NCBI RefSeq assembly: GCF_001629705.1
Contig: NZ_CP015378.1
Coordinates: 1,860,001-1,924,000 of the forward strand
Origin: Fictibacillus phosphorivorans
Lineage (GTDB): Bacteria > Bacillota > Bacilli > Bacillales > Fictibacillaceae
Direction of reading: 5' to 3'
DNA: 64,000 nucleotides
Below the pieces are notes generated by a model. That model was not told the DNA's origin. It ran no database searches and saw nothing but the letters and a program-made list of their open reading frames with translations. Shown here piece by piece: positions 1 through 64,000 of this stretch (position 1 is its first letter; each line of letters starts with the position of its first letter). A program made the position numbers and the translations under genes.

Positions 1-1
1 T

Positions 2-322
2 ATGCAAGAATCAGAAGGTACTGCACTTGTTGTGATCAACTCAGTCTGTGGCTGTGCTGCTGGTCTTGCTCGTCCAGTCGCTGTTGCGTCTCTTAACCAT
101 TCCGTAAAACCTGACCAGTTTGTGACTGTTTTTGCTGGTCAAGATAAAGAAGCGACAGCTCAAATGAGAGAGTTCTTTGGCGAGATTCCACCATCTTCTC
201 CATCGATGGCTGTTTTAAAGGATGGAAAGGTCGTTCACTTTATTCACCGTCATAACATTGAAAATCATGCACCTGAAGAGATTCTTGAGAATCTTCTTGG
301 CGCTTATGATGAGCATTGTTAA
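2..322 (+). CDS. brxA: Bacilliredoxin BrxA (YphP), 5' end cut by window edge
   Basis: C-terminal 106 residues of a thioredoxin-fold bacilliredoxin of the YphP/YqiW family. The CGC active site ([13 protein letters not shown], fragment residues 13-25) and the FAGQDKEAT and PPSSPS blocks are intact. Members remove bacillithiol from protein mixed disulfides in the cytosol, the first Cys being the nucleophile. Complete proteins are about 145 residues, so roughly 35-40 residues lie before base 1 and the ATG at base 2 is an internal Met. The C-terminal part ([11 protein letters not shown], ending EHC) looks closer to B. subtilis BrxA than BrxB. A strong terminator follows at once. Confidence 0.9.
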
Positions 323-360
323 TCCGCTAACGTCTAGTATCATTCAATCTTCATACTAAA

Positions 361-397
361 AAAGAGAGAAGCTGATCTGCTTCTCTCTTTCTTTTTT
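361..397 (+). terminator. Intrinsic terminator of brxA
   Basis: Twelve-bp stem AAAGAGAGAAGC / GCTTCTCTCTTT with loop TGATCT, followed by CTTTTTT. Confidence 0.9.
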
Positions 398-410
398 AAA
401 ATATGATGAC

Positions 411-668
411 TTAATGAGATGATGAGGATGAAGAGGATGAAGATGAAGATTCGTCACAGTCATGTTCTTCTTCTTTACAATGAAACGCAGTAGCACCGAT
501 AATGATCAACAGGATGAATAGGACAACAATAATTAAAAAGCCGCAACCGTGTCCATAGCCACCATAACCTCCACCATATTCACCATGATGAAGCGGCATG
601 TTCGCTACCGGCTTCATGTTAATGTTCATATTGTCACCATAAGACATATTCATTTTTTTATTTTCCAT
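411..668 (-). CDS. YjcZ-like sporulation miniprotein with poly-Ser tail
   Basis: 85-residue protein. Residues 30-44 are Gly/Tyr/His-rich (GGGYGGYGHGCGF), followed by one hydrophobic segment (LIIVVLFILLIIIGA, about 45-59). This is the signature of the YjcZ family of tiny single-membrane-pass proteins found in Bacillaceae spores. It differs from the usual 25-50 residue members by a Met/Asn-rich N-terminal extension, a Cys/acidic stretch (HCKEEEHDCDE) and eleven consecutive Ser before a final His. Start: ATG at 668 behind GGAGGG. Function is unknown even for the family; spore membrane or coat placement is inferred. Confidence 0.75.
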   Translation of the reverse strand: MENKKMNMSYGDNMNINMKPVANMPLHHGEYGGGYGGYGHGCGFLIIVVLFILLIIIGATAFHCKEEEHDCDESSSSSSSSSSSH

Positions 669-888
669 TTCAGTCCCTCCAAATATTTAAGTCTAGGTCA
701 ACGTCACATTACACCATATGACCGAAACACCTAAACGGACACGGACAAATGCGGAGTTTTTAGTGAAATCGCCTGTACTTTTTTAGGAGAAGAGCCTATT
801 TTTCGACTTTTATCAAAAACCATCTTGAATAAAGGGCAATATGACTTCCTTGTCCTTTAAAAAAGAAAGTAAAGGGTAAAAGATCATT

Positions 889-926
889 AAAAAAAAGAAC
901 CGCTCTTATAAAGAAGAACGATTCTT
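889..926 (-). terminator. Intrinsic terminator of plsY
   Basis: On the minus strand, AAGAATCGTTCTT pairs with AAGAGCGGTTCTT (with G-U pairs) around a TTAT-containing loop, followed by at least seven T. It begins at the plsY stop codon. Confidence 0.85.
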
Positions 927-1512
927 AGATCCATTTCACTTTAGGCTCTGTTTTTTTAGCGATTCTTACAATGTTTTGTCTATGGCGATAGACTAAGAAC
1001 AAAGTAAAGCCGATCAAAATATACGTTGTCAGCCAATCACCTGCTATGAAAAAACTAAGAACTACTGAGCCGACTCCAGCCATGATAGATGACAGTGATA
1101 CGTATTTACTTATGTATAGTGTCAAAAAGAATGTGAACAAGACGAGTACAAACAATAATGGTTGAGCGAATAATAGGACACCGCCAGAAGTTGCAACAGC
1201 TTTGCCGCCTTTAAATTTTGCGAATACAGGATAACAATGCCCAATTACAGCGGGAACTCCTGCAAGGAGTGGATGAAGATCAACATCCAATAATATAGGT
1301 AAGCTCGCAGCTAATGTGCCTTTTAAAACATCTGCTGCTGATACAATAAATCCGGCTTTTTTTCCTAACGTTCTAAATGTATTCGTACCGCCTAAGTTAC
1401 CGCTTCCATGTTCTCTGATGTCAATGCCATATCCTATTTTTCCAACTAATAGTGCAAAGGGGATCGAGCCAAGTAAATAAGAGAGTAAAAGAATAATTAT
1501 GATTTCAAACAT
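925..1512 (-). CDS. plsY: Glycerol-3-phosphate acyltransferase PlsY
   Basis: 195-residue multi-pass membrane enzyme that transfers an acyl group from acyl-phosphate to glycerol-3-phosphate, giving lysophosphatidate, the first step of bacterial phospholipid synthesis. The family's cytoplasmic motifs are visible: [10 protein letters not shown] (35-44), [13 protein letters not shown] (101-113) and a RHRQNI motif near 177. Length is typical. Start: ATG at 1512 behind AAGGGGTG. It stands alone with its own terminator. Confidence 0.96.
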
Positions 1513-1587
1513 ATAAACACCCCTTAATGATGAGACTAGCTATTATTTATTATAGGATATAATGTTTCGTTTTCCCACAATTACTTT

Positions 1588-1620
1588 AAAAAAACGGCCT
1601 CCCTCAAGAAAGGGTGCCGC
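1588..1620 (-). terminator. Terminator overlapping the MMPL gene stop codon
   Basis: Minus-strand hairpin CGGC-A-CCCT / AGGG-AG-GCCG followed by seven T. The MMPL stop codon (1604-1606) lies inside the hairpin, so the last few codons form part of the stem. Confidence 0.85.
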
Positions 1621-3790
1621 TTCGTTTCTTCTCTTTTCTTTTTATGAATGGCATCCACCAGTTCCAGTCTCCAAGCAGTTTCATAAGAGACGGGACGAAT
1701 ATCATCCTTACGATCGTGGCATCGATAAATATGGCAAGAGCAATAGCGATACCAATTTGCTTAACAGGCATGACGTTTGTAAAAGCAAACGATCCTGTGA
1801 TTACAATCATGATCGCTGCGGCCGATGTAATGATCTTAGATGTGGACGTTAATCCAAGTAGGGTAGCACGATCATTATTACCAGTCTCTTCGTAAATCTC
1901 TTGAATCCTGGAAATCAAGAAGACTTCGTAATCCATACTAAGTCCAAATACAATTCCAAAAGTAAAGACAGGAATCATCAATCCAATATCAACAGGTTCC
2001 ATGATGACACCACTTTGGAAGATCCAAACGAGAATTCCAAAAGTAGCAGACAAGCTCAGCATGTTCATAAAGATCGCTTTTATTGGAATAAATACAGATC
2101 GAAAAGCGATCATGAGAATAAACAGCGTTGTAATTAGAACGATAGCTAATCCGTAAGGAGCTTTTTCGATGATCTCATCAAAAATCTCTTGATTAAACTT
2201 TGTAACACCACCTATGGTAATAGATAGTCCTTCATGTTCTTTTTCCCATTTTTTGACGAACTGTTTCGCATCGTCACCTGTCACATCTACTGATAAATAA
2301 GCTTTAATTAAAGCAGTATCGTCATTGATAAAAGGTTTGAGAACAGGAGAGAACTGCTGTTTACCTTGATCGGTCTGCAGGGCTTGAAAAAGTTTTGAAC
2401 CATTTAATTGATTCGTGTACGTGAAAATAGATTCTGTTTTATTCACTTCTTTTTGACTTTGAAGATCTTTTGTAAGCTTTTCAAGCGCTAAAAGGGAATC
2501 TTCATCTTTGAGAAAAGAATTTTTAGATTGTGCAACGATTGTTACAGGGTATAACTCATCTTCACCAAACGTTTTTTCAAATTTCTCAAATGCGAGTCTC
2601 GATTCATAATCCGGTGGAAGTGCGTCAGCTTCCGGAATGGATAGCTTCATATCTTTCACAGGTGTAACAGAAAAGCCTAAAACAAGTGCTGCGATCACAG
2701 CCATCATAATAGGACGTTTCATAACGAATGCTGCAAAGCTATGCCAAACCGATCTACTGTTCTCTTTTGTTTTAAACAATTTCAAGGCGTTCACTCTCTG
2801 TCCAAGGACGGCTAACATAGCTGGTAAGAATGTTATGGCATTCAGAACCGAGAGGACTACAACTACCATGCCTCCTATGGCAACGGTCTTGAAAATATCA
2901 ATATCAATCAACAGCATCCCAGACAGTCCTAAGAAGACACATAAACCTGAGAACGCGATTGAACGACCAGCTGTTTGTACAGAAATGATGGTAGCTTTTT
3001 CAACACCACGATGAAGCTCTTCACGAAAACGGTTGACGAGAAGAAGAGCGAAATCTATTCCTAATGCAAGTCCTATCATAGGAACAACATTGAGTAAGAA
3101 GATACTCACATTCGTTGTTTGTCCGTAAAAATAGAGAAGACCTAGTGAACTTGCGACCGAGATTAAACCGACTATGATCGGTAAGCCTGCTGCGATCAAA
3201 CCCCCGAATGCGAGAAGAAGAATGATTAAAGCAGCAGGGATCCCAATCGCCTCGGCTCTTGCTAAATCATGCTGACTAGCAGTGTTCATATCCTCTGCGA
3301 TCACAGGTCCGCCTGTTAACGAAACTGAAATATCTTTTTCGTCAGGCATTCGCTCTCGGATTTGATCAATCGACTTTTTAAGATCTCCAAAACTCTTATC
3401 GAATTGAACAGATGCAAAAGAAACGTTATCTTTTATCGTTCTTTCAGGAACCTCATAAGGACTTTGGATGTCGACTACATCGTCGACTCCGTCCATTTTT
3501 TTAATCGTGTCCATAACAAACGCTTTATACGCAGCGTCTTCAGGAGCATATGTTTTAGAATCAAAGACTAGCATCACAGAGGATTTCGGCTGATCAAATT
3601 TTTCTTGAAGAATGTTTTCAACTTTTGAGAACGACCCATCCATTTCAAACCCGCTACCGCTTAAGATCGAAGGGAGTTTAACAGCAAAAAAGCCTAAGAG
3701 AATGGTAGTTAGAACCCAAAATGTTATAATAAGCTTGCGGAAACGGTATGTAAATTTTCCTAAGGTTTGAAACGATAAACCCTTTTTCAT
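1604..3790 (-). CDS. MMPL/RND-family exporter (YdfJ-like)
   Basis: 728-residue membrane transporter made of two similar halves, each a transmembrane helix plus an extracytoplasmic domain followed by a five-helix bundle, the MMPL subgroup of RND permeases. The helix-4 proton-relay positions read GIDF (near 245) in the first half and SMDYEVFL in the second. Length and layout match B. subtilis YdfJ. Substrate cannot be read; the family moves lipids or amphiphilic compounds. Start: ATG at 3790 (MKKGLSF) behind GAGGAGG with 8-base spacing; an upstream in-frame ATG (3811) has no ribosome site. No regulator is adjacent. Confidence 0.88.
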   Translation of the reverse strand: MKKGLSFQTLGKFTYRFRKLIITFWVLTTILLGFFAVKLPSILSGSGFEMDGSFSKVENILQEKFDQPKSSVMLVFDSKTYAPEDAAYKAFVMDTIKKMDGVDDVVDIQSPYEVPERTIKDNVSFASVQFDKSFGDLKKSIDQIRERMPDEKDISVSLTGGPVIAEDMNTASQHDLARAEAIGIPAALIILLLAFGGLIAAGLPIIVGLISVASSLGLLYFYGQTTNVSIFLLNVVPMIGLALGIDFALLLVNRFREELHRGVEKATIISVQTAGRSIAFSGLCVFLGLSGMLLIDIDIFKTVAIGGMVVVVLSVLNAITFLPAMLAVLGQRVNALKLFKTKENSRSVWHSFAAFVMKRPIMMAVIAALVLGFSVTPVKDMKLSIPEADALPPDYESRLAFEKFEKTFGEDELYPVTIVAQSKNSFLKDEDSLLALEKLTKDLQSQKEVNKTESIFTYTNQLNGSKLFQALQTDQGKQQFSPVLKPFINDDTALIKAYLSVDVTGDDAKQFVKKWEKEHEGLSITIGGVTKFNQEIFDEIIEKAPYGLAIVLITTLFILMIAFRSVFIPIKAIFMNMLSLSATFGILVWIFQSGVIMEPVDIGLMIPVFTFGIVFGLSMDYEVFLISRIQEIYEETGNNDRATLLGLTSTSKIITSAAAIMIVITGSFAFTNVMPVKQIGIAIALAIFIDATIVRMIFVPSLMKLLGDWNWWMPFIKRKEKKRSGTLS

Positions 3791-3935
3791 TATTGGAGCC
3801 TCCTCATACATCTATCTTCCCATATTTTAGGTTTGTTCTATAAGATATGCAAATGATACGTAATCCTTCTAGCAGGTTTATATGAGGCCGATCACGAATA
3901 GGAATTGTCCATAATAAAACAGATAGGTGAAAACA

Positions 3936-4700
3936 ATGATCATAACGACAGCTGGAAAGAATGCAATACGATTAAGAAACAAAGCACAAGAAGTTGCCGT
4001 AACGATAGACGGTACTTTTGTGGAGAGAGAGAACCGTTCCATCTCTTCGATGATAAGTACATATCATGACCATGTTCTTATGATCGGAGTGGACAAACTT
4101 TCCTATCATCCAAAAGACGGAAGCACACCGTTCTTTTTCCATCCCAATTCTTCCATGTTTCGTGTTAAACAGATTCTTCGAGGAGAAAAAGATGCTTTTA
4201 TAGAAGCGACTCAGCTCAAAGAGGGGATGAAGATCTTAGACTGTACGCTAGGATTAGCCTCTGATGCGATCGTTGCTAGTTTAGTAGCAGGAAGATCAGG
4301 ATCTGTTATCGGAGTAGAAAGCAGCAGAGCCATATCATTTGTCGTGAAGAGTGGTCTTCAAGTGTGGGATTCTAACTCTGAAAAAATGAATGAAGCAATG
4401 AGAAGAATTGAAGTGGTATATGAAAATCATTATGAATTTCTAAAAAAACAGCACGACAACAGCTTTGATGTGGTTTATTTTGATCCGATGTTTGAATCAA
4501 CGATCTCATCACCTGGCATTCAAGGGTTAAAGAGCAGTGCTGATTATAATGAACTTACAGAAGAGACCATCAAAGAAGCCAAAAGAGTAGCTTCAAAACG
4601 AGTTGTGATGAAAGATAACAAAACGAGTACGAAGTTTAATGACTTAGGATTCTCCGTTATTAAACGAAACGCCAGTTTTTTATATGGTGTGATCGAATGA
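3936..4700 (+). CDS. Class I SAM-dependent methyltransferase, RsmJ-like
   Basis: 254 residues. A Rossmann SAM motif (LDCTLGLASDA, about 101-111) is followed by an acidic second strand (VIGVES) and a motif IV of the form VVYFDPMF (180-186). The DPMF tetrad and the motif I form resemble the RsmJ/DUF548 group of 16S rRNA guanine-N2 methyltransferases, so an RNA substrate is a reasonable but unproven inference. The first 90 residues are unassigned. Start: ATG at 3936 behind AGGTGA; the in-frame GTG at 3927 sits within that ribosome site. Confidence 0.75.
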   Translation: MIITTAGKNAIRLRNKAQEVAVTIDGTFVERENRSISSMISTYHDHVLMIGVDKLSYHPKDGSTPFFFHPNSSMFRVKQILRGEKDAFIEATQLKEGMKILDCTLGLASDAIVASLVAGRSGSVIGVESSRAISFVVKSGLQVWDSNSEKMNEAMRRIEVVYENHYEFLKKQHDNSFDVVYFDPMFESTISSPGIQGLKSSADYNELTEETIKEAKRVASKRVVMKDNKTSTKFNDLGFSVIKRNASFLYGVIE

Positions 4701-4743
4701 TTGTAGTATCTTTTTGAATCGAATAAATCGGATGAGGTGGAAC

Positions 4744-5766
4744 ATGATCGATCTTAGAAGTGATACGCTAACGCAACCTACTAAAGAAATGAGAGACGCC
4801 ATCTATACTGCTTCTGTTGGTGATGACGTATATGGAGAAGATCCAACCATAAACAAACTTGAAAAGATGGCTGCTGAGATAACAGGAAAAGAGGCAGCTC
4901 TGTTTGTTACAAGCGGTACACAAGGAAATCAATTGGCGGTACTTGCTCAATGTTCACCTGGGGATGAGATCATCGTGGAATCAGAGTCTCATATCTTCTT
5001 TTATGAAGGAGCTGCTATCTCAGCATTAGCAGGTGTTCAGCCAAGAGTGATTGAAGGAGTACGGGGTGAGATGGATCCTGTTTCAGTCAAACAAGCGATT
5101 CGTTCTGAGGATATTCATTTTCCAGATACAACGTTGATCTGCCTTGAGAATACACATAACCGTTCAGGAGGATCTGTCGTTTCATTAGATAACATGAAAA
5201 AGATATATGATGTGGCACAAGAGGCAGGAATTCCTGTACATATCGATGGAGCGAGGCTATTTAATGCAGCTGTAGCAACAAATAAGAATGTGACGGATTA
5301 TACCCAATACTGTGATTCAGTACAGTTCTGTTTATCAAAAGGATTAGGCTCACCAGTGGGTTCCATTCTTGCAGGAGACAAGAAGTTTATACAAAAAGCC
5401 CGAAAATGGAGAAAACGTTTAGGCGGAGGAATGAGACAAGCTGGTTTCTTGGCGGCAAGTGGTATCATTTCGTTAACAAAGATGGTAGACCGATTATCAG
5501 AAGATCATGATAAAGCACAAAAGCTGGCAGAAGCGATCGAAGGTATGAACGGGTTAGAACTAGTCAATAAACCCGATACAAACATCGTCATCATAAATAT
5601 TGAAAACACAAAACAAAAGAATGAAGAGTTTTTAGAAAGACTAAAGCAAGAAGGAGTTCTTGCTGTATCGTTCGGCGAAGGACAGATCCGATTAACAACG
5701 CATTATGATGTAAGTGATGAAGATATCAATCATGCCATTTCTGCAATAAGGCGAGTCGTAAGATAA
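4744..5766 (+). CDS. Low-specificity L-threonine aldolase
   Basis: 340-residue PLP-dependent fold-type I enzyme that splits L-threonine or allo-threonine into glycine and acetaldehyde. Features: N-terminal MIDLRSDTLTQPT, TSGTQGN (cofactor phosphate site, about 56-62), HIDGAR (166-171, Asp168 contacting the PLP ring nitrogen) and Schiff-base Lys199 in CLSKGLGSPVG. Start: ATG at 4744 with AGGTGG just upstream; three earlier in-frame Met lack homology. It lies 43 bases after the methyltransferase gene and may share its transcript. A strong terminator follows. Confidence 0.93.
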   Translation: MIDLRSDTLTQPTKEMRDAIYTASVGDDVYGEDPTINKLEKMAAEITGKEAALFVTSGTQGNQLAVLAQCSPGDEIIVESESHIFFYEGAAISALAGVQPRVIEGVRGEMDPVSVKQAIRSEDIHFPDTTLICLENTHNRSGGSVVSLDNMKKIYDVAQEAGIPVHIDGARLFNAAVATNKNVTDYTQYCDSVQFCLSKGLGSPVGSILAGDKKFIQKARKWRKRLGGGMRQAGFLAASGIISLTKMVDRLSEDHDKAQKLAEAIEGMNGLELVNKPDTNIVIINIENTKQKNEEFLERLKQEGVLAVSFGEGQIRLTTHYDVSDEDINHAISAIRRVVR

Positions 5767-5809
5767 TAGAATGTATGAAAATAACTGATGGGTCAAGGAA
5801 TTACAAATA

Positions 5810-5852
5810 AAAGGATGAGCCCCTACATGAAGGCTCATCCTTTGCGTTTTTT
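5810..5852 (+). terminator. Intrinsic terminator after threonine aldolase
   Basis: Near-perfect stem AAAGGATGAGCC / GGCTCATCCTTT with a short loop, followed by GCGTTTTTT. Confidence 0.9.
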
Positions 5853-5879
5853 AAACCGTTTCTTTGCCTGTTGATTGAA

Positions 5880-5962
5880 GGATAAGATGCGAGCTAGCAC
5901 AAGTGGCTAGTCCTAAAAGTGAAAGTGGCTCGGCCAGCCCCGAAAAGCAAAAGGTGAATGGA
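5880..5962. repeat. Possible decayed Bacillaceae intergenic repeat
   Basis: GC-richer patch between the aldolase terminator and the amidase gene. CACAAGTGGCTAG, GTGGCTCGGCCAGCCCCG and AAAAGCAAAAGGTGAATGG resemble, in order, the middle and end of the repeat seen better preserved at 42570-42698. Too eroded for certainty. Confidence 0.35.
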
Positions 5963-5985
5963 CAACTGCTTTTATATAAATTCTA

Positions 5986-7440
5986 TTAAAATACTACAGG
6001 AACTCTCTTGTTAGATCTCTGTTCAAAGATATAAGCCGCTTGTATGAGTTTTTTCTCGGAGTATGCCTCTCCGGTAAAAATCACACTTAACGGCATTCCA
6101 TCAGCATCAAACCCAGAGGGAACTGAAATGGAAGGATATCCTGCTTTTGCAGGAATACCGTACCAGACATCATTTGGACTGATTATGGCAGTCAAGTTAT
6201 TTTCCTCTATGACAAGATCTATTCCTTTTTTCTGTGTCATTTCAAGATCGTTTAATTTCGCTTTAAGGTATTCTGGACTTGTTAAATTTCCGTCAGTCTT
6301 ATTACTTTCTAACAACAGCTCTTGGTTGTGCTTTAAACATCTTTCTTTATTCTGTTCATTAAAATTTATAACATCTGATAAAGAGGAGATCTTAATCTTT
6401 GTTGGAACGGTACTTAAATAATGATTAAGACCAGACTTGAACTCGTGTAAGAGAACCTTATAATCTGACTCCATTTTCTCTAAGGGGGAGATCTGATTCA
6501 AATATATAATTTCTCCACCTTCATCCTCTATGAGCTTTAATGCTTCATCGAAGACTGATCTTTGTGTATGATTTAAATGCTGTATACAAAATTCGTACGA
6601 TACCCCGAATCGTTTTCCTTTTAGTGTGGCTTGTTCTAGACCTTCTATATAACTCATCTTGTTTGGAGCGGAAAATGTTGCAGGATCTAGTGGGTCATTA
6701 CCCTGTATCGCTTCTAAAAGGATCGCAGCATCTTTAACTTTACGTGCCATAGGACCTGCAGTATCTTGACTAATTGAAATGGGAATGATGCCGGATCGAG
6801 AGACTAAGCCAACAGTGGGTTTAATTCCTACGATGTTATTATTTCCAGCGGGACATAGGATTGAGCCTGAGGTTTCAGTTCCTATGCTTAGAGCTGCAAA
6901 ATTACTCGCTATCGCTGCCGCTGAGCCAGAACTAGATCCACTCACATCTAATACCCCAGGTCCGTATGGATTCAATACTTGACCTCCTCTAGAACTAAAA
7001 CCGTTTGGCATATCGTATGCCATGAAGTTCGCCCACTCCGTCATATTTGCTTTTCCGATAATAACTGCACCAGCTTCTCTTAACTTTTTAACAAGAAAAG
7101 CATCCTTTTTTGCATAATGATTTTCTAAAGCAAGAGATCCTGCACTTGTATGCATCTGATCAGCAGTGTCGATATTATCTTTTATGATGATGGGCACCCC
7201 GTGTAGGGGTCCTCGAACATTTCCGTTCTTTCTTTCAACATCGAGACTTCTTGCAATGAATAAAGCATGAGGGTTGATTTCTAACACAGAGTTTATCTTA
7301 GGTCCTTGTTTATCGAATGAAGAAATACGATCTAGATAAAAAGTTACAAGTTCAAGTGATGTTAGATCACCGTTCTCAAAATGATGTTGTATTTTTTCTA
7401 GTGTGATCTCATTTAAATCTAACACGATATTTTGTGACAT
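5986..7440 (-). CDS. Amidase-signature family hydrolase
   Basis: 484-residue amidase-signature enzyme with the Ser-cisSer-Lys triad: Lys87 in GVPIIIKDNID, cis-Ser in SGSSSGSAA (about 169-171) and nucleophile Ser193 in TETSGSILCPAGN. It hydrolyses a carboxamide. Length is like GatA, but no gatC or gatB lies beside it and it carries an N-terminal extension typical of stand-alone amidases, so it is probably catabolic. Substrate unknown. Start: ATG at 7440. Confidence 0.88.
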   Translation of the reverse strand: MSQNIVLDLNEITLEKIQHHFENGDLTSLELVTFYLDRISSFDKQGPKINSVLEINPHALFIARSLDVERKNGNVRGPLHGVPIIIKDNIDTADQMHTSAGSLALENHYAKKDAFLVKKLREAGAVIIGKANMTEWANFMAYDMPNGFSSRGGQVLNPYGPGVLDVSGSSSGSAAAIASNFAALSIGTETSGSILCPAGNNNIVGIKPTVGLVSRSGIIPISISQDTAGPMARKVKDAAILLEAIQGNDPLDPATFSAPNKMSYIEGLEQATLKGKRFGVSYEFCIQHLNHTQRSVFDEALKLIEDEGGEIIYLNQISPLEKMESDYKVLLHEFKSGLNHYLSTVPTKIKISSLSDVINFNEQNKERCLKHNQELLLESNKTDGNLTSPEYLKAKLNDLEMTQKKGIDLVIEENNLTAIISPNDVWYGIPAKAGYPSISVPSGFDADGMPLSVIFTGEAYSEKKLIQAAYIFEQRSNKRVPVVF

Positions 7441-7527
7441 TCTGCCGCATCCTCTCTTAATTACTCATTACTTATTATATAAAACTGTCGCAAAAAAAGG
7501 AATTTTCAAAGTATTTATAGAATAAAT

Positions 7528-7556
7528 AAAAAAAGGCCCGCATCATGCAGACCTTT
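7528..7556 (-). terminator. Terminator of the 7587-8321 gene
   Basis: Minus-strand stem AAAGGTCTGCAT / ATGCGGGCCTTT (G-U pairs tolerated), then seven T. Confidence 0.8.
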
Positions 7557-7586
7557 AAGGTTTTAAGCCGATTTTTGTACTATTCA

Positions 7587-8321
7587 CTAAAAAGATACTT
7601 TCATTGGTGACCATTCACCGATTATCCCTTGACCATGAAGCGAGGTGCTTCCTTTAGGTGATAAGTCTTTCTCGGTCATAAGTCCTAGTGCTACGGTGAA
7701 CTCATTAAACTTGATCGGCACATCTTTTTCAGTTCGAACGATATTTCCGTTCACTAAGAACTTTACTTCATCAGCTGATCGGTTATAAGTGATCTCAAAT
7801 TCGTTCCATTCTCTTTGATTGAATTCTTGATCTTCTTTAAAGATACAAAAGTATCTTGTTTTATCTGTTTCAGGTACTGAGACCCCTGGAAATGGGAGTA
7901 CAGCATATACACTTGCATACTGATCGTTACCTGCAAAGAAATCAAGTGCTGCTCCTGTAGTGAAGTCTAATAAGTTTACAGAAACGAAACCATCATACAG
8001 ATCATTCGCATTCGTTCCGATTGGACGTGAACGCATTTTCCATTGAAAAGAAACGGTTCCGTCTTGTGGCACTTTGATCGGATCATTTGAATAATACATG
8101 TGTTTTGCATTATCTAAGAACTGAACAGAAGGGTGGGATTTAGTGAATGGATTTACTCTAACATACAGCTCGTCATTACGAACGATAACAACTGCCTCAG
8201 GCTCTCTAAATTCATGGAAGGATCCATCGGGGAGAGGGAAACCTCCGATCTTCCACGTTTCAGACTCAGTCAGGATAGAATGGAAATTGCCGAGCACGAT
8301 TTCATTTTGATGTTTTTTCAT
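7587..8321 (-). CDS. Conserved protein of unknown function (DUF6081-like)
   Basis: 244-residue soluble protein without signal peptide or membrane segment. It is rich in beta-strand-like alternation with repeated aromatic and Asn/Asp residues (FSVQWKMRSRPIG-type stretch, YDGFVSVNLLDF, EWNEFEITYNR, VNGNIVRTEKDVPI), suggesting a concanavalin-like beta-sandwich. I associate it with a DUF6081-type family from memory only. No catalytic motif is recognised. Single gene with its own terminator. Confidence 0.6.
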   Translation of the reverse strand: MKKHQNEIVLGNFHSILTESETWKIGGFPLPDGSFHEFREPEAVVIVRNDELYVRVNPFTKSHPSVQFLDNAKHMYYSNDPIKVPQDGTVSFQWKMRSRPIGTNANDLYDGFVSVNLLDFTTGAALDFFAGNDQYASVYAVLPFPGVSVPETDKTRYFCIFKEDQEFNQREWNEFEITYNRSADEVKFLVNGNIVRTEKDVPIKFNEFTVALGLMTEKDLSPKGSTSLHGQGIIGEWSPMKVSF

Positions 8322-8509
8322 TAAACACAGCTCCTAGTTAATTGCTTATAAATATATTTAATCAAATTTAGATTGATGAGGCAAATGCTGGCTTTTCTAT
8401 TAATACCCGTCCACAAAAAACTAGATTTCTAGGATGGACAAGTATATTTCAGAAAAAACTGAATAATAATGGTATTAAGAGCTCGCAAATTAAAGGGAGG
8501 GTGTTCTCT

Positions 8510-8794
8510 ATGAAAACGGTATCTCAAATTAATTTACGAAAAGAAAAGGAAAAAACGTTCTCAAGCGATGATAGAATCATGTTGTTTATTACGAAGTTCC
8601 ACCTTAAATCAAAAAGGGATAAATGGTTGACGTTAAGGCTTCTGTTAAGAAGAGGCTCTTTAGATCTTGTTGAGCAAATCTTGATCAGCTCAGAATATCG
8701 AAGAGATTTCCCAGAACTTCTTGAAGATGAAACAGTTAGGGATTTTTATTTAGACCTAAAGAATCCAAAGAAAGATATATGTCTTACCGTTTAA
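8510..8794 (+). CDS. Small hypothetical protein
   Basis: 94 residues, highly charged (Lys/Arg at the N-terminus, acidic toward the C-terminus), predicted helical, with no membrane segment and no recognised domain. Start: ATG at 8510, nine bases after GGGAGG; the in-frame GTG at 8501 directly abuts that ribosome site. A perfect terminator follows the stop codon, which supports a real transcription unit. Confidence 0.65.
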   Translation: MKTVSQINLRKEKEKTFSSDDRIMLFITKFHLKSKRDKWLTLRLLLRRGSLDLVEQILISSEYRRDFPELLEDETVRDFYLDLKNPKKDICLTV

Positions 8795-8823
8795 CCTTTT
8801 GGGTAACCCAAAAGGTTTTCTTC
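8793..8823 (+). terminator. Intrinsic terminator
   Basis: Perfect 11-bp stem AACCTTTTGGG / CCCAAAAGGTT with a TAA loop, then TTCTTCTT. The stem overlaps the upstream stop codon. Confidence 0.85.
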
Positions 8824-8894
8824 TTGTCATTTTTGTGTGCAAAGTATTTATCATTTGTTATAATACGAACAAGAAGACGAAGGAGAACGATGTA

Positions 8895-9269
8895 ATGAAG
8901 CGCTATACATTAGAAGAAGCCAACCAATTGCTTCCGGTCCTCTCAAAAGAGTTTGATTCACTACATAATCTTCAAAGAGAGTTTGACTTGTGGTATGAAT
9001 CCTTTCAGCAGGTCGAGCCTCAGTTGAATGCTGAAGAAAAAGCGGCTTGGGAAAAAAGAATTCAATTTATGGAGCTGGAAGCTGAAATGTTCATTTCAAA
9101 TATCTTGTCTCATGGTGTTTGGTTTGAAGATGCCTTCTCATCGACACTCCATTTTCCTGCTATCCTAAATGGAGAAAAAGGTGTATTCAAATGGCATCCT
9201 GAAGAACCCGTTATCACCGTCTATGAGAGTGTTGAAGAAAACTTGGATTCACTTCATTTGGTAAATTAA
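8895..9269 (+). CDS. DUF2203-family protein
   Basis: 124 residues beginning MKRYTLEEANQLLPVL, the hallmark of DUF2203, followed by amphipathic helices and a C-terminal block KGVFKWHPEEPVITVYE. Members are small cytosolic proteins of unknown function. Start: ATG at 8895 behind AAGGAG with 9-base spacing; longer in-frame extensions read through the previous terminator and are rejected. The tRNA-Arg gene follows 79 bases downstream. Confidence 0.8.
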   Translation: MKRYTLEEANQLLPVLSKEFDSLHNLQREFDLWYESFQQVEPQLNAEEKAAWEKRIQFMELEAEMFISNILSHGVWFEDAFSSTLHFPAILNGEKGVFKWHPEEPVITVYESVEENLDSLHLVN

Positions 9270-9300
9270 GGTTAGCTTATGGGATTCATGTAAATAACAC

Positions 9301-9329
9301 TTGTATTATTCTCAAAAAAAGCTTATGAT
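9301..9329 (+). promoter_or_regulatory. Probable sigma-A promoter of tRNA-Arg
   Basis: TTGTAT (9301-9306), a 17-base spacer, TATGAT (9324-9329), then 19 bases to the tRNA 5' end. Confidence 0.55.
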
Positions 9330-9348
9330 ATTAATCGTGACGTAATTA

Positions 9349-9423
9349 GCGCCTATAGTGAAATGGATATCACACGAGATTTCGGCTCTCGTATTCTGGG
9401 TTCGAATCCTGGTGGGCGCGCCA
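9349..9423 (+). tRNA. tRNA-Arg (anticodon TCG), CCA encoded
   Basis: Full cloverleaf read by hand. Acceptor GCGCCTA/TGGGCGC; D stem GTGA/TCAC with loop AATGGATA; anticodon stem CGAGA/TCTCG with loop TTTCGGC, so positions 34-36 are UCG; variable TATT; T arm CTGGG-TTCGAAT-CCTGG; discriminator G (9420); encoded CCA (9421-9423). Arg identity elements C35 and A20 are present. It decodes CGA. It stands alone with a promoter before and a terminator after it. Confidence 0.93.
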
Positions 9424-9462
9424 CTTCCAATTGAATATCTAAGAATATCGGTTAGACCGGTA

Positions 9463-9501
9463 CTCACCACGGGGATGGCAATTGGGACCGGTGGTTTTTT
9501 A
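9463..9501 (+). terminator. Terminator after tRNA-Arg
   Basis: CACCAC-GGGG pairs with GGACCGGTGGT, followed by six T. Competing pairings exist upstream (ACCGGT with ACCGGT; CCAATTG with CAATTGG), so the exact fold is uncertain. Confidence 0.55.
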
Positions 9502-9547
9502 TTTGGCGTCACAAAAATAAACTAACGTTGCAGGTTGGTGATTAATT

Positions 9548-10468
9548 GTGTCAGAAAAAATGAGAGTACTATTGTATTACAAGTATGTTCCGATCGATGA
9601 TCCAGAGAGCTACAAAGACGAGCATCTAAAGTTTTGTAAAGATTTAGGCCTTTTAGGCAGGATAATCGTTGCTCCTGAGGGAATCAATGGAACCGTTTCA
9701 GGAACGTATGAACAGACTCAAATCTATATGGATCATCTAAAAGCAGATCCGCGATTTGAAGATATTGTTTTTAAAATAGATGAGGTTGAAGAACATGCAT
9801 TCAAAAAGATGTTTGTTCGTCATAAAAAAGAGCTCGTAACTTGGCGCTTTGAAGATGATGTTGATCCGAATCAATTGTCAGGTAAACGTTTATCTCCAAA
9901 AGAATTTTACGAAGCCCTGCAAGATGAAGATGTGATCGTAATCGATGGTCGTAACGACTATGAATATGAGATCGGCCATTTTCGCGGTGCGATCCGCCCA
10001 GATGTAAAAGCATCAAGAGATTTTCCGAAATGGGTACGCGAAAATATTAGCCAGTTTAAAGATAAAAAAGTCTTAACGTACTGTACCGGTGGAATCCGTT
10101 GTGAAAAGTTCTCAGGCTTTCTTCTACAAGAAGGGTTTGAAGATGTATCACAGCTTGACGGCGGAATCGTGACGTATGGTAAAGACGATGAAGTTCAAGG
10201 AAAGCTTTGGGACGGTAAACTTTACGTGTTCGATGAACGTATCTCCGTTCCTGTAAACCGTACAGAGGAAGATGTAGTGATCGCTACATGCTATTATTGC
10301 GGTAAAACAGAAGATCGTTATGTGAACTGTGCAAACCCTGAATGTAATAAACAACATGTTTGTTGTACAGAGTGTGAAGTGAAACATAAGCGTTCTTGTT
10401 CGAAAGAATGTTTAGATCACCCACGCAACCGTTACGAGACGGAACAAAAAGAACAACAAACCGTTTAA
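9548..10468 (+). CDS. trhO: tRNA uridine(34) hydroxylase TrhO (YbfQ/YceA type)
   Basis: 306-residue rhodanese-domain protein closely resembling B. subtilis YbfQ. TrhO proteins hydroxylate U34 of certain tRNAs to 5-hydroxyuridine in an oxygen-dependent, prephenate-independent route. An N-terminal acylphosphatase-like domain (1-95) precedes the rhodanese domain (120-215) with active Cys179 in [14 protein letters not shown]. The C-terminus has a Cys-rich metal-site-like region (CYYCGK; CANPEC; HVCCTEC; SCSKEC). Start: GTG at 9548 after AGGTTGGTG. Its own terminator follows. Confidence 0.92.
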
Positions 10469-10474
10469 GCTTGT

Positions 10475-10505
10475 AAAGCCAGTGATTATACTGGCTTTTT
10501 TTATT
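10475..10505 (+). terminator. Intrinsic terminator of trhO
   Basis: Stem AAGCCAGT / ACTGGCTT with loop GATTAT, then a T tract. Confidence 0.9.
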
Positions 10506-10610
10506 TTCCTGTTTTAAAGTTAACGATATATAGTCATAACTTTTACATCAAACATGGAAAACATAACAGATGCAAAAACAGATAATAGAGTAATTAAAGA
10601 GGTGATAGAG

Positions 10611-10928
10611 TTGAATAATAAAGCTAACGATATTTCTAAACAAGTGATAAGTAATTATCAAAAAGATGAGGGTATGATGATCATCATCTATGCTCAATGG
10701 TGTGTAAATAATAAGCTCGATCCTAAAGCCGTCTATCTTAAAGCTTACCCAGACCAAATGAATAATGACTATGTGATGCATATGCTCGAACAAACGGTTT
10801 CAATCGAAGAAGCAGAGCACATTCCTCATGATACCGTACTTCAAGTTTTATCGATGTTTGGTAATGATGACCTTGCCTTTGTAGTCTCTAATGAAATTCA
10901 GACGATGAAGGAGACAATGAAAAGATGA
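10611..10928 (+). CDS. Hypothetical protein coupled to kapB
   Basis: 105-residue soluble, mostly helical protein with no recognised domain (IIIYAQWCVNNKLDP and YLKAYPDQMNNDYVM are its most distinctive stretches). Preferred start: TTG at 10611, about 6 bases after AGAGGTG; an in-frame ATG at 10554 lacks any ribosome site. Its stop overlaps the kapB start (ATGA at 10925-10928), implying translational coupling. The arrangement suggests a functional link to KapB, but none is known to me. Confidence 0.65.
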   Translation: MNNKANDISKQVISNYQKDEGMMIIIYAQWCVNNKLDPKAVYLKAYPDQMNNDYVMHMLEQTVSIEEAEHIPHDTVLQVLSMFGNDDLAFVVSNEIQTMKETMKR

Positions 10929-11299
10929 CCATCGATAATCTTGTTATCGCAAGTTATAAAACGGGGCAATATATTGGGAAAGCGGGAGAAGAGCGGAATC
11001 AAATGGTTTTGTTTGAAGTGCTTGCAGTAAAAAAACATCCTTGGCAAGGCGATCTTCATAATCCTAAACAAGCAGAAGTCCCATTTTTTCAGGAAAGAAG
11101 AGCGCTGAGTTTTAAAGAAAAAACATGGGTGCCCGTACATACAGTAAAAAACTTTGATGGTGAACTTCTCCCGTACAAAGAATCTCTAAAACAAGCCTTA
11201 GATCAATACATAAAGAAACTGGAAGAGGACGATAGCCCATGGGCAAAACGTTCATTGGAATGTTTGTATTCATTAGAAAAAGATTATAAGTTTGATTAA
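10925..11299 (+). CDS. kapB: Kinase-associated protein KapB
   Basis: 124 residues with the KapB signature [21 protein letters not shown] followed by [17 protein letters not shown] and a helical tail ([20 protein letters not shown]). In B. subtilis, KapB supports signalling by the sporulation kinase KinB. No signal peptide or lipobox is visible here, so a cytosolic location fits better than a lipoprotein. No kinB neighbour is present. The start overlaps the previous stop; the nadE ribosome site follows 37 bases after the stop. Confidence 0.88.
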
Positions 11300-11351
11300 A
11301 AGTAGATCGACAGTGGAAAGAGATAATATAGACCAAAAGGTGGCGATAGAA

Positions 11352-12173
11352 TTGGAACTTCAAAAACAGATTATTTCAGAATTGAAAGTAGAACCTAAAA
11401 TTAATGCGAAAGAAGAGGTTACATCAAGAATTCAATTTTTAAAAGATTATGTAAAAAAATCGGGTGCCAAAGGGTATGTCCTCGGCATCAGTGGTGGACA
11501 AGACTCGAGTCTGGCCGGAAAATTAGCTCAGATTGCCATGAACGAGCTTAAAGAAGAAACAGGAGAAACATATACATTTGTTGCGGTTAGACTTCCGTAC
11601 GGTGTTCAAAAAGATGAAGAAGATGCTCAGCGTGCACTGACATTCATAGAGCCAGATGTATCTTTAACCGTAGACATTAAACCAGCAGTTGACGCATCTG
11701 TAAGTGCGTTTAAAAAGGCGACCGAAAAAGAACTTTCTCACTTTCTTAAGGGGAACACGAAAGCACGTGAAAGAATGAAAGTACAATACGACATTGCAGG
11801 TGCTTATCAATGTTTGGTCATCGGTACAGATCATGCAGCAGAGGCAATAACAGGATTTTTCACAAAACATGGTGATGGAGCATGCGATATCATTCCACTG
11901 TACGGCTTAAACAAAAGACAAGGAAGAGAGCTTCTGAAAGAATTAGGTGCAGAGGAACGCCTCTATTTAAAAGTTCCTACAGCTGATCTTGAAGATGACA
12001 AACCACTTATTCCGGATGAAACAGCGCTTGGAGTGACTTACGAAGAAATTGATGATTATCTTGAGGGTAAAGAATTGTCTTTAGAATCTAAAGAAAAAAT
12101 TGAAAAGAGATATCTTCAAACTATGCATAAGAGAAATCATCCTGCTTCCATCCATGATACGTGGTGGAAGTAA
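11352..12173 (+). CDS. nadE: NH3-dependent NAD+ synthetase NadE
   Basis: 273 residues, the size of B. subtilis NadE. It converts nicotinate adenine dinucleotide, ATP and ammonia to NAD+. The N-type ATP pyrophosphatase loop SGGQDS is at 47-52, with [18 protein letters not shown] and [16 protein letters not shown] further on. There is no glutaminase domain, hence ammonia dependence. Start: TTG at 11352 behind AAGGTGG (8-base spacing), matching the family N-terminus ([11 protein letters not shown]); an earlier ATG (11292) inside kapB adds 20 unrelated residues. Confidence 0.94.
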
Positions 12174-12179
12174 TGCGGA

Positions 12180-12207
12180 GAACACCTGGAAAACCAGGTG
12201 TTTTTGT
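12180..12207 (+). terminator. Intrinsic terminator of the kapB-nadE unit
   Basis: Stem AACACCTGG / CCAGGTGTT with an AAAA loop, then TTTGTTTT. Confidence 0.9.
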
Positions 12208-12263
12208 TTTGTCTTTTTTAGGTTATACTTGTTCTTGGAATAAGGGGAAGGGGATACATAACT

Positions 12264-12515
12264 TTGAGTAAAACGGCGAAGATCATCATCTCATTAGGTG
12301 TCATATTTTTAGCATATTTTGTATATGATACCATCAATCGCGAGAACGAAAGAAAAGATAAATTAAATGTTATCGACGAGCATTTTAAGAAACCTTTTAA
12401 GATTGAAGAAGAGTTGAAAGAACAGTATGATAATGATTTTCTGATCGAAATGGACAAGGAACTTTATATTGTCACCGTAGAAAATAATAAAGTCGTAAAA
12501 ACAGTAAAGCAATAA
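12264..12515 (+). CDS. Small membrane-anchored hypothetical protein
   Basis: 83 residues: one N-terminal hydrophobic helix (about 6-22, AKIIISLGVIFLAYFVY) followed by a charged tail (about 60 residues) that is Lys/Glu-rich and ends in beta-like LYIVTVENNKVVKTV. There is no lipobox Cys or obvious signal-peptidase site. Likely an N-anchored protein with an extracytoplasmic tail. TTG start at 12264 behind an AGGGGAAGGGG purine tract; terminator after the stop. Family not recognised. Confidence 0.65.
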   Translation: MSKTAKIIISLGVIFLAYFVYDTINRENERKDKLNVIDEHFKKPFKIEEELKEQYDNDFLIEMDKELYIVTVENNKVVKTVKQ

Positions 12516-12523
12516 TGAGAAAG

Positions 12524-12550
12524 AAACCGCTTATCAATAGCGGTTTTTTG
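12524..12550 (+). terminator. Intrinsic terminator
   Basis: Stem AAACCGCT(TAT) / (ATA)GCGGTTT around a short loop, followed by TTTT. Confidence 0.85.
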
Positions 12551-12713
12551 TTTGAATGTGACTTTTGCGTTTTAATCGAGGAAAGTGAGCATCTCTTTAT
12601 GAAAATGACAACAAAGAAAACATACAAAGTGACTCTTGAAGGCATTCTCTTTTTCATTTAAAGTAGATGAAAGCTCAATTGTATACATATTATGTAGATG
12701 GGGTGGTAAAATC

Positions 12714-13586
12714 ATGGAAAATTCATACGTATTGTATCATGATCAAATTATTAAAGACGGATCATTACCAGTTGATCCGGAAGACAGAGGCTACCATTTT
12801 GGAGATGGGATTTATGAAGTGGTCTTTGTTTATGACAAAAAACCTTTTGCGTTTAAAGAGCATTTTGCGAGGTTTGAACAAAGTGCAGAGAAACTAGAAC
12901 TTGCGATGCCATATGATGTATCTACGTTTAAAAAGCTGACAGATGAACTGATCAGTAAGAACAACATCGAAAATGGAATGGTCTATATTCAGATGACGCG
13001 GGGAGTAGCACCAAGAAATCATCTTTATGAAAGAAATATGCAAAGTGTTGTCACAGGTTTTGCAAAATCCTTTTCACTTGAAAACATCGCTGAATCTCAA
13101 GCGAAGGGAATCAGCACGTATCTAACAGAGGACATCCGTTGGCTACGATGCGACATCAAGAGCTTAAACCTTCTTGGAAACGTGATGGCAAAACGGAAAG
13201 CTGCAGATTTTGACTGTCAAGAAGCGGTTCAGCACAGAGATGGAACAGTAACAGAAGGATCTTCTTCCAACGTTTTCATCGTAAAAAATGGAACATTGAA
13301 AACACATCCGAGTACTAATTTAATCTTAAATGGTATCACGAGACAAATCGTCATTCAATTAGCAAAAGAAAATGGGATCTCAGTTATAGAAGAAGCTTTT
13401 TCTGTAGAGGAGCTTTTAAAGGCAGACGAAGTTTTCATTACAAGTACAACGATGGAAGTTACACCAGTCAAAAAACTTGTAGGATCTGAGAATCAGTCAT
13501 ACGATATTGGTCCTATTACTTTGAAATTGCAGGACCATTTTAAGAAACAGATTAAAAAGAATATTTCTCTTGTTAACGAGTCTTAA
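12714..13586 (+). CDS. dat: D-amino-acid aminotransferase Dat
   Basis: 290-residue fold-type IV PLP enzyme. It interconverts D-alanine plus 2-oxoglutarate with pyruvate plus D-glutamate, feeding peptidoglycan precursors. PLP-binding Lys149 lies in DIKSLNLLGNVMAK, and Glu181 in TVTEGSSSNVF supports the cofactor ring. The N-terminus YVLYHDQ...PVDPEDRGYHFGDGIYEV matches the Bacillus enzyme. Start: ATG at 12714 after GGGTGG. It is followed 15 bases later by the DUF502 gene, probably as one transcript. Confidence 0.93.
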   Translation: MENSYVLYHDQIIKDGSLPVDPEDRGYHFGDGIYEVVFVYDKKPFAFKEHFARFEQSAEKLELAMPYDVSTFKKLTDELISKNNIENGMVYIQMTRGVAPRNHLYERNMQSVVTGFAKSFSLENIAESQAKGISTYLTEDIRWLRCDIKSLNLLGNVMAKRKAADFDCQEAVQHRDGTVTEGSSSNVFIVKNGTLKTHPSTNLILNGITRQIVIQLAKENGISVIEEAFSVEELLKADEVFITSTTMEVTPVKKLVGSENQSYDIGPITLKLQDHFKKQIKKNISLVNES

Positions 13587-13601
13587 GTTGAAGAGGGAAA
13601 C

Positions 13602-14174
13602 ATGAAAAAATTACTCAAGTACTTTATTAATGGACTGTTGACGATCCTTCCGATCGTGTTAGCGGTTTATATGATATATAAGATTTTTGGATTCTTAGAT
13701 AGCATCCTTGGGAACTTATTAAAAGATGTTTTAAAAGAAGATTATATTCCTGGGATCGGACTCTTCACAACACTCGTATTGATTACGCTCTTAGGCTGGA
13801 TGTCTACTCAATATGTATCAGGAAAAATATTTAGTCTCATTGATCGTTTGCTAGAGAAGACACCATTTGTTAAGACGATTTATTCTGTGATAAAAGATAC
13901 GATCCATTCTCTGTTTGGAGAGAAAAGATCTTTTTCCAAAGTTGTACTGATCGAATATCCAGAACTGAACTTAAAAAGTGTTGGTTTTGTTACGACTGAA
14001 GATGTAAGTAGTTTAAGTGACGAGTTGGCAGATCATGTTGCGGTGTACATCCCTCAAACATTTCAGATTGCCGGCTTTACTTTTTTAGTCCCAAAGAACA
14101 AGATCAAAATTCTTGATATAAAACCTGAAGATGCCATGAAGTTTTTATTATCTGGTGGCGTCGCAACTAAATAA
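13602..14174 (+). CDS. DUF502 family membrane protein
   Basis: 190 residues. Two N-terminal hydrophobic helices (about 8-30 and 52-75) precede the conserved TPFVKTIYSVIKDTIHSLFGEKRSFSKVVLIEYP region, diagnostic of DUF502, and a soluble C-terminal part (VAVYIPQTFQIAGFTFLVPKNKI). Function unknown; the family is widespread and sometimes linked to envelope functions. Likely co-transcribed with dat; a terminator follows. Confidence 0.85.
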   Translation: MKKLLKYFINGLLTILPIVLAVYMIYKIFGFLDSILGNLLKDVLKEDYIPGIGLFTTLVLITLLGWMSTQYVSGKIFSLIDRLLEKTPFVKTIYSVIKDTIHSLFGEKRSFSKVVLIEYPELNLKSVGFVTTEDVSSLSDELADHVAVYIPQTFQIAGFTFLVPKNKIKILDIKPEDAMKFLLSGGVATK

Positions 14175-14189
14175 GGTAGCCGATTAACA

Positions 14190-14224
14190 AACACCCTTGT
14201 AATGGAAAGGGTGTTTTTCGTTTC
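14190..14224 (+). terminator. Intrinsic terminator after the dat-DUF502 unit
   Basis: Stem ACACCCTT / AAGGGTGT with a short loop, then TTTTCGTTTC. Confidence 0.88.
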
Positions 14225-14262
14225 TTTTTTTCATACATTGTTAGAAAAGGAGGGTGTTAAGA

Positions 14263-15480
14263 TTGGTAACTTCAAAACGGCTATTTACAAAATTAACACT
14301 ACTCCCGTTTGAAATGGTTATAAACGCTATTCCGTTTATTCATAAAGAAAAAGTAATTTGGGAACTAAGTGAAATTCAGAAGACGTTACTTCAAGAAGAG
14401 TGGAGGAGAATAAAAAGAAGAACGGATGGAATTAAGGTAAATATTCAAAGCAATAGTAAAGAATTAGTTCAAAGAATCAGGTCGGAGACAAAACGCAACA
14501 ACAAGAATAACATTACGCGTACTGCAGCCTATTTAGCTTTTTATAATCAACATCCTGAGATCACATGGTCATTCTTGGCACATATGGTCTCAAGAAATGC
14601 TGGATATTTTATGAGTGATCTAAAAGGTGAGTACTTACCACATATTCTAGATGAGGCGTTTCTAGAGAAATTATACGACATGCTTGAGAGAGGAAACAGT
14701 ATGATCTTCGAGGATGCCTATCCTCAATTACTTTTATATGAAGAGAGTAAAATCTCAGGAAGATCTCTGTTTTATCTTAGTCATCATTTTAATGTTTCTC
14801 CTTTTATTGAAGGAGTTTGGGAGGTTTATTTACGACAAGAAGATCAGAGTTTTTTATTACCCGTCGCACAGATTATAAATGAACAGAGTCATATTGAAAA
14901 AGCGCTTCTTCAAAAGGAAGAGTATAAACAATTATTAGATTCTATCTCATATCGACTACAAGAATGGCTGAAGCTTTCTCAAATCTTGTTTCCTATTTGG
15001 CCCTTGAAGCGTTCGATAGGAAGAAACATGAACCATTTTAAAAATCCGAACGAAAGAATTCGCTTAGGGCAGCATTTATATTCCACATTATTTCAGCCAC
15101 AATTTGTAACGAAGATACACAGATTTGCAAATATTTTTCCTCATACGGGATCGCGATGTGATTATGATAACGATAGCTTTAAAGCTTATTATTCGCCTCC
15201 TGAAAAGTTTCCTAAAGAAAAGCTCTCTTTTTTTAAGACGAAAAAAACAAAAAAAATTTATAGTCCATTTCTTCTGGATGTATGGAAGCATCCATTTCAT
15301 GGACCCCATCCATTCTCAGATTGGTTTGATGATGAAGAGTACGTGATAAAGAAGATGAAGTTAGTCGATAAACGTTCACCATCCACTTGGATGACGTATT
15401 GGTCTGGTCTTCACAAAATAGAGTCTGTGTTTCTATTTAACCGGTATTATCAGTTGCTCAAAAAAAATAGAAACCTTTGA
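14263..15480 (+). CDS. yppC: DUF2515 family protein (YppC-like)
   Basis: 405 residues, soluble, helix-rich, with many aromatic and basic residues. NNITRTAAYLAFYNQHPEI, WSFLAHMVSRNAGYFMSDL and GRSLFYLSHHFNVSPFIEG are the conserved-looking blocks of DUF2515, the family of B. subtilis YppC. The C-terminal 80 residues (HPFHGPHPFSDWFDDEEYV) are also conserved-looking. Function unknown. The convergent yppG next door supports the assignment, since both sit in one neighbourhood in B. subtilis. Start: TTG at 14263 behind AAGGAGGG; an in-frame GTG (14254) lies against the ribosome site. Confidence 0.7.
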   Translation: MVTSKRLFTKLTLLPFEMVINAIPFIHKEKVIWELSEIQKTLLQEEWRRIKRRTDGIKVNIQSNSKELVQRIRSETKRNNKNNITRTAAYLAFYNQHPEITWSFLAHMVSRNAGYFMSDLKGEYLPHILDEAFLEKLYDMLERGNSMIFEDAYPQLLLYEESKISGRSLFYLSHHFNVSPFIEGVWEVYLRQEDQSFLLPVAQIINEQSHIEKALLQKEEYKQLLDSISYRLQEWLKLSQILFPIWPLKRSIGRNMNHFKNPNERIRLGQHLYSTLFQPQFVTKIHRFANIFPHTGSRCDYDNDSFKAYYSPPEKFPKEKLSFFKTKKTKKIYSPFLLDVWKHPFHGPHPFSDWFDDEEYVIKKMKLVDKRSPSTWMTYWSGLHKIESVFLFNRYYQLLKKNRNL

Positions 15481-15495
15481 TAAAGGCTTCTATTT
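15461..15495 (-). terminator. Terminator of yppG, inside the yppC 3' end
   Basis: Minus-strand stem AAATAGAAGCCTTT / AAAGGTTTCTATTT followed by eight T. The stop codons of both convergent genes lie in or beside the hairpin. Confidence 0.8.
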
Positions 15496-15891
15496 AAAGA
15501 AGGAAAGGATGTTACCCATTTGCTGTGCAAGGCCCATAACTTGATTAGCTCCGCCCATCATTTTTCCAAAGTTTAGTCCAGATCCTTGATTGTTCGGCAT
15601 CATGCCCATTGAACTTTGACTGCCCTGCGATTGCTGCTGATTAAAAGGCATACCTTGCATCATAGGGTGTGGCATCCCACCAGGGGGCATCATGGGCATC
15701 ATATACGGCATGAAAGGCTGTTGAGTGAATCCTTGTGAATATTGCTGTTGTGGCATAGCTGGAGCTTGAGCTGCAGGAGCGTATGGTGGTCTGCCGGGTA
15801 CCGTCTGGCTATTTGCATATCCCTTTGCAGTAGGTGTAGTAAAAGGATCATATCCGCCATATGGGAACATTCTTACAGATTTCTCTTTCAA
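15490..15891 (-). CDS. yppG: YppG-like spore coat-type protein
   Basis: 133 residues of low complexity, rich in Met, Pro, Gln and Gly (FMPYMMPMMPPGGMPHPMM; several QQQ runs), ending with the conserved-looking NQVMGLAQQMGNILSFFK helix. Composition and C-terminus match YppG-family proteins, reported as spore coat components in Bacillus. No signal peptide or membrane span. Start: TTG at 15891, six bases after AGGTGA; Met8 is the first ATG. Confidence 0.75.
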   Translation of the reverse strand: MKEKSVRMFPYGGYDPFTTPTAKGYANSQTVPGRPPYAPAAQAPAMPQQQYSQGFTQQPFMPYMMPMMPPGGMPHPMMQGMPFNQQQSQGSQSSMGMMPNNQGSGLNFGKMMGGANQVMGLAQQMGNILSFFK

Positions 15892-16050
15892 AAAAAATCA
15901 CCTCATAATAGTTTCTATATATGTATATTCAACGATCGAAAAAGGGACATAACCCTTTTGTGGAAGTGATGAAAACGCCCTGTCCAAATTTAAAACACAT
16001 CATATTTTAATAATAGAAATGTGTGCTTCGAAAAGGAGGATAAGGGATTT

Positions 16051-16707
16051 ATGTCTGATGATCATACTTCATATGAATGGATGTTAACCGCGATTGGTGA
16101 TTCCTTAACTGTTGGAGTAGGGGCACCAGTGTTCGGAAAAGGGTATGTTGGAAGGTATGTAAACTTCACACAAACCACTTTTGATAAGCAGATCTTAGTG
16201 AAAAACTTCGCAGTAACAGGAACAACATCTGAAGAAATATTAAAGTCCTTAAAAGAAAAAGAAATCAAGTGGGCGATTAAGAATTCAAAAATCATTTTGA
16301 TTACAGCGGGTGGCAACGACCTCATACAAGCGGCTTTTAAATATATGTTTACGAAGGAAGAAGATTTGATCTACCACGCGCTTGAAAACTGCAAAAAAAA
16401 TCTGAACAAAATCTTCAAGAAAATCTATAAAATAAAAAAAAATTCAACTGATCCGTTCATCATTAGAATATGCACGCTATATAATCCGTATTTTAAATGG
16501 AGTAAAGCCATGCAATGGGTGAACATGTTTAACGATCTGATCAAAAGCTATGAGAAGATGCCTTATGTAAAAGTAGCTGATTTATATAGTGTGTTTATGG
16601 GTAGAGAAAGTGAGCTAGTATGTTTTGATACGATTCATCCCAATAAGAAAGGCTATCAAGTAATAGCCGTTTCTTTGTTTGATTTAGGCTTCCCTGAAAT
16701 TGAGTGA
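16051..16707 (+). CDS. SGNH/GDSL-family hydrolase, cytosolic type
   Basis: 218-residue esterase/lipase-like protein. Block I GDSLT (nucleophile Ser18), block III GGND and block V DTIHPNKKGY (catalytic Asp and His) are all present. There is no signal peptide, so it is probably intracellular, unlike the anchored relative at 18216-19040. Substrate unknown. Start: ATG at 16051 after AAGGAGG with a rather long spacer of 11 bases. A dyad follows immediately but lacks a T tract. Confidence 0.85.
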   Translation: MSDDHTSYEWMLTAIGDSLTVGVGAPVFGKGYVGRYVNFTQTTFDKQILVKNFAVTGTTSEEILKSLKEKEIKWAIKNSKIILITAGGNDLIQAAFKYMFTKEEDLIYHALENCKKNLNKIFKKIYKIKKNSTDPFIIRICTLYNPYFKWSKAMQWVNMFNDLIKSYEKMPYVKVADLYSVFMGRESELVCFDTIHPNKKGYQVIAVSLFDLGFPEIE

Positions 16708-16731
16708 TGAGTTTTCCCTTACTCAATTTCA
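16695..16731 (+). terminator. Hairpin at the SGNH gene 3' end
   Basis: TGAAATTGAGT pairs perfectly with ACTCAATTTCA and spans the stop codon. No T run follows, so it may stabilise the mRNA 3' end rather than terminate. Confidence 0.5.
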
Positions 16732-16793
16732 ACAAAATTTCACGTACCGTATGTATATATCATTATTTAAAAGATAAAATCAGCACCTAAACA

Positions 16794-16829
16794 AAAAAAG
16801 AAGAGCTGCCACAATAATGACAGCTCCTC
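16794..16829 (-). terminator. Terminator of proI
   Basis: Minus-strand stem GAGGAGCTGTCA / TGGCAGCTCTTC followed by seven T. Confidence 0.88.
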
Positions 16830-16842
16830 TCTGGAATTTTAC

Positions 16843-17682
16843 TTACATAACAGGAACTTTTTCAAATTCTTTTCTGAGTGATTTTGATCGTTTTGCAGCA
16901 TGTTCCACCGCTTTTTCAATGGCAACACCACCGCCATTCTCTGCAAGTGCTTCTAGACCTGCTGCTGTAGTACCATTTGGTGAAGTCACTTTCTTTCTGA
17001 GTTCAGCAGGTGAATCATCAGATTCCATCACCATCTTACTTGCGCCATAAAGAGTTTGTGCAGCGATGTCGCGAGCTAGTTCACGATCGAGTCCGTTTTC
17101 TACAGCTACATCTTCCATATGTTCCAGCAGATAATAAAAATAAGCAGGCCCACTACCGGCTATTCCAGTGAAAACATCCATCTGTTTTTCGGAGATGATT
17201 TTTACTTTTCCGATCGCTTTCGATAATTCTTGAGCTAAATCCAAATCTTCATTTTTCACATACTTACCGGCACAAATACCTGTGATAGATTCACCAATCA
17301 TACTTGAAGTATTAGGCATCACGCGAACAATAGGCAAAGATCTGTCGATGATCTCCTCTATATACGATGTTGAAATTCCGGCAAGAACGGATAAGATGAC
17401 ATGGTGATCTTGAAGAGCGGGTCTAAGTTGTTGAAGTACTTCTTCCGCTTGTTTTGGTTTTACCGCAAGAATAATCACGTCTGTGTTTGATAATGATAGT
17501 TCTCGAACTGAAGTTGTTGTAATGTTATATTTGTTAGTTAGTTCAAATCTTCTGTTTTCATTCGTGTGGTTTGCGGCTATGATTCGATCAGGAGAAATTC
17601 CAGCTTTGTGGATCAATCCCGAAATCATTGCTTCTGCCATTGAACCAGCACCAATAAACGTAATATTTCTGTATTTTAACAT
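16843..17682 (-). CDS. proI: Pyrroline-5-carboxylate reductase
   Basis: 279 residues. It catalyses the last step of proline synthesis, NAD(P)H-dependent reduction of pyrroline-5-carboxylate. An N-terminal Rossmann motif (FIGAGSMAEAMISG, 9-22), VRVMPNTSSMIGES and the C-terminal P5CR signature (AAQTLYGASKMVMESDDSPAELRKKVTSPNGTTAAGLEAL, split here for length reference only to its position about 200-245) are intact. No proB or proA neighbours, so this is one of several possible paralogues; a ProI/ProG-type assignment is inferred. Monocistronic with its own terminator. Confidence 0.93.
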   Translation of the reverse strand: MLKYRNITFIGAGSMAEAMISGLIHKAGISPDRIIAANHTNENRRFELTNKYNITTTSVRELSLSNTDVIILAVKPKQAEEVLQQLRPALQDHHVILSVLAGISTSYIEEIIDRSLPIVRVMPNTSSMIGESITGICAGKYVKNEDLDLAQELSKAIGKVKIISEKQMDVFTGIAGSGPAYFYYLLEHMEDVAVENGLDRELARDIAAQTLYGASKMVMESDDSPAELRKKVTSPNGTTAAGLEALAENGGGVAIEKAVEHAAKRSKSLRKEFEKVPVM

Positions 17683-17820
17683 GCAACCCCTCTTTCAAAG
17701 ATTTTACTTATTTATAAAGTACTATGTTAACATCTTCACAAATATATGCAAGTCGTTATGTTCATTTCCATCTAATTGTAATATGATTTTTACATAAGGA
17801 AATAAAAGGGGAGAGCATGG

Positions 17821-18234
17821 ATGAAATTTTACGTCGCTTCAGGATTTCAAAACAAAGAGCTTGTAAAAAAGATAGGGAATGACCTACAAAAAAATTTTAA
17901 ATGGCAGCTGACTTATGATTGGACGCTAAACGATAGGGCAGAGACGAAAGAAGATTTAGCTGCAATAGGAATTAAAGAATATGAAGCCGTTATGGAAGCG
18001 GATATAACGATTGTGATATTACCTGGTGGAAAAGGGTGTCATACAGAGCTTGGTATTGCATTAGGAAATAAGAAAACCGTAATCTTGTATGATCCAGAGG
18101 GTCTGCTGAAAAAATTAACAGAAGCTACTACATTTTATTTTCTGCCAGAGATCATCCATTGGAATGGGGTAGTAGAAGAACTGCCTTCCTTATGCAGCTC
18201 TTCTGTACCTGGACCTTATTGTGCCTCTTTATAA
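17821..18234 (+). CDS. Nucleoside 2-deoxyribosyltransferase-like protein
   Basis: 137 residues of the nucleoside 2-deoxyribosyltransferase / TIR-like fold: N-terminal MKFYVASGFQNKELV, then YDWTLNDRAET, EADITIVILPGGKGCHTELGIALG (Glu in the usual catalytic position of HTELG) and a short tail. Enzymes of the family swap or hydrolyse N-glycosidic bonds of (deoxy)nucleotides. Substrate unknown; a nucleotide-cleaning role is possible. Its stop lies 19 bases inside the 3' end of the convergent SGNH gene. Confidence 0.7.
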   Translation: MKFYVASGFQNKELVKKIGNDLQKNFKWQLTYDWTLNDRAETKEDLAAIGIKEYEAVMEADITIVILPGGKGCHTELGIALGNKKTVILYDPEGLLKKLTEATTFYFLPEIIHWNGVVEELPSLCSSSVPGPYCASL

Positions 18235-19040
18235 GATTGATTTTGAAAGGTTGTAACTGTTTTATTTGCAATCCTATCGTATCCTTCATCGTTTGGATGG
18301 ATGGAATCAAAAAGCCATTTATCCATATCTTCTGTTTGAAGGGCATCACTAACAGGAACAACCATGGCTGGTTTGTGTGAAAGGGCTGTTTCGTAAGCGA
18401 TTAAATTCCAATCATTTAAAAGCTTTTCAGTAGCTGGATAATATTTTTGCTCAGCATTCACAACGTTGTATAATTCATTCAAAACGATTATTGCATTCGG
18501 GTTATGTTTTCTGATGTTTTCAAAAATGTCGTTTAAATTCTGCTGATATTCAGTTTTAACGTCATCATAACTTTGTATCGCTTTTAGAGGGCCTTGTTTT
18601 TTTGCTATTTGTACGAGGTCATTACCGCCGATATTGATTGAAATGATATCTGCTTTTTCAACAGATTGTTGAACGGCTGGAATCTCCAATTGATTCAATA
18701 ATCCTTGACTCGTAAAACCGGAAACACCCTGATTTTCGAGAATGATGGTTTTACCAGTTAAATTCTGAAGATTTCCATTAACTTTACTAGCGAAACCGCC
18801 TTCTTCAGAGCCTCTACCTTCAGCAACAGAATCACCGAGTACAAGGTGGTTCAATGTTGACTTTGAAGATTTTTTCAGATAATCAAGATAAGTGATCTGC
18901 TTTGAATCCGAAGAAGCATCCTGGTTGATCACAGATTCTTTTTTAATCTGGGCTATTTTATATTGTGGATAGTAGTACCACCCGACTGCACTTATGACCA
19001 ACAGCAAAACAAACAAGGAGATGATATATCTCTTTTTCAT
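18216..19040 (-). CDS. Membrane-anchored SGNH/GDSL lipase (YpmR-like)
   Basis: 274 residues. An N-terminal hydrophobic anchor (about 4-22, YIISLFVLLLVISAVGWYY) precedes an SGNH hydrolase domain: LVLGDSVAEGRGS (block I), NIGGNDL (block III) and DSIHPNDEGY (block V). The catalytic domain should sit outside the membrane. Resembles B. subtilis YpmR, whose substrate is unknown. Start: ATG at 19040 behind AGGAGG with 6-base spacing; 19 upstream in-frame residues lack a ribosome site. Confidence 0.85.
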   Translation of the reverse strand: MKKRYIISLFVLLLVISAVGWYYYPQYKIAQIKKESVINQDASSDSKQITYLDYLKKSSKSTLNHLVLGDSVAEGRGSEEGGFASKVNGNLQNLTGKTIILENQGVSGFTSQGLLNQLEIPAVQQSVEKADIISINIGGNDLVQIAKKQGPLKAIQSYDDVKTEYQQNLNDIFENIRKHNPNAIIVLNELYNVVNAEQKYYPATEKLLNDWNLIAYETALSHKPAMVVPVSDALQTEDMDKWLFDSIHPNDEGYDRIANKTVTTFQNQSYKEAQ

Positions 19041-19127
19041 ATATATCCTCCTGTATGAGAAGTTTTTAATAAAAGTATTAGTTATAGATAATATCATAAA
19101 TATGCCTAGAAAGTGAAAGGTGACAAC

Positions 19128-20072
19128 TTGAATAACACTTCTTTAAAGATACCTGTTTTTATCCCTTTAATAATAGGAATTATCGCAATATCATTTTCTT
19201 CCATTTTTGTTAAATGGTCAGATGCTCCAGTCTCTGTTCAAGGGATGTATCGTTTATTATTTACTTTGATCATGATGTTGCCGTTTGTTTGGAAACAAGC
19301 ACGATATTTGAAACAAATCAATTGGCGAGAAACCTTTTTACTGATTTTATCAGGAGCCTTTTTAGCTCTTCATTTTTTATTCTGGATGGGATCATTAAAG
19401 TTAACTACCGTAGCAAGTTCAACGATATTACTTTCTCTACAGCCTGTTTTTGTAATGATTGGGGCATACATAGCCTTTCGGGAAAAAACGTCTAAAGCTG
19501 CTATCATTGGGATGATGGTTGCCATCCTCGGCGCAATAATGATTGGATGGGGAGACATTGGCATCTCAGCAAAACATATCCAAGGAGATCTTTTATCTAT
19601 TTTAGGTACGATTGTAGTTGCGGCCCATATGTTGATCGGCCAAAAGCTTCTTAAGACATTTCCTGCTACGCTTTATAGTTTTACGGTATTTCTTGTAGCT
19701 GTCATTGTATTTGGAATCTATAATCTAACATTAAATATACCCATGACTGGCTATCCTGAGAAGGAGTGGGGGATCTTTTTACTGCTTGCCATCATACCAA
19801 CTGTGTTTGGACATGTATTGTTCAATTGGCTATTAAAATATGTAACAGCTGCTACGATATCAATGGCAATATTAGGTGAACCTGTAGGGGCTACATTGCT
19901 AGCATACCTATTTCTTGGTGAATCACTAACCCTTTCCCAATGGAGTGGTGGTGCTATCGTATTAGCGGGACTGTATTATTTCTTGCAAAATACGCGAAAA
20001 CAAAATAAACGAACAACCCCTGCGCCGATCAAGCCGCCACTCACATCAGGTCCCATTGTGAAAAAAGGGTAA
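19128..20072 (+). CDS. EamA/DMT-family transporter
   Basis: 314-residue inner-membrane protein with ten hydrophobic segments in two EamA repeats (about 10-140 and 155-290). The first repeat carries SSIFVKWSDAPVSVQGMYRLLF, the second AILGEPVGATLLAYLFLGESL. Drug/metabolite exporters of this family carry amino acids, nucleosides or unknown compounds. Start: TTG at 19128 just after AAAGGTGA; an in-frame GTG (19113) has no ribosome site. Divergent from the SGNH gene. Confidence 0.85.
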   Translation: MNNTSLKIPVFIPLIIGIIAISFSSIFVKWSDAPVSVQGMYRLLFTLIMMLPFVWKQARYLKQINWRETFLLILSGAFLALHFLFWMGSLKLTTVASSTILLSLQPVFVMIGAYIAFREKTSKAAIIGMMVAILGAIMIGWGDIGISAKHIQGDLLSILGTIVVAAHMLIGQKLLKTFPATLYSFTVFLVAVIVFGIYNLTLNIPMTGYPEKEWGIFLLLAIIPTVFGHVLFNWLLKYVTAATISMAILGEPVGATLLAYLFLGESLTLSQWSGGAIVLAGLYYFLQNTRKQNKRTTPAPIKPPLTSGPIVKKG

Positions 20073-20145
20073 GAGCCTATTTCTATGCTTTTGTATGACA
20101 TTCTTATATGATGAAACAAATAGATGAAAAAAGGAGATTGATTTT

Positions 20146-21108
20146 ATGAGTAACTATGCAAAAGCGACTTTTGCTGGAGGATGCTTTTGGTGTATGGTCA
20201 CACCTTTTGAAGAGTGGCCAGGCATCATTTCTGTAGAATCGGGCTATACAGGTGGTCACAAAGAGAACCCGACATACAAAGAAGTCTGCAGTGAAACAAC
20301 CGGCCATTTTGAGGCAGTCCAAATTACATTTGATCCATCCATCATTTCGTATGAGAAAATCGTCTCTGTTTTTTGGAAACAAATTGATCCTACTGATGCT
20401 GGCGGACAATTTTACGATCGTGGAGATTCCTACCGCACTGCCATTTTCTTTCATGACGATGAACAAAAATTGATTGCTGAGAATTCAAAAAAGGAACTTG
20501 AAGAGAGCGGCCGATTCGACAAACCAATCGCAACATTAATTTTACCAGCTGTTACATTTTATCCTGCTGAAGAATATCATCAAGATTATCATAAAAAGAA
20601 TCCGTTTCATTACAAGCGTTATCGTCAAGGCTCAGGTCGAGATGTCTTTATCAAATCACATTGGGTAGACAGTGGGCAAAAAGAAGAAATACTAAAGTCA
20701 CTAAATCCTATGCAGTATAACGTTACACAAAACGATGGAACTGAACCTCCTTTTCAAAATGAATTTTGGAATCATACAGAAGAAGGTATCTATGTAGATA
20801 TCGTTTCTGGGGAACCTCTTTTCAGTTCTTTAGATAAATTTGATAGCAGTTGTGGATGGCCTAGTTTTACAAAGCCAGTTCGTTCATCTACCGTTGAAGA
20901 AAAAGAAGACTTGTCTCACGGTATGATCCGAACGGAAGTTAGAAGTAAGGATGCAGATTCTCATTTAGGACATGTATTCACAGATGGTCCTCGAGATCGA
21001 GGAGGATTAAGATATTGCATCAATTCTGCAGCACTTCGTTTTATTCCTAAGAACGAACTAAAAGAAAAAGGATACGGAGAATATCTCACTCTGTTTGAAC
21101 AAAAATAA
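20146..21108 (+). CDS. msrAB: Fused peptide methionine sulfoxide reductase MsrA-MsrB
   Basis: 320 residues joining both stereospecific repair enzymes. MsrA domain (1-160) with GCFWC (catalytic Cys13), reducing the S-sulfoxide; MsrB domain (about 178-315) with CGWPSF (Cys236, probable resolving Cys) and catalytic Cys291 in [12 protein letters not shown], reducing the R-sulfoxide. The paired CxxC zinc motifs of some MsrB proteins are absent. In B. subtilis the two activities are separate adjacent genes near yppG; here they are fused. RBS AAAGGAG. Shares a terminator with the convergent MATE gene. Confidence 0.95.
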
Positions 21109-21135
21109 ACCAGCTCAAAGCTGGTTTATTTTTGT
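21104..21135. terminator. Bidirectional terminator msrAB / MATE
   Basis: Perfect palindrome AATAAACCAGCT / AGCTGGTTTATT flanked by A-rich and T-rich sides. Both stop codons lie in or beside it. Confidence 0.88.
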
Positions 21136-22487
21136 TCAGAAGAGGAATAAGAATGGGACTGAATGTATTTTAATCGCGTAAATAGAATAATAGCTCCAGC
21201 TGTTAGACCTGATATTAATCCGATCCAATAACCATAGGCACCAAGAGTTGTGAAATTAGCGAGATAATATCCTACCGGTAGACCAAGCACCCAATATGAG
21301 ATAAATGAGAGCATAAAGGTCACATTTACATCTTTATAGCCTCTTAGCGCACCTTGTATCGGAGCTCCTATAGCATCCGCCAGTTGAAAGAACACCGCAT
21401 ACCATAAAAACGAAGTCGTCAGTTGAATAACTTCTTCTTCGTTTGAATACATGCTTGCTACTTGTTCATCGAAAATCATTAAAAGGCCTGAAAGAACTAG
21501 GGCAAATCCAACCGCCGTTACAATTCCGATATAGCTATATTGTGCTGCATCTTTAAAGCGTTTCGCACCAACTTCAAAACCAACTGCAATCGTAAGCGCA
21601 AAAGAGATGCTTAGCGGCAGCATATACAGGAACGAAGCAAAATTGAGTGCGGCTTGGTGAGCAGCAATGGTTATCGTGTTAAAATCACTCATTAACAATG
21701 TAACGGCCGCAAATATACTTACTTCAAAAAAGATGGCTAGACCAATTGGGACCCCGATCTTCAACTGCTCTTTCCAAGCGGTCAAAGAAGGTTTATAGAA
21801 GTTTCTAAACAGTTTATATCCCCTAAATGGATTCACTTTAACGACAATTATCACGGTAAAAACTGCGGTTACCCAATACGTTATAGCTGTTGCAACACCT
21901 GCACCTATTCCACCTAATTCTGGAAAACCACCTTTACCAAAAATAAATAGGTAGTTAAAGATCGCATTTACGGGTAGTCCGACAAGAGTAATAAACATTG
22001 TAATTCTAGTTTGACCAAGCGCATCTATAAAAGATCGAAGTGCTCCATATAAAAACAACGGCATGATCCCGAAAGAGAGTGCGATTAAATAGCCTCTTGC
22101 AACGTGCTCCACTTCTTTCTCAAGGGTCATCGCTCCTAGAATAGGATCTAAAATCATTGAACCTAGTGCAACAACGATCACGGATATTACGACTGATAAA
22201 TAGACGGCTTGCATAACTGATCGAGGTACATTTTTTGTGTTTTTAGCCCCTACTAACTGTGATACGATGGGTGTTAATGCCATTAGGATACCATTTAGTC
22301 CAGTGAAGATAGGAACCCATAAACTCGATCCGATGGCTACACCTGCAAGTTGATCAGCCCCAGATCTTCCGCTCATAACGGTATCTAAAAAGTTCATGGC
22401 ATATAAACCCAACTGAGTGATCAAGACTGGTATCACAAGGATTAAGAAGTTTTTGTATTTATCTCTTAACGAATATGTCTGTATCAT
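21126..22487 (-). CDS. MATE-family multidrug efflux transporter
   Basis: 453 residues, twelve hydrophobic helices in two six-helix halves, NorM-type MATE. Recognisable segments: VIPVLITQLGLYAMNFLDTVMSG near the start and the pseudo-symmetric IGVPIGLAIFFEVSIFAAVTLLMS in the second half. Exports cationic drugs or metabolites using Na+ or H+; substrate unknown. Start: ATG at 22487 placed 7 bases after GGAAG; ATG at 22493 is only 1 base from it. No linked regulator. Confidence 0.9.
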   Translation of the reverse strand: MIQTYSLRDKYKNFLILVIPVLITQLGLYAMNFLDTVMSGRSGADQLAGVAIGSSLWVPIFTGLNGILMALTPIVSQLVGAKNTKNVPRSVMQAVYLSVVISVIVVALGSMILDPILGAMTLEKEVEHVARGYLIALSFGIMPLFLYGALRSFIDALGQTRITMFITLVGLPVNAIFNYLFIFGKGGFPELGGIGAGVATAITYWVTAVFTVIIVVKVNPFRGYKLFRNFYKPSLTAWKEQLKIGVPIGLAIFFEVSIFAAVTLLMSDFNTITIAAHQAALNFASFLYMLPLSISFALTIAVGFEVGAKRFKDAAQYSYIGIVTAVGFALVLSGLLMIFDEQVASMYSNEEEVIQLTTSFLWYAVFFQLADAIGAPIQGALRGYKDVNVTFMLSFISYWVLGLPVGYYLANFTTLGAYGYWIGLISGLTAGAIILFTRLKYIQSHSYSSSEQK

Positions 22488-22573
22488 ATGCATACTTCCT
22501 TTAGTATTAAACTGTCAATTCGAGACAATGCATTATATCATAAAACATAACTAATATACGTGAAGGAGAAACT

Positions 22574-22855
22574 ATGAGTGTTCAATTTCTTTTTGAAGTT
22601 CAATCTGTTCTGCCAGGAGAGAAAAACGAAGAAAAGATTGTACTGGTATCAACAGAGCTTTTATATAAAACGAGTGGGGAAACAATTTATACAGGCGTAA
22701 TACCGGTCAGAGTTACAGAACATGGAGTTTTTGTATCAGTGCCAGCAGTTACGGCGGCTTTTAATTCAAAATATTTACGTACTGAAACGTTATTTCGGTT
22801 AAAAAGATACATTAAACGCATGAGAGATTACTTGGATTTTGATAATAAGGAATAA
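22574..22855 (+). CDS. Small hypothetical protein
   Basis: 93 residues, predicted alpha/beta, no membrane segment, no motif that I recognise (VQFLFEVQSVLPGEKNEEK, TGVIPVRVTEHGVFVSVPA, ending LKRYIKRMRDYLDF). ATG at 22574 behind GAAGGAG. The argS promoter lies immediately downstream of its stop codon, so it is a separate unit. Confidence 0.6.
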   Translation: MSVQFLFEVQSVLPGEKNEEKIVLVSTELLYKTSGETIYTGVIPVRVTEHGVFVSVPAVTAAFNSKYLRTETLFRLKRYIKRMRDYLDFDNKE

Positions 22856-22856
22856 G

Positions 22857-22885
22857 TTGACTTTTTGTTTTTGCCCTCATATAAT
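22857..22885 (+). promoter_or_regulatory. Sigma-A promoter of the argS leader
   Basis: TTGACT (22857-22862), 17-base spacer, perfect TATAAT (22880-22885). Predicted transcript start is near 22892, at the beginning of the T-box leader. Confidence 0.85.
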
Positions 22886-22891
22886 ATGAAA

Positions 22892-23133
22892 AACTATAAC
22901 TCAGATCATTTATGAAAAAGAGAGTACTCTGTAAGGATGTTCATAGCGAGCAAGGAATCGGTGTAAGCCTTGCACTACTTACAGACGAAGCGCACTTTGG
23001 AAATGTTTGCTTGAAACGAAGTAGAGCAGACCGGGACTTCCCGTTAACAAGTCAAGTGGCCTTTTGGCAACGAGAGTGGTACCGCGGTCAATATCCGTCT
23101 CTTCTATTAATTTAGAAGAGGCGGATTTTTTTA
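22892..23133 (+). promoter_or_regulatory. T-box leader of argS, candidate specifier CGC (Arg)
   Basis: tRNA-sensing riboswitch. The T-box sequence AGAGTGGTACCGCG is at 23073-23086. Stem I is recognisable: CTGTAAG (22929-22935) pairs with CTTACAG (22978-22984). Below it the loop-E strands AGTA (22923-22926) and GAA (22987-22989) frame the specifier loop, and codon CGC (22991-22993) followed by A fits the specifier position. The UGGU bulge would pair with ACCA, that is a discriminator A. Uncharged tRNA-Arg should stabilise the antiterminator and raise argS transcription. Confidence 0.88.
23095..23133 (+). terminator. T-box leader terminator before argS
   Basis: Twelve-bp stem CCGTCTCTTCTA / TAGAAGAGGCGG followed by seven T; mutually exclusive with the antiterminator formed by the T-box sequence. 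Confidence 0.88.
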
Positions 23134-23151
23134 TTTTAGGGAGGGAAACGA

Positions 23152-24834
23152 ATGAACGGAAAACATTTATTTGTAGCTTACTTACAAGATCACATTGGTA
23201 CTGACTTAACATTTGAACAAATTGAAGCCTCTATAGAAAAGCCTAAACAGATCCAACTTGGTGATCTAGCATTTCCATGTTTTCAGTTAGCTAAGATCTT
23301 TAAGAAATCTCCAATTGAAATCGCAAAAGAGTTAGCTCAAGGAAACATCTCAGGTGAGTTTGAGAAAATTGAAGCAGTGGGGAGCTATGTAAATGTTTTT
23401 TTAAATAAAAAAGCAGAAGCTCTATCGCTGCTGACGCAAATTTTAAAAGAGAAGGAAGCTTATGCAAACCATCGTTTCGGTCATGGAAAAACGATTCTTT
23501 TAGATCTTTCCTCACCAAACATCGCAAAGCCGTTCTCAATGGGACATCTACGCTCAACTGTAATTGGTTCCTCAATAGCTGCTATCAGCGAAAAATGCGG
23601 CTACCAGACAGTTAAAATAAATTATATAGGAGATTGGGGAACTCAGTTTGGAAAATTGATCTCAGCTTATTTAAAATGGGGTGAGGAAAATAAAGTACGA
23701 AATAATCCGATCGAAGAGCTAACTAAACTTTACGTACGTTTTCATGAAGAAGCTGAAAGAGACCCTTCGTTAAATGATGAAGGTAGAATGTGGTTTAAGA
23801 AATTAGAAGATCATGATCCAAAAGCTAAAGAACTTTGGGTCTGGTTTAAAGAAGTATCTTTAGAGGCTTTTCAGAAAATTTATGAGTTATTGGATGTCCA
23901 ATTCGATTCCTATAACGGTGAAGCCTATTTTAACGATAAGATAGATGCTTCTGTAAAAGCACTGCAAGAAAAGAATCTGTTAGAACTCTCAGAAGGTGCT
24001 CAGGTTGTAAGGGTAGGTGATGATCTACCACCGTGTTTAATCAAAAAAACAGACGGTGCCACTCTCTATGCCACTCGTGACATTACAGCTGCTATCTATA
24101 GAAAGAGCACATATGACTTTACCGAAGCATTATATGTTGTCGGTCACGAACAATCTCTGCATTTTGAACAAGTGAAACGAGTCCTGAAAAAGCTCGGACA
24201 TGTTTGGGCAGATCACATGCACCATGTTCCATTCGGGCTGATTTTACAGAACGGTAAGAAGATGAGTACTCGAAAAGGAAAAACAGTCCTATTAGAAACA
24301 GTTATTTTAGAAGCAGTTAAGTTAGCAGAACAAAATATTCGAAGTAAGAATCCTGAACTCCATGAAATAGCGACTGTCGCTCGTCAAGTAGGAGTGGGGG
24401 CTGTTATCTTTCATGATTTGAAAAATGAGAAGGGAAATGATGTGGAATTTTCGCTTGAGATGATGCTTAAATTCGAGGGCGACACAGGGCCGTATGTACA
24501 GTATACAGCAGCTAGAATTCAAACATTATTGAACAAAGGGAACTTTACCGGAAATGTTCCACAAGAGTTCTCTATCGGATCTGAAAGCTGGGGAATTCTA
24601 TCTGTATTAAGCGAGTTTCCTGAAGTTGTTGAACTAGCGTTTCACAGAAAAGAACCTTCTATTATTTCAAAATATGTCTTAAAACTATCTCATAAGTTCA
24701 ATCATTATTATGCTCATGTAAAAATCTTAGATAGTAAAGAAACGCCAGAACGATTAGCACTTTGTGCAGCAGTTCAGATCGTCCTGAAAGAAGGATTACG
24801 ATTATTAGGCGTGCAAACACCGAATAAAATGTAA
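23152..24834 (+). CDS. argS: Arginyl-tRNA synthetase (ArgS), second bacterial subtype
   Basis: 560-residue class I aminoacyl-tRNA synthetase charging tRNA-Arg. The HIGH-type motif reads SMGHLRS (129-135) after SSPNIAKPF, and the KMSKS equivalent is KMSTR (370-374). An N-terminal tRNA-binding domain (LGDLAFPCFQLAKIFKKSP) and a C-terminal anticodon-binding helical domain are present. The N-terminus differs from the standard B. subtilis ArgS and resembles the subtype known from B. cereus group and lactic bacteria; a second argS may exist elsewhere. Directly controlled by the T-box leader; RBS AGGGAGGG. Confidence 0.93.
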   Translation: MNGKHLFVAYLQDHIGTDLTFEQIEASIEKPKQIQLGDLAFPCFQLAKIFKKSPIEIAKELAQGNISGEFEKIEAVGSYVNVFLNKKAEALSLLTQILKEKEAYANHRFGHGKTILLDLSSPNIAKPFSMGHLRSTVIGSSIAAISEKCGYQTVKINYIGDWGTQFGKLISAYLKWGEENKVRNNPIEELTKLYVRFHEEAERDPSLNDEGRMWFKKLEDHDPKAKELWVWFKEVSLEAFQKIYELLDVQFDSYNGEAYFNDKIDASVKALQEKNLLELSEGAQVVRVGDDLPPCLIKKTDGATLYATRDITAAIYRKSTYDFTEALYVVGHEQSLHFEQVKRVLKKLGHVWADHMHHVPFGLILQNGKKMSTRKGKTVLLETVILEAVKLAEQNIRSKNPELHEIATVARQVGVGAVIFHDLKNEKGNDVEFSLEMMLKFEGDTGPYVQYTAARIQTLLNKGNFTGNVPQEFSIGSESWGILSVLSEFPEVVELAFHRKEPSIISKYVLKLSHKFNHYYAHVKILDSKETPERLALCAAVQIVLKEGLRLLGVQTPNKM

Positions 24835-24938
24835 AGTTACCCTTTATTTTGCTGCAGAGTTTATTTAGTAGCTAACCATCTAGATTCCGTTATATAATCT
24901 TATAACTTCATATAAAATATGGGATCGAGGAACGGACA

Positions 24939-25874
24939 ATGAAATTAAATGAACATACGAAGGGTATATGGTATGCCGCTTTTTCTTATTTAATATGGGG
25001 ATTTCTTCCGCTATATTGGAAGCCACTCCAATCCGCTGGTTCTGTGGAAATCCTGGCACATCGCATTCTATGGTCATTTCTTTTAATGATTGCGGTTATG
25101 TTCTTATTGAAAAAGAAAAAGACACTCATAAGAGATGTAAAAGTGCTCTTTAGTCAAAAAAAGCAGTTTATATCCGTGTTGACTGCTTCGCTATTAATTA
25201 GTGGAAATTGGGTCATGTATATCTGGGCGGTTAATACTGATCATGTCGTTGAAGCGAGTTTAGGCTATTATATTAATCCGCTCGTTAGTGTGATCTTAGG
25301 CATGCTTGTTTTAAAAGAAAAATTAAACAGCTGGCAGCTCATATCCTTTTTGTTAGCTGCTAGCGGTGTTTTTCTATTAACATGGCAACATGGAGAATTT
25401 CCTTGGGTAGCTGTTTCTTTAGCGCTTTCGTTTGGCCTGTATGGACTTGTAAAAAAACTTGGGAGTTTTGACTCGCTAACAGGTTTAACATTTGAGACGA
25501 TGTTTGTCTTCCCATTAGCGTTACTTTATTTAGTCTATCTTCAATGGAACGGGGAGGCATCATTTATCTCTGGAGGCACTTCTACGACGTTACTTTTATG
25601 GGGAGCAGGTCTCGTTACTGCTGTACCTTTACTTTGCTTTGCGCAAGGTGTAAAGCGGATCTCGATGACGATGATCGGTTTTCTACAATATATTGCTCCT
25701 ACAATCATGCTCGTTTTAGGTGTATTTTTGTATCAGGAAACATTCAGTAAGATTCATGTCATTTCATTCACCATGATATGGGTTGCACTCCTTATTTTTA
25801 CGGTCAGCAAAACAAAATGGGCAAATTATCTCATAAATCGTAAAAAACAAAATTCACTTTCTGCGAAAATATAG
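24939..25874 (+). CDS. rarD: RarD-type EamA transporter
   Basis: 311 residues, ten membrane helices. The N-terminal KGIWYAAFSYLIWGFLPLYW and HRILWS motifs are diagnostic of the RarD branch of the DMT superfamily (chloramphenicol-sensitive protein in Enterobacteria). Substrate not established. ATG at 24939 with a weak GAGG site. The odhA promoter candidate overlaps its last codons. Confidence 0.9.
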   Translation: MKLNEHTKGIWYAAFSYLIWGFLPLYWKPLQSAGSVEILAHRILWSFLLMIAVMFLLKKKKTLIRDVKVLFSQKKQFISVLTASLLISGNWVMYIWAVNTDHVVEASLGYYINPLVSVILGMLVLKEKLNSWQLISFLLAASGVFLLTWQHGEFPWVAVSLALSFGLYGLVKKLGSFDSLTGLTFETMFVFPLALLYLVYLQWNGEASFISGGTSTTLLLWGAGLVTAVPLLCFAQGVKRISMTMIGFLQYIAPTIMLVLGVFLYQETFSKIHVISFTMIWVALLIFTVSKTKWANYLINRKKQNSLSAKI

Positions 25875-25880
25875 TATAAT
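25853..25880 (+). promoter_or_regulatory. Candidate promoter of odhAB
   Basis: TTCACT (25853-25858), 16-base spacer, TATAAT (25875-25880) directly after the rarD stop codon. Immediately downstream is the dyad CAATG-AC-CATTG. Confidence 0.45.
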
Positions 25881-25903
25881 GGCAATGACCATTGTTACAG
25901 TTG

Positions 25904-25930
25904 AAACCTTATCAATGATAAGGTTCTTTT
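25904..25930 (+). terminator. Hairpin in the odhA leader (rarD terminator or attenuator)
   Basis: Stem AAACCTTATCA / TGATAAGGTT followed by CTTTTC. It could end rarD transcripts or act within the odhAB leader if the promoter at 25853-25880 is real. Confidence 0.6.
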
Positions 25931-26045
25931 CATTCATTGTTTGAGAGCGCTTTAAATAGGGAAAAATTCAATGGCGAGAAATGATGAATCACCTGTTAAC
26001 AGCAACAGCACAATACTTACAAAGGGAAGCAGGAGGGAACAAAAG

Positions 26046-28901
26046 ATGAGTCATCAACGTTCCAAATCAGAAAATCCTTGGCAGGGACTAAGTGGACCAA
26101 ATATGGCCTACATCCTTGAACTATATGATCAATATAGTGTGGATCCGGAATCTGTTGACAGTTCATTCAAAGAGAAATTTGATGCTTGGGGGCCTCCGAT
26201 CGAGGGCTCTGAATCAAATCAACGTACTGCACAGAGTTTTGATGGATTGGATTTCGAGAAATTAGCAGCTGCACTAAAATTAGCAGAAAACATTCGCACA
26301 TACGGTCACTTAGCAGCTAACTTATACCCTGTAGGGGAATTTCCGAAAGATAACCACCATATTGACCCGAAAGAATTTAACTTATCAAAAGAAGATTTGA
26401 AAGCGATACCACCTTCCTTTATTTGGAAAGAAGCGCCATCTAGTGTTAAAGACGGCTATGAAGCGATCCAAATGCTTCAGGAAGTGTATACCAAAACCAT
26501 CGCTTATGAGTTCAGTCATGTACATGAGACTGAAGAACGCCAATGGTTAAACACCATGGTTGAAACAAGCCAACACTATCCTAAATTTTCGGCTGAAGAT
26601 AAGAAGAACCTTTTAACACGATTGAGTGAAGTTGAAGGTTTTGAGAAATTCCTTCATAAAACATTCGTTGGACAAAAGCGTTTCTCTATCGAAGGCGTTG
26701 ATATGCTGGTACCTATGCTTGATGAAGCAGCTAAAGAAGGATGCTGTGACGGAGCTGAACATGCTTTGATCGGAATGGCACACCGTGGGCGTCTAAACGT
26801 ACTTGCTCACGTGCTTGGCAAACCTTACGAATTAATTTTCTCAGAATTTCATCATTCTCCAAACAAAGAGCTAATTCCTTCTGAAGGTTCGAGAGGAATT
26901 AACTTTGGTTGGACTGGAGATGTAAAGTACCATTTAGGTGCAAGCCGTTTAGTTGAAACAGATCAATCTCATAAAATTAAAATCTCACTTGCAAATAACC
27001 CAAGTCACTTAGAGTATGTAGATCCAGTAGTTGAAGGATATACAAGAGCAGCTCAGGAAACACGTGACAAAAAAGGTTATCCGGTTCAAGATACTTCTAA
27101 AGCCTTTGCCATCCTTATTCATGGTGATGCTGCATTTCCAGGTGAAGGAATCGTTGCTGAAACATTGAATTTAAGTCGCCTTAGAGGATATCACACGGGT
27201 GGAACACTTCATATCATCGCGAACAATCTAGTAGGTTTTACAACAGATAGCGGCGATTCTCGTTCAACGAAATATGCGAGTGACCTTGCAAAAGGATTTG
27301 AGATCCCGATTATTCACGTTAATGCAGATGATCCAGAAGCATGTATTGCAGCTGTACATCTTGCTTATGAATATCGTAAAAAGTTCCAAAAAGACGTTCT
27401 GATCGATCTGATCGGATATCGTCGTTTCGGTCACAATGAAATGGACGATCCATCAGCAACACAGCCAAGATTGTATAAACAAGTAAACAGTCATCCGACA
27501 GTTCGTGACGTTTATGCAAAACAGCTCGTTAATGAGGGAGTACTTTCTGAAGAAGAAGTAAAGTCCATTGAAAATGATGTATTAACAAAGCATCAGACTG
27601 AATATGAAAAAGTTCAAGGTCGTAAAGAAAAATTCAAATTGGAAGACACACGACTTCCTGATCCGTTATCGAAAGCACTTCCTGATATCGATACCACAAT
27701 CTCAGTTAGTGATCTTCAAGAACTTACAGAGAACATGCTTAAGTTCCCAGAAGACTTTAACGTTTACCCTAAAATCAAGAGAATCCTCGAACGCAGACGC
27801 AAGTCTTTCCAAGGGGAAAAGATCGATTGGGGTATGGCTGAATCATTAGCTTTCGCTTCCATTCTTAAGGATGGAACACCGATTCGTATCACTGGGCAAG
27901 ATTCTGAACGTGGTACATTCGCGCAAAGACACCTTGTTCTAAACGATAGTGAAAGCGGAAAGAAATTTTCTCCGCTGCATGCGATGGATGACATCGATGT
28001 TTCGTTTGCGATTCATAACAGCCCACTTTCAGAATCATCAGTTGTTGGTTTTGAGTACGGTTATAATGTGTTTGCACCTGAAACCCTTGTTATTTGGGAA
28101 GCGCAATACGGAGATTTTGCGAACGTAGCACAAGTTCTGTTCGATCAGTTCTTATCTGCTGGCCGTGCGAAGTGGGGGCAAAAATCAGGTATGGTAATGC
28201 TTCTTCCTCACGGATACGAAGGTCAAGGACCTGAGCATTCAAGTGCACGTCTAGAGAGATTCTTACAGTTAGGTGCAGAAAATAACTGGACAGTTGCTAA
28301 CGTAAGTACAGCATCACAGTACTTCCATCTGCTTAGACGTCAAGCGAAGCTTCTATCGATGGATGAAGTTCGTCCGTTGGTTGTTATGACACCTAAGAGC
28401 TTGCTGCGTGACACGAAAGTGGCATCCATGGCGGAAGCTTTTGAAAGTGATCACTTTATGCCATTGTTACAACAGCCTGGTCTAGGCAAAGAAAAAGACA
28501 AAGTGAAAAAAATCTTGCTTTGCTCTGGTAAGATCGCGATCGATCTTGAAAAAGCGCTTGAGCAAGATCAAGTAGCAAGAACGGAAATGCATATCGTCCG
28601 TGTTGAACAGATCTATCCGTTCCCAGAAGAAGAGATGAATGCTCTATTAAAAGAGTATCCAAACGTTGAAGACTTGATCTGGGTGCAAGAAGAGCCGAAG
28701 AACATGGGATCATGGTTATACATCGAACCTAAACTTCGTGCAGTAGCACCACAAGCACACGTTTCTTATATTGGACGTCAAGAACGTTCGAGTACGGCTG
28801 GTGGGGAACCAGACATCTATAAAAAAGAGCAAGAACAAATCATCCAAACATCATTAGCACTAGACATTCAATCGCGAGAGGGAGGCCGTGAACATGTTTG
28901 A
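26046..28901 (+). CDS. odhA: 2-oxoglutarate dehydrogenase E1 component OdhA
   Basis: 951-residue thiamine-diphosphate-dependent subunit that decarboxylates 2-oxoglutarate and passes the succinyl group to OdhB. Visible: N-terminal subunit-binding segment [14 protein letters not shown], the [17 protein letters not shown] block, ThDP/Mg motif [16 protein letters not shown] with the later NNLVGFT, and the C-terminal transketolase-like half ([35 protein letters not shown]). Start: ATG at 26046, 8 bases after AGGAGGG; an upstream in-frame ATG (25971) adds 25 non-family residues. Overlaps odhB by 8 bases. Confidence 0.96.
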
Positions 28902-30168
28902 CGTTAAAGTTCCGGAATTAGCCGAATCAATTTCAGAAGGTACAGTAGCACAATGGCTTAAAAAAGAGGGCGACACCGTTGTTAAAGGCGAAGATTTAGT
29001 AGAGCTAGAAACAGATAAAGTTAACATTGAGATCAGTGCCGAGCGAGATGGCGTTCTAAAAAATATTAAAGTTGAACCAGGTGACACTGTAGCCGTTGGT
29101 GATATTATCGCTTCAATCGTAGAAGGCGGTGCGTCTGAATCTGCAGAACCAGCTGCAGAAGAGAAAACGGAAGAAAAAGCAGCTCCAACTCAACAAAAAC
29201 AAGAGCCAATCGTGGAAAAAGACGCGGCTGAGGAAGAAGTAAAAGCTTCTGACCGTCCGATCGCATCTCCTGCTGCGCGTAAGCTTGCTCGTGAGAAAGG
29301 CATCGATCTATCTGAAGTGAATGCTCGCGATCCTCTAGGACGCGTTCGCACGGAAGATGTAAAACGTCATGCTGAAGGTGGAAGCACAGAGAAAGCTGCT
29401 CCGGCATCTAAGCCAGCAGCATCAGCTTCTAAACCAGCTACTTCTGTTGAAGCGGTAAATCCTGAGAAACCTGTAGAGCGCGTGAAGATGTCCCGTAGAC
29501 GTCAAACGATCGCTAAACGTTTAGTTGAAGCTCAACAAACTGCAGCTATGCTTACAACGTTTAATGAAGTTGATATGACGGCGATCAACGAAGTTCGTGC
29601 TCGTCGTAAGGACAAGTTCTATGAGCAAAACGGTGTTAAACTAGGATACATGTCATTCTTCACGAAAGCTGTTGTAGGAGCACTGAAAAAGTTCCCTGCA
29701 ATCAATGCTGAGATTCAAGGGGATGAAATGGTTCTTAAGAAATTCTACGATATCGGTATCGCAGTAGGAGCTGAAGAAGGATTAGTCGTACCAGTTGTTC
29801 GTAACGCTGACCGCCTAAGCTTCGCTGGTATCGAAAAAGAAATCGGGAACTTAGCTGAGAAGGCACGTTCTAAGAAGTTATCCTTAGAAGACCTTCAAGG
29901 TGGTTCATTCACTATTACAAACGGTGGTATCTTCGGATCAATGCTTTCAACACCTATCTTGAATGCACCTCAAGTTGGTATCCTAGGCATGCACACGATC
30001 CAATGGAGACCTGTAGCGATCGATAAAGAGCGTATGGAAAACCGTCCGATGATGTACATCGCGCTTTCTTATGATCACCGTATTGTAGATGGAAAAGAAG
30101 CAGTAAGCTTCTTAACAACAATTAAATCACTTCTGGAAGATCCAGAATCACTTCTTTTAGAAGGTTAA
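28894..30168 (+). CDS. odhB: 2-oxoglutarate dehydrogenase E2 component OdhB
   Basis: 424-residue dihydrolipoyl succinyltransferase. The lipoyl domain (1-78) carries Lys42 in ETDKVN. An Ala/Glu/Pro-rich linker, the E1/E3-binding domain ([20 protein letters not shown], about 120-160), a second Ala/Lys-rich linker and the catalytic domain with His395 and Asp399 in [11 protein letters not shown] follow. Start: ATG at 28894 behind GGGAGG. It overlaps the end of odhA, so the two subunits are translationally coupled. The shared E3 (lipoamide dehydrogenase) is not in the window. Confidence 0.96.
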
Positions 30169-30194
30169 TGTTTAGGAATGTAATGATGATATGG

Positions 30195-30226
30195 AACACC
30201 TCCTGCTTGCAGGGGGTGTTTTTTTG
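30195..30226 (+). terminator. Terminator of odhAB
   Basis: Stem AACACCTCCTGC / GCAGGGGGTGTT with a TT loop, then seven T. Confidence 0.92.
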
Positions 30227-30314
30227 TGGGTTATGTTTATAGCATTGCGTGTTGGAAGTTAGCGAGTGTTTGAGAAGGTGGCGGGGGATTTGTCGAATGG
30301 CCTTTATTTTTGAT

Positions 30315-30412
30315 TTTAGACTTAATTAAGGTTGAGAACCGCTTAAATGGTGCGCCGCACGACTTAATGAACGTCTTTTTCGACTTAATATTTTCATTTT
30401 TGACTTAATTGT
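30315..30412. repeat. Phased 21-bp repeat with GACTTAAT core
   Basis: CTTAA cores begin at 30321, 30342, 30363, 30384 and 30404 (spacing 21, 21, 21, 20). Four copies carry GACTTAAT; the second is degenerate (GCTTAAAT). The rest of each unit diverges. The 354-base gap between odhB and the NERD gene holds the odhB terminator, this array and nothing else that I can identify. Confidence 0.8.
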
Positions 30413-30522
30413 GCACAATTTAATTTCCCAGCAAAAAAATTCATCAAGCCATTGCTGAAAATAAAGGTTTTTTATCAATTTTTATCGAATGAAATATGTA
30501 CTAAAAAGCGAGAGGTGATACC

Positions 30523-31497
30523 TTGATAAAAAAACCACGTACAAAGCCCCTAAAATTATTAAAATTGAACGCCATCTTACAAAGATTAGTACACAATCAC
30601 CTGAAACACGGTGAATTACAAATCGAATTTGCAAGATATTCAGCAGGTTATAGAGGCGAAGTGGCATTAGATTATTATCTGCACGATTTAGATGAGAATT
30701 CATACTTCATTCTTCATGACTTGCGACTACCGAGAGATAGAGAAAAGAAATACTACTTTCAAATTGACTGTCTGATCCTTCATTCTTCGTTTGGCGTTCT
30801 GCTCGAAGTCAAAAATCTCTCAGGTGATCTATATTTTGATCATCTCTTCGACCAGATGAAAAGAACGAAAAATGGAGTAGATGAAACATTTCCTGATCCA
30901 GTAAGCCAGGTCCAACAACAAAAAATATATCTGGAAAGCTGGTTGAAAAAAAATCAGTTGCCTAAAATCCCGCTTTATTCCCTCGTTGTTCTAACAAATC
31001 CTAAATCTTTTATTACGTTATCACCGCATTATGGCAAAAAAGCGGCCCAAATTATTCGGACTAAGAGTCTAGCTAATAAAGTTCAACAAATTTCAACGTA
31101 CCATCAAGAAATCCTTACGAAGAAGGACCTTTCAAAAATAACTACAAAACTATTCAAGCAACATGAAAGACATAGCCCCGATTTATTAAAAACCTACAAC
31201 ATCAATCACACGGACATTATCACTGGAGTCTTTTGTCCAGGCTGTAATCATATTCCTATGCGACGAGAGAGAAGTACTTGGATTTGTTCTAAGTGCAATA
31301 TTAAATCCAAAGATGCTCATATTAGAGCTCTCCAAGACTTCGCAGTGATTTTTAATGAACCTGTAAAGAATAAAACGTTAAGACGTTTTTTACACATCGA
31401 TTCAACTACTTGTATGAAAAATCTTCTGAGATCTATGAATCTTACCCCGAGCGGTCCAACTAATTCTGCAACGTACCATTTACCGATTCCTGAATAA
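30523..31497 (+). CDS. NERD-domain protein with C-terminal zinc ribbon
   Basis: 324 residues. The NERD (nuclease-related) domain covers about 44-160: Glu46 in GYRGEVALDYYL, Asp82 in QIDCL and Glu95-x-Lys97 in LLEVKN form the PD-(D/E)XK-like site. A four-Cys zinc ribbon follows (Cys238, Cys241, Cys255, Cys258). No membrane segment or helicase. Predicted DNA-acting, but no NERD protein of this type has an assigned role that I can cite. TTG start at 30523 behind AGAGGTGA. Stands alone. Confidence 0.85.
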   Translation: MIKKPRTKPLKLLKLNAILQRLVHNHLKHGELQIEFARYSAGYRGEVALDYYLHDLDENSYFILHDLRLPRDREKKYYFQIDCLILHSSFGVLLEVKNLSGDLYFDHLFDQMKRTKNGVDETFPDPVSQVQQQKIYLESWLKKNQLPKIPLYSLVVLTNPKSFITLSPHYGKKAAQIIRTKSLANKVQQISTYHQEILTKKDLSKITTKLFKQHERHSPDLLKTYNINHTDIITGVFCPGCNHIPMRRERSTWICSKCNIKSKDAHIRALQDFAVIFNEPVKNKTLRRFLHIDSTTCMKNLLRSMNLTPSGPTNSATYHLPIPE

Positions 31498-31571
31498 CTC
31501 AACTACCAAAAAACTATATTAATCTAATAAAAAAATGAATTAAATAACCTATTATTTAATTACTAATACAA

Positions 31572-31644
31572 ACTTGCAAAATGCAACTGATGATACTTGT
31601 GAAATGCAACCAACCGACGATTATGACATTTGCATATTACAAGT
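31572..31644. repeat. Three copies of an ACTTGNNANATGCAA motif, one inverted
   Basis: Direct copies start at 31572 (ACTTGCAAAATGCAA) and 31595 (ACTTGTGAAATGCAA), 23 bases apart. An inverted copy (complement ACTTGTAATATGCAA) occupies about 31630-31644. The 204-base gap around it, between the NERD gene and the quinone reductase gene, is otherwise AT-rich and featureless apart from the downstream terminator. Confidence 0.6.
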
Positions 31645-31650
31645 AAACAA

Positions 31651-31678
31651 CAAAAAAGCAGCTGCAATCAGCAACCGC
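31651..31678 (-). terminator. Terminator of the quinone reductase gene
   Basis: Minus-strand stem GCGGTTGC / GCAGCTGC with loop TGATT, then six T. Confidence 0.8.
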
Positions 31679-31701
31679 CTTAGTTTCATCAAATATATTA
31701 C

Positions 31702-32664
31702 TTAAGGAATCAACAAGATCTTCCCAGTACTTTTTCTACTCTCCAAATATTCATGAGCTTTTTCACCTTCATGCAAGGGGAAAGATGTTTCTGTAATTTT
31801 TACATCTCCATTTTTAATCCATTCAAACAACTCACTTGAACGCTTTACACGTTCTTCATGTGAGGTTAGAACATTCCACAAGTCTCCACCGGTCAACGTC
31901 TTAGAAGTATCCATAAGCATACGAGGATCAATGGACACAGGGTCACCACCGGCCATACCGAAAAATACAACGGTTCCGCCAATCACTGTAACTTCAAAAC
32001 TATCCATTATCGTAGAACCGACCGACTCGTAAACAACGTTTACACCTTTGCCTGAAGTTTCACTCAATACGCTTTCTTTCCAATTATCATTATATAGGAA
32101 TACTGAATCGGCACCAGCTTCTAAAGCGAATTGCCGCTTTTTCTCTGAAGACGTTAAACCTATAACTTTTCCGCCAAGCAACTTGATGATCTGAATTAAT
32201 AATTGTCCAACACCGCCGGCAGCAGCATGAACCAAGGCTACATCACCTTTTTTTATCGAAAAACTGTCTTTCGTTAGATAATGTGCAGTCAACCCTTGTA
32301 ATAAAAGTGAGGCAGCTGATTCAAAAGAAACGCCTTCTGGAATCGGAATTGCTTTGTCACGAGGTACAGAGACGAGTTCTGCATTAGCAGCAGGTACATC
32401 TGCAAATGCGATACGATCTCCAACGGAAACACCGTTAACAGCACTACCAACTTCTTTAACGATTCCTGCTCCTTCATAACCGAGAATATATGGAGGCTGC
32501 CCTTCAAGATGATAATTTCCTTTTCTTCTATAAACATCAGCGAAGTTTAAGCCAATGGCTTTCATTTCGACCAAAATGTCTTGATCACCGATAATCGGGT
32601 TGTTAATTTCTCGATAGTCTAAAACTTCTGGACCACCAAAAGAGTCAAACACTAAAGCTTTCAT
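31702..32664 (-). CDS. Zinc-independent quinone oxidoreductase (MDR family)
   Basis: 320 residues of the medium-chain dehydrogenase/reductase superfamily, quinone-oxidoreductase branch. GroES-like N-terminal half (IGLNFADVYRRKGNYHLEGQ, LGYEGAGIV), then a Rossmann domain with VHAAAGGVGQLLIQIIKLLG (NADPH site). The structural and catalytic zinc Cys sets of alcohol dehydrogenases are absent. Likely reduces quinones or enones with NADPH. ATG at 32664; own terminator. Confidence 0.9.
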   Translation of the reverse strand: MKALVFDSFGGPEVLDYREINNPIIGDQDILVEMKAIGLNFADVYRRKGNYHLEGQPPYILGYEGAGIVKEVGSAVNGVSVGDRIAFADVPAANAELVSVPRDKAIPIPEGVSFESAASLLLQGLTAHYLTKDSFSIKKGDVALVHAAAGGVGQLLIQIIKLLGGKVIGLTSSEKKRQFALEAGADSVFLYNDNWKESVLSETSGKGVNVVYESVGSTIMDSFEVTVIGGTVVFFGMAGGDPVSIDPRMLMDTSKTLTGGDLWNVLTSHEERVKRSSELFEWIKNGDVKITETSFPLHEGEKAHEYLESRKSTGKILLIP

Positions 32665-32819
32665 ATATGTAGATCTCCATTCTTATAATATGATCCTTAT
32701 CATAGTAACCGAAACAATCTATATAATACTAGGAAAGAAGTCTCTAAGGAATGAATTTGACAGATAGAGCAGGGCACATTATGATTTAACAAAAGAAATG
32801 CTTAAAGGAGAGAGACTTC

Positions 32820-33020
32820 ATGATTCATTTAGAGTGGACGAATCGAGACACGATTCGTGAAATTAAATGTGTACATACGGATGCAAAAAAATATATGGTT
32901 AACCGTGCTTTAACGGCTGGTAAAACCTATGAGCTAAAAAACGAAACAGAGGAATTTTATTTTGTAGTAGATAACACAGGTAAAGTAGGCGGTTACTACA
33001 AAGAATATTTCGAAGGATAA
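32820..33020 (+). CDS. Small conserved protein (DUF6501-like)
   Basis: 66 residues beginning MIHLEWTNRDTIREIKCVHTD and ending KVGGYYKEYFEG. I recognise it as a small conserved Bacillaceae protein, DUF6501 from memory. Beta-strand-rich, no membrane span, function unknown. ATG at 32820 behind AAAGGAGAGAG; terminator shared with the convergent DAHP synthase gene. Confidence 0.75.
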   Translation: MIHLEWTNRDTIREIKCVHTDAKKYMVNRALTAGKTYELKNETEEFYFVVDNTGKVGGYYKEYFEG

Positions 33021-33037
33021 GCCTAAAGCAACCAAGA

Positions 33038-33068
33038 AAAAGCCTGACTCAGCGAGCCAGGCTTTTTT
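33038..33068. terminator. Bidirectional terminator
   Basis: Stem AGCCTGACTC / GAGCCAGGCT (one mismatch) flanked by AAAAA and TTTTTT, serving both convergent genes. Confidence 0.85.
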
Positions 33069-33075
33069 CGTTCTA

Positions 33076-34155
33076 TTAAGAATGAATCTTCTTTTTTTCT
33101 TTGTTTAGTAGAGCATCCATGAATTCGTGGAATTCTGGAATGTTCATCTGTTGTGCTGAATCAGATAGTGCTACTGCTGGGTCAGGATGAACTTCTGCCA
33201 TAACTGCATCTGCGCCGATCGCCATTGCCGCTTTAGCAGCAGGGAGGAGAAGGTCTTTACGCCCTGTTGAGTGTGTTACGTCCACGACTACAGGTAGATG
33301 CGTTTCTTTTTTAAGAATAGGTACCGCTGAGATATCTAGCGTGTTTCTTGTTGCTCTTTCGTACGTACGAATTCCGCGTTCGCAAAGAATGACTTGGGAG
33401 TTACCTTGAGCCAAGATGTACTCAGCTGCGTACATGAATTCCTCAATCGTTGCAGCTAACCCACGCTTCAGCAATACAGGCTTGTTTACAGAACCAGCTG
33501 CTTTTAACAGATCAAAGTTCTGCATGTTACGTGCGCCGATTTGAATTACGTCAACATAATCTAGTGCCATTTCAATATCGTTAGGGTTTAGAATCTCACT
33601 TACAACAGCAAGCTGATGTTCATCTGCTGCTTTACGAAGAATTTTTAATCCTTCTAGTCCAAGTCCTTGGAAGTCGTAAGGAGACGTACGCGGTTTGAAT
33701 GCACCACCCCGGATTAACGTTAAACCTTTTTCTGCAATGACTTCAGCTACTTGCTTCACTTGTTCGTAGCTTTCTACCGCACAAGGACCCATGATGAAGT
33801 GAGGATTACCATCACCGATTTTTTCACCTTTTACATTTACAATTGTATCTTCAGGTTTCTTTTTACGAGATACGAGTAATGCTTTTCGATTATCGTCTTT
33901 TTGAAGCTCTAAGCTTGCTTTGAAGATCTGTTTGAAGATATGTTGCACTGTTGACGTCTCGAAAGGACCATCGTTATGTGAAGCGATCAAATCAAGCAAT
34001 TCTCTCTCTCTAACAGGATCAAAGCGTTTAACACCTTGCATTTCTTTAAGCTTTCCAATTTGTTGTGCCACGTTTCCTCGTTCGTTTAGAAGCTCTAGAA
34101 TCTTTAAAGAAATATCATCCATCTGTTTGCGTAAGTCTACTAATTCGTTTGACAT
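33076..34155 (-). CDS. aroF: Bifunctional chorismate mutase / DAHP synthase
   Basis: 359 residues: AroQ-type chorismate mutase domain (about 1-88, [20 protein letters not shown]), then a type I-beta DAHP synthase (about 105-355) with [38 protein letters not shown] and [13 protein letters not shown]. It makes the first shikimate-pathway intermediate from phosphoenolpyruvate and erythrose-4-phosphate. In B. subtilis this protein is called AroA, and its mutase domain gives feedback sensing of chorismate/prephenate. Divergent from the aroC operon. ATG at 34155 behind GGGGAGG. Confidence 0.95.
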
Positions 34156-34251
34156 GTGTGGTTCCTCCCCATATTTATACTCTTGTCATTAGTTCCTATA
34201 TCGCGGCCGCTCATAGGCTTATTTATATACATCGTTACATAGACACTTTCG

Positions 34252-34263
34252 CGCTTTAAAGCG
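34252..34263. promoter_or_regulatory. Perfect palindrome upstream of the DAHP synthase gene
   Basis: CGCTTTAAAGCG, a 12-bp perfect dyad flanked by ACAC on the left (after 5 bases) and TGTGT on the right, 97 bases before the ATG. Could be an operator; no known regulator assigned. Confidence 0.35.
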
Positions 34264-34370
34264 TGTGTCTCATAAAGTATTGTTTGTAACTTTAAAGGGA
34301 TTTCAAAAGAATGTCAAGTACTTACACGAAAAAAGATTTAAAATAATTTTAAAGCTATTTAAAGTGCTTT

Positions 34371-34397
34371 TTGACATATAGATGAAGGTAATATAAA
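34371..34397 (+). promoter_or_regulatory. Candidate promoter of the aro operon leader
   Basis: TTGACA (34371-34376), 15-base spacer, TATAAA (34392-34397). Perfect -35 with a short spacer; it lies about 95 bases before the T-box specifier strand. Confidence 0.5.
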
Positions 34398-34429
34398 TTT
34401 TAAGAAAAATGAATGAATTTCCTTTACAA

Positions 34430-34704
34430 CAGCGCTTCAACGTGCTAAAACTGTTTATAACTTTATAAAACAAATCGCAATGAAAGAACAGCAGTAGTGA
34501 AATGGTTCCCTGTTATTAGAGAGCTGATGGTGGTGCAAATCAGTACACAGCCTTTCACGAATTACAATTCTTGAGCAAGCTTTTGTAAAAAAAGCCGGAA
34601 AAATTTCCGTTAACAAAATGAAGGTGGCAAAGGTTGTTTATTTGCTGTCAGGGTGGTACCGCGATAATTATTCGTCCCTGCTTATTAGCAGGGATTTTTT
34701 TGTA
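34430..34704 (+). promoter_or_regulatory. T-box leader of the aro operon, specifier UAC (Tyr)
   Basis: The T-box AGGGTGGTACCGCG is at 34650-34663. In Stem I, GTGAAA (34497-34502) pairs with TTTCAC (34553-34558); below it AGTA (34493-34496) faces GAA (34559-34561), and after one base the codon TAC (34563-34565) followed by A occupies the specifier site, which means tyrosine. The UGGU bulge matches a discriminator A. Low charged tRNA-Tyr should switch on aroC-aroB-tyrA-aroA. The 633-base gap before aroC holds this leader, its promoter and the palindrome at 34252. Confidence 0.9.
34675..34702 (+). terminator. T-box leader terminator before aroC
   Basis: Perfect stem TCCCTGCT / AGCAGGGA with loop TATT, then seven T. 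Confidence 0.9.
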
Positions 34705-34788
34705 CTATCAGAACTAAAAGAGTAACTAGATCAACGTGGTTTACAAATGTTTTTTCTAAAAAAACCAGGCAAACAGGAGGAATAGAAA

Positions 34789-35958
34789 ATGAGATATTTA
34801 ACAGCAGGAGAGTCACACGGCCCTCAACTCACAACAATCATTGAAGGTGTACCAGCAGGTTTGCCTCTAGTTGCAGAAGACATTAATGAGGAACTTGCTA
34901 GACGACAAAAAGGGCATGGTCGTGGACGACGTATGCAGATTGAGAAGGATCAGGTTCAAATCTTAAGTGGTGTACGTCACGGAGTTACTCTTGGTTCACC
35001 GATCACACTAGTAGTAGAGAACAAGGATTTTACTCATTGGACAAAGATCATGGGTGCTGAACCTCTTGAAGAGGAAAACGCAGAAGTAAAACGTGTTATC
35101 TCTAGACCTCGACCTGGTCATGCAGATCTTAATGGTGCTATCAAGTACAACCATCGAGATATGAGAAACGTGCTAGAACGTTCTTCAGCTCGAGAAACAA
35201 CGGTTAGGGTAGCAGCAGGAGCTGTAGCGAAAAAGGTACTAAAAGAGCTTGGAGTTGAAGTTGGTGGCCACGTGTTAGAACTGGGTGGTGTCGTAGCTGA
35301 GAATACTTCTTATGAATCGTTAACCGAACTTCGCGAAAAAACCGAGGTCTCGCCTGTCCGATGTCTAGATAAAAATGTTGAAAAAACGATGATGGAAGCG
35401 ATTGATACCGCAAAAGAAAACGGCGATTCGATCGGTGGGGTTGTAGAAGTAATCGTAGAAGGTATGCCAGTAGGTGTTGGTAGTTATACGCATTATGATA
35501 ATAAACTCGATGCTAAATTAGCAGCTGCAATTATGAGTATCAATGCATTTAAAGGTGCTGAGATCGGTATTGGTTTTGAAGCAGCACGAAAACCTGGAAG
35601 TGAAGTGCATGATGAGATTGTTTGGGATATCGAACGCGGCTATACAAGAAGAACAAACAACGCAGGAGGCTTTGAGGGAGGAATGACGACTGGGATGCCA
35701 GTTGTTGTTCGTGGTGTGATGAAGCCGATTCCAACACTGTACAAGCCGCTTAATAGTGTAGACATTGAAACGAAAGAAGTCTTTGCGGCAAGCATTGAAC
35801 GTTCTGATAGCTGTGCAGTTCCTGCTGCTAGTGTTGTAGCAGAATCAGTTGTGGCCTGGGAATTGGCAAGTGCTCTAGTTAATCAATTCGGACAAGATAA
35901 CATGGAAGTGATAAAGAAAAACATCGTACAACACCAAGAACGTGCAAGGGTGTTTTAA
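34789..35958 (+). CDS. aroC: Chorismate synthase
   Basis: 389 residues. It converts 5-enolpyruvylshikimate-3-phosphate to chorismate with reduced FMN. The signatures [19 protein letters not shown] (7-25), [20 protein letters not shown] with the following [18 protein letters not shown], and [15 protein letters not shown] are complete. First gene of a tight four-gene operon; its stop codon is directly followed by the aroB ATG. B. subtilis calls it aroF. ATG at 34789 behind AGGAGG. Confidence 0.97.
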
Positions 35959-37041
35959 ATGAACACGATAGACATAACAACACCTTCAAAAAAATATCCT
36001 GTTTTTATTGGTGATAAAGTAATCGATCAGCTTAACGTAGTCCTTGAAAACCTTAATCCTTCACCTAAGAACCTTTTGATCATAACGGATGAAAACGTTG
36101 GAAACCTTTATCTAGAAACCGTACAAAATGTGATCGGGGATGCCTTTACTTATGAAACGATACAGATTCATGCTGGTGATGATCAAAAGTCATTCGAGAA
36201 TTATATGGCTTGTCAAAGCTTTGCTTTAAGTAAAGAACTGGACCGGACGTCTGTGGTAATTGCGCTTGGTGGAGGTATGATCGGTGACCTTGCTGGATTT
36301 GTCGCAGGTACTTATATGCGGGGAATTCGCTTTATTCAAATTCCGACTACTATTCTTGCGCATGATAGTGCAGTAGGAGGAAAAACGGGTATCAACCATC
36401 CTGAAGGTAAGAACATGATCGGTGTCTTTCATCAACCAGAAGCGGTGATATATTCGACAGACTTCTTAACTACTTTACCAGCAAATGAAATAAGATCTGG
36501 TTTTGCAGAGGTCATTAAACATGCATTGATCGCTGATGAAAATTTGTATCGTTCTTTACGTGCGAGCGTTAAAAGCATCGATGATCTAAAAGGTAACTCC
36601 CTACAGAAAGCTCTCATACAAGGCATTAAAATTAAAAATGAGATCGTTACACAGGACGAAAAAGAAAAAGGAATTCGAGCTTATTTAAACTTTGGTCACA
36701 CACTCGGCCATGCTATAGAAGGGGAGCTTCAATATAAAGGCATCACTCATGGTGAAGCAATCGCGTTAGGTATGCTTTTTGCCCTTTCGCTAAAAGAGGA
36801 CACTGAAATTTTAGGACAAGAACTAAAAATGTGGTTAAGAACTTTAGGATATCCTTCTTTCCCTAAGCACTTATCTGCTTCCTCACTTGTCAATCGAATG
36901 AAGAAAGATAAAAAAGCGGAAAAAGGCATGATTCAAATGGTGCTTCTGAACAGTTTGGGTAAGCCCTCATTATCACCTTTTACTTCAGAATCATTAGAGA
37001 GAAAATTATCTTCTTTTATAGAAGAGGCATCAAAGGAGTAG
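35959..37041 (+). CDS. aroB: 3-dehydroquinate synthase
   Basis: 360 residues. It cyclises DAHP to 3-dehydroquinate with catalytic NAD+ and a divalent metal. ALGGGMIGDLAGFVAGTYMRG, HDSAVGGKTGINHPEGKN and FGHTLGHAIEG (metal-binding His) are present. Zero-base gap after aroC and six bases before tyrA, so expression is coupled. This early-pathway enzyme sits among late-pathway genes as in B. subtilis. Confidence 0.97.
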   Translation: MNTIDITTPSKKYPVFIGDKVIDQLNVVLENLNPSPKNLLIITDENVGNLYLETVQNVIGDAFTYETIQIHAGDDQKSFENYMACQSFALSKELDRTSVVIALGGGMIGDLAGFVAGTYMRGIRFIQIPTTILAHDSAVGGKTGINHPEGKNMIGVFHQPEAVIYSTDFLTTLPANEIRSGFAEVIKHALIADENLYRSLRASVKSIDDLKGNSLQKALIQGIKIKNEIVTQDEKEKGIRAYLNFGHTLGHAIEGELQYKGITHGEAIALGMLFALSLKEDTEILGQELKMWLRTLGYPSFPKHLSASSLVNRMKKDKKAEKGMIQMVLLNSLGKPSLSPFTSESLERKLSSFIEEASKE

Positions 37042-37047
37042 GAATAA

Positions 37048-38145
37048 ATGAAAAACGTCTTACTAATAGGGGTTGGATTGATTGGTGGTTCAATCGCTCT
37101 TTCTATCAAACAAGAACACGAAGCAACAATCTATGGGTATGACGTTTATGCTCAAAATAGTAGAACTGCAGCAGAAATAGGTGTAATTGATGAAGCTGTT
37201 ACAGACTTTATAAAGATGGCGCAAGTTGCAGATCTTATTATTATTGCAACACCTGTTGAAGCAACGTTACAAGTGATGGAAAAATTAGTTTCCATATCAC
37301 CTATAATTAAAGCGCTTGTTATGGATGTTGGCAGTACAAAAAAATCCATTATGAATAAAGCTGAGAAAATGGCCGCTTCTGGAATTCGTTTTATTGGTGG
37401 TCATCCTATGGCTGGATCCCATAAAACGGGAGTGGAAAGTGCAAAGGTACATCTATTAGAAAATGCCTTTTACTTTTTAACACCAAACTCTATAACTACT
37501 GATACAGATATTGATGAAGCAAAGACTTGGCTAAAGGGGACAAGAGCAAAATTTCTCGTTACTGATCCAGATGAACATGATTTTCTTACTGGAATTGTAA
37601 GTCATTTTCCGCATCTTGTCGCTTCAAGCCTTGTGAGGATTGCCCAACATCATGCGAAGGAGAAACCTTTGATTCAGCAGTTAGCAGCAGGAGGATTCAG
37701 AGACATTACACGCATTGCTTCAAGCTCTCCAAAAATGTGGAGTGATATTGTCAGCCAAAATAAATCACATCTTTTAACTCTATTACACGAGTGGAAAAAA
37801 GAGATGGATACGGTTATAGAGTTCGTAGAAAATGGAGATGAATCAGAACTTTACGAGTACTTTGATGGAGCAAAATCATTTCGAGATTCTTTACCTGTTC
37901 GATCAAAAGGTGCGATCCATCCTTTTTCAGATTTATATGTTGATATCCTCGACAAAGTGGGAGCTTTATCTCACATCACTGCCCTTCTGGCTCAATCCGA
38001 GATCAGCATAATCAACCTCAGTATTTTAGAAGTAAGAGAAGGACTAAATGGGGTACTTCGATTAAGTTTTCAAGATGACAATGATCGAGATCAGGCACAG
38101 GAAATATTACAAAAAGAGAATTACTTAACACAAATCACTTTATAA
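37048..38145 (+). CDS. tyrA: Prephenate dehydrogenase with C-terminal ACT domain
   Basis: 365 residues. It oxidatively decarboxylates prephenate to 4-hydroxyphenylpyruvate, the committed tyrosine step. Rossmann motif [13 protein letters not shown] (8-20), catalytic-region [16 protein letters not shown], helical dimerisation domain, and an ACT domain (about 294-360, [20 protein letters not shown]) suited to tyrosine feedback. Its presence explains why the operon leader reads tRNA-Tyr. Confidence 0.95.
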
Positions 38146-38159
38146 GGAGGCACTATTTT

Positions 38160-39443
38160 ATGACAAAGCAATTACAACCTATTCAACAATTAAAAGGATC
38201 TATTAAAGTGCCTGGTGACAAATCTATTTCACATCGAGCAGTTATGTTTGGATCCATCGCTGAGGGTAAAACCACAGTGGAAGGTTTTCTAACAGGAGAA
38301 GATTGTTTAAGTACCATTTCATGTTTTAAGAAACTCGGCGTTTCTATTCAACAAGAAGGAGAAAATGTAACCGTAGAAGGTAAAGGACTTACTGGTTTAA
38401 CACCATCTTCAGAAGATTTGTATGTAGGGAATTCAGGTACAACGATTCGTTTAATGCTAGGAATACTAGCAAATACGCCGTTTCAATCCACCTTGACAGG
38501 TGATGAGTCAATCGCAAAAAGACCGATGAATCGCGTGACCAAACCCTTAAAAGAAATGGGAGCTGCGATTGATGGTAATGATGCAGGAAATAAGGTGCCT
38601 CTTCATATTAAAGGAGGCGAAACACGAGGTATTCACTACACCTCTCCAATCGCAAGTGCGCAAGTTAAATCGGCTATTATTCTAGCTGGATTAGATGGAG
38701 AAGGAACTACCTCTGTAAAAGAACCCTTCAAATCGAGAGACCATACAGAACGCATGCTTAAAGCGTTTGGAGTTGAAGTTGAGACAGATGAGTTAACTGT
38801 TTCAGTCGCAGGTGGCCAAAAATTAAAGGGTACACATATTGAAGTTCCGGGTGATATTTCTTCAGCGGCTTTCTTTTTAGTAGCAGGTGCGATTGTTCCA
38901 AACAGTGAGATCACGTTAAAAAAAGTAGGGTTGAATCCAACGCGTACCGGAATATTGGATGTACTTAAAAATATGGGGGCAGATATCACCTACCAAAATA
39001 TAAATGAGACAGCTTCTGAACCTTTTGGAGATTTAGTTATTAAAAGCTCTGATTTAAAAGGAACGGTTATACAAGGAGATCTTATCCCTCGTTTGATCGA
39101 TGAAATTCCAATCATAGCTTTAGCCGCAACTCAAGCAGAAGGAAAGACAATCATAAAAGATGCACATGAACTTCGAGTGAAAGAAACAGATCGAATTGAA
39201 ACCGTTGTGAACGAACTAAAAAAGATGGGTGCAGATATAGAAGCTACAGAAGACGGTATGATCATACATGGTAAGTCTTCATTACACGGAGCATCTGTTC
39301 AAAGTTACGGTGACCATAGGATCGGAATGATGTTAAGTGTAGCCGCATGTATCGCTGAAGGCGAAACAACACTTACAAATAGTGAAGCGATTGCTGTTTC
39401 GTATCCTTCATTCTTTGAACAACTAGATATACTCTCGAAATAA
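38160..39443 (+). CDS. aroA: EPSP synthase (3-phosphoshikimate 1-carboxyvinyltransferase)
   Basis: 427 residues. It transfers enolpyruvyl from PEP to shikimate-3-phosphate. [34 protein letters not shown] (PEP-site loop), RDHTERML and RVKETDRIE are intact. The loop sequence matches the Bacillus/Staphylococcus branch rather than the E. coli one. B. subtilis calls it aroE. Last gene of the operon; ribosome site AAGGAGG; terminator after the stop. Confidence 0.96.
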
Positions 39444-39446
39444 AGA

Positions 39447-39483
39447 AAAACGTTCCCTGTATTCATAAGGGAACGTTTTTTGT
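39447..39483. terminator. Bidirectional terminator aroA / CBS-ACT gene
   Basis: Stem AAAAACGTTCCCT / AGGGAACGTTTTT with A and T flanks for both convergent genes. Confidence 0.9.
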
Positions 39484-39484
39484 A

Positions 39485-40135
39485 TTATTGCACACTTGAG
39501 AATGTTCTAAGGTCTTCAATGTCTGCAACCTTAAACCCATTGGCTTCCACTCGGTGAACAAGTTCATCAATTTCTTCACGAGAAACACTTTCATTGAATG
39601 TGATAACAACTCTGCGTAGGAATTGTTTTCCTGCGTCTTGTGTGAAAACACCTTCAATATTGTATTCTTCGTGGATAGCTGTAAATAGTTTTCTTAACGA
39701 GCCTTTCCCCTCTGTAGTAGAAACGGTTAGAGAGTAGCCACCCTTTTTTATACCATAAGAATCTTCTAGAATATCCATTACTTTTGAGTGAGTAATGATT
39801 CCAAGGAAGTTATGATCATCATCGACTACAGCCATAAAAGGTAGGCGTCTGATTGTGAAAAGAACTTTGAAATAAGCAGTATTCTCATGAATAAACGCGT
39901 CTTTTTCTTCTACAATTCTACTAACATGATCCTTAACTGAACCGACATTGTCGATAATATAATCAGATGTAGTCTCTTTAAAAAGAAGACCTACAAACTT
40001 TTGTTCAGATTCATCCAAAACGGGTATGCAGCGATACCCTGACTGAATAATGGTATATCGCGCTTCGCTGATTGACATGTTCTCTGTAACATACGTTACT
40101 TTAGATTTTGTTAGATAGTTGGATTTTACTTTCAT
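39485..40135 (-). CDS. CBS-CBS-ACT protein (CbpA-like, possible c-di-AMP binder)
   Basis: 216 residues: two CBS repeats (about 5-60, MSISEARYTIIQSGYRCIPVLDE; about 65-125, FMAVVDDDHNFLGIITHSKVMDI) and an ACT-like C-terminus (about 140-210, GSLRKLFTAIHEEYNIEGVF). The layout fits the Listeria c-di-AMP-binding protein CbpA better than CbpB/DarB, which has only CBS domains. Nucleotide binding is inferred. ATG at 40135 behind AGGGTGTG; a longer frame (to 40252) has no ribosome site. Confidence 0.78.
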   Translation of the reverse strand: MKVKSNYLTKSKVTYVTENMSISEARYTIIQSGYRCIPVLDESEQKFVGLLFKETTSDYIIDNVGSVKDHVSRIVEEKDAFIHENTAYFKVLFTIRRLPFMAVVDDDHNFLGIITHSKVMDILEDSYGIKKGGYSLTVSTTEGKGSLRKLFTAIHEEYNIEGVFTQDAGKQFLRRVVITFNESVSREEIDELVHRVEANGFKVADIEDLRTFSSVQ

Positions 40136-40228
40136 AGCACACACCCTTTTCAGAATAATATAAATATTTAAAACTATTTCGACAAAAAAAGCAAATACCC
40201 TTTCTTTTTTACTCAACTTTATTCCTAA

Positions 40229-40257
40229 TTGCATATTAAGTAATAATACCATATACT
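40229..40257 (+). promoter_or_regulatory. Candidate promoter of the ABC-F leader
   Basis: TTGCAT (40229-40234), 17-base spacer, TATACT (40252-40257); transcript would start near 40264, 37 bases before the leader ORF. Confidence 0.6.
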
Positions 40258-40300
40258 ATTACTAGAATATTTTATAAATTCTTAAAAGGAGGTGTAAGGC

Positions 40301-40405
40301 ATGCTTAAAGGTGTACAAATGTTTGACTGGTTGGTCGTTTTCCGTGCAATTACGTACGTATTTTCAAAAATTGGCGGAGTCTGTCCATTTCCAGTTAAAA
40401 CATGA
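40301..40405 (+). CDS. Leader peptide of the ABC-F gene (34 aa)
   Basis: Short reading frame with one of the strongest ribosome sites in the window (AAGGAGG, 8 bases before ATG 40301). It encodes a hydrophobic/aromatic peptide starting MLKGVQMFDWLVVF and ending CPFPVKT. It is followed by a terminator hairpin (40449-40482) and then the ABC-F gene, the arrangement seen for ribosome-mediated attenuation of antibiotic-resistance ABC-F genes. Its last codons (AAAACATG, 40397-40404) can pair with the 3' arm of the terminator (CATGGTTTT). Confidence 0.6.
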   Translation: MLKGVQMFDWLVVFRAITYVFSKIGGVCPFPVKT

Positions 40406-40448
40406 AAGTACATCACAAAGTAACCTTACCCTATCCTTTTTTATTGTT

Positions 40449-40482
40449 AACCATGGGCAGGTATGTTGCTCATGGTTTTTTT
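40449..40482 (+). terminator. Leader terminator/attenuator before the ABC-F gene
   Basis: Stem AACCATGGGCA / TGCTCATGGTT (one mismatch) with loop GGTATGT, followed by seven T in total. It lies between a promoter-leader ORF and the ABC-F gene, so it should act as an attenuator. TCCTTTTTT (40434-40442) is perfectly complementary to AAAAAAGGA (40489-40497) and may form an alternative fold. Confidence 0.75.
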
Positions 40483-40529
40483 GTATCCAAAAAAGGACAG
40501 TGGCATTGGATTAAAAGGAGAAAATGAAA

Positions 40530-42149
40530 ATGATTATATGCACTGTTCATCAACTTAAGAAAATGTATGGCGGAAACGAGATCCTAAAAAACATATCTTT
40601 TGAAATTCACGAACAAGACCGAGTAGGTATAGTCGGACAAAATGGTTCAGGAAAGACGACCCTGTTTAAGCTGGTAAGTGGTGTTGACCATCCGGATTCA
40701 GGTTCTATAGCCATCAGAAAGGATGCAGAGATCGGTTATTTGGAACAACTTCCTGAGCATTCAGAGAATATGAGTGTATATGACGTAGTTTCTGCAACGT
40801 TTCAAGAAATCAAGAAAATTGAAAGTGAGATTCAGAAGGTTAATACCTTGTTAAGTGATCCAGAACAATCGCAACGATTAGAGAAAAATTTAAATCGGCT
40901 TTACAGGTTGCAAGAAGAATTCGAAGAACTTGACGGTTATGCGATTGAGTCAAAGATAAATGGCGTTTTAGCTGGGTTAGGTCTAACTCAACTCTCTCAT
41001 CAACCATTTATGCAACTCAGTGGAGGGGAACAAACGAAGGTCGGTCTAGCCTGTTTACTACTAAAAGAACCTGAGCTATTACTCCTAGATGAACCTACCA
41101 ATCACCTTGACATCGAAACGATGAATTGGCTAGAAAGCTATCTTCAAAAATATAAAGGTTCTGTTATTATTATTAGCCATGATCGCTATTTTTTAGATAA
41201 AGTGACATCAAAGACTATTGATATTGAAGATGGTGAATGCACCTTATATCATCAAAGTTATTCAGGTTTTCTAAAAGAAAAAGAAAATAACCTTTTATTA
41301 GAATTTGAGAAGTATGAAGAACAACAAAAGAAGATAAAAAAGATTAAAGAATCGATCAAACAACTAAGAGACTGGGGTGCTCGCTCAGGAAATGAAAAGT
41401 TCTTCAAAAGAGCGAGGAACATGGAAAAAGCACTTCATCGAATACAGAGTATGAAACGCCCTAAACTTGAACGGAAAAAAGCGGCATTTGAATTCTCAGT
41501 AAACAAGAGAAGTGGGCAGGACGTTGCAGTAATAAAAAGGCTTAGTAAATCAATCGAAGGTCGTTCAATATTAAGTAATCTTGAACTACAGATTCGATAT
41601 GGTGAGAAGTTAGCTCTCGTCGGTAAAAACGGTTCAGGAAAATCAACGTTTCTCCAGACACTACAAACTCTAGACCACAACAGCGGTACGATAAACCTTG
41701 GTCCTTCCGTGTCGATTGGTTATCTTTCTCAAAAGGGACTAACTGCTGAATCAACTCAAACTGTACTTGATATTTTCAGAGAAAACGTACCGATGGAAGA
41801 AGGAGAAGCTCGGCACCATCTAGCAAAGTTTTTGTTTTACGGTGCATCTGTTTATAAAAAAGGAAATGAACTAAGCGGAGGAGAACGAACACGACTGAGA
41901 CTTGCACAGCTTGTATATGAAGGATTCAATTTCTTGATTCTGGATGAACCAACAAACCATTTGGACATTGATTCCCGTGAAGCATTAGAACTTGCACTAG
42001 AGGAGTTTGATGGAACGATCTTATCAGTATCCCATGACCGCTATTTTATGAACAAACTATTTGAGCGTACCATTTGGTTAGAAGAGGGAAGCCTAGAAAG
42101 TTATAACGGGAATTTTGATTATGCACTTGAAAAGCGGTTAAGCAACTAA
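40530..42149 (+). CDS. ABC-F ATPase, probable ribosome-protection type
   Basis: 539-residue soluble protein with two ATP-binding domains and no membrane segments. Walker A GQNGSGKTT and GKNGSGKST, signatures LSGGEQTKV and LSGGERTRL, Walker B LLLLDEPTNHLD and FLILDEPTNHLD. A charged interdomain linker (about 240-320, with RDWGARSGNEKFFKRARNME) would reach into the ribosome; such linkers set antibiotic specificity. Translation factor or resistance protein, not a transporter. The leader and attenuator upstream favour the resistance role (inference). ATG 40530 lies 9 bases after GGAG; ATG 40524 is also possible. Confidence 0.85.
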   Translation: MIICTVHQLKKMYGGNEILKNISFEIHEQDRVGIVGQNGSGKTTLFKLVSGVDHPDSGSIAIRKDAEIGYLEQLPEHSENMSVYDVVSATFQEIKKIESEIQKVNTLLSDPEQSQRLEKNLNRLYRLQEEFEELDGYAIESKINGVLAGLGLTQLSHQPFMQLSGGEQTKVGLACLLLKEPELLLLDEPTNHLDIETMNWLESYLQKYKGSVIIISHDRYFLDKVTSKTIDIEDGECTLYHQSYSGFLKEKENNLLLEFEKYEEQQKKIKKIKESIKQLRDWGARSGNEKFFKRARNMEKALHRIQSMKRPKLERKKAAFEFSVNKRSGQDVAVIKRLSKSIEGRSILSNLELQIRYGEKLALVGKNGSGKSTFLQTLQTLDHNSGTINLGPSVSIGYLSQKGLTAESTQTVLDIFRENVPMEEGEARHHLAKFLFYGASVYKKGNELSGGERTRLRLAQLVYEGFNFLILDEPTNHLDIDSREALELALEEFDGTILSVSHDRYFMNKLFERTIWLEEGSLESYNGNFDYALEKRLSN

Positions 42150-42169
42150 ATTCATCTATTCAGTTGATA

Positions 42170-42206
42170 AAACAGGTTATTTTTAATAGCCTGTTTCTTT
42201 TTATTT
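42170..42206 (+). terminator. Terminator of the ABC-F gene
   Basis: Stem AAACAGGTTAT / ATAGCCTGTTT, then CTTTTTATTT. Confidence 0.85.
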
Positions 42207-42237
42207 ATACCATCTTGTTTTTTAAAGTGTTGGTTTT

Positions 42238-42340
42238 CATTCACGGGCCGTACGGTGAGCCTCCTGCCGCTTTGCGTCATTAGGAGTCACCACGTCACCA
42301 CCTGTTAGTTACAGTGGCTAGAACCTATAGGACAAAAGTT
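42238..42340 (-). repeat. Decayed Bacillaceae intergenic repeat, minus orientation
   Basis: Read on the minus strand it carries CAGGTGGTGAC, GACTCCTAATGACGC, AAAGCGGCAGGAGGCTCACC and GGCCCGTG, the core of the same GC-rich element as at 42570-42698, with one end eroded. Part of a 681-base gene-free gap. Confidence 0.55.
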
Positions 42341-42569
42341 GAACGATCAAGATATCCAAGTACGCCTTCCTTACCAAATAACTTTTACTTGTCGGATTTG
42401 AACAAGCTATCTCCGTTTTCAGGACTGTCCTTTCCTCTCGTATGAACGGCAACCTTACACTAAGACCATTTTGCGTAAAAGTAAAAAGAAACAAACATTA
42501 AACTCAATACTATTTCAGAAACGCTCTTTTCTAAAAGATTATTTTTTTAAATCCTTTTCACCTTTGACT

Positions 42570-42698
42570 GTTGATTGGAGTGGAAGGTGTGAGACTCCTA
42601 CGGGACAGGCTGGCAGGTGAGACACTTATACGTGAAACGTACGAATGTGGCTCACCGCCTGCCCCGTGGAAAGCGAACAACCTGGAACGGAAATCAAC
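42570..42698 (+). repeat. Bacillaceae GC-rich intergenic repeat with terminal inverted repeats
   Basis: Bounded by GTTGATT (42570-42576) and AATCAAC (42692-42698). Contains GAGACTCCTACGGGACAGG, GGCAGGTGAGAC, GTGGCTCACCGCCTGCCCCG and GTGGAAAGCGAACAACC. I recognise the order of motifs as a dispersed intergenic repeat common in Bacillaceae genomes. Internal complements (GGCAGG/CCTGCC; GTGAG/CTCAC) imply a folded RNA or DNA. The region between this and the inverted copy (about 42340-42570) shows nothing else. Confidence 0.75.
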
Positions 42699-42830
42699 TA
42701 CTTCCAAAAGCTTCAAACTATTTGAAAAACATCCTTTAGAAAATAGCCTTCTTTAATACAGTTATTACTGATTGTTCTTTCGAGGTATGGGGAATAATGG
42801 TGAGAAAACGTGTTAATCAGGAGGTATCTT

Positions 42831-44372
42831 ATGAGTAACTATGAAAATAATATGCCGCAGTTTCCAGAACCAATCTGGAGAACGCAATTAGAACTACCTA
42901 CATATTCGGTTTTAAATAAAGATCATGAAACGGAGGTTGTAGTAGTAGGAGCAGGGATTAGCGGAATCACAACCGCTTATCTTTTAGCTAAAGAAGGAAA
43001 GAGAGTTACATTGATTGAGGCAGGAAAAGTGATCAATGGAACAACTGGTCATACAACGGCAAAGATTACATCTCAACATGATGTCATCTATGATCACCTT
43101 ATTTCACATATCGGATTAGATCGAGCACGCCTATATTATGAATCAAATGAACATGCTAGGAAGTTTATAGAAAATCTTGTTAAACAAAACAATATTCATT
43201 GTAACTTTGAAAAACACGACGCCTATCTATACGCAAACACCGAGGAAGGAATCAAAAAACTTAAGACAGAAGCTGATGCTTATCAAAAGTTAGAGATCGA
43301 TGGTGAACTAGTTGAAAAACTTCCTTTTAATATACCTCATAAAAAAGCACTTGTTATGAGAGATCAAGCGCATTTTCATCCTGTGAAATATTTAACGGCG
43401 TTATTGCAAGAAATGGAATCACTTGGTGTTTCGGTCTACGAAAACACAACAGCAACAGATATTCTTGAAGAGGATGACAAAAAAGCTGTTGTGCAGACAA
43501 GTAACGGACACAAAATTACAGCTGACTTTGTTGCTTGTTGCACTCATTTTCCATTTTTTGACGGGCAAGGTTTCTATTTTACAAGGATGATGGCAGAGCG
43601 TTCATATGTACTAGCTGTTAAAACACAAGATACTTTTCCAAACGGGATGTATATGGGAGTTGATCAAACTTCATTCTCTTATCGTTCTATCCTACAGGAC
43701 GGCGAAAAAATTGTATTACTAAGTGGAGAAAGTCATCAAACAGGACAGGGAATTCCTACACATCAGCACTATGAGGCTTTATTAAAAGAAGCAAAAAAAT
43801 CATTAAAATTAGAAAGAGTGCTTTATCGTTGGTCAGCACAAGATTTGATTACACTCGATAAAATACCATTCATAGGTAAGCTTACACATAAGCATGATCA
43901 CATTTTAGTGGCTACAGGTTACAAGAAGTGGGGAATGACGACAGGAACTCTTGCTGCATTAATTATTACAGATCATATCCTAGGTAGAGATAATGATTAT
44001 GCTGAAGTCTACAAGCCGCAAAGGTTTCAAGCTGATCCATCTGATATTAAACAGTTTATAAAGGAAAACGCAGACGTCGCAAAACATTTTGTTTCTGGCA
44101 AGTTAGATAAACCCTCAAAACACCCAAGAAGTCTAAACAAAGATGAAGGATGTGCCGTGACTGTCGATGGCGAGAGATGTGGAGCCTACCGAGATCCGAG
44201 TGGAGAGCTTCATATAGTTGATACGACCTGTACACATCTCGGGTGTGAAACAGAATGGAATAGTGGCGATCGAACATGGGATTGTCCCTGCCACGGCTCA
44301 CGCTTTTCATACGATGGTTCAGTCGTAGAAGGACCTGCCAAAAAACCGCTAAAACGTGTAGAGTTACAATAA
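42831..44372 (+). CDS. FAD oxidoreductase with C-terminal Rieske domain (YhfW-like)
   Basis: 513 residues. DAO-type FAD domain with VVVGAGISGITTAYLLAKEG (about 38-57) and GTTGHTTAKIT; C-terminal Rieske [2Fe-2S] domain with Cys467-x-His469 and Cys485-x2-His488 (CTHLGC; CPCHGSRF). The same fusion and length occur in B. subtilis YhfW. Soluble (no signal peptide). It should pass electrons from an amine or similar substrate through FAD and the cluster; substrate unknown. Start: ATG at 42831 behind AGGAGG. Confidence 0.88.
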   Translation: MSNYENNMPQFPEPIWRTQLELPTYSVLNKDHETEVVVVGAGISGITTAYLLAKEGKRVTLIEAGKVINGTTGHTTAKITSQHDVIYDHLISHIGLDRARLYYESNEHARKFIENLVKQNNIHCNFEKHDAYLYANTEEGIKKLKTEADAYQKLEIDGELVEKLPFNIPHKKALVMRDQAHFHPVKYLTALLQEMESLGVSVYENTTATDILEEDDKKAVVQTSNGHKITADFVACCTHFPFFDGQGFYFTRMMAERSYVLAVKTQDTFPNGMYMGVDQTSFSYRSILQDGEKIVLLSGESHQTGQGIPTHQHYEALLKEAKKSLKLERVLYRWSAQDLITLDKIPFIGKLTHKHDHILVATGYKKWGMTTGTLAALIITDHILGRDNDYAEVYKPQRFQADPSDIKQFIKENADVAKHFVSGKLDKPSKHPRSLNKDEGCAVTVDGERCGAYRDPSGELHIVDTTCTHLGCETEWNSGDRTWDCPCHGSRFSYDGSVVEGPAKKPLKRVELQ

Positions 44373-44393
44373 AACAATAGGAGAAGACTTATT

Positions 44394-44425
44394 AAAGTAT
44401 GAGTTGCTTTAGTAAGTCTTTTTTT
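44394..44425 (+). terminator. Terminator of the Rieske oxidoreductase gene
   Basis: Stem AAGACTTATTAAAG / CTTTAGTAAGTCTT (one mismatch) followed by T-rich sequence. Confidence 0.88.
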
Positions 44426-44591
44426 ATGTATTCTAGATCGAAATTCGTATATTAAGTCAACATGATTCATATTTTACTTACAATTTGTAAAAGAATTTTT
44501 ATAATTTCAAAAAAATAACAAGTAAAAATAATGAAAATTTTATGAATTTAGTATAAAATAAAGTGCTTGAAAGCGAGAGGGGGAAATAAAT

Positions 44592-46331
44592 ATGAAGCTT
44601 TTGAGAGAAACATTAAAGCATTTTAAGCCTTATTGGAGGGGGCTTCTTCTAGCTTTTATCTGTTCGTTGATTGGTGGTGCCTTTACCGTAATCCCACCTA
44701 TTTTAGCAGGAAAGCTAGTAGATGAAATCCTGCCCAATGAAATGACGGATATGATAGGTTGGCTCGTTGCAGGTGTTCTGTTCTCTTTTTTGTTTAAGGT
44801 GATATTTGAATCCTTACAAGAATTTATTCAAATTCAGATCGGTTTAGATGTTATCACGGATATGCAGATGCGTGCATTTGGGAGGTTACATAAAACACCG
44901 ATGTCCTTTTTTACGACTACACCTCGAGGAGATATGCTGTATCGACTTACACATGACGTAGAAGCTGTCCAGAACTTAAATAATACGGTCGTGCCTCGAT
45001 TCGTACAACAAGTAGTGAGTGCAATAGCAGCTTTTATTGCCGTATTTGCTCTATATTGGCCAGTCGCAATTGTGATGTTCTGTGTATTTGCTATCTATCT
45101 GTATCCATCATTTAAACTTGGAACGACTATGAGAAAGATGAGTGCGGTTCAACGGGATATGCGGGCAGATATCTATCATCACCTTCAAGAAAGCATTGAA
45201 TCAACAAGACTAGTTCGTACTTTCCAAACACAAGAAAGAGAAATACATACACAAGATAAAAAACTTACAGATTGGAAGAATTATTCCATACGTGCTGCTT
45301 TAATCGGAAAAGTAAACTGGCGTCTTGGTAATCTATTTAATATCGCTACTCCAGGTGTTGTAATGTTAGTTGGGGGAATAGCCGTTTGGAATAATACGAT
45401 TTCTGTCGGAACCCTTGTTGCATGTTTAGGGTTTATTCCTACGATGTTTTTTCCTATTCGATCACTAGCTGAGAATGCATTGATCATACAACAAGCTATA
45501 CCGGCTCTTCAGAGAATCTATGAATATTTTGACTTACCACAAGAACATGAGGATAATCTTCCGAACATGGAGCCAATTCGTGGTGATATTGATGTTGACA
45601 ATCTATGGTTTCGTTATCCTGGCAACGAAGAATTTGTATTAAAAGGTGTATCATTGAATATGAAGGCAGGCCAACACATTGGTATTGTCGGTACTAGCGG
45701 CGGCGGTAAATCTACACTCATCCAATTGCTTCTCGGACTTTATGAACCTGAGGCAGGCACTATTGAAATCGACCAACAAAACTTGTTTGAGTATAATAGA
45801 AATTCTTTTCGTCAGCAGGTAGGAGTCGTCTCTCAGGAAACGTTTCTTTTAAACAATACACTGCGGATGAACTTATTATATGGAAGAAAAGATGCAACTC
45901 AAGCCGATTTAGATGCAGCATGTGATGCTTCAGGACTTACAGATTTTGTCGCTGCTTTGCCAGAAGGTTACGAAACAATCGTTGGGGAACGGGGGCTTAA
46001 ACTTTCGGGTGGACAAAGACAACGTGTCGCACTTGCAAGAGCAATTCTTCGACATCCTGCTCTTTTAATCTTTGATGAAGCAACTTCTTCCCTGGATGGG
46101 GAGACAGAAGAACGTGTGCAATCCGCCCTTGAAGAGCTCATTCCAGGCAGAACGACGATCACGATAGCTCACCGGCTGATCACGGTTAGGGATGCAGATA
46201 AAATCGTACTCTTAGACAAGGGTGTTGTAGCTGAATCAGGTACGCACGAAGAACTTTTGGCAGCGCGAGGGCAGTACTACGAACTCTATATGGCGCAGTA
46301 CAGTGAATTGGAAAAGGAGAGAGCGATATGA
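44592..46331 (+). CDS. ABC exporter half-transporter, first subunit
   Basis: 579 residues: six-helix type IV exporter domain (about 1-310) plus ATPase (about 335-575). Walker A GTSGGGKST, Q-loop VVSQETFLL, signature LSGGQRQRVALARAI, Walker B LLIFDEATSSLD with catalytic Glu, and the switch His in IAHRL. Pairs with the next gene (4-base ATGA overlap), forming a presumed heterodimer like the YfiBC or BmrCD pairs. Substrate unknown: drugs, lipids or peptides. RBS GAGGGGG. Confidence 0.9.
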   Translation: MKLLRETLKHFKPYWRGLLLAFICSLIGGAFTVIPPILAGKLVDEILPNEMTDMIGWLVAGVLFSFLFKVIFESLQEFIQIQIGLDVITDMQMRAFGRLHKTPMSFFTTTPRGDMLYRLTHDVEAVQNLNNTVVPRFVQQVVSAIAAFIAVFALYWPVAIVMFCVFAIYLYPSFKLGTTMRKMSAVQRDMRADIYHHLQESIESTRLVRTFQTQEREIHTQDKKLTDWKNYSIRAALIGKVNWRLGNLFNIATPGVVMLVGGIAVWNNTISVGTLVACLGFIPTMFFPIRSLAENALIIQQAIPALQRIYEYFDLPQEHEDNLPNMEPIRGDIDVDNLWFRYPGNEEFVLKGVSLNMKAGQHIGIVGTSGGGKSTLIQLLLGLYEPEAGTIEIDQQNLFEYNRNSFRQQVGVVSQETFLLNNTLRMNLLYGRKDATQADLDAACDASGLTDFVAALPEGYETIVGERGLKLSGGQRQRVALARAILRHPALLIFDEATSSLDGETEERVQSALEELIPGRTTITIAHRLITVRDADKIVLLDKGVVAESGTHEELLAARGQYYELYMAQYSELEKERAI

Positions 46332-48106
46332 GCCAGACAGCATTGAAACATAAAAATCGAGACGGCAGACGCGTTCTAGCCTTTTTAAAGCCTCATAAAA
46401 AATGGGTATTTGCAGATGCGTTTGTTATTGCCGTTTCTCAAGTGTTTTCTGCACTGATTCCGACACTTGCACTAGGTTGGCTTGTTGATTCCATTTTACC
46501 TGGTGAGTCCAATCAACTTCTATGGGGGTTGATGTGGCTGTTGATCTTTGCTGCTGTTGCTGACTTGATTCTAATGGTTATAGATGAATATTTTTGTCAT
46601 CAAGTCGCAAAGACCGTAACAAACTGGCAAAAATTAAGACTGTTTAAACATCTTCAAAATTTACCTTTTTCGTTTTATCAAAACAACCAATCTGGTGAAA
46701 TGATGGCTCGTGTTTCTGATGATCCAGATACACTTCACAACTTCCTTGCATGGGAAGGATCGACCTTTATGGCCTCTGTACAAGGTGTTATTTTATACAG
46801 CATCGTCCTTCTTTGGATTCATCCTTATTTAATGATAACGAGTGTTGTGTTAGGTATTATCTTCTATCTAACGTCAAATGCAGTTGGTCAGCGTACACGA
46901 CAATCTTCAGCGAATGCAAGAAAAGAAGCATCTCGATATCTTGAGAGACTTCGTGAGTCTGTCACGGGTATCCATCTTTCTAGGGTATTAGGGGTTTCTG
47001 ATGGAGAGGTTTCAAGTGTAGCTGAAATTAGAAAATCATTCATTAAAGAATCTCGACAGGAATTAAAAGCTAGGATGCAATCAATTGTAGTAATCGGGAG
47101 CTATAACGGTCTTGCATTAGCTGTCGTTTATGGATTAAGCGCATATTTGATCTGGAACGACCAATTAACGGCTGGTCAGATGCTAACTGCAGCTGGTCTC
47201 GTGGCAATCGCTGCAAATGAGATGCAACGAATGTTAAGAAACTGGCTTTCCGTAAGAAGAACTGGCCCTGCGTTAGATCGCTCTGAACTTTTACTCGGCC
47301 AAGAAGTTTCAAGTGCTGAAACAGAAAAAGGATTGATTCCAAAAGAGGTTGAAGGAGAAATCGAATTTAGGGATGTTGCATTCGGTTATCCTGAAAAAGA
47401 CGATAAAGTATTAAAGGGCTTATCATTTTCTGTAAAGTCTGGAGAAGCGGTAGCACTTGTAGGACCTAGTGGGTCTGGGAAATCAACCGTTGTTGATTTA
47501 TTATTGCGTTTGTATGAACCAGATAGTGGAGCTGTTTTTATAGATGGAAAAAACGTATCAACTGTTGATGCAGGGTGGCTTCGCTCACAAGTTGCGATCG
47601 TTTCCCAAGACGTCCAGCTTCGAAATGGTTCTTTGGCGGATAATTTGCGAATTGCCAAACCTGAAGCAACTGAGGATGAATTACTATCAGCATTAACAGA
47701 CAGTGGACTTGGAGAATTCTTACTTACTCTTCCTGAAGGACTAAACACCCTAGTTGGAGAAAGAGGAAGTTTGCTATCTGGAGGACAGAAGCAAAGGTTG
47801 TCATTAGCACGTGCTCTAGTAAAAGATGCAGCCGTTCTTGTCCTTGATGAAGCGAGCTCTGCTTTAGATCCCATCACAGAAGTTCAAGTTAATGAAGCGA
47901 TCAATAAAAGAAAATCAAAACAAACGCTCATTATTATTTCGCATAGGCTATCAACTGTCTTAGCAGCAAATCGAGTGATTGTCATCGAGAACGGAGTCAT
48001 GATCGAGGATGGAGTTCATGATGAGTTGCTGAAATCTGATAATGGAGTATACAGCAGATTATTTAAACGAGAAGCAGATATTGGAACACAAGCATTTAGT
48101 AGTTAA
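46328..48106 (+). CDS. ABC exporter half-transporter, second subunit
   Basis: 592 residues with the same exporter plus ATPase layout. Walker A GPSGSGKST, Q-loop IVSQDVQLR, signature LSGGQKQRLSLARAL, Walker B VLVLDEASSALD with catalytic Glu, switch His in ISHRL. Both ATP sites of the predicted heterodimer keep canonical residues, unlike heterodimers such as BmrCD that have one degenerate site. Translationally coupled to the first subunit. Confidence 0.9.
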   Translation: MSQTALKHKNRDGRRVLAFLKPHKKWVFADAFVIAVSQVFSALIPTLALGWLVDSILPGESNQLLWGLMWLLIFAAVADLILMVIDEYFCHQVAKTVTNWQKLRLFKHLQNLPFSFYQNNQSGEMMARVSDDPDTLHNFLAWEGSTFMASVQGVILYSIVLLWIHPYLMITSVVLGIIFYLTSNAVGQRTRQSSANARKEASRYLERLRESVTGIHLSRVLGVSDGEVSSVAEIRKSFIKESRQELKARMQSIVVIGSYNGLALAVVYGLSAYLIWNDQLTAGQMLTAAGLVAIAANEMQRMLRNWLSVRRTGPALDRSELLLGQEVSSAETEKGLIPKEVEGEIEFRDVAFGYPEKDDKVLKGLSFSVKSGEAVALVGPSGSGKSTVVDLLLRLYEPDSGAVFIDGKNVSTVDAGWLRSQVAIVSQDVQLRNGSLADNLRIAKPEATEDELLSALTDSGLGEFLLTLPEGLNTLVGERGSLLSGGQKQRLSLARALVKDAAVLVLDEASSALDPITEVQVNEAINKRKSKQTLIIISHRLSTVLAANRVIVIENGVMIEDGVHDELLKSDNGVYSRLFKREADIGTQAFSS

Positions 48107-48201
48107 GATAGGTTACGCCATTTCGTTTAAATTTCCTTTTTCTCATAATTCCCTTCCAATTTGGGTATATATGAAACTATATATCCAAAGGAGGGAAATT
48201 G

Positions 48202-48957
48202 ATGTCAGCAACTTTTAGAGCTATTTTGAATATCGTAGCACTCGCAGCAGTAATCTTTGTTAATTATTTGGCCAATGCACTACCTTTGAATGGACAGACA
48301 ACAGGGGAATTATCTGCAAAGTACAATGTGTTAATCACGCCGGCAGGTTATGTGTTTTCCATATGGGGACTTATCTATTTACTGTTAACAATATGGGTAA
48401 TAGTTCAAGTGCTTCCTCAGAATAGAGATAAGCCCGTGTATGAAAACATCGGCTTATGGTTTGTTTTGAACTGTATCTTAAATTGTACGTGGATATTTGT
48501 TTGGCATTATGAATTTCTCGGTTTATCTTGGTTGGTGATGATTGGGCTCTTATTGTCACTCATTATGATCTATACGAAAATTCAAAATCAAGATAACAAA
48601 TCTCCCTTCGTTCGACTTCCGTTCTCGGTCTATCTCGGATGGATCAGTGTGGCAACGATCGTGAATACCGCGGTTGTTTTGAAATATAGCGGATGGAATG
48701 GTTTTGCACTCTCTTCTGTTACTTGGACTGTGATCATGTTACTAGTAGGCACAGGATTAGCAATCTTTTTTACCCTTTTAAACAAGGATGTTATTTATCC
48801 ACTCGTCTTTGTTTGGGCGTATGTCGGAATAGGGGTTAGGCATAAGGGAGAGATCGATGTTCTCACCTATACGAGTTTTACGTTAGCGATTTTACTTTTG
48901 TTATTCATTATTTGGAGACTTGCTACAAAAAGAAATGGAGAAGTAGCAATGAAATAG
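48202..48957 (+). CDS. TspO/MBR-like tryptophan-rich membrane protein
   Basis: 251 residues, about seven hydrophobic segments, Trp-rich. TPAGYVFSIWGLIYLLL resembles the TspO/MBR (peripheral benzodiazepine receptor-like) first loop, and CILNCTWIFVWHYEF and LPFSVYLGWISVATIVN the later helices; it is longer than classical TspO (about 160). Role unknown; TspO proteins bind porphyrins or sense stress. ATG at 48202, 7 bases after AAAGGAGG. The gene 20 bases downstream may be co-transcribed. Confidence 0.75.
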   Translation: MSATFRAILNIVALAAVIFVNYLANALPLNGQTTGELSAKYNVLITPAGYVFSIWGLIYLLLTIWVIVQVLPQNRDKPVYENIGLWFVLNCILNCTWIFVWHYEFLGLSWLVMIGLLLSLIMIYTKIQNQDNKSPFVRLPFSVYLGWISVATIVNTAVVLKYSGWNGFALSSVTWTVIMLLVGTGLAIFFTLLNKDVIYPLVFVWAYVGIGVRHKGEIDVLTYTSFTLAILLLLFIIWRLATKRNGEVAMK

Positions 48958-48977
48958 GATTTAGAGGAGAGTAAAGA

Positions 48978-49418
48978 ATGGTTAAGTTATCGATGCCTGT
49001 GGGCTTGTTGTTAGAATCAGCTATAGCTGGCGGTGTTTCTGGAGAACGATTGTTAGAAGTGATCAGAACGAAAAATTTCGAAGCACTTCGTCATGTTGGT
49101 AAAGAAGAGTCAAGCTGGACTTATTTTTTCGAATTTGCAGAACAGAACTGGGAAACGGTTGTTTCTGCAATTACGACGGGCTATACCTATAAGTTTATTA
49201 CGATCAGAGGATTGATGAACTTGATTCAAAGCAAATATAAGCTAAAAGAGAACGATGACTTTATAATGAATGAATCAGGCATCGACATGAACCTCTCAGA
49301 TGAACAGCTTGATTTTCTTCGATCTCGAATTCCTTCACAATGGGTATTCAAGAAACAAGAACAAACAAAGTACGGAGTTCAGGCTTTCTTAGCCCAAACA
49401 ACATCAGCCAATGTGTAG
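48978..49418 (+). CDS. Hypothetical protein
   Basis: 146 residues, no membrane segment, predicted helical. Segments SGERLLEVIRTKNFEALRHVGKEE, FITIRGLMNLIQSKYKLKEND and LDFLRSRIPSQWVF suggest a small helical domain, possibly nucleic-acid or protein binding, but no family is recognised. ATG at 48978 behind GAGGAG. Lies 20 bases after the TspO-like gene, so probably one transcript ending at the terminator at 49426. Confidence 0.65.
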   Translation: MVKLSMPVGLLLESAIAGGVSGERLLEVIRTKNFEALRHVGKEESSWTYFFEFAEQNWETVVSAITTGYTYKFITIRGLMNLIQSKYKLKENDDFIMNESGIDMNLSDEQLDFLRSRIPSQWVFKKQEQTKYGVQAFLAQTTSANV

Positions 49419-49425
49419 ATAACGT

Positions 49426-49468
49426 AAAAGCGCTTGAGCGGGAAATATCCTGCCTAAGCGCTTTTTTT
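49426..49468. terminator. Bidirectional terminator
   Basis: Stem AAAAGCGCTTGAGC / GCCTAAGCGCTTTT (minor mismatches) followed by further T. Serves the convergent flippase gene as well. Confidence 0.88.
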
Positions 49469-50795
49469 AATCTTGATAGTTATTTCTTGCACTCAACCAT
49501 GTGTTGATTCCGATCGCTTTACACACAGAGAAGTAATGAAGAAGCATCAATAGGACGGAACCCGCGTTCATTCCAATGATGATACCGTGCATTCCTAACG
49601 ATGGGTGAGAACCTAACATGTACATAAGAACAAAAGATAGTGTTGTTGACCAGACCGATTGAACAAATGCAGTTGTTATTAAGCCAAGTCCGATCAGATA
49701 TGCTTGAAGAGGGATCAAGAAAAAAGTAAACAAAAAACTTGGCCACAATAATTCTAAATACGTGGCGGCAGATTGTGAATGGAAGAACATTAAGGTAAGT
49801 TTATCTGAAAACATTAAAAAGATAGCAACGGCTGGAAACCCGTATAATGCAGTTATACCCATTACGCGAATAAGAAGGCTTTTTAATTTTTCTACGTCTT
49901 TTTTAGCCGTAGCTTCTGAAACAGTGGGGATCAATACGACCAAAAGAGAATGTGCAATAAACGCAGGAAAGAATCCGATAGTGATTGCTACACCTGCTAA
50001 TAAACCAAACTCTTCCGTTGCCGCAACTCCTGAAAAGCCTGCAAGAGACAATGAATATTTGATTAGAAATGGTTGTATAGCGTTTGTTACAGCATGAAAC
50101 AGTCGTAAGCCTGTAGTCGGAATCGTTACGGCCATAAGACTTCTAGTTACTTCATTTGAGGAGAGATGTTCATTATTATGAGTTTGCATTCTTTTGTATT
50201 GAATCAAATAGGCTGTGAATAAATAGACAAAAACGACAAGTTCACTACCTACAAAAGTTGCTAATGCTATAAGGATTGCCGTTTCGTTATCAAAAGAAAA
50301 CAACTGATAAATGCCAGTCAATAAGATGAGCTGAGCCAATTTTCGAAACAAGTTTGAGAACGCCAGCTTACCCATCTGCTGTTTGCCCATAAAAAAACCT
50401 CTAGCTATTGATGTTAGGGAAATCAGAGGGATTAATAGGACCATAAGCCATCTCACCAGCGGGTGATAACTATTGAAAACAGGTATAAAAGGCAAGATCA
50501 CTAAAGCAAGTACAACCATTGCGACAGTCAACAATATCGTCATCTTTGTAGCATGTTTCAGCATGCTAAAGTGTTGTTTCTCTTCTTTTTCTGCAACGAA
50601 TTTTGAGATGGAAATCGGTAATTCCAAACTCGCGATAATAATAATCAAGATGACAGTTGGAAAGATCGACATATAATGACCGAGTCCTAATTCACCTAAT
50701 TCTCTAGCTAGCACCATGTTCACAATGAATTCTAAGCTTTCGCCAACTAATGCAGCAGCAGCAAGCAACAATACTCCTCTAAGAAATATATTCAT
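49467..50795 (-). CDS. SpoVB/YtgP-like MOP-superfamily flippase
   Basis: 442 residues, about twelve to thirteen hydrophobic helices. GESLEFIVNMVLARELGELGLGHYM near the start, GFFMGKQQMGKLAFSNLFRK and GFFPAFIAHSLLVVLIPTVSEA resemble the SpoVB/MurJ-type polysaccharide and lipid-linked precursor flippases of Bacillus. It is shorter than SpoVB (about 520), lacking the last helices. Probably transports an undecaprenyl-linked glycan; cortex role not assignable. Start: ATG at 50795, with AAGGAG 13 bases upstream. Confidence 0.78.
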   Translation of the reverse strand: MNIFLRGVLLLAAAALVGESLEFIVNMVLARELGELGLGHYMSIFPTVILIIIIASLELPISISKFVAEKEEKQHFSMLKHATKMTILLTVAMVVLALVILPFIPVFNSYHPLVRWLMVLLIPLISLTSIARGFFMGKQQMGKLAFSNLFRKLAQLILLTGIYQLFSFDNETAILIALATFVGSELVVFVYLFTAYLIQYKRMQTHNNEHLSSNEVTRSLMAVTIPTTGLRLFHAVTNAIQPFLIKYSLSLAGFSGVAATEEFGLLAGVAITIGFFPAFIAHSLLVVLIPTVSEATAKKDVEKLKSLLIRVMGITALYGFPAVAIFLMFSDKLTLMFFHSQSAATYLELLWPSFLFTFFLIPLQAYLIGLGLITTAFVQSVWSTTLSFVLMYMLGSHPSLGMHGIIIGMNAGSVLLMLLHYFSVCKAIGINTWLSARNNYQD

Positions 50796-50925
50796 ACGAT
50801 GAGTGCATCTCCTTGTACACGTTGTCCTTTTATTCATATGCAAAAAAAAATGAAACAAGACCTCGAAGGACTTTAAACATTAAAAGGAGAAAGATAAGCA
50901 TATAGCAGAACAAGGAGAGATTATA

Positions 50926-52197
50926 GTGACATTACATACAGAAAAAAATACAGTTCAAATTCTATCATTGTTAGAACAAGAAAAGATTATGGATCAGTGG
51001 CTTTTTGAAAGGCTAGAGCAATTATTGCCTTTGTTAATGAAGAAGCATAACGTTGAAATGTGGATAACGATTGGCAAGGAATATAATGAAGACCCAATTG
51101 GGAAGACTTTCTTTCCTTCAGCGATCGATAGTTCAAGGCGATTAACGATTTTTGCATTTGTTAAAGAAAACCACTCTGACAAAATTAATCGATATGTTAT
51201 TTCTTCTAATAAAACTTTCGAACCTTTTTACTCATGCTATCCATTACAAGTTAATGAAGATCCTTTTGATGGATTGATGAGGTTAATAGAAAAATTCAAT
51301 CCTGAATCCATAGCAGTTAATTCTTCTTTGCATTATGCTTTTTGCGATGGATTAAGTCATTCTAATTATGAGAAATTACAAAAAGTCTTAGGAACACAGC
51401 ATGCTGAAAAACTGGTTTCCTCTGAAAACATTGCGATCGATTGGCTTCAAACAAGAACCGAGTCTGAACTTCATTGGTATAGAAAATTAGAAGGCATTAC
51501 AAAAGAAATCGTAAAACAGACATTTACGAACGAACTCGTTATACCTCATAAAACCTCAACGCAGGATTTAGTTAGATGGATTAGACAACACGTAACAGAT
51601 TTAGGGTTGAAAACATCTTTTTATCCCACAGTTGATATCCAAAGGCAAGATGGATCTTCAGACAGATTGGAAGGTGTTATACTTCCAGGAGATATCATCC
51701 ATCTGGACTTTGGAATTGAATATCTTGGTCTTTGCACAGATACACAACAATTAGCTTATGTTCTTAAAGAGAATGAAATAGAACCTCCTAAAGGGCTAAG
51801 AAATGCATTAAATACGGCAAATGAATTCGAAGATCTCTTTTTTAAAGAAAGTAAAGAAGGAATGTCGGGGAATGAAATCTTTTTAAATGTACTTACTAAG
51901 GCAGAACAAAATCAAATGGATGCTATGCTTTACTCACATCCTATAGGCTATTTTTGTCATGGAGCAGGACCAATTATCGGACTGTATGATAAACAAGAAT
52001 ATATTCCAATTCGGGGAGAGTTAAGGATGGAGAATAACACGTGCTATGCACTAGAATTTAACATTAGACATTTCATCCCTGAATGGAACAAAGCTGTTCC
52101 GATCTATCTAGAAGAGACGGTTTGTTTTAAAGAAGGTAAGATGCAATTTTTCACAGGCAGACAAACAGATTTTTATCTAATCAAGCCTGAGTGGTAA
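50926..52197 (+). CDS. M24-family metallopeptidase (Xaa-Pro type)
   Basis: 423 residues. The pita-bread M24 fold lies in the C-terminal half (about 185-420) with all five metal ligands visible: Asp261 (HLDFG), Asp272 (CTDTQ), His338 (SHPIG), Glu377 (ALEFNI) and Glu396 or 397 (YLEETV). The N-terminal half is a creatinase-like domain. This supports a binuclear metal aminopeptidase or prolidase-like activity; the substrate is unknown and the N-terminal domain diverges from PepP/PepQ. GTG start at 50926 behind AAGGAGAG. Confidence 0.85.
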   Translation: MTLHTEKNTVQILSLLEQEKIMDQWLFERLEQLLPLLMKKHNVEMWITIGKEYNEDPIGKTFFPSAIDSSRRLTIFAFVKENHSDKINRYVISSNKTFEPFYSCYPLQVNEDPFDGLMRLIEKFNPESIAVNSSLHYAFCDGLSHSNYEKLQKVLGTQHAEKLVSSENIAIDWLQTRTESELHWYRKLEGITKEIVKQTFTNELVIPHKTSTQDLVRWIRQHVTDLGLKTSFYPTVDIQRQDGSSDRLEGVILPGDIIHLDFGIEYLGLCTDTQQLAYVLKENEIEPPKGLRNALNTANEFEDLFFKESKEGMSGNEIFLNVLTKAEQNQMDAMLYSHPIGYFCHGAGPIIGLYDKQEYIPIRGELRMENNTCYALEFNIRHFIPEWNKAVPIYLEETVCFKEGKMQFFTGRQTDFYLIKPEW

Positions 52198-52277
52198 TAA
52201 AATACATTTGAAATATCTATTCACCTCTAGTACAATGAGAAACTGTGTGTTTCAGCTTGTTGTAGGGGAGAGATAAA

Positions 52278-52775
52278 ATGTTATTGCTTGGACAAGAACA
52301 AGATAGAGAAACAAAAATAGATCGTAATGAGCTTGAATTTCAATTATTGCGGATGCAGAACGATATGAAGCAAATCGCTAAAAATTATGATGTGATCGGT
52401 GTTGATCAAACAAAAGATGACAACCTTGTGATTGTTTATAAATCTGAAGAATTGGATCAATGTAAGATTATGATTAATGATTGTGAATCCAGATATGACG
52501 GCTGGGATTTTTCAATAGATGCTGTGTATGAAGATAAAAATACGATTCATATTGGTGATATTAAAGGACCAGCAAATAAAGGTTACGGCTCAATCTGTAT
52601 GCATTATTTAAAAGAAACAGCTTCAGATAAGAACATCCCCACAATAAAAGGCGATATAGCCAAGAGAGACTGGGGACATGTAGACCGGCTTGTTCATTTT
52701 TATGAAAAACATAATTTTGATATTGAACTCGATCCTGAAAATAAATGTGGAAAAATTGAATGGAATCACTATTAA
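52278..52775 (+). CDS. GNAT-like hypothetical protein
   Basis: 165 residues. The C-terminal half (about 85-165) resembles a GNAT acetyltransferase core: IHIGDIKGPANKGYGS suggests the acetyl-CoA pyrophosphate loop, and VHFYEKHNFDI the motif-B FYEKxGF element. The N-terminal half (GNELEFQLLRMQNDM-type coiled region, then GVDQTKDDNLVIVYKS) is unassigned. Acceptor unknown. ATG at 52278 behind AGGGGAGAG; its own terminator follows. Confidence 0.6.
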   Translation: MLLLGQEQDRETKIDRNELEFQLLRMQNDMKQIAKNYDVIGVDQTKDDNLVIVYKSEELDQCKIMINDCESRYDGWDFSIDAVYEDKNTIHIGDIKGPANKGYGSICMHYLKETASDKNIPTIKGDIAKRDWGHVDRLVHFYEKHNFDIELDPENKCGKIEWNHY

Positions 52776-52811
52776 AAAGGCGTGTATCGTAAAGATAACA
52801 CGTCTTTTTTT
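52774..52811 (+). terminator. Terminator of the GNAT-like gene
   Basis: AAGGCGTGTATC pairs with GATAACACGTCTT (one bulge), then seven T. Confidence 0.8.
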
Positions 52812-52853
52812 GTACACATTTCTTTGGAAAATTCATTTGAACGTAATTAAGTC

Positions 52854-52882
52854 TTGACTTAACATAAATACTGTTTTACGAT
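52854..52882 (+). promoter_or_regulatory. Promoter of the CobW-family gene
   Basis: TTGACT (52854-52859), 17-base spacer, TACGAT (52877-52882); the expected start falls inside the Zur box. Confidence 0.7.
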
Positions 52883-52887
52883 ACTAA

Positions 52888-52902
52888 TCGTAATGATTAC
52901 GA
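52888..52902. promoter_or_regulatory. Zur box
   Basis: TCGTAATGATTACGA matches the Bacillus Zur operator TCGTAATNATTACGA exactly, positioned over the predicted transcript start. Zinc-loaded Zur should repress the downstream gene. Confidence 0.92.
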
Positions 52903-52920
52903 TTTAAAGGAGATTTATTT

Positions 52921-54126
52921 ATGTTACATACACTAACTAAAAGAGTACCTGTAACCGTGTTGAGTGGATTTTTAGGAGCTGGTAAAACTACACTTATGAA
53001 TCATATATTAACGAACAGAGACGGTTTGAAAGTAGCTGTAATTGTTAATGACATGAGTGAGATTAATATTGATGCTACTTTGATAAAGAATGAGACAAAG
53101 TTATCTAGAACAGAAGAAAAACTCGTTGAAATGACGAATGGATGTATTTGCTGCACGCTTAGAGAGGATCTATTGATTGAAGTAGAACGAATCGTAAAAA
53201 ACGGTGGTATTGATTATATCCTCATCGAATCAACTGGTATAAGCGAGCCTATTCCAGTTGCACAAACTTTCACATATTTAGATGAAGATTCAGGCGTGGA
53301 TCTCGCTTCTTATTGCAAGCTGGATACAATGGTAACCGTAGTTGATGGAAACAGATTCTGGAACGATTTTGCATCTGGCGAAAGTTTATTAGATCGTAAA
53401 GCAGCATTAGACGAAACGGATACAAGAGAGGTAGTAGACCTCTTGATCGATCAGATAGAATTTTGTGATGTATTGGTTTTAAACAAGTGTGATCTATTAG
53501 AGAAAGACGACCGAGAAGAACTAAAAAGAATCTTAAAAAAATTACAGCCGCAAGCAAAACTAATTGAAACTGAATTCGGTAAAGTCGATCCTAAAGATAT
53601 TCTCTCAACTGGTCTGTTTGATTTCGAAAAAGCAAGTGAGTCTGCAGGATGGATGAAAGAGCTCGAAACAGAACACATACCTGAAACCGATGAATATGGA
53701 ATTTCTTCATTTGTATACCGAAAGAAAAGACCTTTACATCCTGCAAGACTTTATACTTTTTTAGAGAATTGGCCACCTGAAATTGTTCGAGCAAAAGGAT
53801 TTATCTGGGTAGCTTCTCGAAATGATTGGGCAATATTGCTCAGTCAAGCTGGTACGAGCATCATCTTTCAACCAGCAGGTCAATGGGTGGCAGCTCTTCC
53901 AAAAGAAGAACAAGAAGAAATTATAGAGGAAGAAAAGAGTCAAAATCCAAATTGGGATGATGAATTCGGAGATCGTATTACCGAACTAGTGTTTATAGGA
54001 ATTGATTACAACAAAGAACAATTAGTAGAACAGTTAGATCATTGCTTATTAACCGACTCTGAAATGAATAACGAAGATTGGGGTAAGTTTAACGACCCGT
54101 TACCTCGATTCCCTGAAAGTGAATAA
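52921..54126 (+). CDS. yciC: Zur-regulated CobW/COG0523 GTPase (YciC/ZagA-like)
   Basis: 401 residues. P-loop GTPase: Walker [10 protein letters not shown] (16-24), CxCC metal motif GCICCTLR (Cys75, Cys77, Cys78), NKCD specificity motif, and a CobW C-terminal domain (about 245-385). It matches B. subtilis YciC (renamed ZagA), a zinc metallochaperone used in zinc limitation. The perfect Zur box at the promoter supports the zinc role. Ribosome site AAAGGAG. No zinc transporter is linked. Confidence 0.93.
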
Positions 54127-54130
54127 TTTT

Positions 54131-54160
54131 ACAAACGAATCCATTTTGGGTTCGTTTTTA
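54131..54160 (+). terminator. Terminator of the CobW-family gene
   Basis: Stem AAACGAATCC / GGGTTCGTTT around an ATTTT-type loop, then TTATTT. Confidence 0.85.
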
Positions 54161-54258
54161 TTTGCTTAAAATCATTAAACTCAGTAGAAGTTTTAGTTTG
54201 AAGTTGTTAAAAAATTGGGTACTTAAAGAGTATTGCAAGAGAGAAGGAGAGATTGATC

Positions 54259-54999
54259 ATGACCGTCACTCATATCAAATCTAATACAGAAAATAGTCTT
54301 TCTGAACGCTTTGAAATTGCTTTTAATCAGATTCACAAATGCTTAATTGACAAAGTAAAAGATACGAAAGATGATCGGTTTAAAAACCTAGTGGAAACAG
54401 GAATGAAAAAGCATTCACTTATCCGATCTTTTTATAATGAGCTCGGTCAGTTTGCAAAACTAAGAAATGCTATTGTTCATGAGAAGGTAGATCATGATTT
54501 TTACATTGCTGAACCTCATCTAGAGATCGTAGAGAGAATAGAAAAAATAGCGGGTTATTTCATGAAACCTGAAACAGCGCTTAACATTGCAACCAAAAAG
54601 GTACATCATTTTAAAGAAAGTGACCGGTTGGAAGATGTTTTAAGCTGTATTCGAAAAACATCGTATTCACGTTTTCCTATCTATAACGAAAAAGGAGAGT
54701 ACCTTTGGCTTCTAACGGCTACATACTTATTGAATTGGTTGACTGACAGGCTTGCTGATCAAGTGATCGATCTTAATAATGCAAGAATTTCGGATATTGC
54801 AGACAATGAACAAAAACAACTGGTAGCATTTATTTCAAAAACTTCAAGTATTTTTAAAGCAGAGGAAATCTTCGAAAATATTCATAAAGAAGGAAAAAAG
54901 CTTGAGGCGATCATCATCACATTAAATGGAAGTGAGAACGAAAAACCTTTAGGGATTTTTACTTCCTATGATCTGATAGAGATTGATTTAGATGACTAA
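54259..54999 (+). CDS. HEPN-like N-terminal domain fused to CBS domains
   Basis: 246 residues. The N-terminal part (about 10-100) is all-helical and contains LRNAIVHEKVD with Arg69-Asn70-x3-His74, the RNxxxH-type signature of HEPN domains (many are RNases or RNase-derived). The C-terminal part has two CBS repeats (about 115-175, SYSRFPIYNEKGEYLWLLTA; about 180-245, LEAIIITLNGSENEKPLGIFTSYDLI). A nucleotide-sensing CBS module may regulate the helical domain; this is inference. ATG at 54259 behind AAGGAG, 9 bases upstream. Monocistronic. Confidence 0.65.
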   Translation: MTVTHIKSNTENSLSERFEIAFNQIHKCLIDKVKDTKDDRFKNLVETGMKKHSLIRSFYNELGQFAKLRNAIVHEKVDHDFYIAEPHLEIVERIEKIAGYFMKPETALNIATKKVHHFKESDRLEDVLSCIRKTSYSRFPIYNEKGEYLWLLTATYLLNWLTDRLADQVIDLNNARISDIADNEQKQLVAFISKTSSIFKAEEIFENIHKEGKKLEAIIITLNGSENEKPLGIFTSYDLIEIDLDD

Positions 55000-55005
55000 C
55001 TGAGA

Positions 55006-55032
55006 AAGGCACTCACGAAGAGTGTCTTTTTG
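55006..55032 (+). terminator. Terminator of the HEPN-CBS gene
   Basis: GGCACTC / GAGTGTC stem with loop ACGAA, followed by TTTTT. Confidence 0.82.
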
Positions 55033-55144
55033 TTTGTAAACAAATGAATAAATAACATTTGTTTAAGGAAATAACGATTAGGGAAACGGTTGTTTGAGAT
55101 GTCAGAATATTTTGTGTGTAACCTTCAGGAAAGGGTGTTATCAT

Positions 55145-58099
55145 TTGGAAGATTTTACGGTGAAACTAAACGGAACAGAAAGAAAAGCTACTCAAGGAGA
55201 AACGGTACTAAATATGTTAGATGGTTCATCAGATCAAGTTCCCCATGTTTGTTATCATCCAAGCCTAGGACCGATTGAAACATGTGATACGTGTATCGTT
55301 AAAGTGAATGGAGAATTTGTTAGAGCATGTTCAACGAAGATAAATAAAGGAGATATCATTGATACAAATTCTGATGAGGTACGTGAAGCTCAAGTCATCG
55401 GAATGGATCGAATCCTTTTTAATCATGAGTTGTATTGTACGGTTTGTGATTATAACAACGGCGGTTGTGAGGTACATAACACAGTAAAAGAAATGAAGAT
55501 CAACCACCAAAGCATTCCTTTTGAACACAAACCATATGAAGTCGACGATTCTAACCCCTTTTATAGGTATGACCCTGATCAATGTATATTGTGTGGGCGA
55601 TGTGTAGAAGCATGTCAAGATGTTCAAGTGACAGAGACTCTTACAATCGATTGGGAAAGAGAAAGACCAAGAGTGATCTGGGACAAAGATGTACCAATCA
55701 ATGAATCTTCTTGTGTATCATGTGGGCACTGTTCTACAGTTTGTCCTTGCAACGCCATGATGGAAAAAGGAATGGAAGGCGAAGCAGGATACATGACTGG
55801 GATCAATCGCGAAACACTCCGCCCGATGATCGAGATCACGAAAGGTGTGGAGACGGGATACGGCTCCATACTTGCTATATCAGATATGGAAGCCGCGATG
55901 AGAGAACAACGAATTAAAAAAACAAAGACCGTGTGCACTTACTGCGGTGTGGGTTGTAGTTTTGATGTCTGGACAAAGGGCAGAGAAATCTTAAAAGTAG
56001 ATCCGCAGATTGAAGCACCTGCAAACGGGATTTCAACATGCATTAAAGGTAAATTCGGTTGGGACTTTGTGAACAGTGAGGAACGGTTAACGAAACCTCT
56101 GATTCGTGAAGGAGATGTATTTAGAGAAGCTTCTTGGGACGAAGCATATAACTTAATTGCTTCAAAATTTACAGAGATCAAGGATAAGAATGGCGCTCAA
56201 GCGCTCACGTTTATCAGCTCATCTAAGTGCACGAATGAAGAATCCTATCTGATGCAAAAATTAGCACGTGGTGTTATCGGTACAAATAATATTGATAATT
56301 GTTCGCGTTATTGTCAAACTCCAGCCACTATGGGATTATTTCGAACTGTAGGACATGGTGGTGATTCAGGATCTATAAAAGATATTGAAAAATCAGAGCT
56401 GGTAATCGTGATCGGCTCAAACACATCAGAATCTCATCCCGTCTTAGCAACGCGTGTTAAGCGATCACATAAATTACACAACCAAAAACTAATCGTCGCT
56501 GATCTTAGAAAACATGAGATGGCTGAACGTGCCGATCTATTCATTCAGCCACGGGCAGGTTCAGATCTTGTTTGGCTGTCTGCAGTAACGAAGTACATTT
56601 TAGATGAAGGATTAGCTGATCATGATTTTTTACAAAAACATGTGAATGGCTTGGATGTATTTACAGAGAACCTTGAAACGTTCACTTTAGAGTTCGCAGA
56701 AAAAGTGACAGGACTTTCACAAGATACACTTATCCATTTAGCAAAAACCATTTCACAATCCAAAAGTGTCTGTGTTCTCTGGGCAATGGGCGTTACACAG
56801 CATATGGGAGGAAGTGATACAAGCACGGCTATATCCAATCTACTCTTAGTGACAGGAAACTATGGACGAGAAGGTGTAGGTTCATACCCGTTACGAGGAC
56901 ACAACAATGTTCAAGGCGCAAGTGATTTTGGTAGCATGCCAGACCGCTTACCTTCGTATGAGAAAGTTGCCGATAAAAAGGTTAGAGAGAAATACGAAAA
57001 AGCGTGGGATGTAAAAATTCCAGAAGAACCGGGTCTTAACAATCATGAAATGGTCCAAGGTATTCATGATGGCCATGTAAAAGCGATGTATTTAAAAGGA
57101 GAAGACATGGGAATCGTCGACTCAAACATAAACCATGTTCATGCAGCTTATGAAAAACTAGACTTTTTTGTGGTACAAGATCTTTTCCTTACAAGAACCG
57201 CTCAGTTTGCTGACGTTGTTTTACCAGCAAGTCCAAGTCTAGAAAAAGAAGGTACATTCACTAACACAGAGAGAAGAATACAAAGGTTATATCAGGTATT
57301 AGAACCATTAGGAGATTCTAAACCAGATTGGGAGATAATCCGTGATATCGCGAATCGACTTGGAGCTGGATGGGATTACAAACATCCGAGTGACATAATG
57401 GAAGAAGCAGCACAACTAGCGCCACTATTTGCCGGAGTATCCTATGAACGGTTAGAAGGGTACAAAAGTCTACAGTGGCCAGTGGCTGAAGACGGAACAG
57501 ATACTCCAATCCTTTTTAAAGATGGATTTCCTTTTGACGATAAGAAAGCGCGGCTATTTCCAGTAAACTGGACAGAGCCTGTAGAATTTGGAGAAGAATA
57601 CGATATTCATGTTAACAACGGAAGACTATTAGAACATTTTCACGAGGGAAACATGACGTATCAATCAGAAGGGATTACATCTAAAACGCCTAACACTTTT
57701 CTTGAGATATCTCCTGAACTAGCTGAAGAACGAGGAATAAAGGATGGGACACTAGTAAGATTATCTTCACCTTATGGAAATGTAAAAGTTCATTGTTTAG
57801 TAACGGACCGTGTAAAAGGCAAAGAAGTCTACCTCCCTATGAACGATAGCGGAGAAGCAGCTATAAATCTACTTACAAGCAGCTATTCTGACAAAGATAC
57901 AGATACACCTGCATACAAAGAGACACGTGCAAAGCTTGAGATTTTGATGGAGGATGGTGTGAATCCTTTGCCAAGAACAAACTTCAGGTACGGCAATCCA
58001 CAACCTCAAATAGGAGTTCAAGTAGAAAAGAAGTGGGCAAGAGAAGATTATATCTTTCCAGGTGATGCTGTGAAAAAGGGGCGGAATCAACATGGCTAA
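55145..58099 (+). CDS. fdhF: Formate dehydrogenase alpha subunit, YjgC type
   Basis: 984 residues. N-terminal [2Fe-2S] domain (Cys36, 47, 50, 62), NuoG-like Cys region (about 98-107), two [4Fe-4S] ferredoxin motifs ([11 protein letters not shown] about 147-157; [13 protein letters not shown] about 190-202), then the molybdopterin catalytic part (from CTYCGVGC, about 264). The residue equivalent to the E. coli FdhH selenocysteine is Cys390 in [10 protein letters not shown]; the next residue is Gln391 where FdhH has His. Cytosolic, no Tat signal. TTG start at 55145, 7 bases after AAAGGGTG. Overlaps the DUF1641 gene by 8 bases. Confidence 0.9.
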
Positions 58100-58637
58100 G
58101 GCGATTAAAAACGTTCAAAAACAAACGATTTCAGCAGAAGAAAAACGATCTAATGACCTAAGAGAGGTAGAAGATGCACTTATTCAGAATAAGTCGGCGA
58201 TCTTACAAACACTCGAAATCTTAAACCATATGAACGAAAAAGGGATTCTACCTCTATTGAATGGATTGTTCGGACAAGGGGATAAGGTAATGGATATTGC
58301 TGTGAAAGCGATGGACAAACCTGATAACACCAACACATTAAAAAATCTACTCTTGCTCCTAGGAACACTTGGAATGATCAACGTGAAGCAACTTGAACCA
58401 TTTCTACTAAAAATAGATGCAGGGATCGCCAGAGTAGCTGAACATAAAGATACAGATGAAAAAACGAGTTACTTTGATATCGTCCGTTCGTTAAAAGATC
58501 CAGAGATCAATAAAGCCGTTACCATACTGATGCAGTTCCTAAAAGGCATGGGCCAAGAAACAGAACACTATGAAAAGACGACAGGAGACTCACCTAGAGA
58601 CCGCGTAAAACAGAGCAAGGAAAAAACATTAGAGTAA
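58092..58637 (+). CDS. DUF1641 protein (YjgD-like)
   Basis: 181 residues, helical, with the conserved-looking [23 protein letters not shown] and [16 protein letters not shown] blocks of DUF1641. In B. subtilis YjgD follows YjgC in the same order; function unknown, probably an accessory to the formate dehydrogenase. ATG at 58092 lies 8 bases inside fdhF, so translation is coupled. Confidence 0.88.
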
Positions 58638-58667
58638 TAAAAGTATAAAAGTAGAGGAGTAAACAGG

Positions 58668-59927
58668 ATGGCTAAAAAGGTGAAAAACCGCTGGCTGATT
58701 GCTGCAGCTGCTGTAGGTATTCATATATCAATTGGGTCTGTCTATTCATGGAGTGTATTTACAAACCCTCTCCGGGAAGAACACAATTGGGGGCTAAGTG
58801 AAATCTCTCTAACGTTTAGTATCGCAATCTTGTTTTTAGGTTTATCTGCTGCTTTTATGGGGCATTTTGTTGAACGGTATGGACCTCGAAAATCTGGCAT
58901 CATAGCCTCAGTATGTTTTGGGGCGGGATTGTTAGGCTCAGGGTTCGCTGATCAATTAGGTTCTATTTATCTGCTTTATTTTTTTTACGGTGCATTAGGT
59001 GGGATCGGACTAGGAATTGGCTACATCACTCCGGTCTCTTCCCTTGTAAAATGGTTTCCTGATCGAAGAGGATTAGCGACAGGTCTTGCTATAATGGGAT
59101 TTGGATTTGCGTCACTTATCGCAAGTCCTGTTATTGCGAGACTGATAGCAGGTATAGGAATTTCAAATACTTTTTACGTATTAGGCGCCGTTTATTTTAC
59201 GATCATGTTTCTTTCTTCCTTATATCTTACACCACCTCCAAAGAACTGGCAGCCAAAAGGTATGAATGAAAAAAGTAAGAAAGATGAGAGTCAAACAAAA
59301 GATCTTGCCCAGTTAACTGCCAACGAAGCGGTTAAAACGATTCGTTTTTGGGCTTTATGGGCGATGTTGTTCATCAATGTTACTTGCGGGATCGCCATTA
59401 TTTCGGTAGCATCTCCAATGGCACAAGATATTGCAGGTCTGAGTGCTGCTTCAGCAGCTACGATGGTCGGTATCATGGGGTTATTTAACGGTTTTGGAAG
59501 AATCGGTTGGGCATCGATTTCTGATTATATCGGTCGTCCAAATGTATACACTACGTTTTTCGCAATACAAACAGTGGCATTCGTACTTTTACCGAATGTT
59601 ACGAATGCTTTTTTCTTTCAGTTGCTTATCTATTTAATACTTACCTGCTATGGAGGTGGATTTGCTTCTATACCTGCCTATATAGGAGATTTATTTGGTA
59701 CGAAGCAACTTGGAGCTATTCATGGATACATTTTAACTGCATGGGCTGCCGCTGGACTAGTCGGTCCTTTAGTTGTTTCATGGATACGCGAAACAACGAA
59801 TAGTTATTCATTAACGCTTTATATCTTTACAGGTGCATTTGTAGTAGCACTTGCCATCTCACTCCTTATCCGGATTAATATTCGAAACGTAAGAAAAGAA
59901 AACAGTCAGTCACATGTTGCAAGTTGA
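58668..59927 (+). CDS. OFA-family MFS transporter (oxalate/formate antiporter-like)
   Basis: 419 residues, twelve helices. N-terminal RWLIAAAAVGIHISIGSVYSWSVF is the OFA-family signature, with the MFS loop GRPNVY equivalent and FVERYGPRKSG between helices 2 and 3. It may import formate or a related monocarboxylate for the adjacent dehydrogenase, an inference from position 30 bases after the DUF1641 gene. RBS AGAGGAG. Completes a three-gene operon. Confidence 0.88.
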   Translation: MAKKVKNRWLIAAAAVGIHISIGSVYSWSVFTNPLREEHNWGLSEISLTFSIAILFLGLSAAFMGHFVERYGPRKSGIIASVCFGAGLLGSGFADQLGSIYLLYFFYGALGGIGLGIGYITPVSSLVKWFPDRRGLATGLAIMGFGFASLIASPVIARLIAGIGISNTFYVLGAVYFTIMFLSSLYLTPPPKNWQPKGMNEKSKKDESQTKDLAQLTANEAVKTIRFWALWAMLFINVTCGIAIISVASPMAQDIAGLSAASAATMVGIMGLFNGFGRIGWASISDYIGRPNVYTTFFAIQTVAFVLLPNVTNAFFFQLLIYLILTCYGGGFASIPAYIGDLFGTKQLGAIHGYILTAWAAAGLVGPLVVSWIRETTNSYSLTLYIFTGAFVVALAISLLIRINIRNVRKENSQSHVAS

Positions 59928-59946
59928 CCATAATTAACTTTGTATT

Positions 59947-59980
59947 AGAAGAAGCTTGGCATAGATGCCAAGCTTCTTCT
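59947..59980. terminator. Perfect palindrome between the formate unit and gltC
   Basis: AGAAGAAGCTTGGCAT / ATGCCAAGCTTCTTCT, a 16-bp arm dyad with loop AG. Neither side has a clear T tract, so it may act as a weak bidirectional terminator. Confidence 0.6.
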
Positions 59981-59993
59981 AATTCACATAAAA

Positions 59994-60896
59994 TTATTGA
60001 TATTGCTCAAGTACGGAGAAAAACTTAATCACAAATTCAAAGAAAACTTGTTCGGCAGGTGCAAGTTCACGACTTCTAGGGGTAATGATTCCCACTGTGC
60101 GTTTAACATCTGGTATCTCTATCGGTATTTTTACTGTATAACGTGGCTTCGTTTCATAAAAGGAACTATCGGGTAAAAGGGTAACACCCATACTAGCCGT
60201 TACTAGCCCTTTAATCGCATCTAGATCTTCACCTTCACAAGCAATCTTAGGAACGAAGCCTGATTCTTTGCAAGCGTTAACTACTACATCTCGTAAAATA
60301 TACCCATCTGGAAATAGAACGAATTCATCATTTCTTAAATCACTCAATAATAAACTTCTTTTTTCTGCTAACAAATGTTGTTCAGGTAGTAGTGCTGATA
60401 TTTTTTCAGTGAAAAGGATATGTCCTTCTAAATCAGGATCATTAGTAGGAACAGGTCCTAAAAAAGCGAGATCTATATCACCGCTTTTTACGCTTTCTGT
60501 AAGAAATCGATAGGAACCTTGCCTTAAGTGAAAGGCAATATTGGGATGTTCGCGCTTAAAAGCTGACACGACCGTAGGCAAAAGATGACCTGCCAGACTA
60601 GTAGGAAACCCGATTTTAATCGTACCTCTTTCAGGATCTAAGTATTCATCAATTTGTTTTCTTGCATGATCGATTGCTTTCATAGCTGTTTTTGCATGTG
60701 TCAAGAACAGCTTACCAACAGGAGAGAGCTTAATATTCCGACCTTCTCTTTCAAATAAGTCAACGCCAAGTTCTGCTTCTAAGTTTGCGATCTGACGGCT
60801 GACTGCAGATTGTGCAACATGCAACGCAATCGCTGCTTCTGAAACATGTTCTCGTTCTGCAACTTCAATAAAATACTGTAATTGTCTGAATTCCAT
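59994..60896 (-). CDS. gltC: LysR-type regulator GltC
   Basis: 300 residues, exactly the length of B. subtilis GltC and closely similar (EVAEREHVSEAA, HVAQSAVSRQIANLEAELGV, GTIKIGFPTSLAGHLLPT, GEDLDAIKGLV, ending FFSVLEQYQ). Winged HTH 1-60, effector domain about 90-295. GltC activates gltAB when 2-oxoglutarate is available and is held back by glutamate status through RocG. Start: ATG at 60896; a dyad for GltC lies 20 bases upstream. Divergent from gltA. Confidence 0.94.
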   Translation of the reverse strand: MEFRQLQYFIEVAEREHVSEAAIALHVAQSAVSRQIANLEAELGVDLFEREGRNIKLSPVGKLFLTHAKTAMKAIDHARKQIDEYLDPERGTIKIGFPTSLAGHLLPTVVSAFKREHPNIAFHLRQGSYRFLTESVKSGDIDLAFLGPVPTNDPDLEGHILFTEKISALLPEQHLLAEKRSLLLSDLRNDEFVLFPDGYILRDVVVNACKESGFVPKIACEGEDLDAIKGLVTASMGVTLLPDSSFYETKPRYTVKIPIEIPDVKRTVGIITPRSRELAPAEQVFFEFVIKFFSVLEQYQ

Positions 60897-60915
60897 GCTT
60901 GTCACAACCAATCAT

Positions 60916-60928
60916 TCTCATTTTGAGA
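60916..60928. promoter_or_regulatory. Candidate GltC operator
   Basis: Dyad TCTCA-TTT-TGAGA in the 136-base gap between gltC and gltA. LysR-type activators bind such boxes upstream of the target -35. gltA has a TATAAA -10 candidate at 60965-60970 and no good -35, as expected for activated promoters. Confidence 0.55.
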
Positions 60929-61032
60929 TCGTTTTAATCTAAATTATATATTGTTTCGATTAATTATAAAACCTAAACTAAAGAAAGAAAGTTTCGAATA
61001 TTTCAGTTGATAAACATAAGGGGGAGTTCAAA

Positions 61033-64000
61033 ATGACCTTTAGTCAATTTCCAGAACCACAAGGTTTATATAATCCGAAGAACGAACATGACGCTTGTGG
61101 CATTGGTCTATATGCTCATTTAAAAGGGCATGCTACCCATGAGATTGTTGAAAAAGGACTTCATATGCTATGCCAGCTTGATCACCGAGGAGGACAAGGA
61201 AGTGATCCTTTAACGGGAGATGGAGCCGGCTTGTTGACAAAGATACCGCATAATTTTTTTAAAAAGGTAACTGATTTTGATCTGCCTGAAAATGGACGTT
61301 ACGGGGTAGGGATGATCTTTTTCCCAAATGATACAGAAGCTCAACAGAAATTAGAAAATCAAATTAATCAAATTATTATTCAAGAAGGACAACAATTACT
61401 CGGCTGGAGAACGGTACCCATAAATGTTAAAACGATCGGGAAAAAGGCACAGGAAACTTGTCCTTTAATTAAACAAGTCTTCATCGCTTCTCATGATGCG
61501 TTCTCAGAGAATCTAGCTTTTGAGAGAAAACTATTCGTAATCAGAAAACAAGTAGAGCACTGGGCAAGAAAACAAGGACTTCAAACGTATTTTGCTAGTC
61601 TATCATCACAAACAATCGTATACAAAGGTTTGTTAACTCCAGAGCAAGTGGATGCCTTTTATTATGATCTACAAGATACGGATTTCGTGTCTCCATTCGC
61701 TTTAGTGCATTCCCGTTTTAGCACAAATACGTTTCCAACATGGGAACGAGCGCATCCAAACCGATACATCATTCATAATGGAGAGATCAATACGTTACAA
61801 GGAAACATGAACTGGATGAAGGCACGCGAGAAGCAGTTTGTTTCTGAAGCATTCGGAGATGATATTGAAAAATTACTTCCTATTCTTGATGCTGATGGCA
61901 GTGATTCTTCTATTCTAGATCAAGCCTTTGAATTTTTTGTACTTGCAGGGAGAAAGCCTTCTCATACAGCTATGATGCTTATCCCTGAACCATGGAGTGA
62001 GAATCCTCATCTAGAACATGAGAGAAAAGCATTTTACGAATATCATAGTTGTCTGATGGAGCCATGGGACGGACCAACAGCGATTTCCTTCACAGATGGG
62101 AATCAAATTGGAGCGATACTGGATCGAAACGGTCTACGTCCAGCGAGATATTATGTAACAAAGGACGATTACATCATCTTTTCGTCTGAAGTAGGAGTTA
62201 TTGACGTTGAAGAAGAGAATGTTCTATACAAAGAGCGATTAAGTCCAGGAAGAATGCTCTTGATAGATCTACAAGAAGGTAGAATCATTACAGACAATGA
62301 GATCAAAACAGAAATGGCAAGCAAAGAACCGTACGAATTATGGCTGACGAATGGATTGCATCATCTTGATGAAGATGGTGAAGAGTCAGGGATTATCTTA
62401 GAAAATGCAAGAAGTAAACAAAGAGCTTTCGGCTATACGTATGAAGATATCCATAAATATTTAATTCCTGTCATTACAGAAGGAAAAGATCCCATTGGGT
62501 CAATGGGTAATGATACACCCCTAGCGGTTTTATCTGATAACCCTCAATCCCTATTTAATTATTTTAAGCAGCTATTTGCCCAAGTTACAAACCCTCCTAT
62601 CGATGCTATTCGCGAGAAGATTGTTACTTCTACGATGACGCTGCTCGGAGCTGAAGGGAATCTTCTGCATCCTGGACCACAGAATGCGAAGAGAATTCAA
62701 TTGAACTCTCCTGTGTTAACATCTAATGAGTTTAATCAGATTACAGATAACATGGTTTATGAATTTAAAACGGCTGTTCTGCAGACTTTATTTTCGGAAG
62801 ATTTAGAACTCGGGCTACAATCTCTTTTTAAAAATGCGGCAGAAGCAATACAAGATGGAGCAACTTTATTAGTTTTGTCAGACAGAGAGATGAATGAGTC
62901 TTCTATACCTATCCCTGTTTTACTTGCTGTTAGTGCGCTTCATCATCATCTTGTACAAAAAGGACTGCGCACCAAAGTAAGCTTGATTGTAGAATCAGGT
63001 GAAGTAAGAGAAGTTCATCATTTTGCAGCGCTTATTGGTTACGGAGCTGATGCTATCTATCCATATCTAACGTATAAGACATTTGAAGAAGCTATCCAGA
63101 ATGAACATATCAACCTTTCTTTGTCAGAAACGGTTAAAACGTATAAACGAGGAATAACAGATGGAATCGTTAAAGTAATGTCGAAAATGGGAATCTCAAC
63201 GGTCCAGAGTTATCGTGGGGCTCAAATCTTTGAAGCAGTCGGAATCGGTAAAGAAGTAATCGACCGTTATTTCCCAGCTACCGCATCACAAATAGATGGC
63301 ATTACATTAGCTGAGATTGAAAAAGAGGCTACACAAAGACACCAATTAGGCTATAAAGAAACCATCGATGACACTTTGGATTCAGGAAGCGATTTTCAAT
63401 GGAGAAGTACTGGTGAACATCATGCTTTTAATCCAAAAACGATTCATACCCTTCAATGGGCATGTCGTAAGAATGACTATTCATTGTTTAAAACGTTCTC
63501 CAAGCTAGCGGATGAGGAAAGAACAACTTTCTTAAGAAACTTATTCTCGTTTGTACCTGAATCTACGTCTATACCTATTGATGAAGTTGAACCTGTTGAA
63601 GAGATTGTAAAGCGCTTTAAAACAGGTGCTATGTCTTTTGGCTCTCTAAGCCAAGAAGCACACGAATCACTTGCTATCGCGATGAATCGTTTAGGTGGAA
63701 AAAGCAATAGTGGTGAAGGTGGAGAAGATCCAGCCCGTTTTATTCCTGATGAACTTGGCAATAACCGTAGAAGTAGTATTAAACAAGTAGCATCAGGTAG
63801 ATTCGGCGTCAAAAGTCACTATCTCGTAAACGCAGATGAACTGCAAATCAAGATGGCACAAGGAGCTAAACCAGGGGAAGGCGGACAGTTGCCGGGAAAC
63901 AAAGTATATCCTTGGGTAGCAGATGTTCGTGGATCAACGCCAGGAGTAGGATTAATCTCCCCGCCTCCACATCATGATATTTACTCGATCGAGGATATGG
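61033..64000 (+). CDS. gltA: Glutamate synthase large subunit, 3' end cut by window edge
   Basis: First 989 codons of a protein expected near 1,500 residues. Class II glutaminase domain: Cys22 in NEHDACGIG becomes the N-terminal nucleophile after removal of a 21-residue propeptide. [26 protein letters not shown], the central domain (TPLAVLSDN) and the start of the FMN domain ([30 protein letters not shown]) follow. It makes two glutamates from glutamine and 2-oxoglutarate with NADPH, with GltB (not in window). ATG at 61033 behind GGGGGAG. Called gltB in enterics. Confidence 0.96.

Follow-up and report, generated by a model that had tools for sequence, protein, structure and literature searches.

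The described systems closest to the locus analysed here are leaders that precede ABC-F, efflux and rRNA methylase genes. In the msrDL and mef leaders, according to passages of the source papers, a stalled ribosome blocks an intrinsic terminator before the ABC-F or efflux gene, and the peptides concerned are MYLIFM and MTASMRLR (PMC10314930, PMC4335068). The vmlR leader of B. subtilis, as excerpts of PMC9226507 describe it, places an upstream ORF, an anti-antiterminator and a terminator ahead of an ABC-F gene, with a proposed second layer at the gene's own ribosome site; the upstream ORF is the tripeptide MIN, and the vmlR-type tripeptides also take the forms MDN, MDK and MRK. For tlrB (yxjB) of B. 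subtilis, passages of PMC6851288 report that both leader-peptide stalling, on MIIQFIRYR, and RNA polymerase pausing are needed for induction of the rRNA methylase. Attenuation of erm(K) and erm(D) has also been reported (PMC4335068 and PMC5418344, in excerpt). In such literature passages the ABC-F leader peptides are short (MIN, MRI, MK[L/Q], MAGN, MYLIFM, MLV and MVGDDDISG), and 'ABC-leaders' have been described upstream of transporters in bacilli (PMC2965389, in excerpt).

We analysed a window of 64,000 nucleotides of a Fictibacillus chromosome (the whole stretch, on whose forward strand all features below lie). Positions 40229–40530 carry, in order, a promoter, a 34-codon ORF, an intrinsic terminator and an ABC-F gene, and we predict, with good confidence, that this leader is a ribosome-mediated transcription attenuator of the chromosomal ABC-F gene. 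Leader, terminator and their order ahead of the ABC-F gene recur in 18 of 18 genus genomes and in 31 of 32 family matches. The sigma-A type promoter (TTGCAT-N17-TATACT, 40229–40257, with TTGCAT at 40229–40234 and TATACT at 40252–40257) is missing from the program's promoter list because it has just 8 of 12 consensus matches; both hexamer regions align across the genus. The region 40270–40530 folds with a z-score of -4.98, none of 200 shuffles being equally stable, and a terminator scan of the region found four terminators against 1.4 expected. At the leader region no Rfam family reached its gathering score, the nine matches to E = 10 all lying below theirs. A preliminary description of this DNA had named the promoter, a leader ORF with a strong ribosome site, a stem with a T7 tail and an ABC-F gene with a ribosome site of its own; all of these can be read directly in the sequence, but the gene probably starts at 40530 and not at 40524.

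The ABC-F ATPase gene (40530–42149) encodes 539 aa with two ABC domains and an ABC_tran_Xtn linker (Pfam, NCBIfam), and sequence and genus comparison place its Shine-Dalgarno sequence, AAAAGGAG, at 40513–40520. ATG 40530 (MIICTVHQ) is the probable start, since an in-frame ATG matching 40524 is absent from 14 of the other 17 genus genomes and present in L068, L069 and L075. We consider the product a probable ribosome-protection protein. It scores 451.1 bits against NCBIfam NF000355 ('ribosomal protection-like ABC-F', cut-off 380), a resistance label that says little because two paralogues from the same genome pass as well (L002 at 477.6 and L004 at 404.3; L005, at 350.1, fails). It falls below the NCBIfam cut-offs for Vga (314.5/725), Msr (308/680), Sal (297.9/725), Lsa (251.6/750), OptrA (311/1450) and CplR (285/780).

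The leader ORF (40301–40405, ATG/TGA; ORF list, genus comparison) encodes the peptide MLKGVQMFDWLVVFRAITYVFSKIGGVCPFPVKT in 34 codons, and across the 18 genus genomes its length is 34–41 codons. Its Shine-Dalgarno sequence, AAAAGGAGG (40284–40292), which is also the 5' end of the long stem described below, is conserved in the genus together with the start codon, and the GGAGGTGTAAG within it is retained in all 18 genomes. Codons 15–20, RAITYV (40343–40360), form, by comparison among leaders, a conserved peptide element of the [RC][AS]I[TF][HY] type and would be a candidate stall region.

Comparative pairing supports a long stem (40284–40440; 5' side 40284–40351, 3' side 40369–40440) that would bury the leader Shine-Dalgarno sequence and ORF and so serve as an anti-antiterminator. 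It is followed by the intrinsic terminator found in the scan (40449–40482), which consists of a stem of 12 pairs with a loop of 5 (40449–40477) and a T7 run (40476–40482). Counted jointly, the two structures have 93.5% of cells paired (98% in the terminator) and eight pairs altered on both sides, six in the long stem and two in the terminator, a count matched in 0 of 500 shuffles. Four of five measures stood at 0/500 shuffles, and the fifth, further pair types, showed no excess over them (273 of 500). Relatedness alone can beat shuffles in this test, and a control slid by +3 gave six pairs with both-side changes against the eight. The preliminary description had made its reading depend on conservation of the ORF and hairpin in relatives; both are conserved, the ORF changing mainly by synonymous substitutions and the stems by compensatory ones. 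Overlapping the long stem, a T-run ahead of the terminator (40437–40442) is a candidate element of the TTNTTT type, a consensus quoted in PMC12288461.

The proposed 5' side of an antiterminator, CTGTCCAT (40381–40388), pairs with ATGGGCAG (40453–40460); across 17 sequences 93.4% of cells are paired, with zero covariation, and at the window locus the pairing has p 0.015 against shuffles. When we folded the leader with its 5' side masked, the terminator stayed the best equilibrium structure at 24 of 24 masking edges. The antiterminator suggested earlier, between AAAACATG at 40397 and CATGGTTTT at 40471, was rejected: the complementarity exists, but among the 18 genomes AAAACATG is found only in L001 (the window) and L067. 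The other complementarity noted then, between TCCTTTTTT (40434–40442) and AAAAAAGGA (40489–40497), is present and has an equivalent in the corresponding position of most genus genomes; L083 and one sister genus have altered letters that still pair. Its support against shuffles is weak (31 loci, 5 of them at p<=0.05, median p 0.26). We retain this pairing as a possible candidate, which after read-through could make the ABC-F ribosome site accessible.

Within the leader lies the nucleotide motif TGGCGGAGTCTGTCC (40372–40386), a candidate RNA polymerase pause signal and candidate antiterminator arm. In elemental-pause numbering G-10 is 40373, T-1 is 40382 and G+1 is 40383, and G-10, T-3, T-1 and G+1 are invariant in 31 of 31 aligned family leaders. 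The window leader has these four positions and C+3, five codons past an element of the [AS]I[TF][HY] type; this spacing recurs in 14 of 15 hand-picked leaders, the fifteenth being without a regular element. Judged by sequence, the window leader is a member of a wider Bacilli family marked by GGGANNNGTCTG(T/C)CC and a T-run. The 10 genomes of its own group have an out-of-frame motif, shifted by 1 nt and without the full GGGA, followed by a short T-run; because of the lost frame and the short T-run, its role here may be weakened. We did not find this motif described in the open-licence literature, and one of the 'ABC-leaders', as excerpts of PMC2965389 present them, could be the motif-bearing family.

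The search for GGGANNNGTCTG(T/C)CC found 42 sites, of which 30 were examined; 28 of the 30 precede ABC-F, RlmA-like, Cfr, Erm, Mph or MFS genes, as assigned with reference proteins from the same loci, which names the genes and is no independent test. The motif is present in leaders of Cfr, Erm, Mph, Mef-like, Msr-like and RlmA-like genes, and its presence in resistance-type leaders indirectly strengthens the suggested link of the ABC-F leader to ribosome-targeting drugs. A second motif leader in the window's genome precedes a 166-aa gene. A shorter pattern was noisy (133 sites listed, 25 for a reversed control), with 8 of 30 loci lacking a resistance-type gene. Among 40 regions sampled upstream of related ABC-F genes in the class, the motif occurs in 38, and an ORF that follows a ribosome site and carries the peptide motif occurs in 31. 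This sample was drawn after the shorter-pattern results were known and was not chosen for leaders; it comprises 39 of 49 consecutive list rows and G253 from further down, the skipped rows being eight of genus g49, G405 and G117, five of which carry the motif. Twenty extra regions, chosen partly for the motif (15 have leader and motif), were counted solely in the motif-to-terminator pairing test.

The motif could instead be a ribosome-arrest peptide, NG-x-x-L-S/P-F/I-F, with no nucleic-acid signal, and in 31 of the 40 sampled leaders it does stand in frame with conservative residues, although the search pattern for these loci fixed G-10, T-3, T-1 and G+1, so that these counts are not independent and independent support for the positions comes from the 31 aligned leaders and a peptide-level search. 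Against this, the Gly codon is GGG in 31 of 31 cases and the next conserved codon is always NTG; seven further loci of the 40, read by eye, keep the motif out of frame or past the stop; ErmD-type leaders carry it about 42 nt beyond their stop codon; and 15 leaders of the 166-aa gene place it outside their 9-codon ORF. We therefore regard the peptide explanation as very unlikely. That the motif persists even where it is out of frame or follows the leader's stop codon argues for action at the nucleic-acid level, possibly as a pause signal for RNA polymerase. It might also owe its conservation to antiterminator pairing with the terminator alone. Complementarity is good at the window locus (p 0.015), and type II (ErmD-type) leaders lean the same way (median p 0.10 over 18 loci, 4 at p<=0.05), but the 73 type I loci have a median p of 0.53, with 4 at p<=0.05, and all loci combined give p 0.07, in each case against single-base shuffles. 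These labels come from a rough pattern that left some ErmD-like leaders (L237 and L251, for example) in type I, and 8 of 99 loci (five type I, three type II) were dropped when no terminator was found. On these medians we rejected pairing as the general cause of motif conservation, and we think it quite unlikely that pairing explains it alone.

Two further alternatives concern what the leader senses. In one, the element works purely at the RNA level, as an attenuator that binds a ligand or protein, and the ORF is incidental. The leader is strongly conserved at the nucleotide level and folds very stably, which agrees with this, but codons 1–20 have a pN/pS of 0.22 in 17 sequences (0.12 over codons 11–20), a value reached in 0 of 300 column shuffles, against 0.67 and 4.5 in the other two frames, and the ribosome site, start and peptide element are kept across genera. 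By this comparison the leader ORF is evolving under peptide-level constraint, and an incidental ORF seems barely credible. In the other, the leader is an autoregulatory sensor of stalled translation and not of drugs, stalling whenever ABC-F activity is short (at a hard peptide or in amino-acid shortage), so that a shortage of the ABC-F protein would itself switch the gene on. In favour of this, each of the 18 genus genomes contains a single ABC-F match at E<=1e-160, and the EttA (394) and Uup (380) profiles give the protein better scores than do the profiles of named resistance types (Vga 314.5, Msr 308); MsrD is reported in passages of PMC10314930 to lower its own induction. Cfr, Erm, Mph and Mef-like genes do not encode general translation factors, yet the motif precedes them too, and we consider this sensor unlikely.

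In the drug-responsive attenuator that we favour, the long stem would, without stress, bury the leader ribosome site and GTCTGTCCA, and the terminator would form, both structures being supported by comparison; transcription would then halt ahead of the ABC-F gene. A drug at the peptidyl-transferase centre or exit tunnel would stall the ribosome near the RAITYV codons, where it would cover the 5' side of the stem and leave GTCTGTCCA free just downstream. Freed, GTCTGTCCA could pair with ATGGGCAG in the 5' arm of the terminator, a nearly invariant pairing, and allow read-through, and the second pairing, 40434–40442 with 40489–40497, may also free the ABC-F ribosome site. The motif may delay RNA polymerase near 40382, giving the ribosome time to catch up, a step we infer from how the motif matches the pause consensus and does not depend on reading frame. 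A pause signal there, if that is what the motif is, would account for the coordination of ribosome and polymerase in these attenuators. More tentatively, and with slightly less than even confidence, we propose that GGGANNNGTCTG(T/C)CC and the T-run form one interchangeable pause-and-synchronise module, common to independent antibiotic-sensing leaders of Bacilli (ABC-F, Cfr, Erm, Mef-like, Mph, Msr-like and RlmA-like), in which the RNA polymerase pause sets the distance from polymerase to sensing ribosome whatever the peptide, and which could be used to find drug-response genes such as the 166-aa gene. The motif would be a handle for finding undescribed inducible resistance genes.

Listeria rliI was reportedly found as a discrete small RNA, and we take the gene at its locus to be lmo2760. 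Catalogued as 'sRNA' (Rfam RF01487), rliI spans a motif-type leader to the terminator before an ABC-F gene (282.6 bits), and that gene is 45.9% identical to the window's. The leader has an ORF, MFLLNARTSIAKFLYIVRAIFSVIAVTLAKSAQKTV, and an out-of-frame TTGGCGAAGTCTGCCC, and ends in a terminator, which suggests that rliI is an attenuator leader. The RF01487 model differs in having no match in window positions 40200–40560 at E<=10. The main text of three Listeria papers (PMC3911899, PMC4186813, PMC4179725) does not name rliI.

Compared with the systems described above, the window leader belongs to a long-peptide family whose motif recurs in the leaders of several unrelated genes of the ribosome-drug resistance type. 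The erm(D)/erm(K) attenuator of Bacillus likewise has a leader ORF with a strong ribosome site, a stem over the leader and an intrinsic terminator. Its peptide differs (at B. licheniformis locus L280, predicted as ErmD by RGI, the peptide is MTHSMRLRFPTLNQ and the motif CGGGATCAGTCTGTCC), and its leader stops 42 nt ahead of the motif, whereas the window's motif is degenerate (TTGGCGGAGTCTGTCC) and overlaps its own ORF; the window peptide, which starts MLKGVQMFDWLVV, has no MTHSMRLR-like stall peptide of the ErmD/ErmK type. The preliminary description had likened the locus to VmlR, and the elements of the vmlR leader would have counterparts here, the proposed second layer a possible one, but the likeness fails in detail, a tripeptide MIN standing against 34 codons of conserved sequence, and 34–41 in relatives. 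The msrDL and mef leaders would share the block of an intrinsic terminator by a stalled ribosome and differ in their peptides. The tlrB leader, with yet another peptide, would resemble the window leader in coupling leader-peptide stalling to RNA polymerase pausing.

The promoter, 34-codon leader ORF (40301-40405), terminator (40449-40482) and ABC-F gene named in the preliminary description are all present at the positions it gave, as read from the sequence, and the leader folds much more strongly than shuffled versions of itself (z -4.98, 0/200 shuffles as stable). Each of 18 genomes of the genus contains one ABC-F match at E<=1e-160, and a ribosome site, leader ORF and terminator were found in all 18. 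Ten leader peptides, the window's included, read about MLKGVQMF[DN]WLVVFRAITYV...IGGVC and seven read ...RSITYV...NWWSLS (NWISLS in locus L081), while that of locus L083 has ...RSITYVMGQDGRSLS. Past codon 20 a one-nucleotide difference separates the group of ten from the group of seven, yet GTCTGTC is retained in 18/18 leaders. Over codons 1-20 (17 sequences), pN/pS was 0.22, a value reached by 0/300 column shuffles, compared with 0.67 and 4.5 in the other frames. Selection thus acts on the encoded peptide near the start of the ORF, as the low pN/pS shows, and on the nucleic acid further along, where GTCTGTC survives the one-nucleotide shift.

The ABC-F gene (40530-42149) encodes two ABC domains and a linker domain and lies in a 4.23-Mb, single-contig genome whose closest named relatives are Fictibacillus. 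We placed its start, with some confidence, at 40530 because 14 of the 17 other genus genomes lack an in-frame ATG corresponding to 40524. GC-rich insertions separate the terminator from the gene at two loci (L076 and L079). In the NCBIfam search the protein passed NF000355 (451.1 bits, cut-off 380) and matched no named resistance subfamily; two paralogues in the same genome (L002 and L004) also pass, so the name of NF000355 alone is no proof of resistance. Among solved structures, EttA, Uup and YbiT scored slightly higher than VmlR-type and PoxtA proteins. We infer that the window's protein may protect the ribosome. Internal stop codons were reported inside the matched region of some relatives (G025, G019, G024, G162), whose ABC-F genes are possibly decayed. 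The window also contains two T-box leaders (22903-23105, 118.3 bits; 34471-34682, 116.1 bits) and, at 42255-42276, a dispersed repeat, GTGAGCCTCCTGCCGCTTTGCG, found at 36 further places in the genome (37 sites when up to two mismatches are allowed, against none for the reversed control).

Two structures may compete for the 3' part of the leader ORF. A long stem (40284-40351 with 40369-40440), counted jointly with the terminator on 17 sequences, had 93.5% of cells paired, versus 37-52% in slid versions. Eight pairs changed on both sides (shuffle mean 2.9, 0/500 as high; slid versions 0-6), a comparison in which related sequences can beat shuffles, and the count of further pair types did not exceed shuffles (273/500). 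Stem pair 40326:40395, for instance, is A-U in 11 sequences and G-C in 6, and terminator pair 40450:40476 is A-U in 11 and C-G in 4. The rival pairing, a proposed antiterminator between CTGTCCAT (40381-40388) and ATGGGCAG (40453-40460), had 93.4% of cells paired and no covariation among the genus sequences. Its appeal, short of proof, is that GTCTGTCC takes part, that it would form ahead of a ribosome positioned on RAITYV (codons 15-20, 40343-40360) and that it would occupy the 5' arm of the terminator. The complementarity noted earlier between 40434-40442 and 40489-40497 recurs at homologous places, with partners reading TTACCCATC/GATGGGTAA in L083 and TACCCATTC/GAATGGGTA or TACCCATCC/GGATGGGTA at six sister-genus loci, but is weak against shuffles (5/31 at p<=0.05).

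An ABC-F match was found in 32 of 34 family genomes, and a leader and terminator in 31 of the 32 upstream regions, the exception being L097. The 31 aligned leaders share a short motif (window 40372-40386) in which G-10, G-9, G-4, T-3, T-1, G+1 and C+3 are invariant, G+1 being the G of GTCTG. PMC12288461 describes an elemental pause signal, G-10 with Y-1 G+1, and a NusG-dependent one, TTNTTT at -11 to -6, accompanied by a hairpin in the RNA that lies 11-12 nt upstream of its end. We then sampled 40 ABC-F upstream regions at nearly consecutive ranks of the match list, disregarding leaders and passing over some rows. A search at the peptide level, with any codon allowed, identified 31 regions with an ORF that follows a ribosome site and encodes G-x-x-[LMIVF]-[SPAT]-x-[FLIYW]; the Gly codon was GGG in 31/31, and the next conserved codon was CTG in 25, ATG in 5 and GTG in 1. 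Seven of the other nine had the motif at the nucleotide level, out of frame or past the leader stop (read by eye), and L175 and L210 lacked it in both searches. Among 15 leaders picked by hand, the spacing between an [AS]I[TF][HY]-type element and the motif is exactly five codons in 14, and the fifteenth has no regular element. The ABC-F genes of Ectobacillus and Rossellomorea (L022, L025) share, by eye, another type of conserved region upstream (about -370 to -20 relative to the start), with possible mini-ORFs MLFME/MFFME and a complementary stretch at the gene's ribosome site.

The motif also precedes other resistance-type genes. Of 398 class genomes, 111 contain the pattern CGGGANNNGTCTGTCC, at 133 sites in total (reversed control 25 sites, our own count), and at least 49 of these sites, matched by hand, are followed at a distance of 148-819 nt by an ABC-F match on the same strand; of 30 loci examined, 22 had a resistance-type gene (L149 marginal, L154 with its gene 1.1 kb distant) and 8 did not. 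The stricter GGGANNNGTCTGTCCTTTTTT was present in 40 of 299 order genomes (42 sites), where the reversed control gave none. Thirty were examined as loci, and 28 had a resistance-type gene downstream (ABC-F 12, MFS 7, RlmA-like 5, Cfr 2, Erm 1, Mph 1), counting L244, whose MFS gene is 0.9 kb distant. Of the remaining two, one had no assigned gene and one (L250, G333:C12:58819-58839) lies ~170 nt before a ribD-like gene, by chance or as a riboflavin-leader pause site. NCBIfam, run on eight representative downstream proteins, passed Cfr (638.6, cut-off 550) and Erm (248.7, cut-off 212); MphL (563 of 612, L164), MefA (309.7 of 675), Msr (618.9 of 680, a partial protein) and the RlmA-type matches fell below their cut-offs, and the MFS proteins of L241 and L243 had no match above cut-off. 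About half of the 30 GGGANNNGTCTGTCCTTTTTT leaders (16 by eye) contain an ErmD-like peptide ending ~42 nt before the motif. The same layout recurs at a B. licheniformis locus with an ErmD prediction and on two plasmids, one from Macrococcoides canis with mef(F)-msr(G) and one from P. megaterium carrying a putative RNA methyltransferase along with msr; this check covered 4 of 22 plasmid records, the fourth of which ended before the gene.

A second leader in the window's genome (G000:C1, about 3,385,300-3,386,100, minus strand; L172, L263) consists of a 9-codon ORF, VTCMPTFNL, followed by CGGGAGAAGTCTGTCT, a terminator and a gene for a 166-aa protein with no Pfam match. The gene is present in 16 of 18 genus genomes, and ORF and motif are kept in 15 of those 16 loci (L263-L278). 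This leader appears attenuator-like, making the gene a candidate for an undescribed drug-response gene.

Sequence comparison thus documents a conserved ORF of translated type, a rival stem, a terminator, a motif at the nucleotide level and an association with resistance-type genes. We propose a model in which a ribosome would stall at RAITYV, RNA polymerase would pause at the motif, antitermination would proceed via GTCTGTCC and a drug would induce the ABC-F gene. Against this model, equilibrium folds of the leader retain the terminator, and the window's own leader has a degenerate copy of the motif that is out of frame.

In Listeria monocytogenes (NZ_LR134400.1), whose ABC-F protein is 45.9% identical to the window's, Rfam rliI (L279:2200-2438, 282.6 bits) spans the leader up to its terminator, which lies 65 nt ahead of the annotated ABC-F gene. 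Within it are an ORF of 36 codons encoding VRAIFS, with the conserved RAIF element, and an out-of-frame TTGGCGAAGTCTGCCC. Although catalogued as an 'sRNA', rliI probably serves as an attenuator leader and not as an sRNA acting in trans. Leaders of family f31 (L205, L208, L223, L231) matched rliI at 33-37.5 bits (E 1e-6 to 2e-5), under the gathering score of 45, and L252 and L204 at 26.9 and 21 bits; a covariance-model search found no rliI match at 40200-40560 of the window (E<=10). Hrs13 overlaps in f31 leaders were weaker, also under cut-off, and no other curated Rfam family exceeded its cut-off at the motif loci (24 sources) except Bacillaceae-1, upstream in L095. Searches among open-licence papers showed no description of the long-peptide leader family or of the cross-gene motif. 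Ribosome-mediated attenuation of ABC-F genes is itself already known, according to PMC9226507, PMC10314930, PMC10201436 and PMC12421871, and the supplement of PMC2965389 may contain a member of the long-peptide family.
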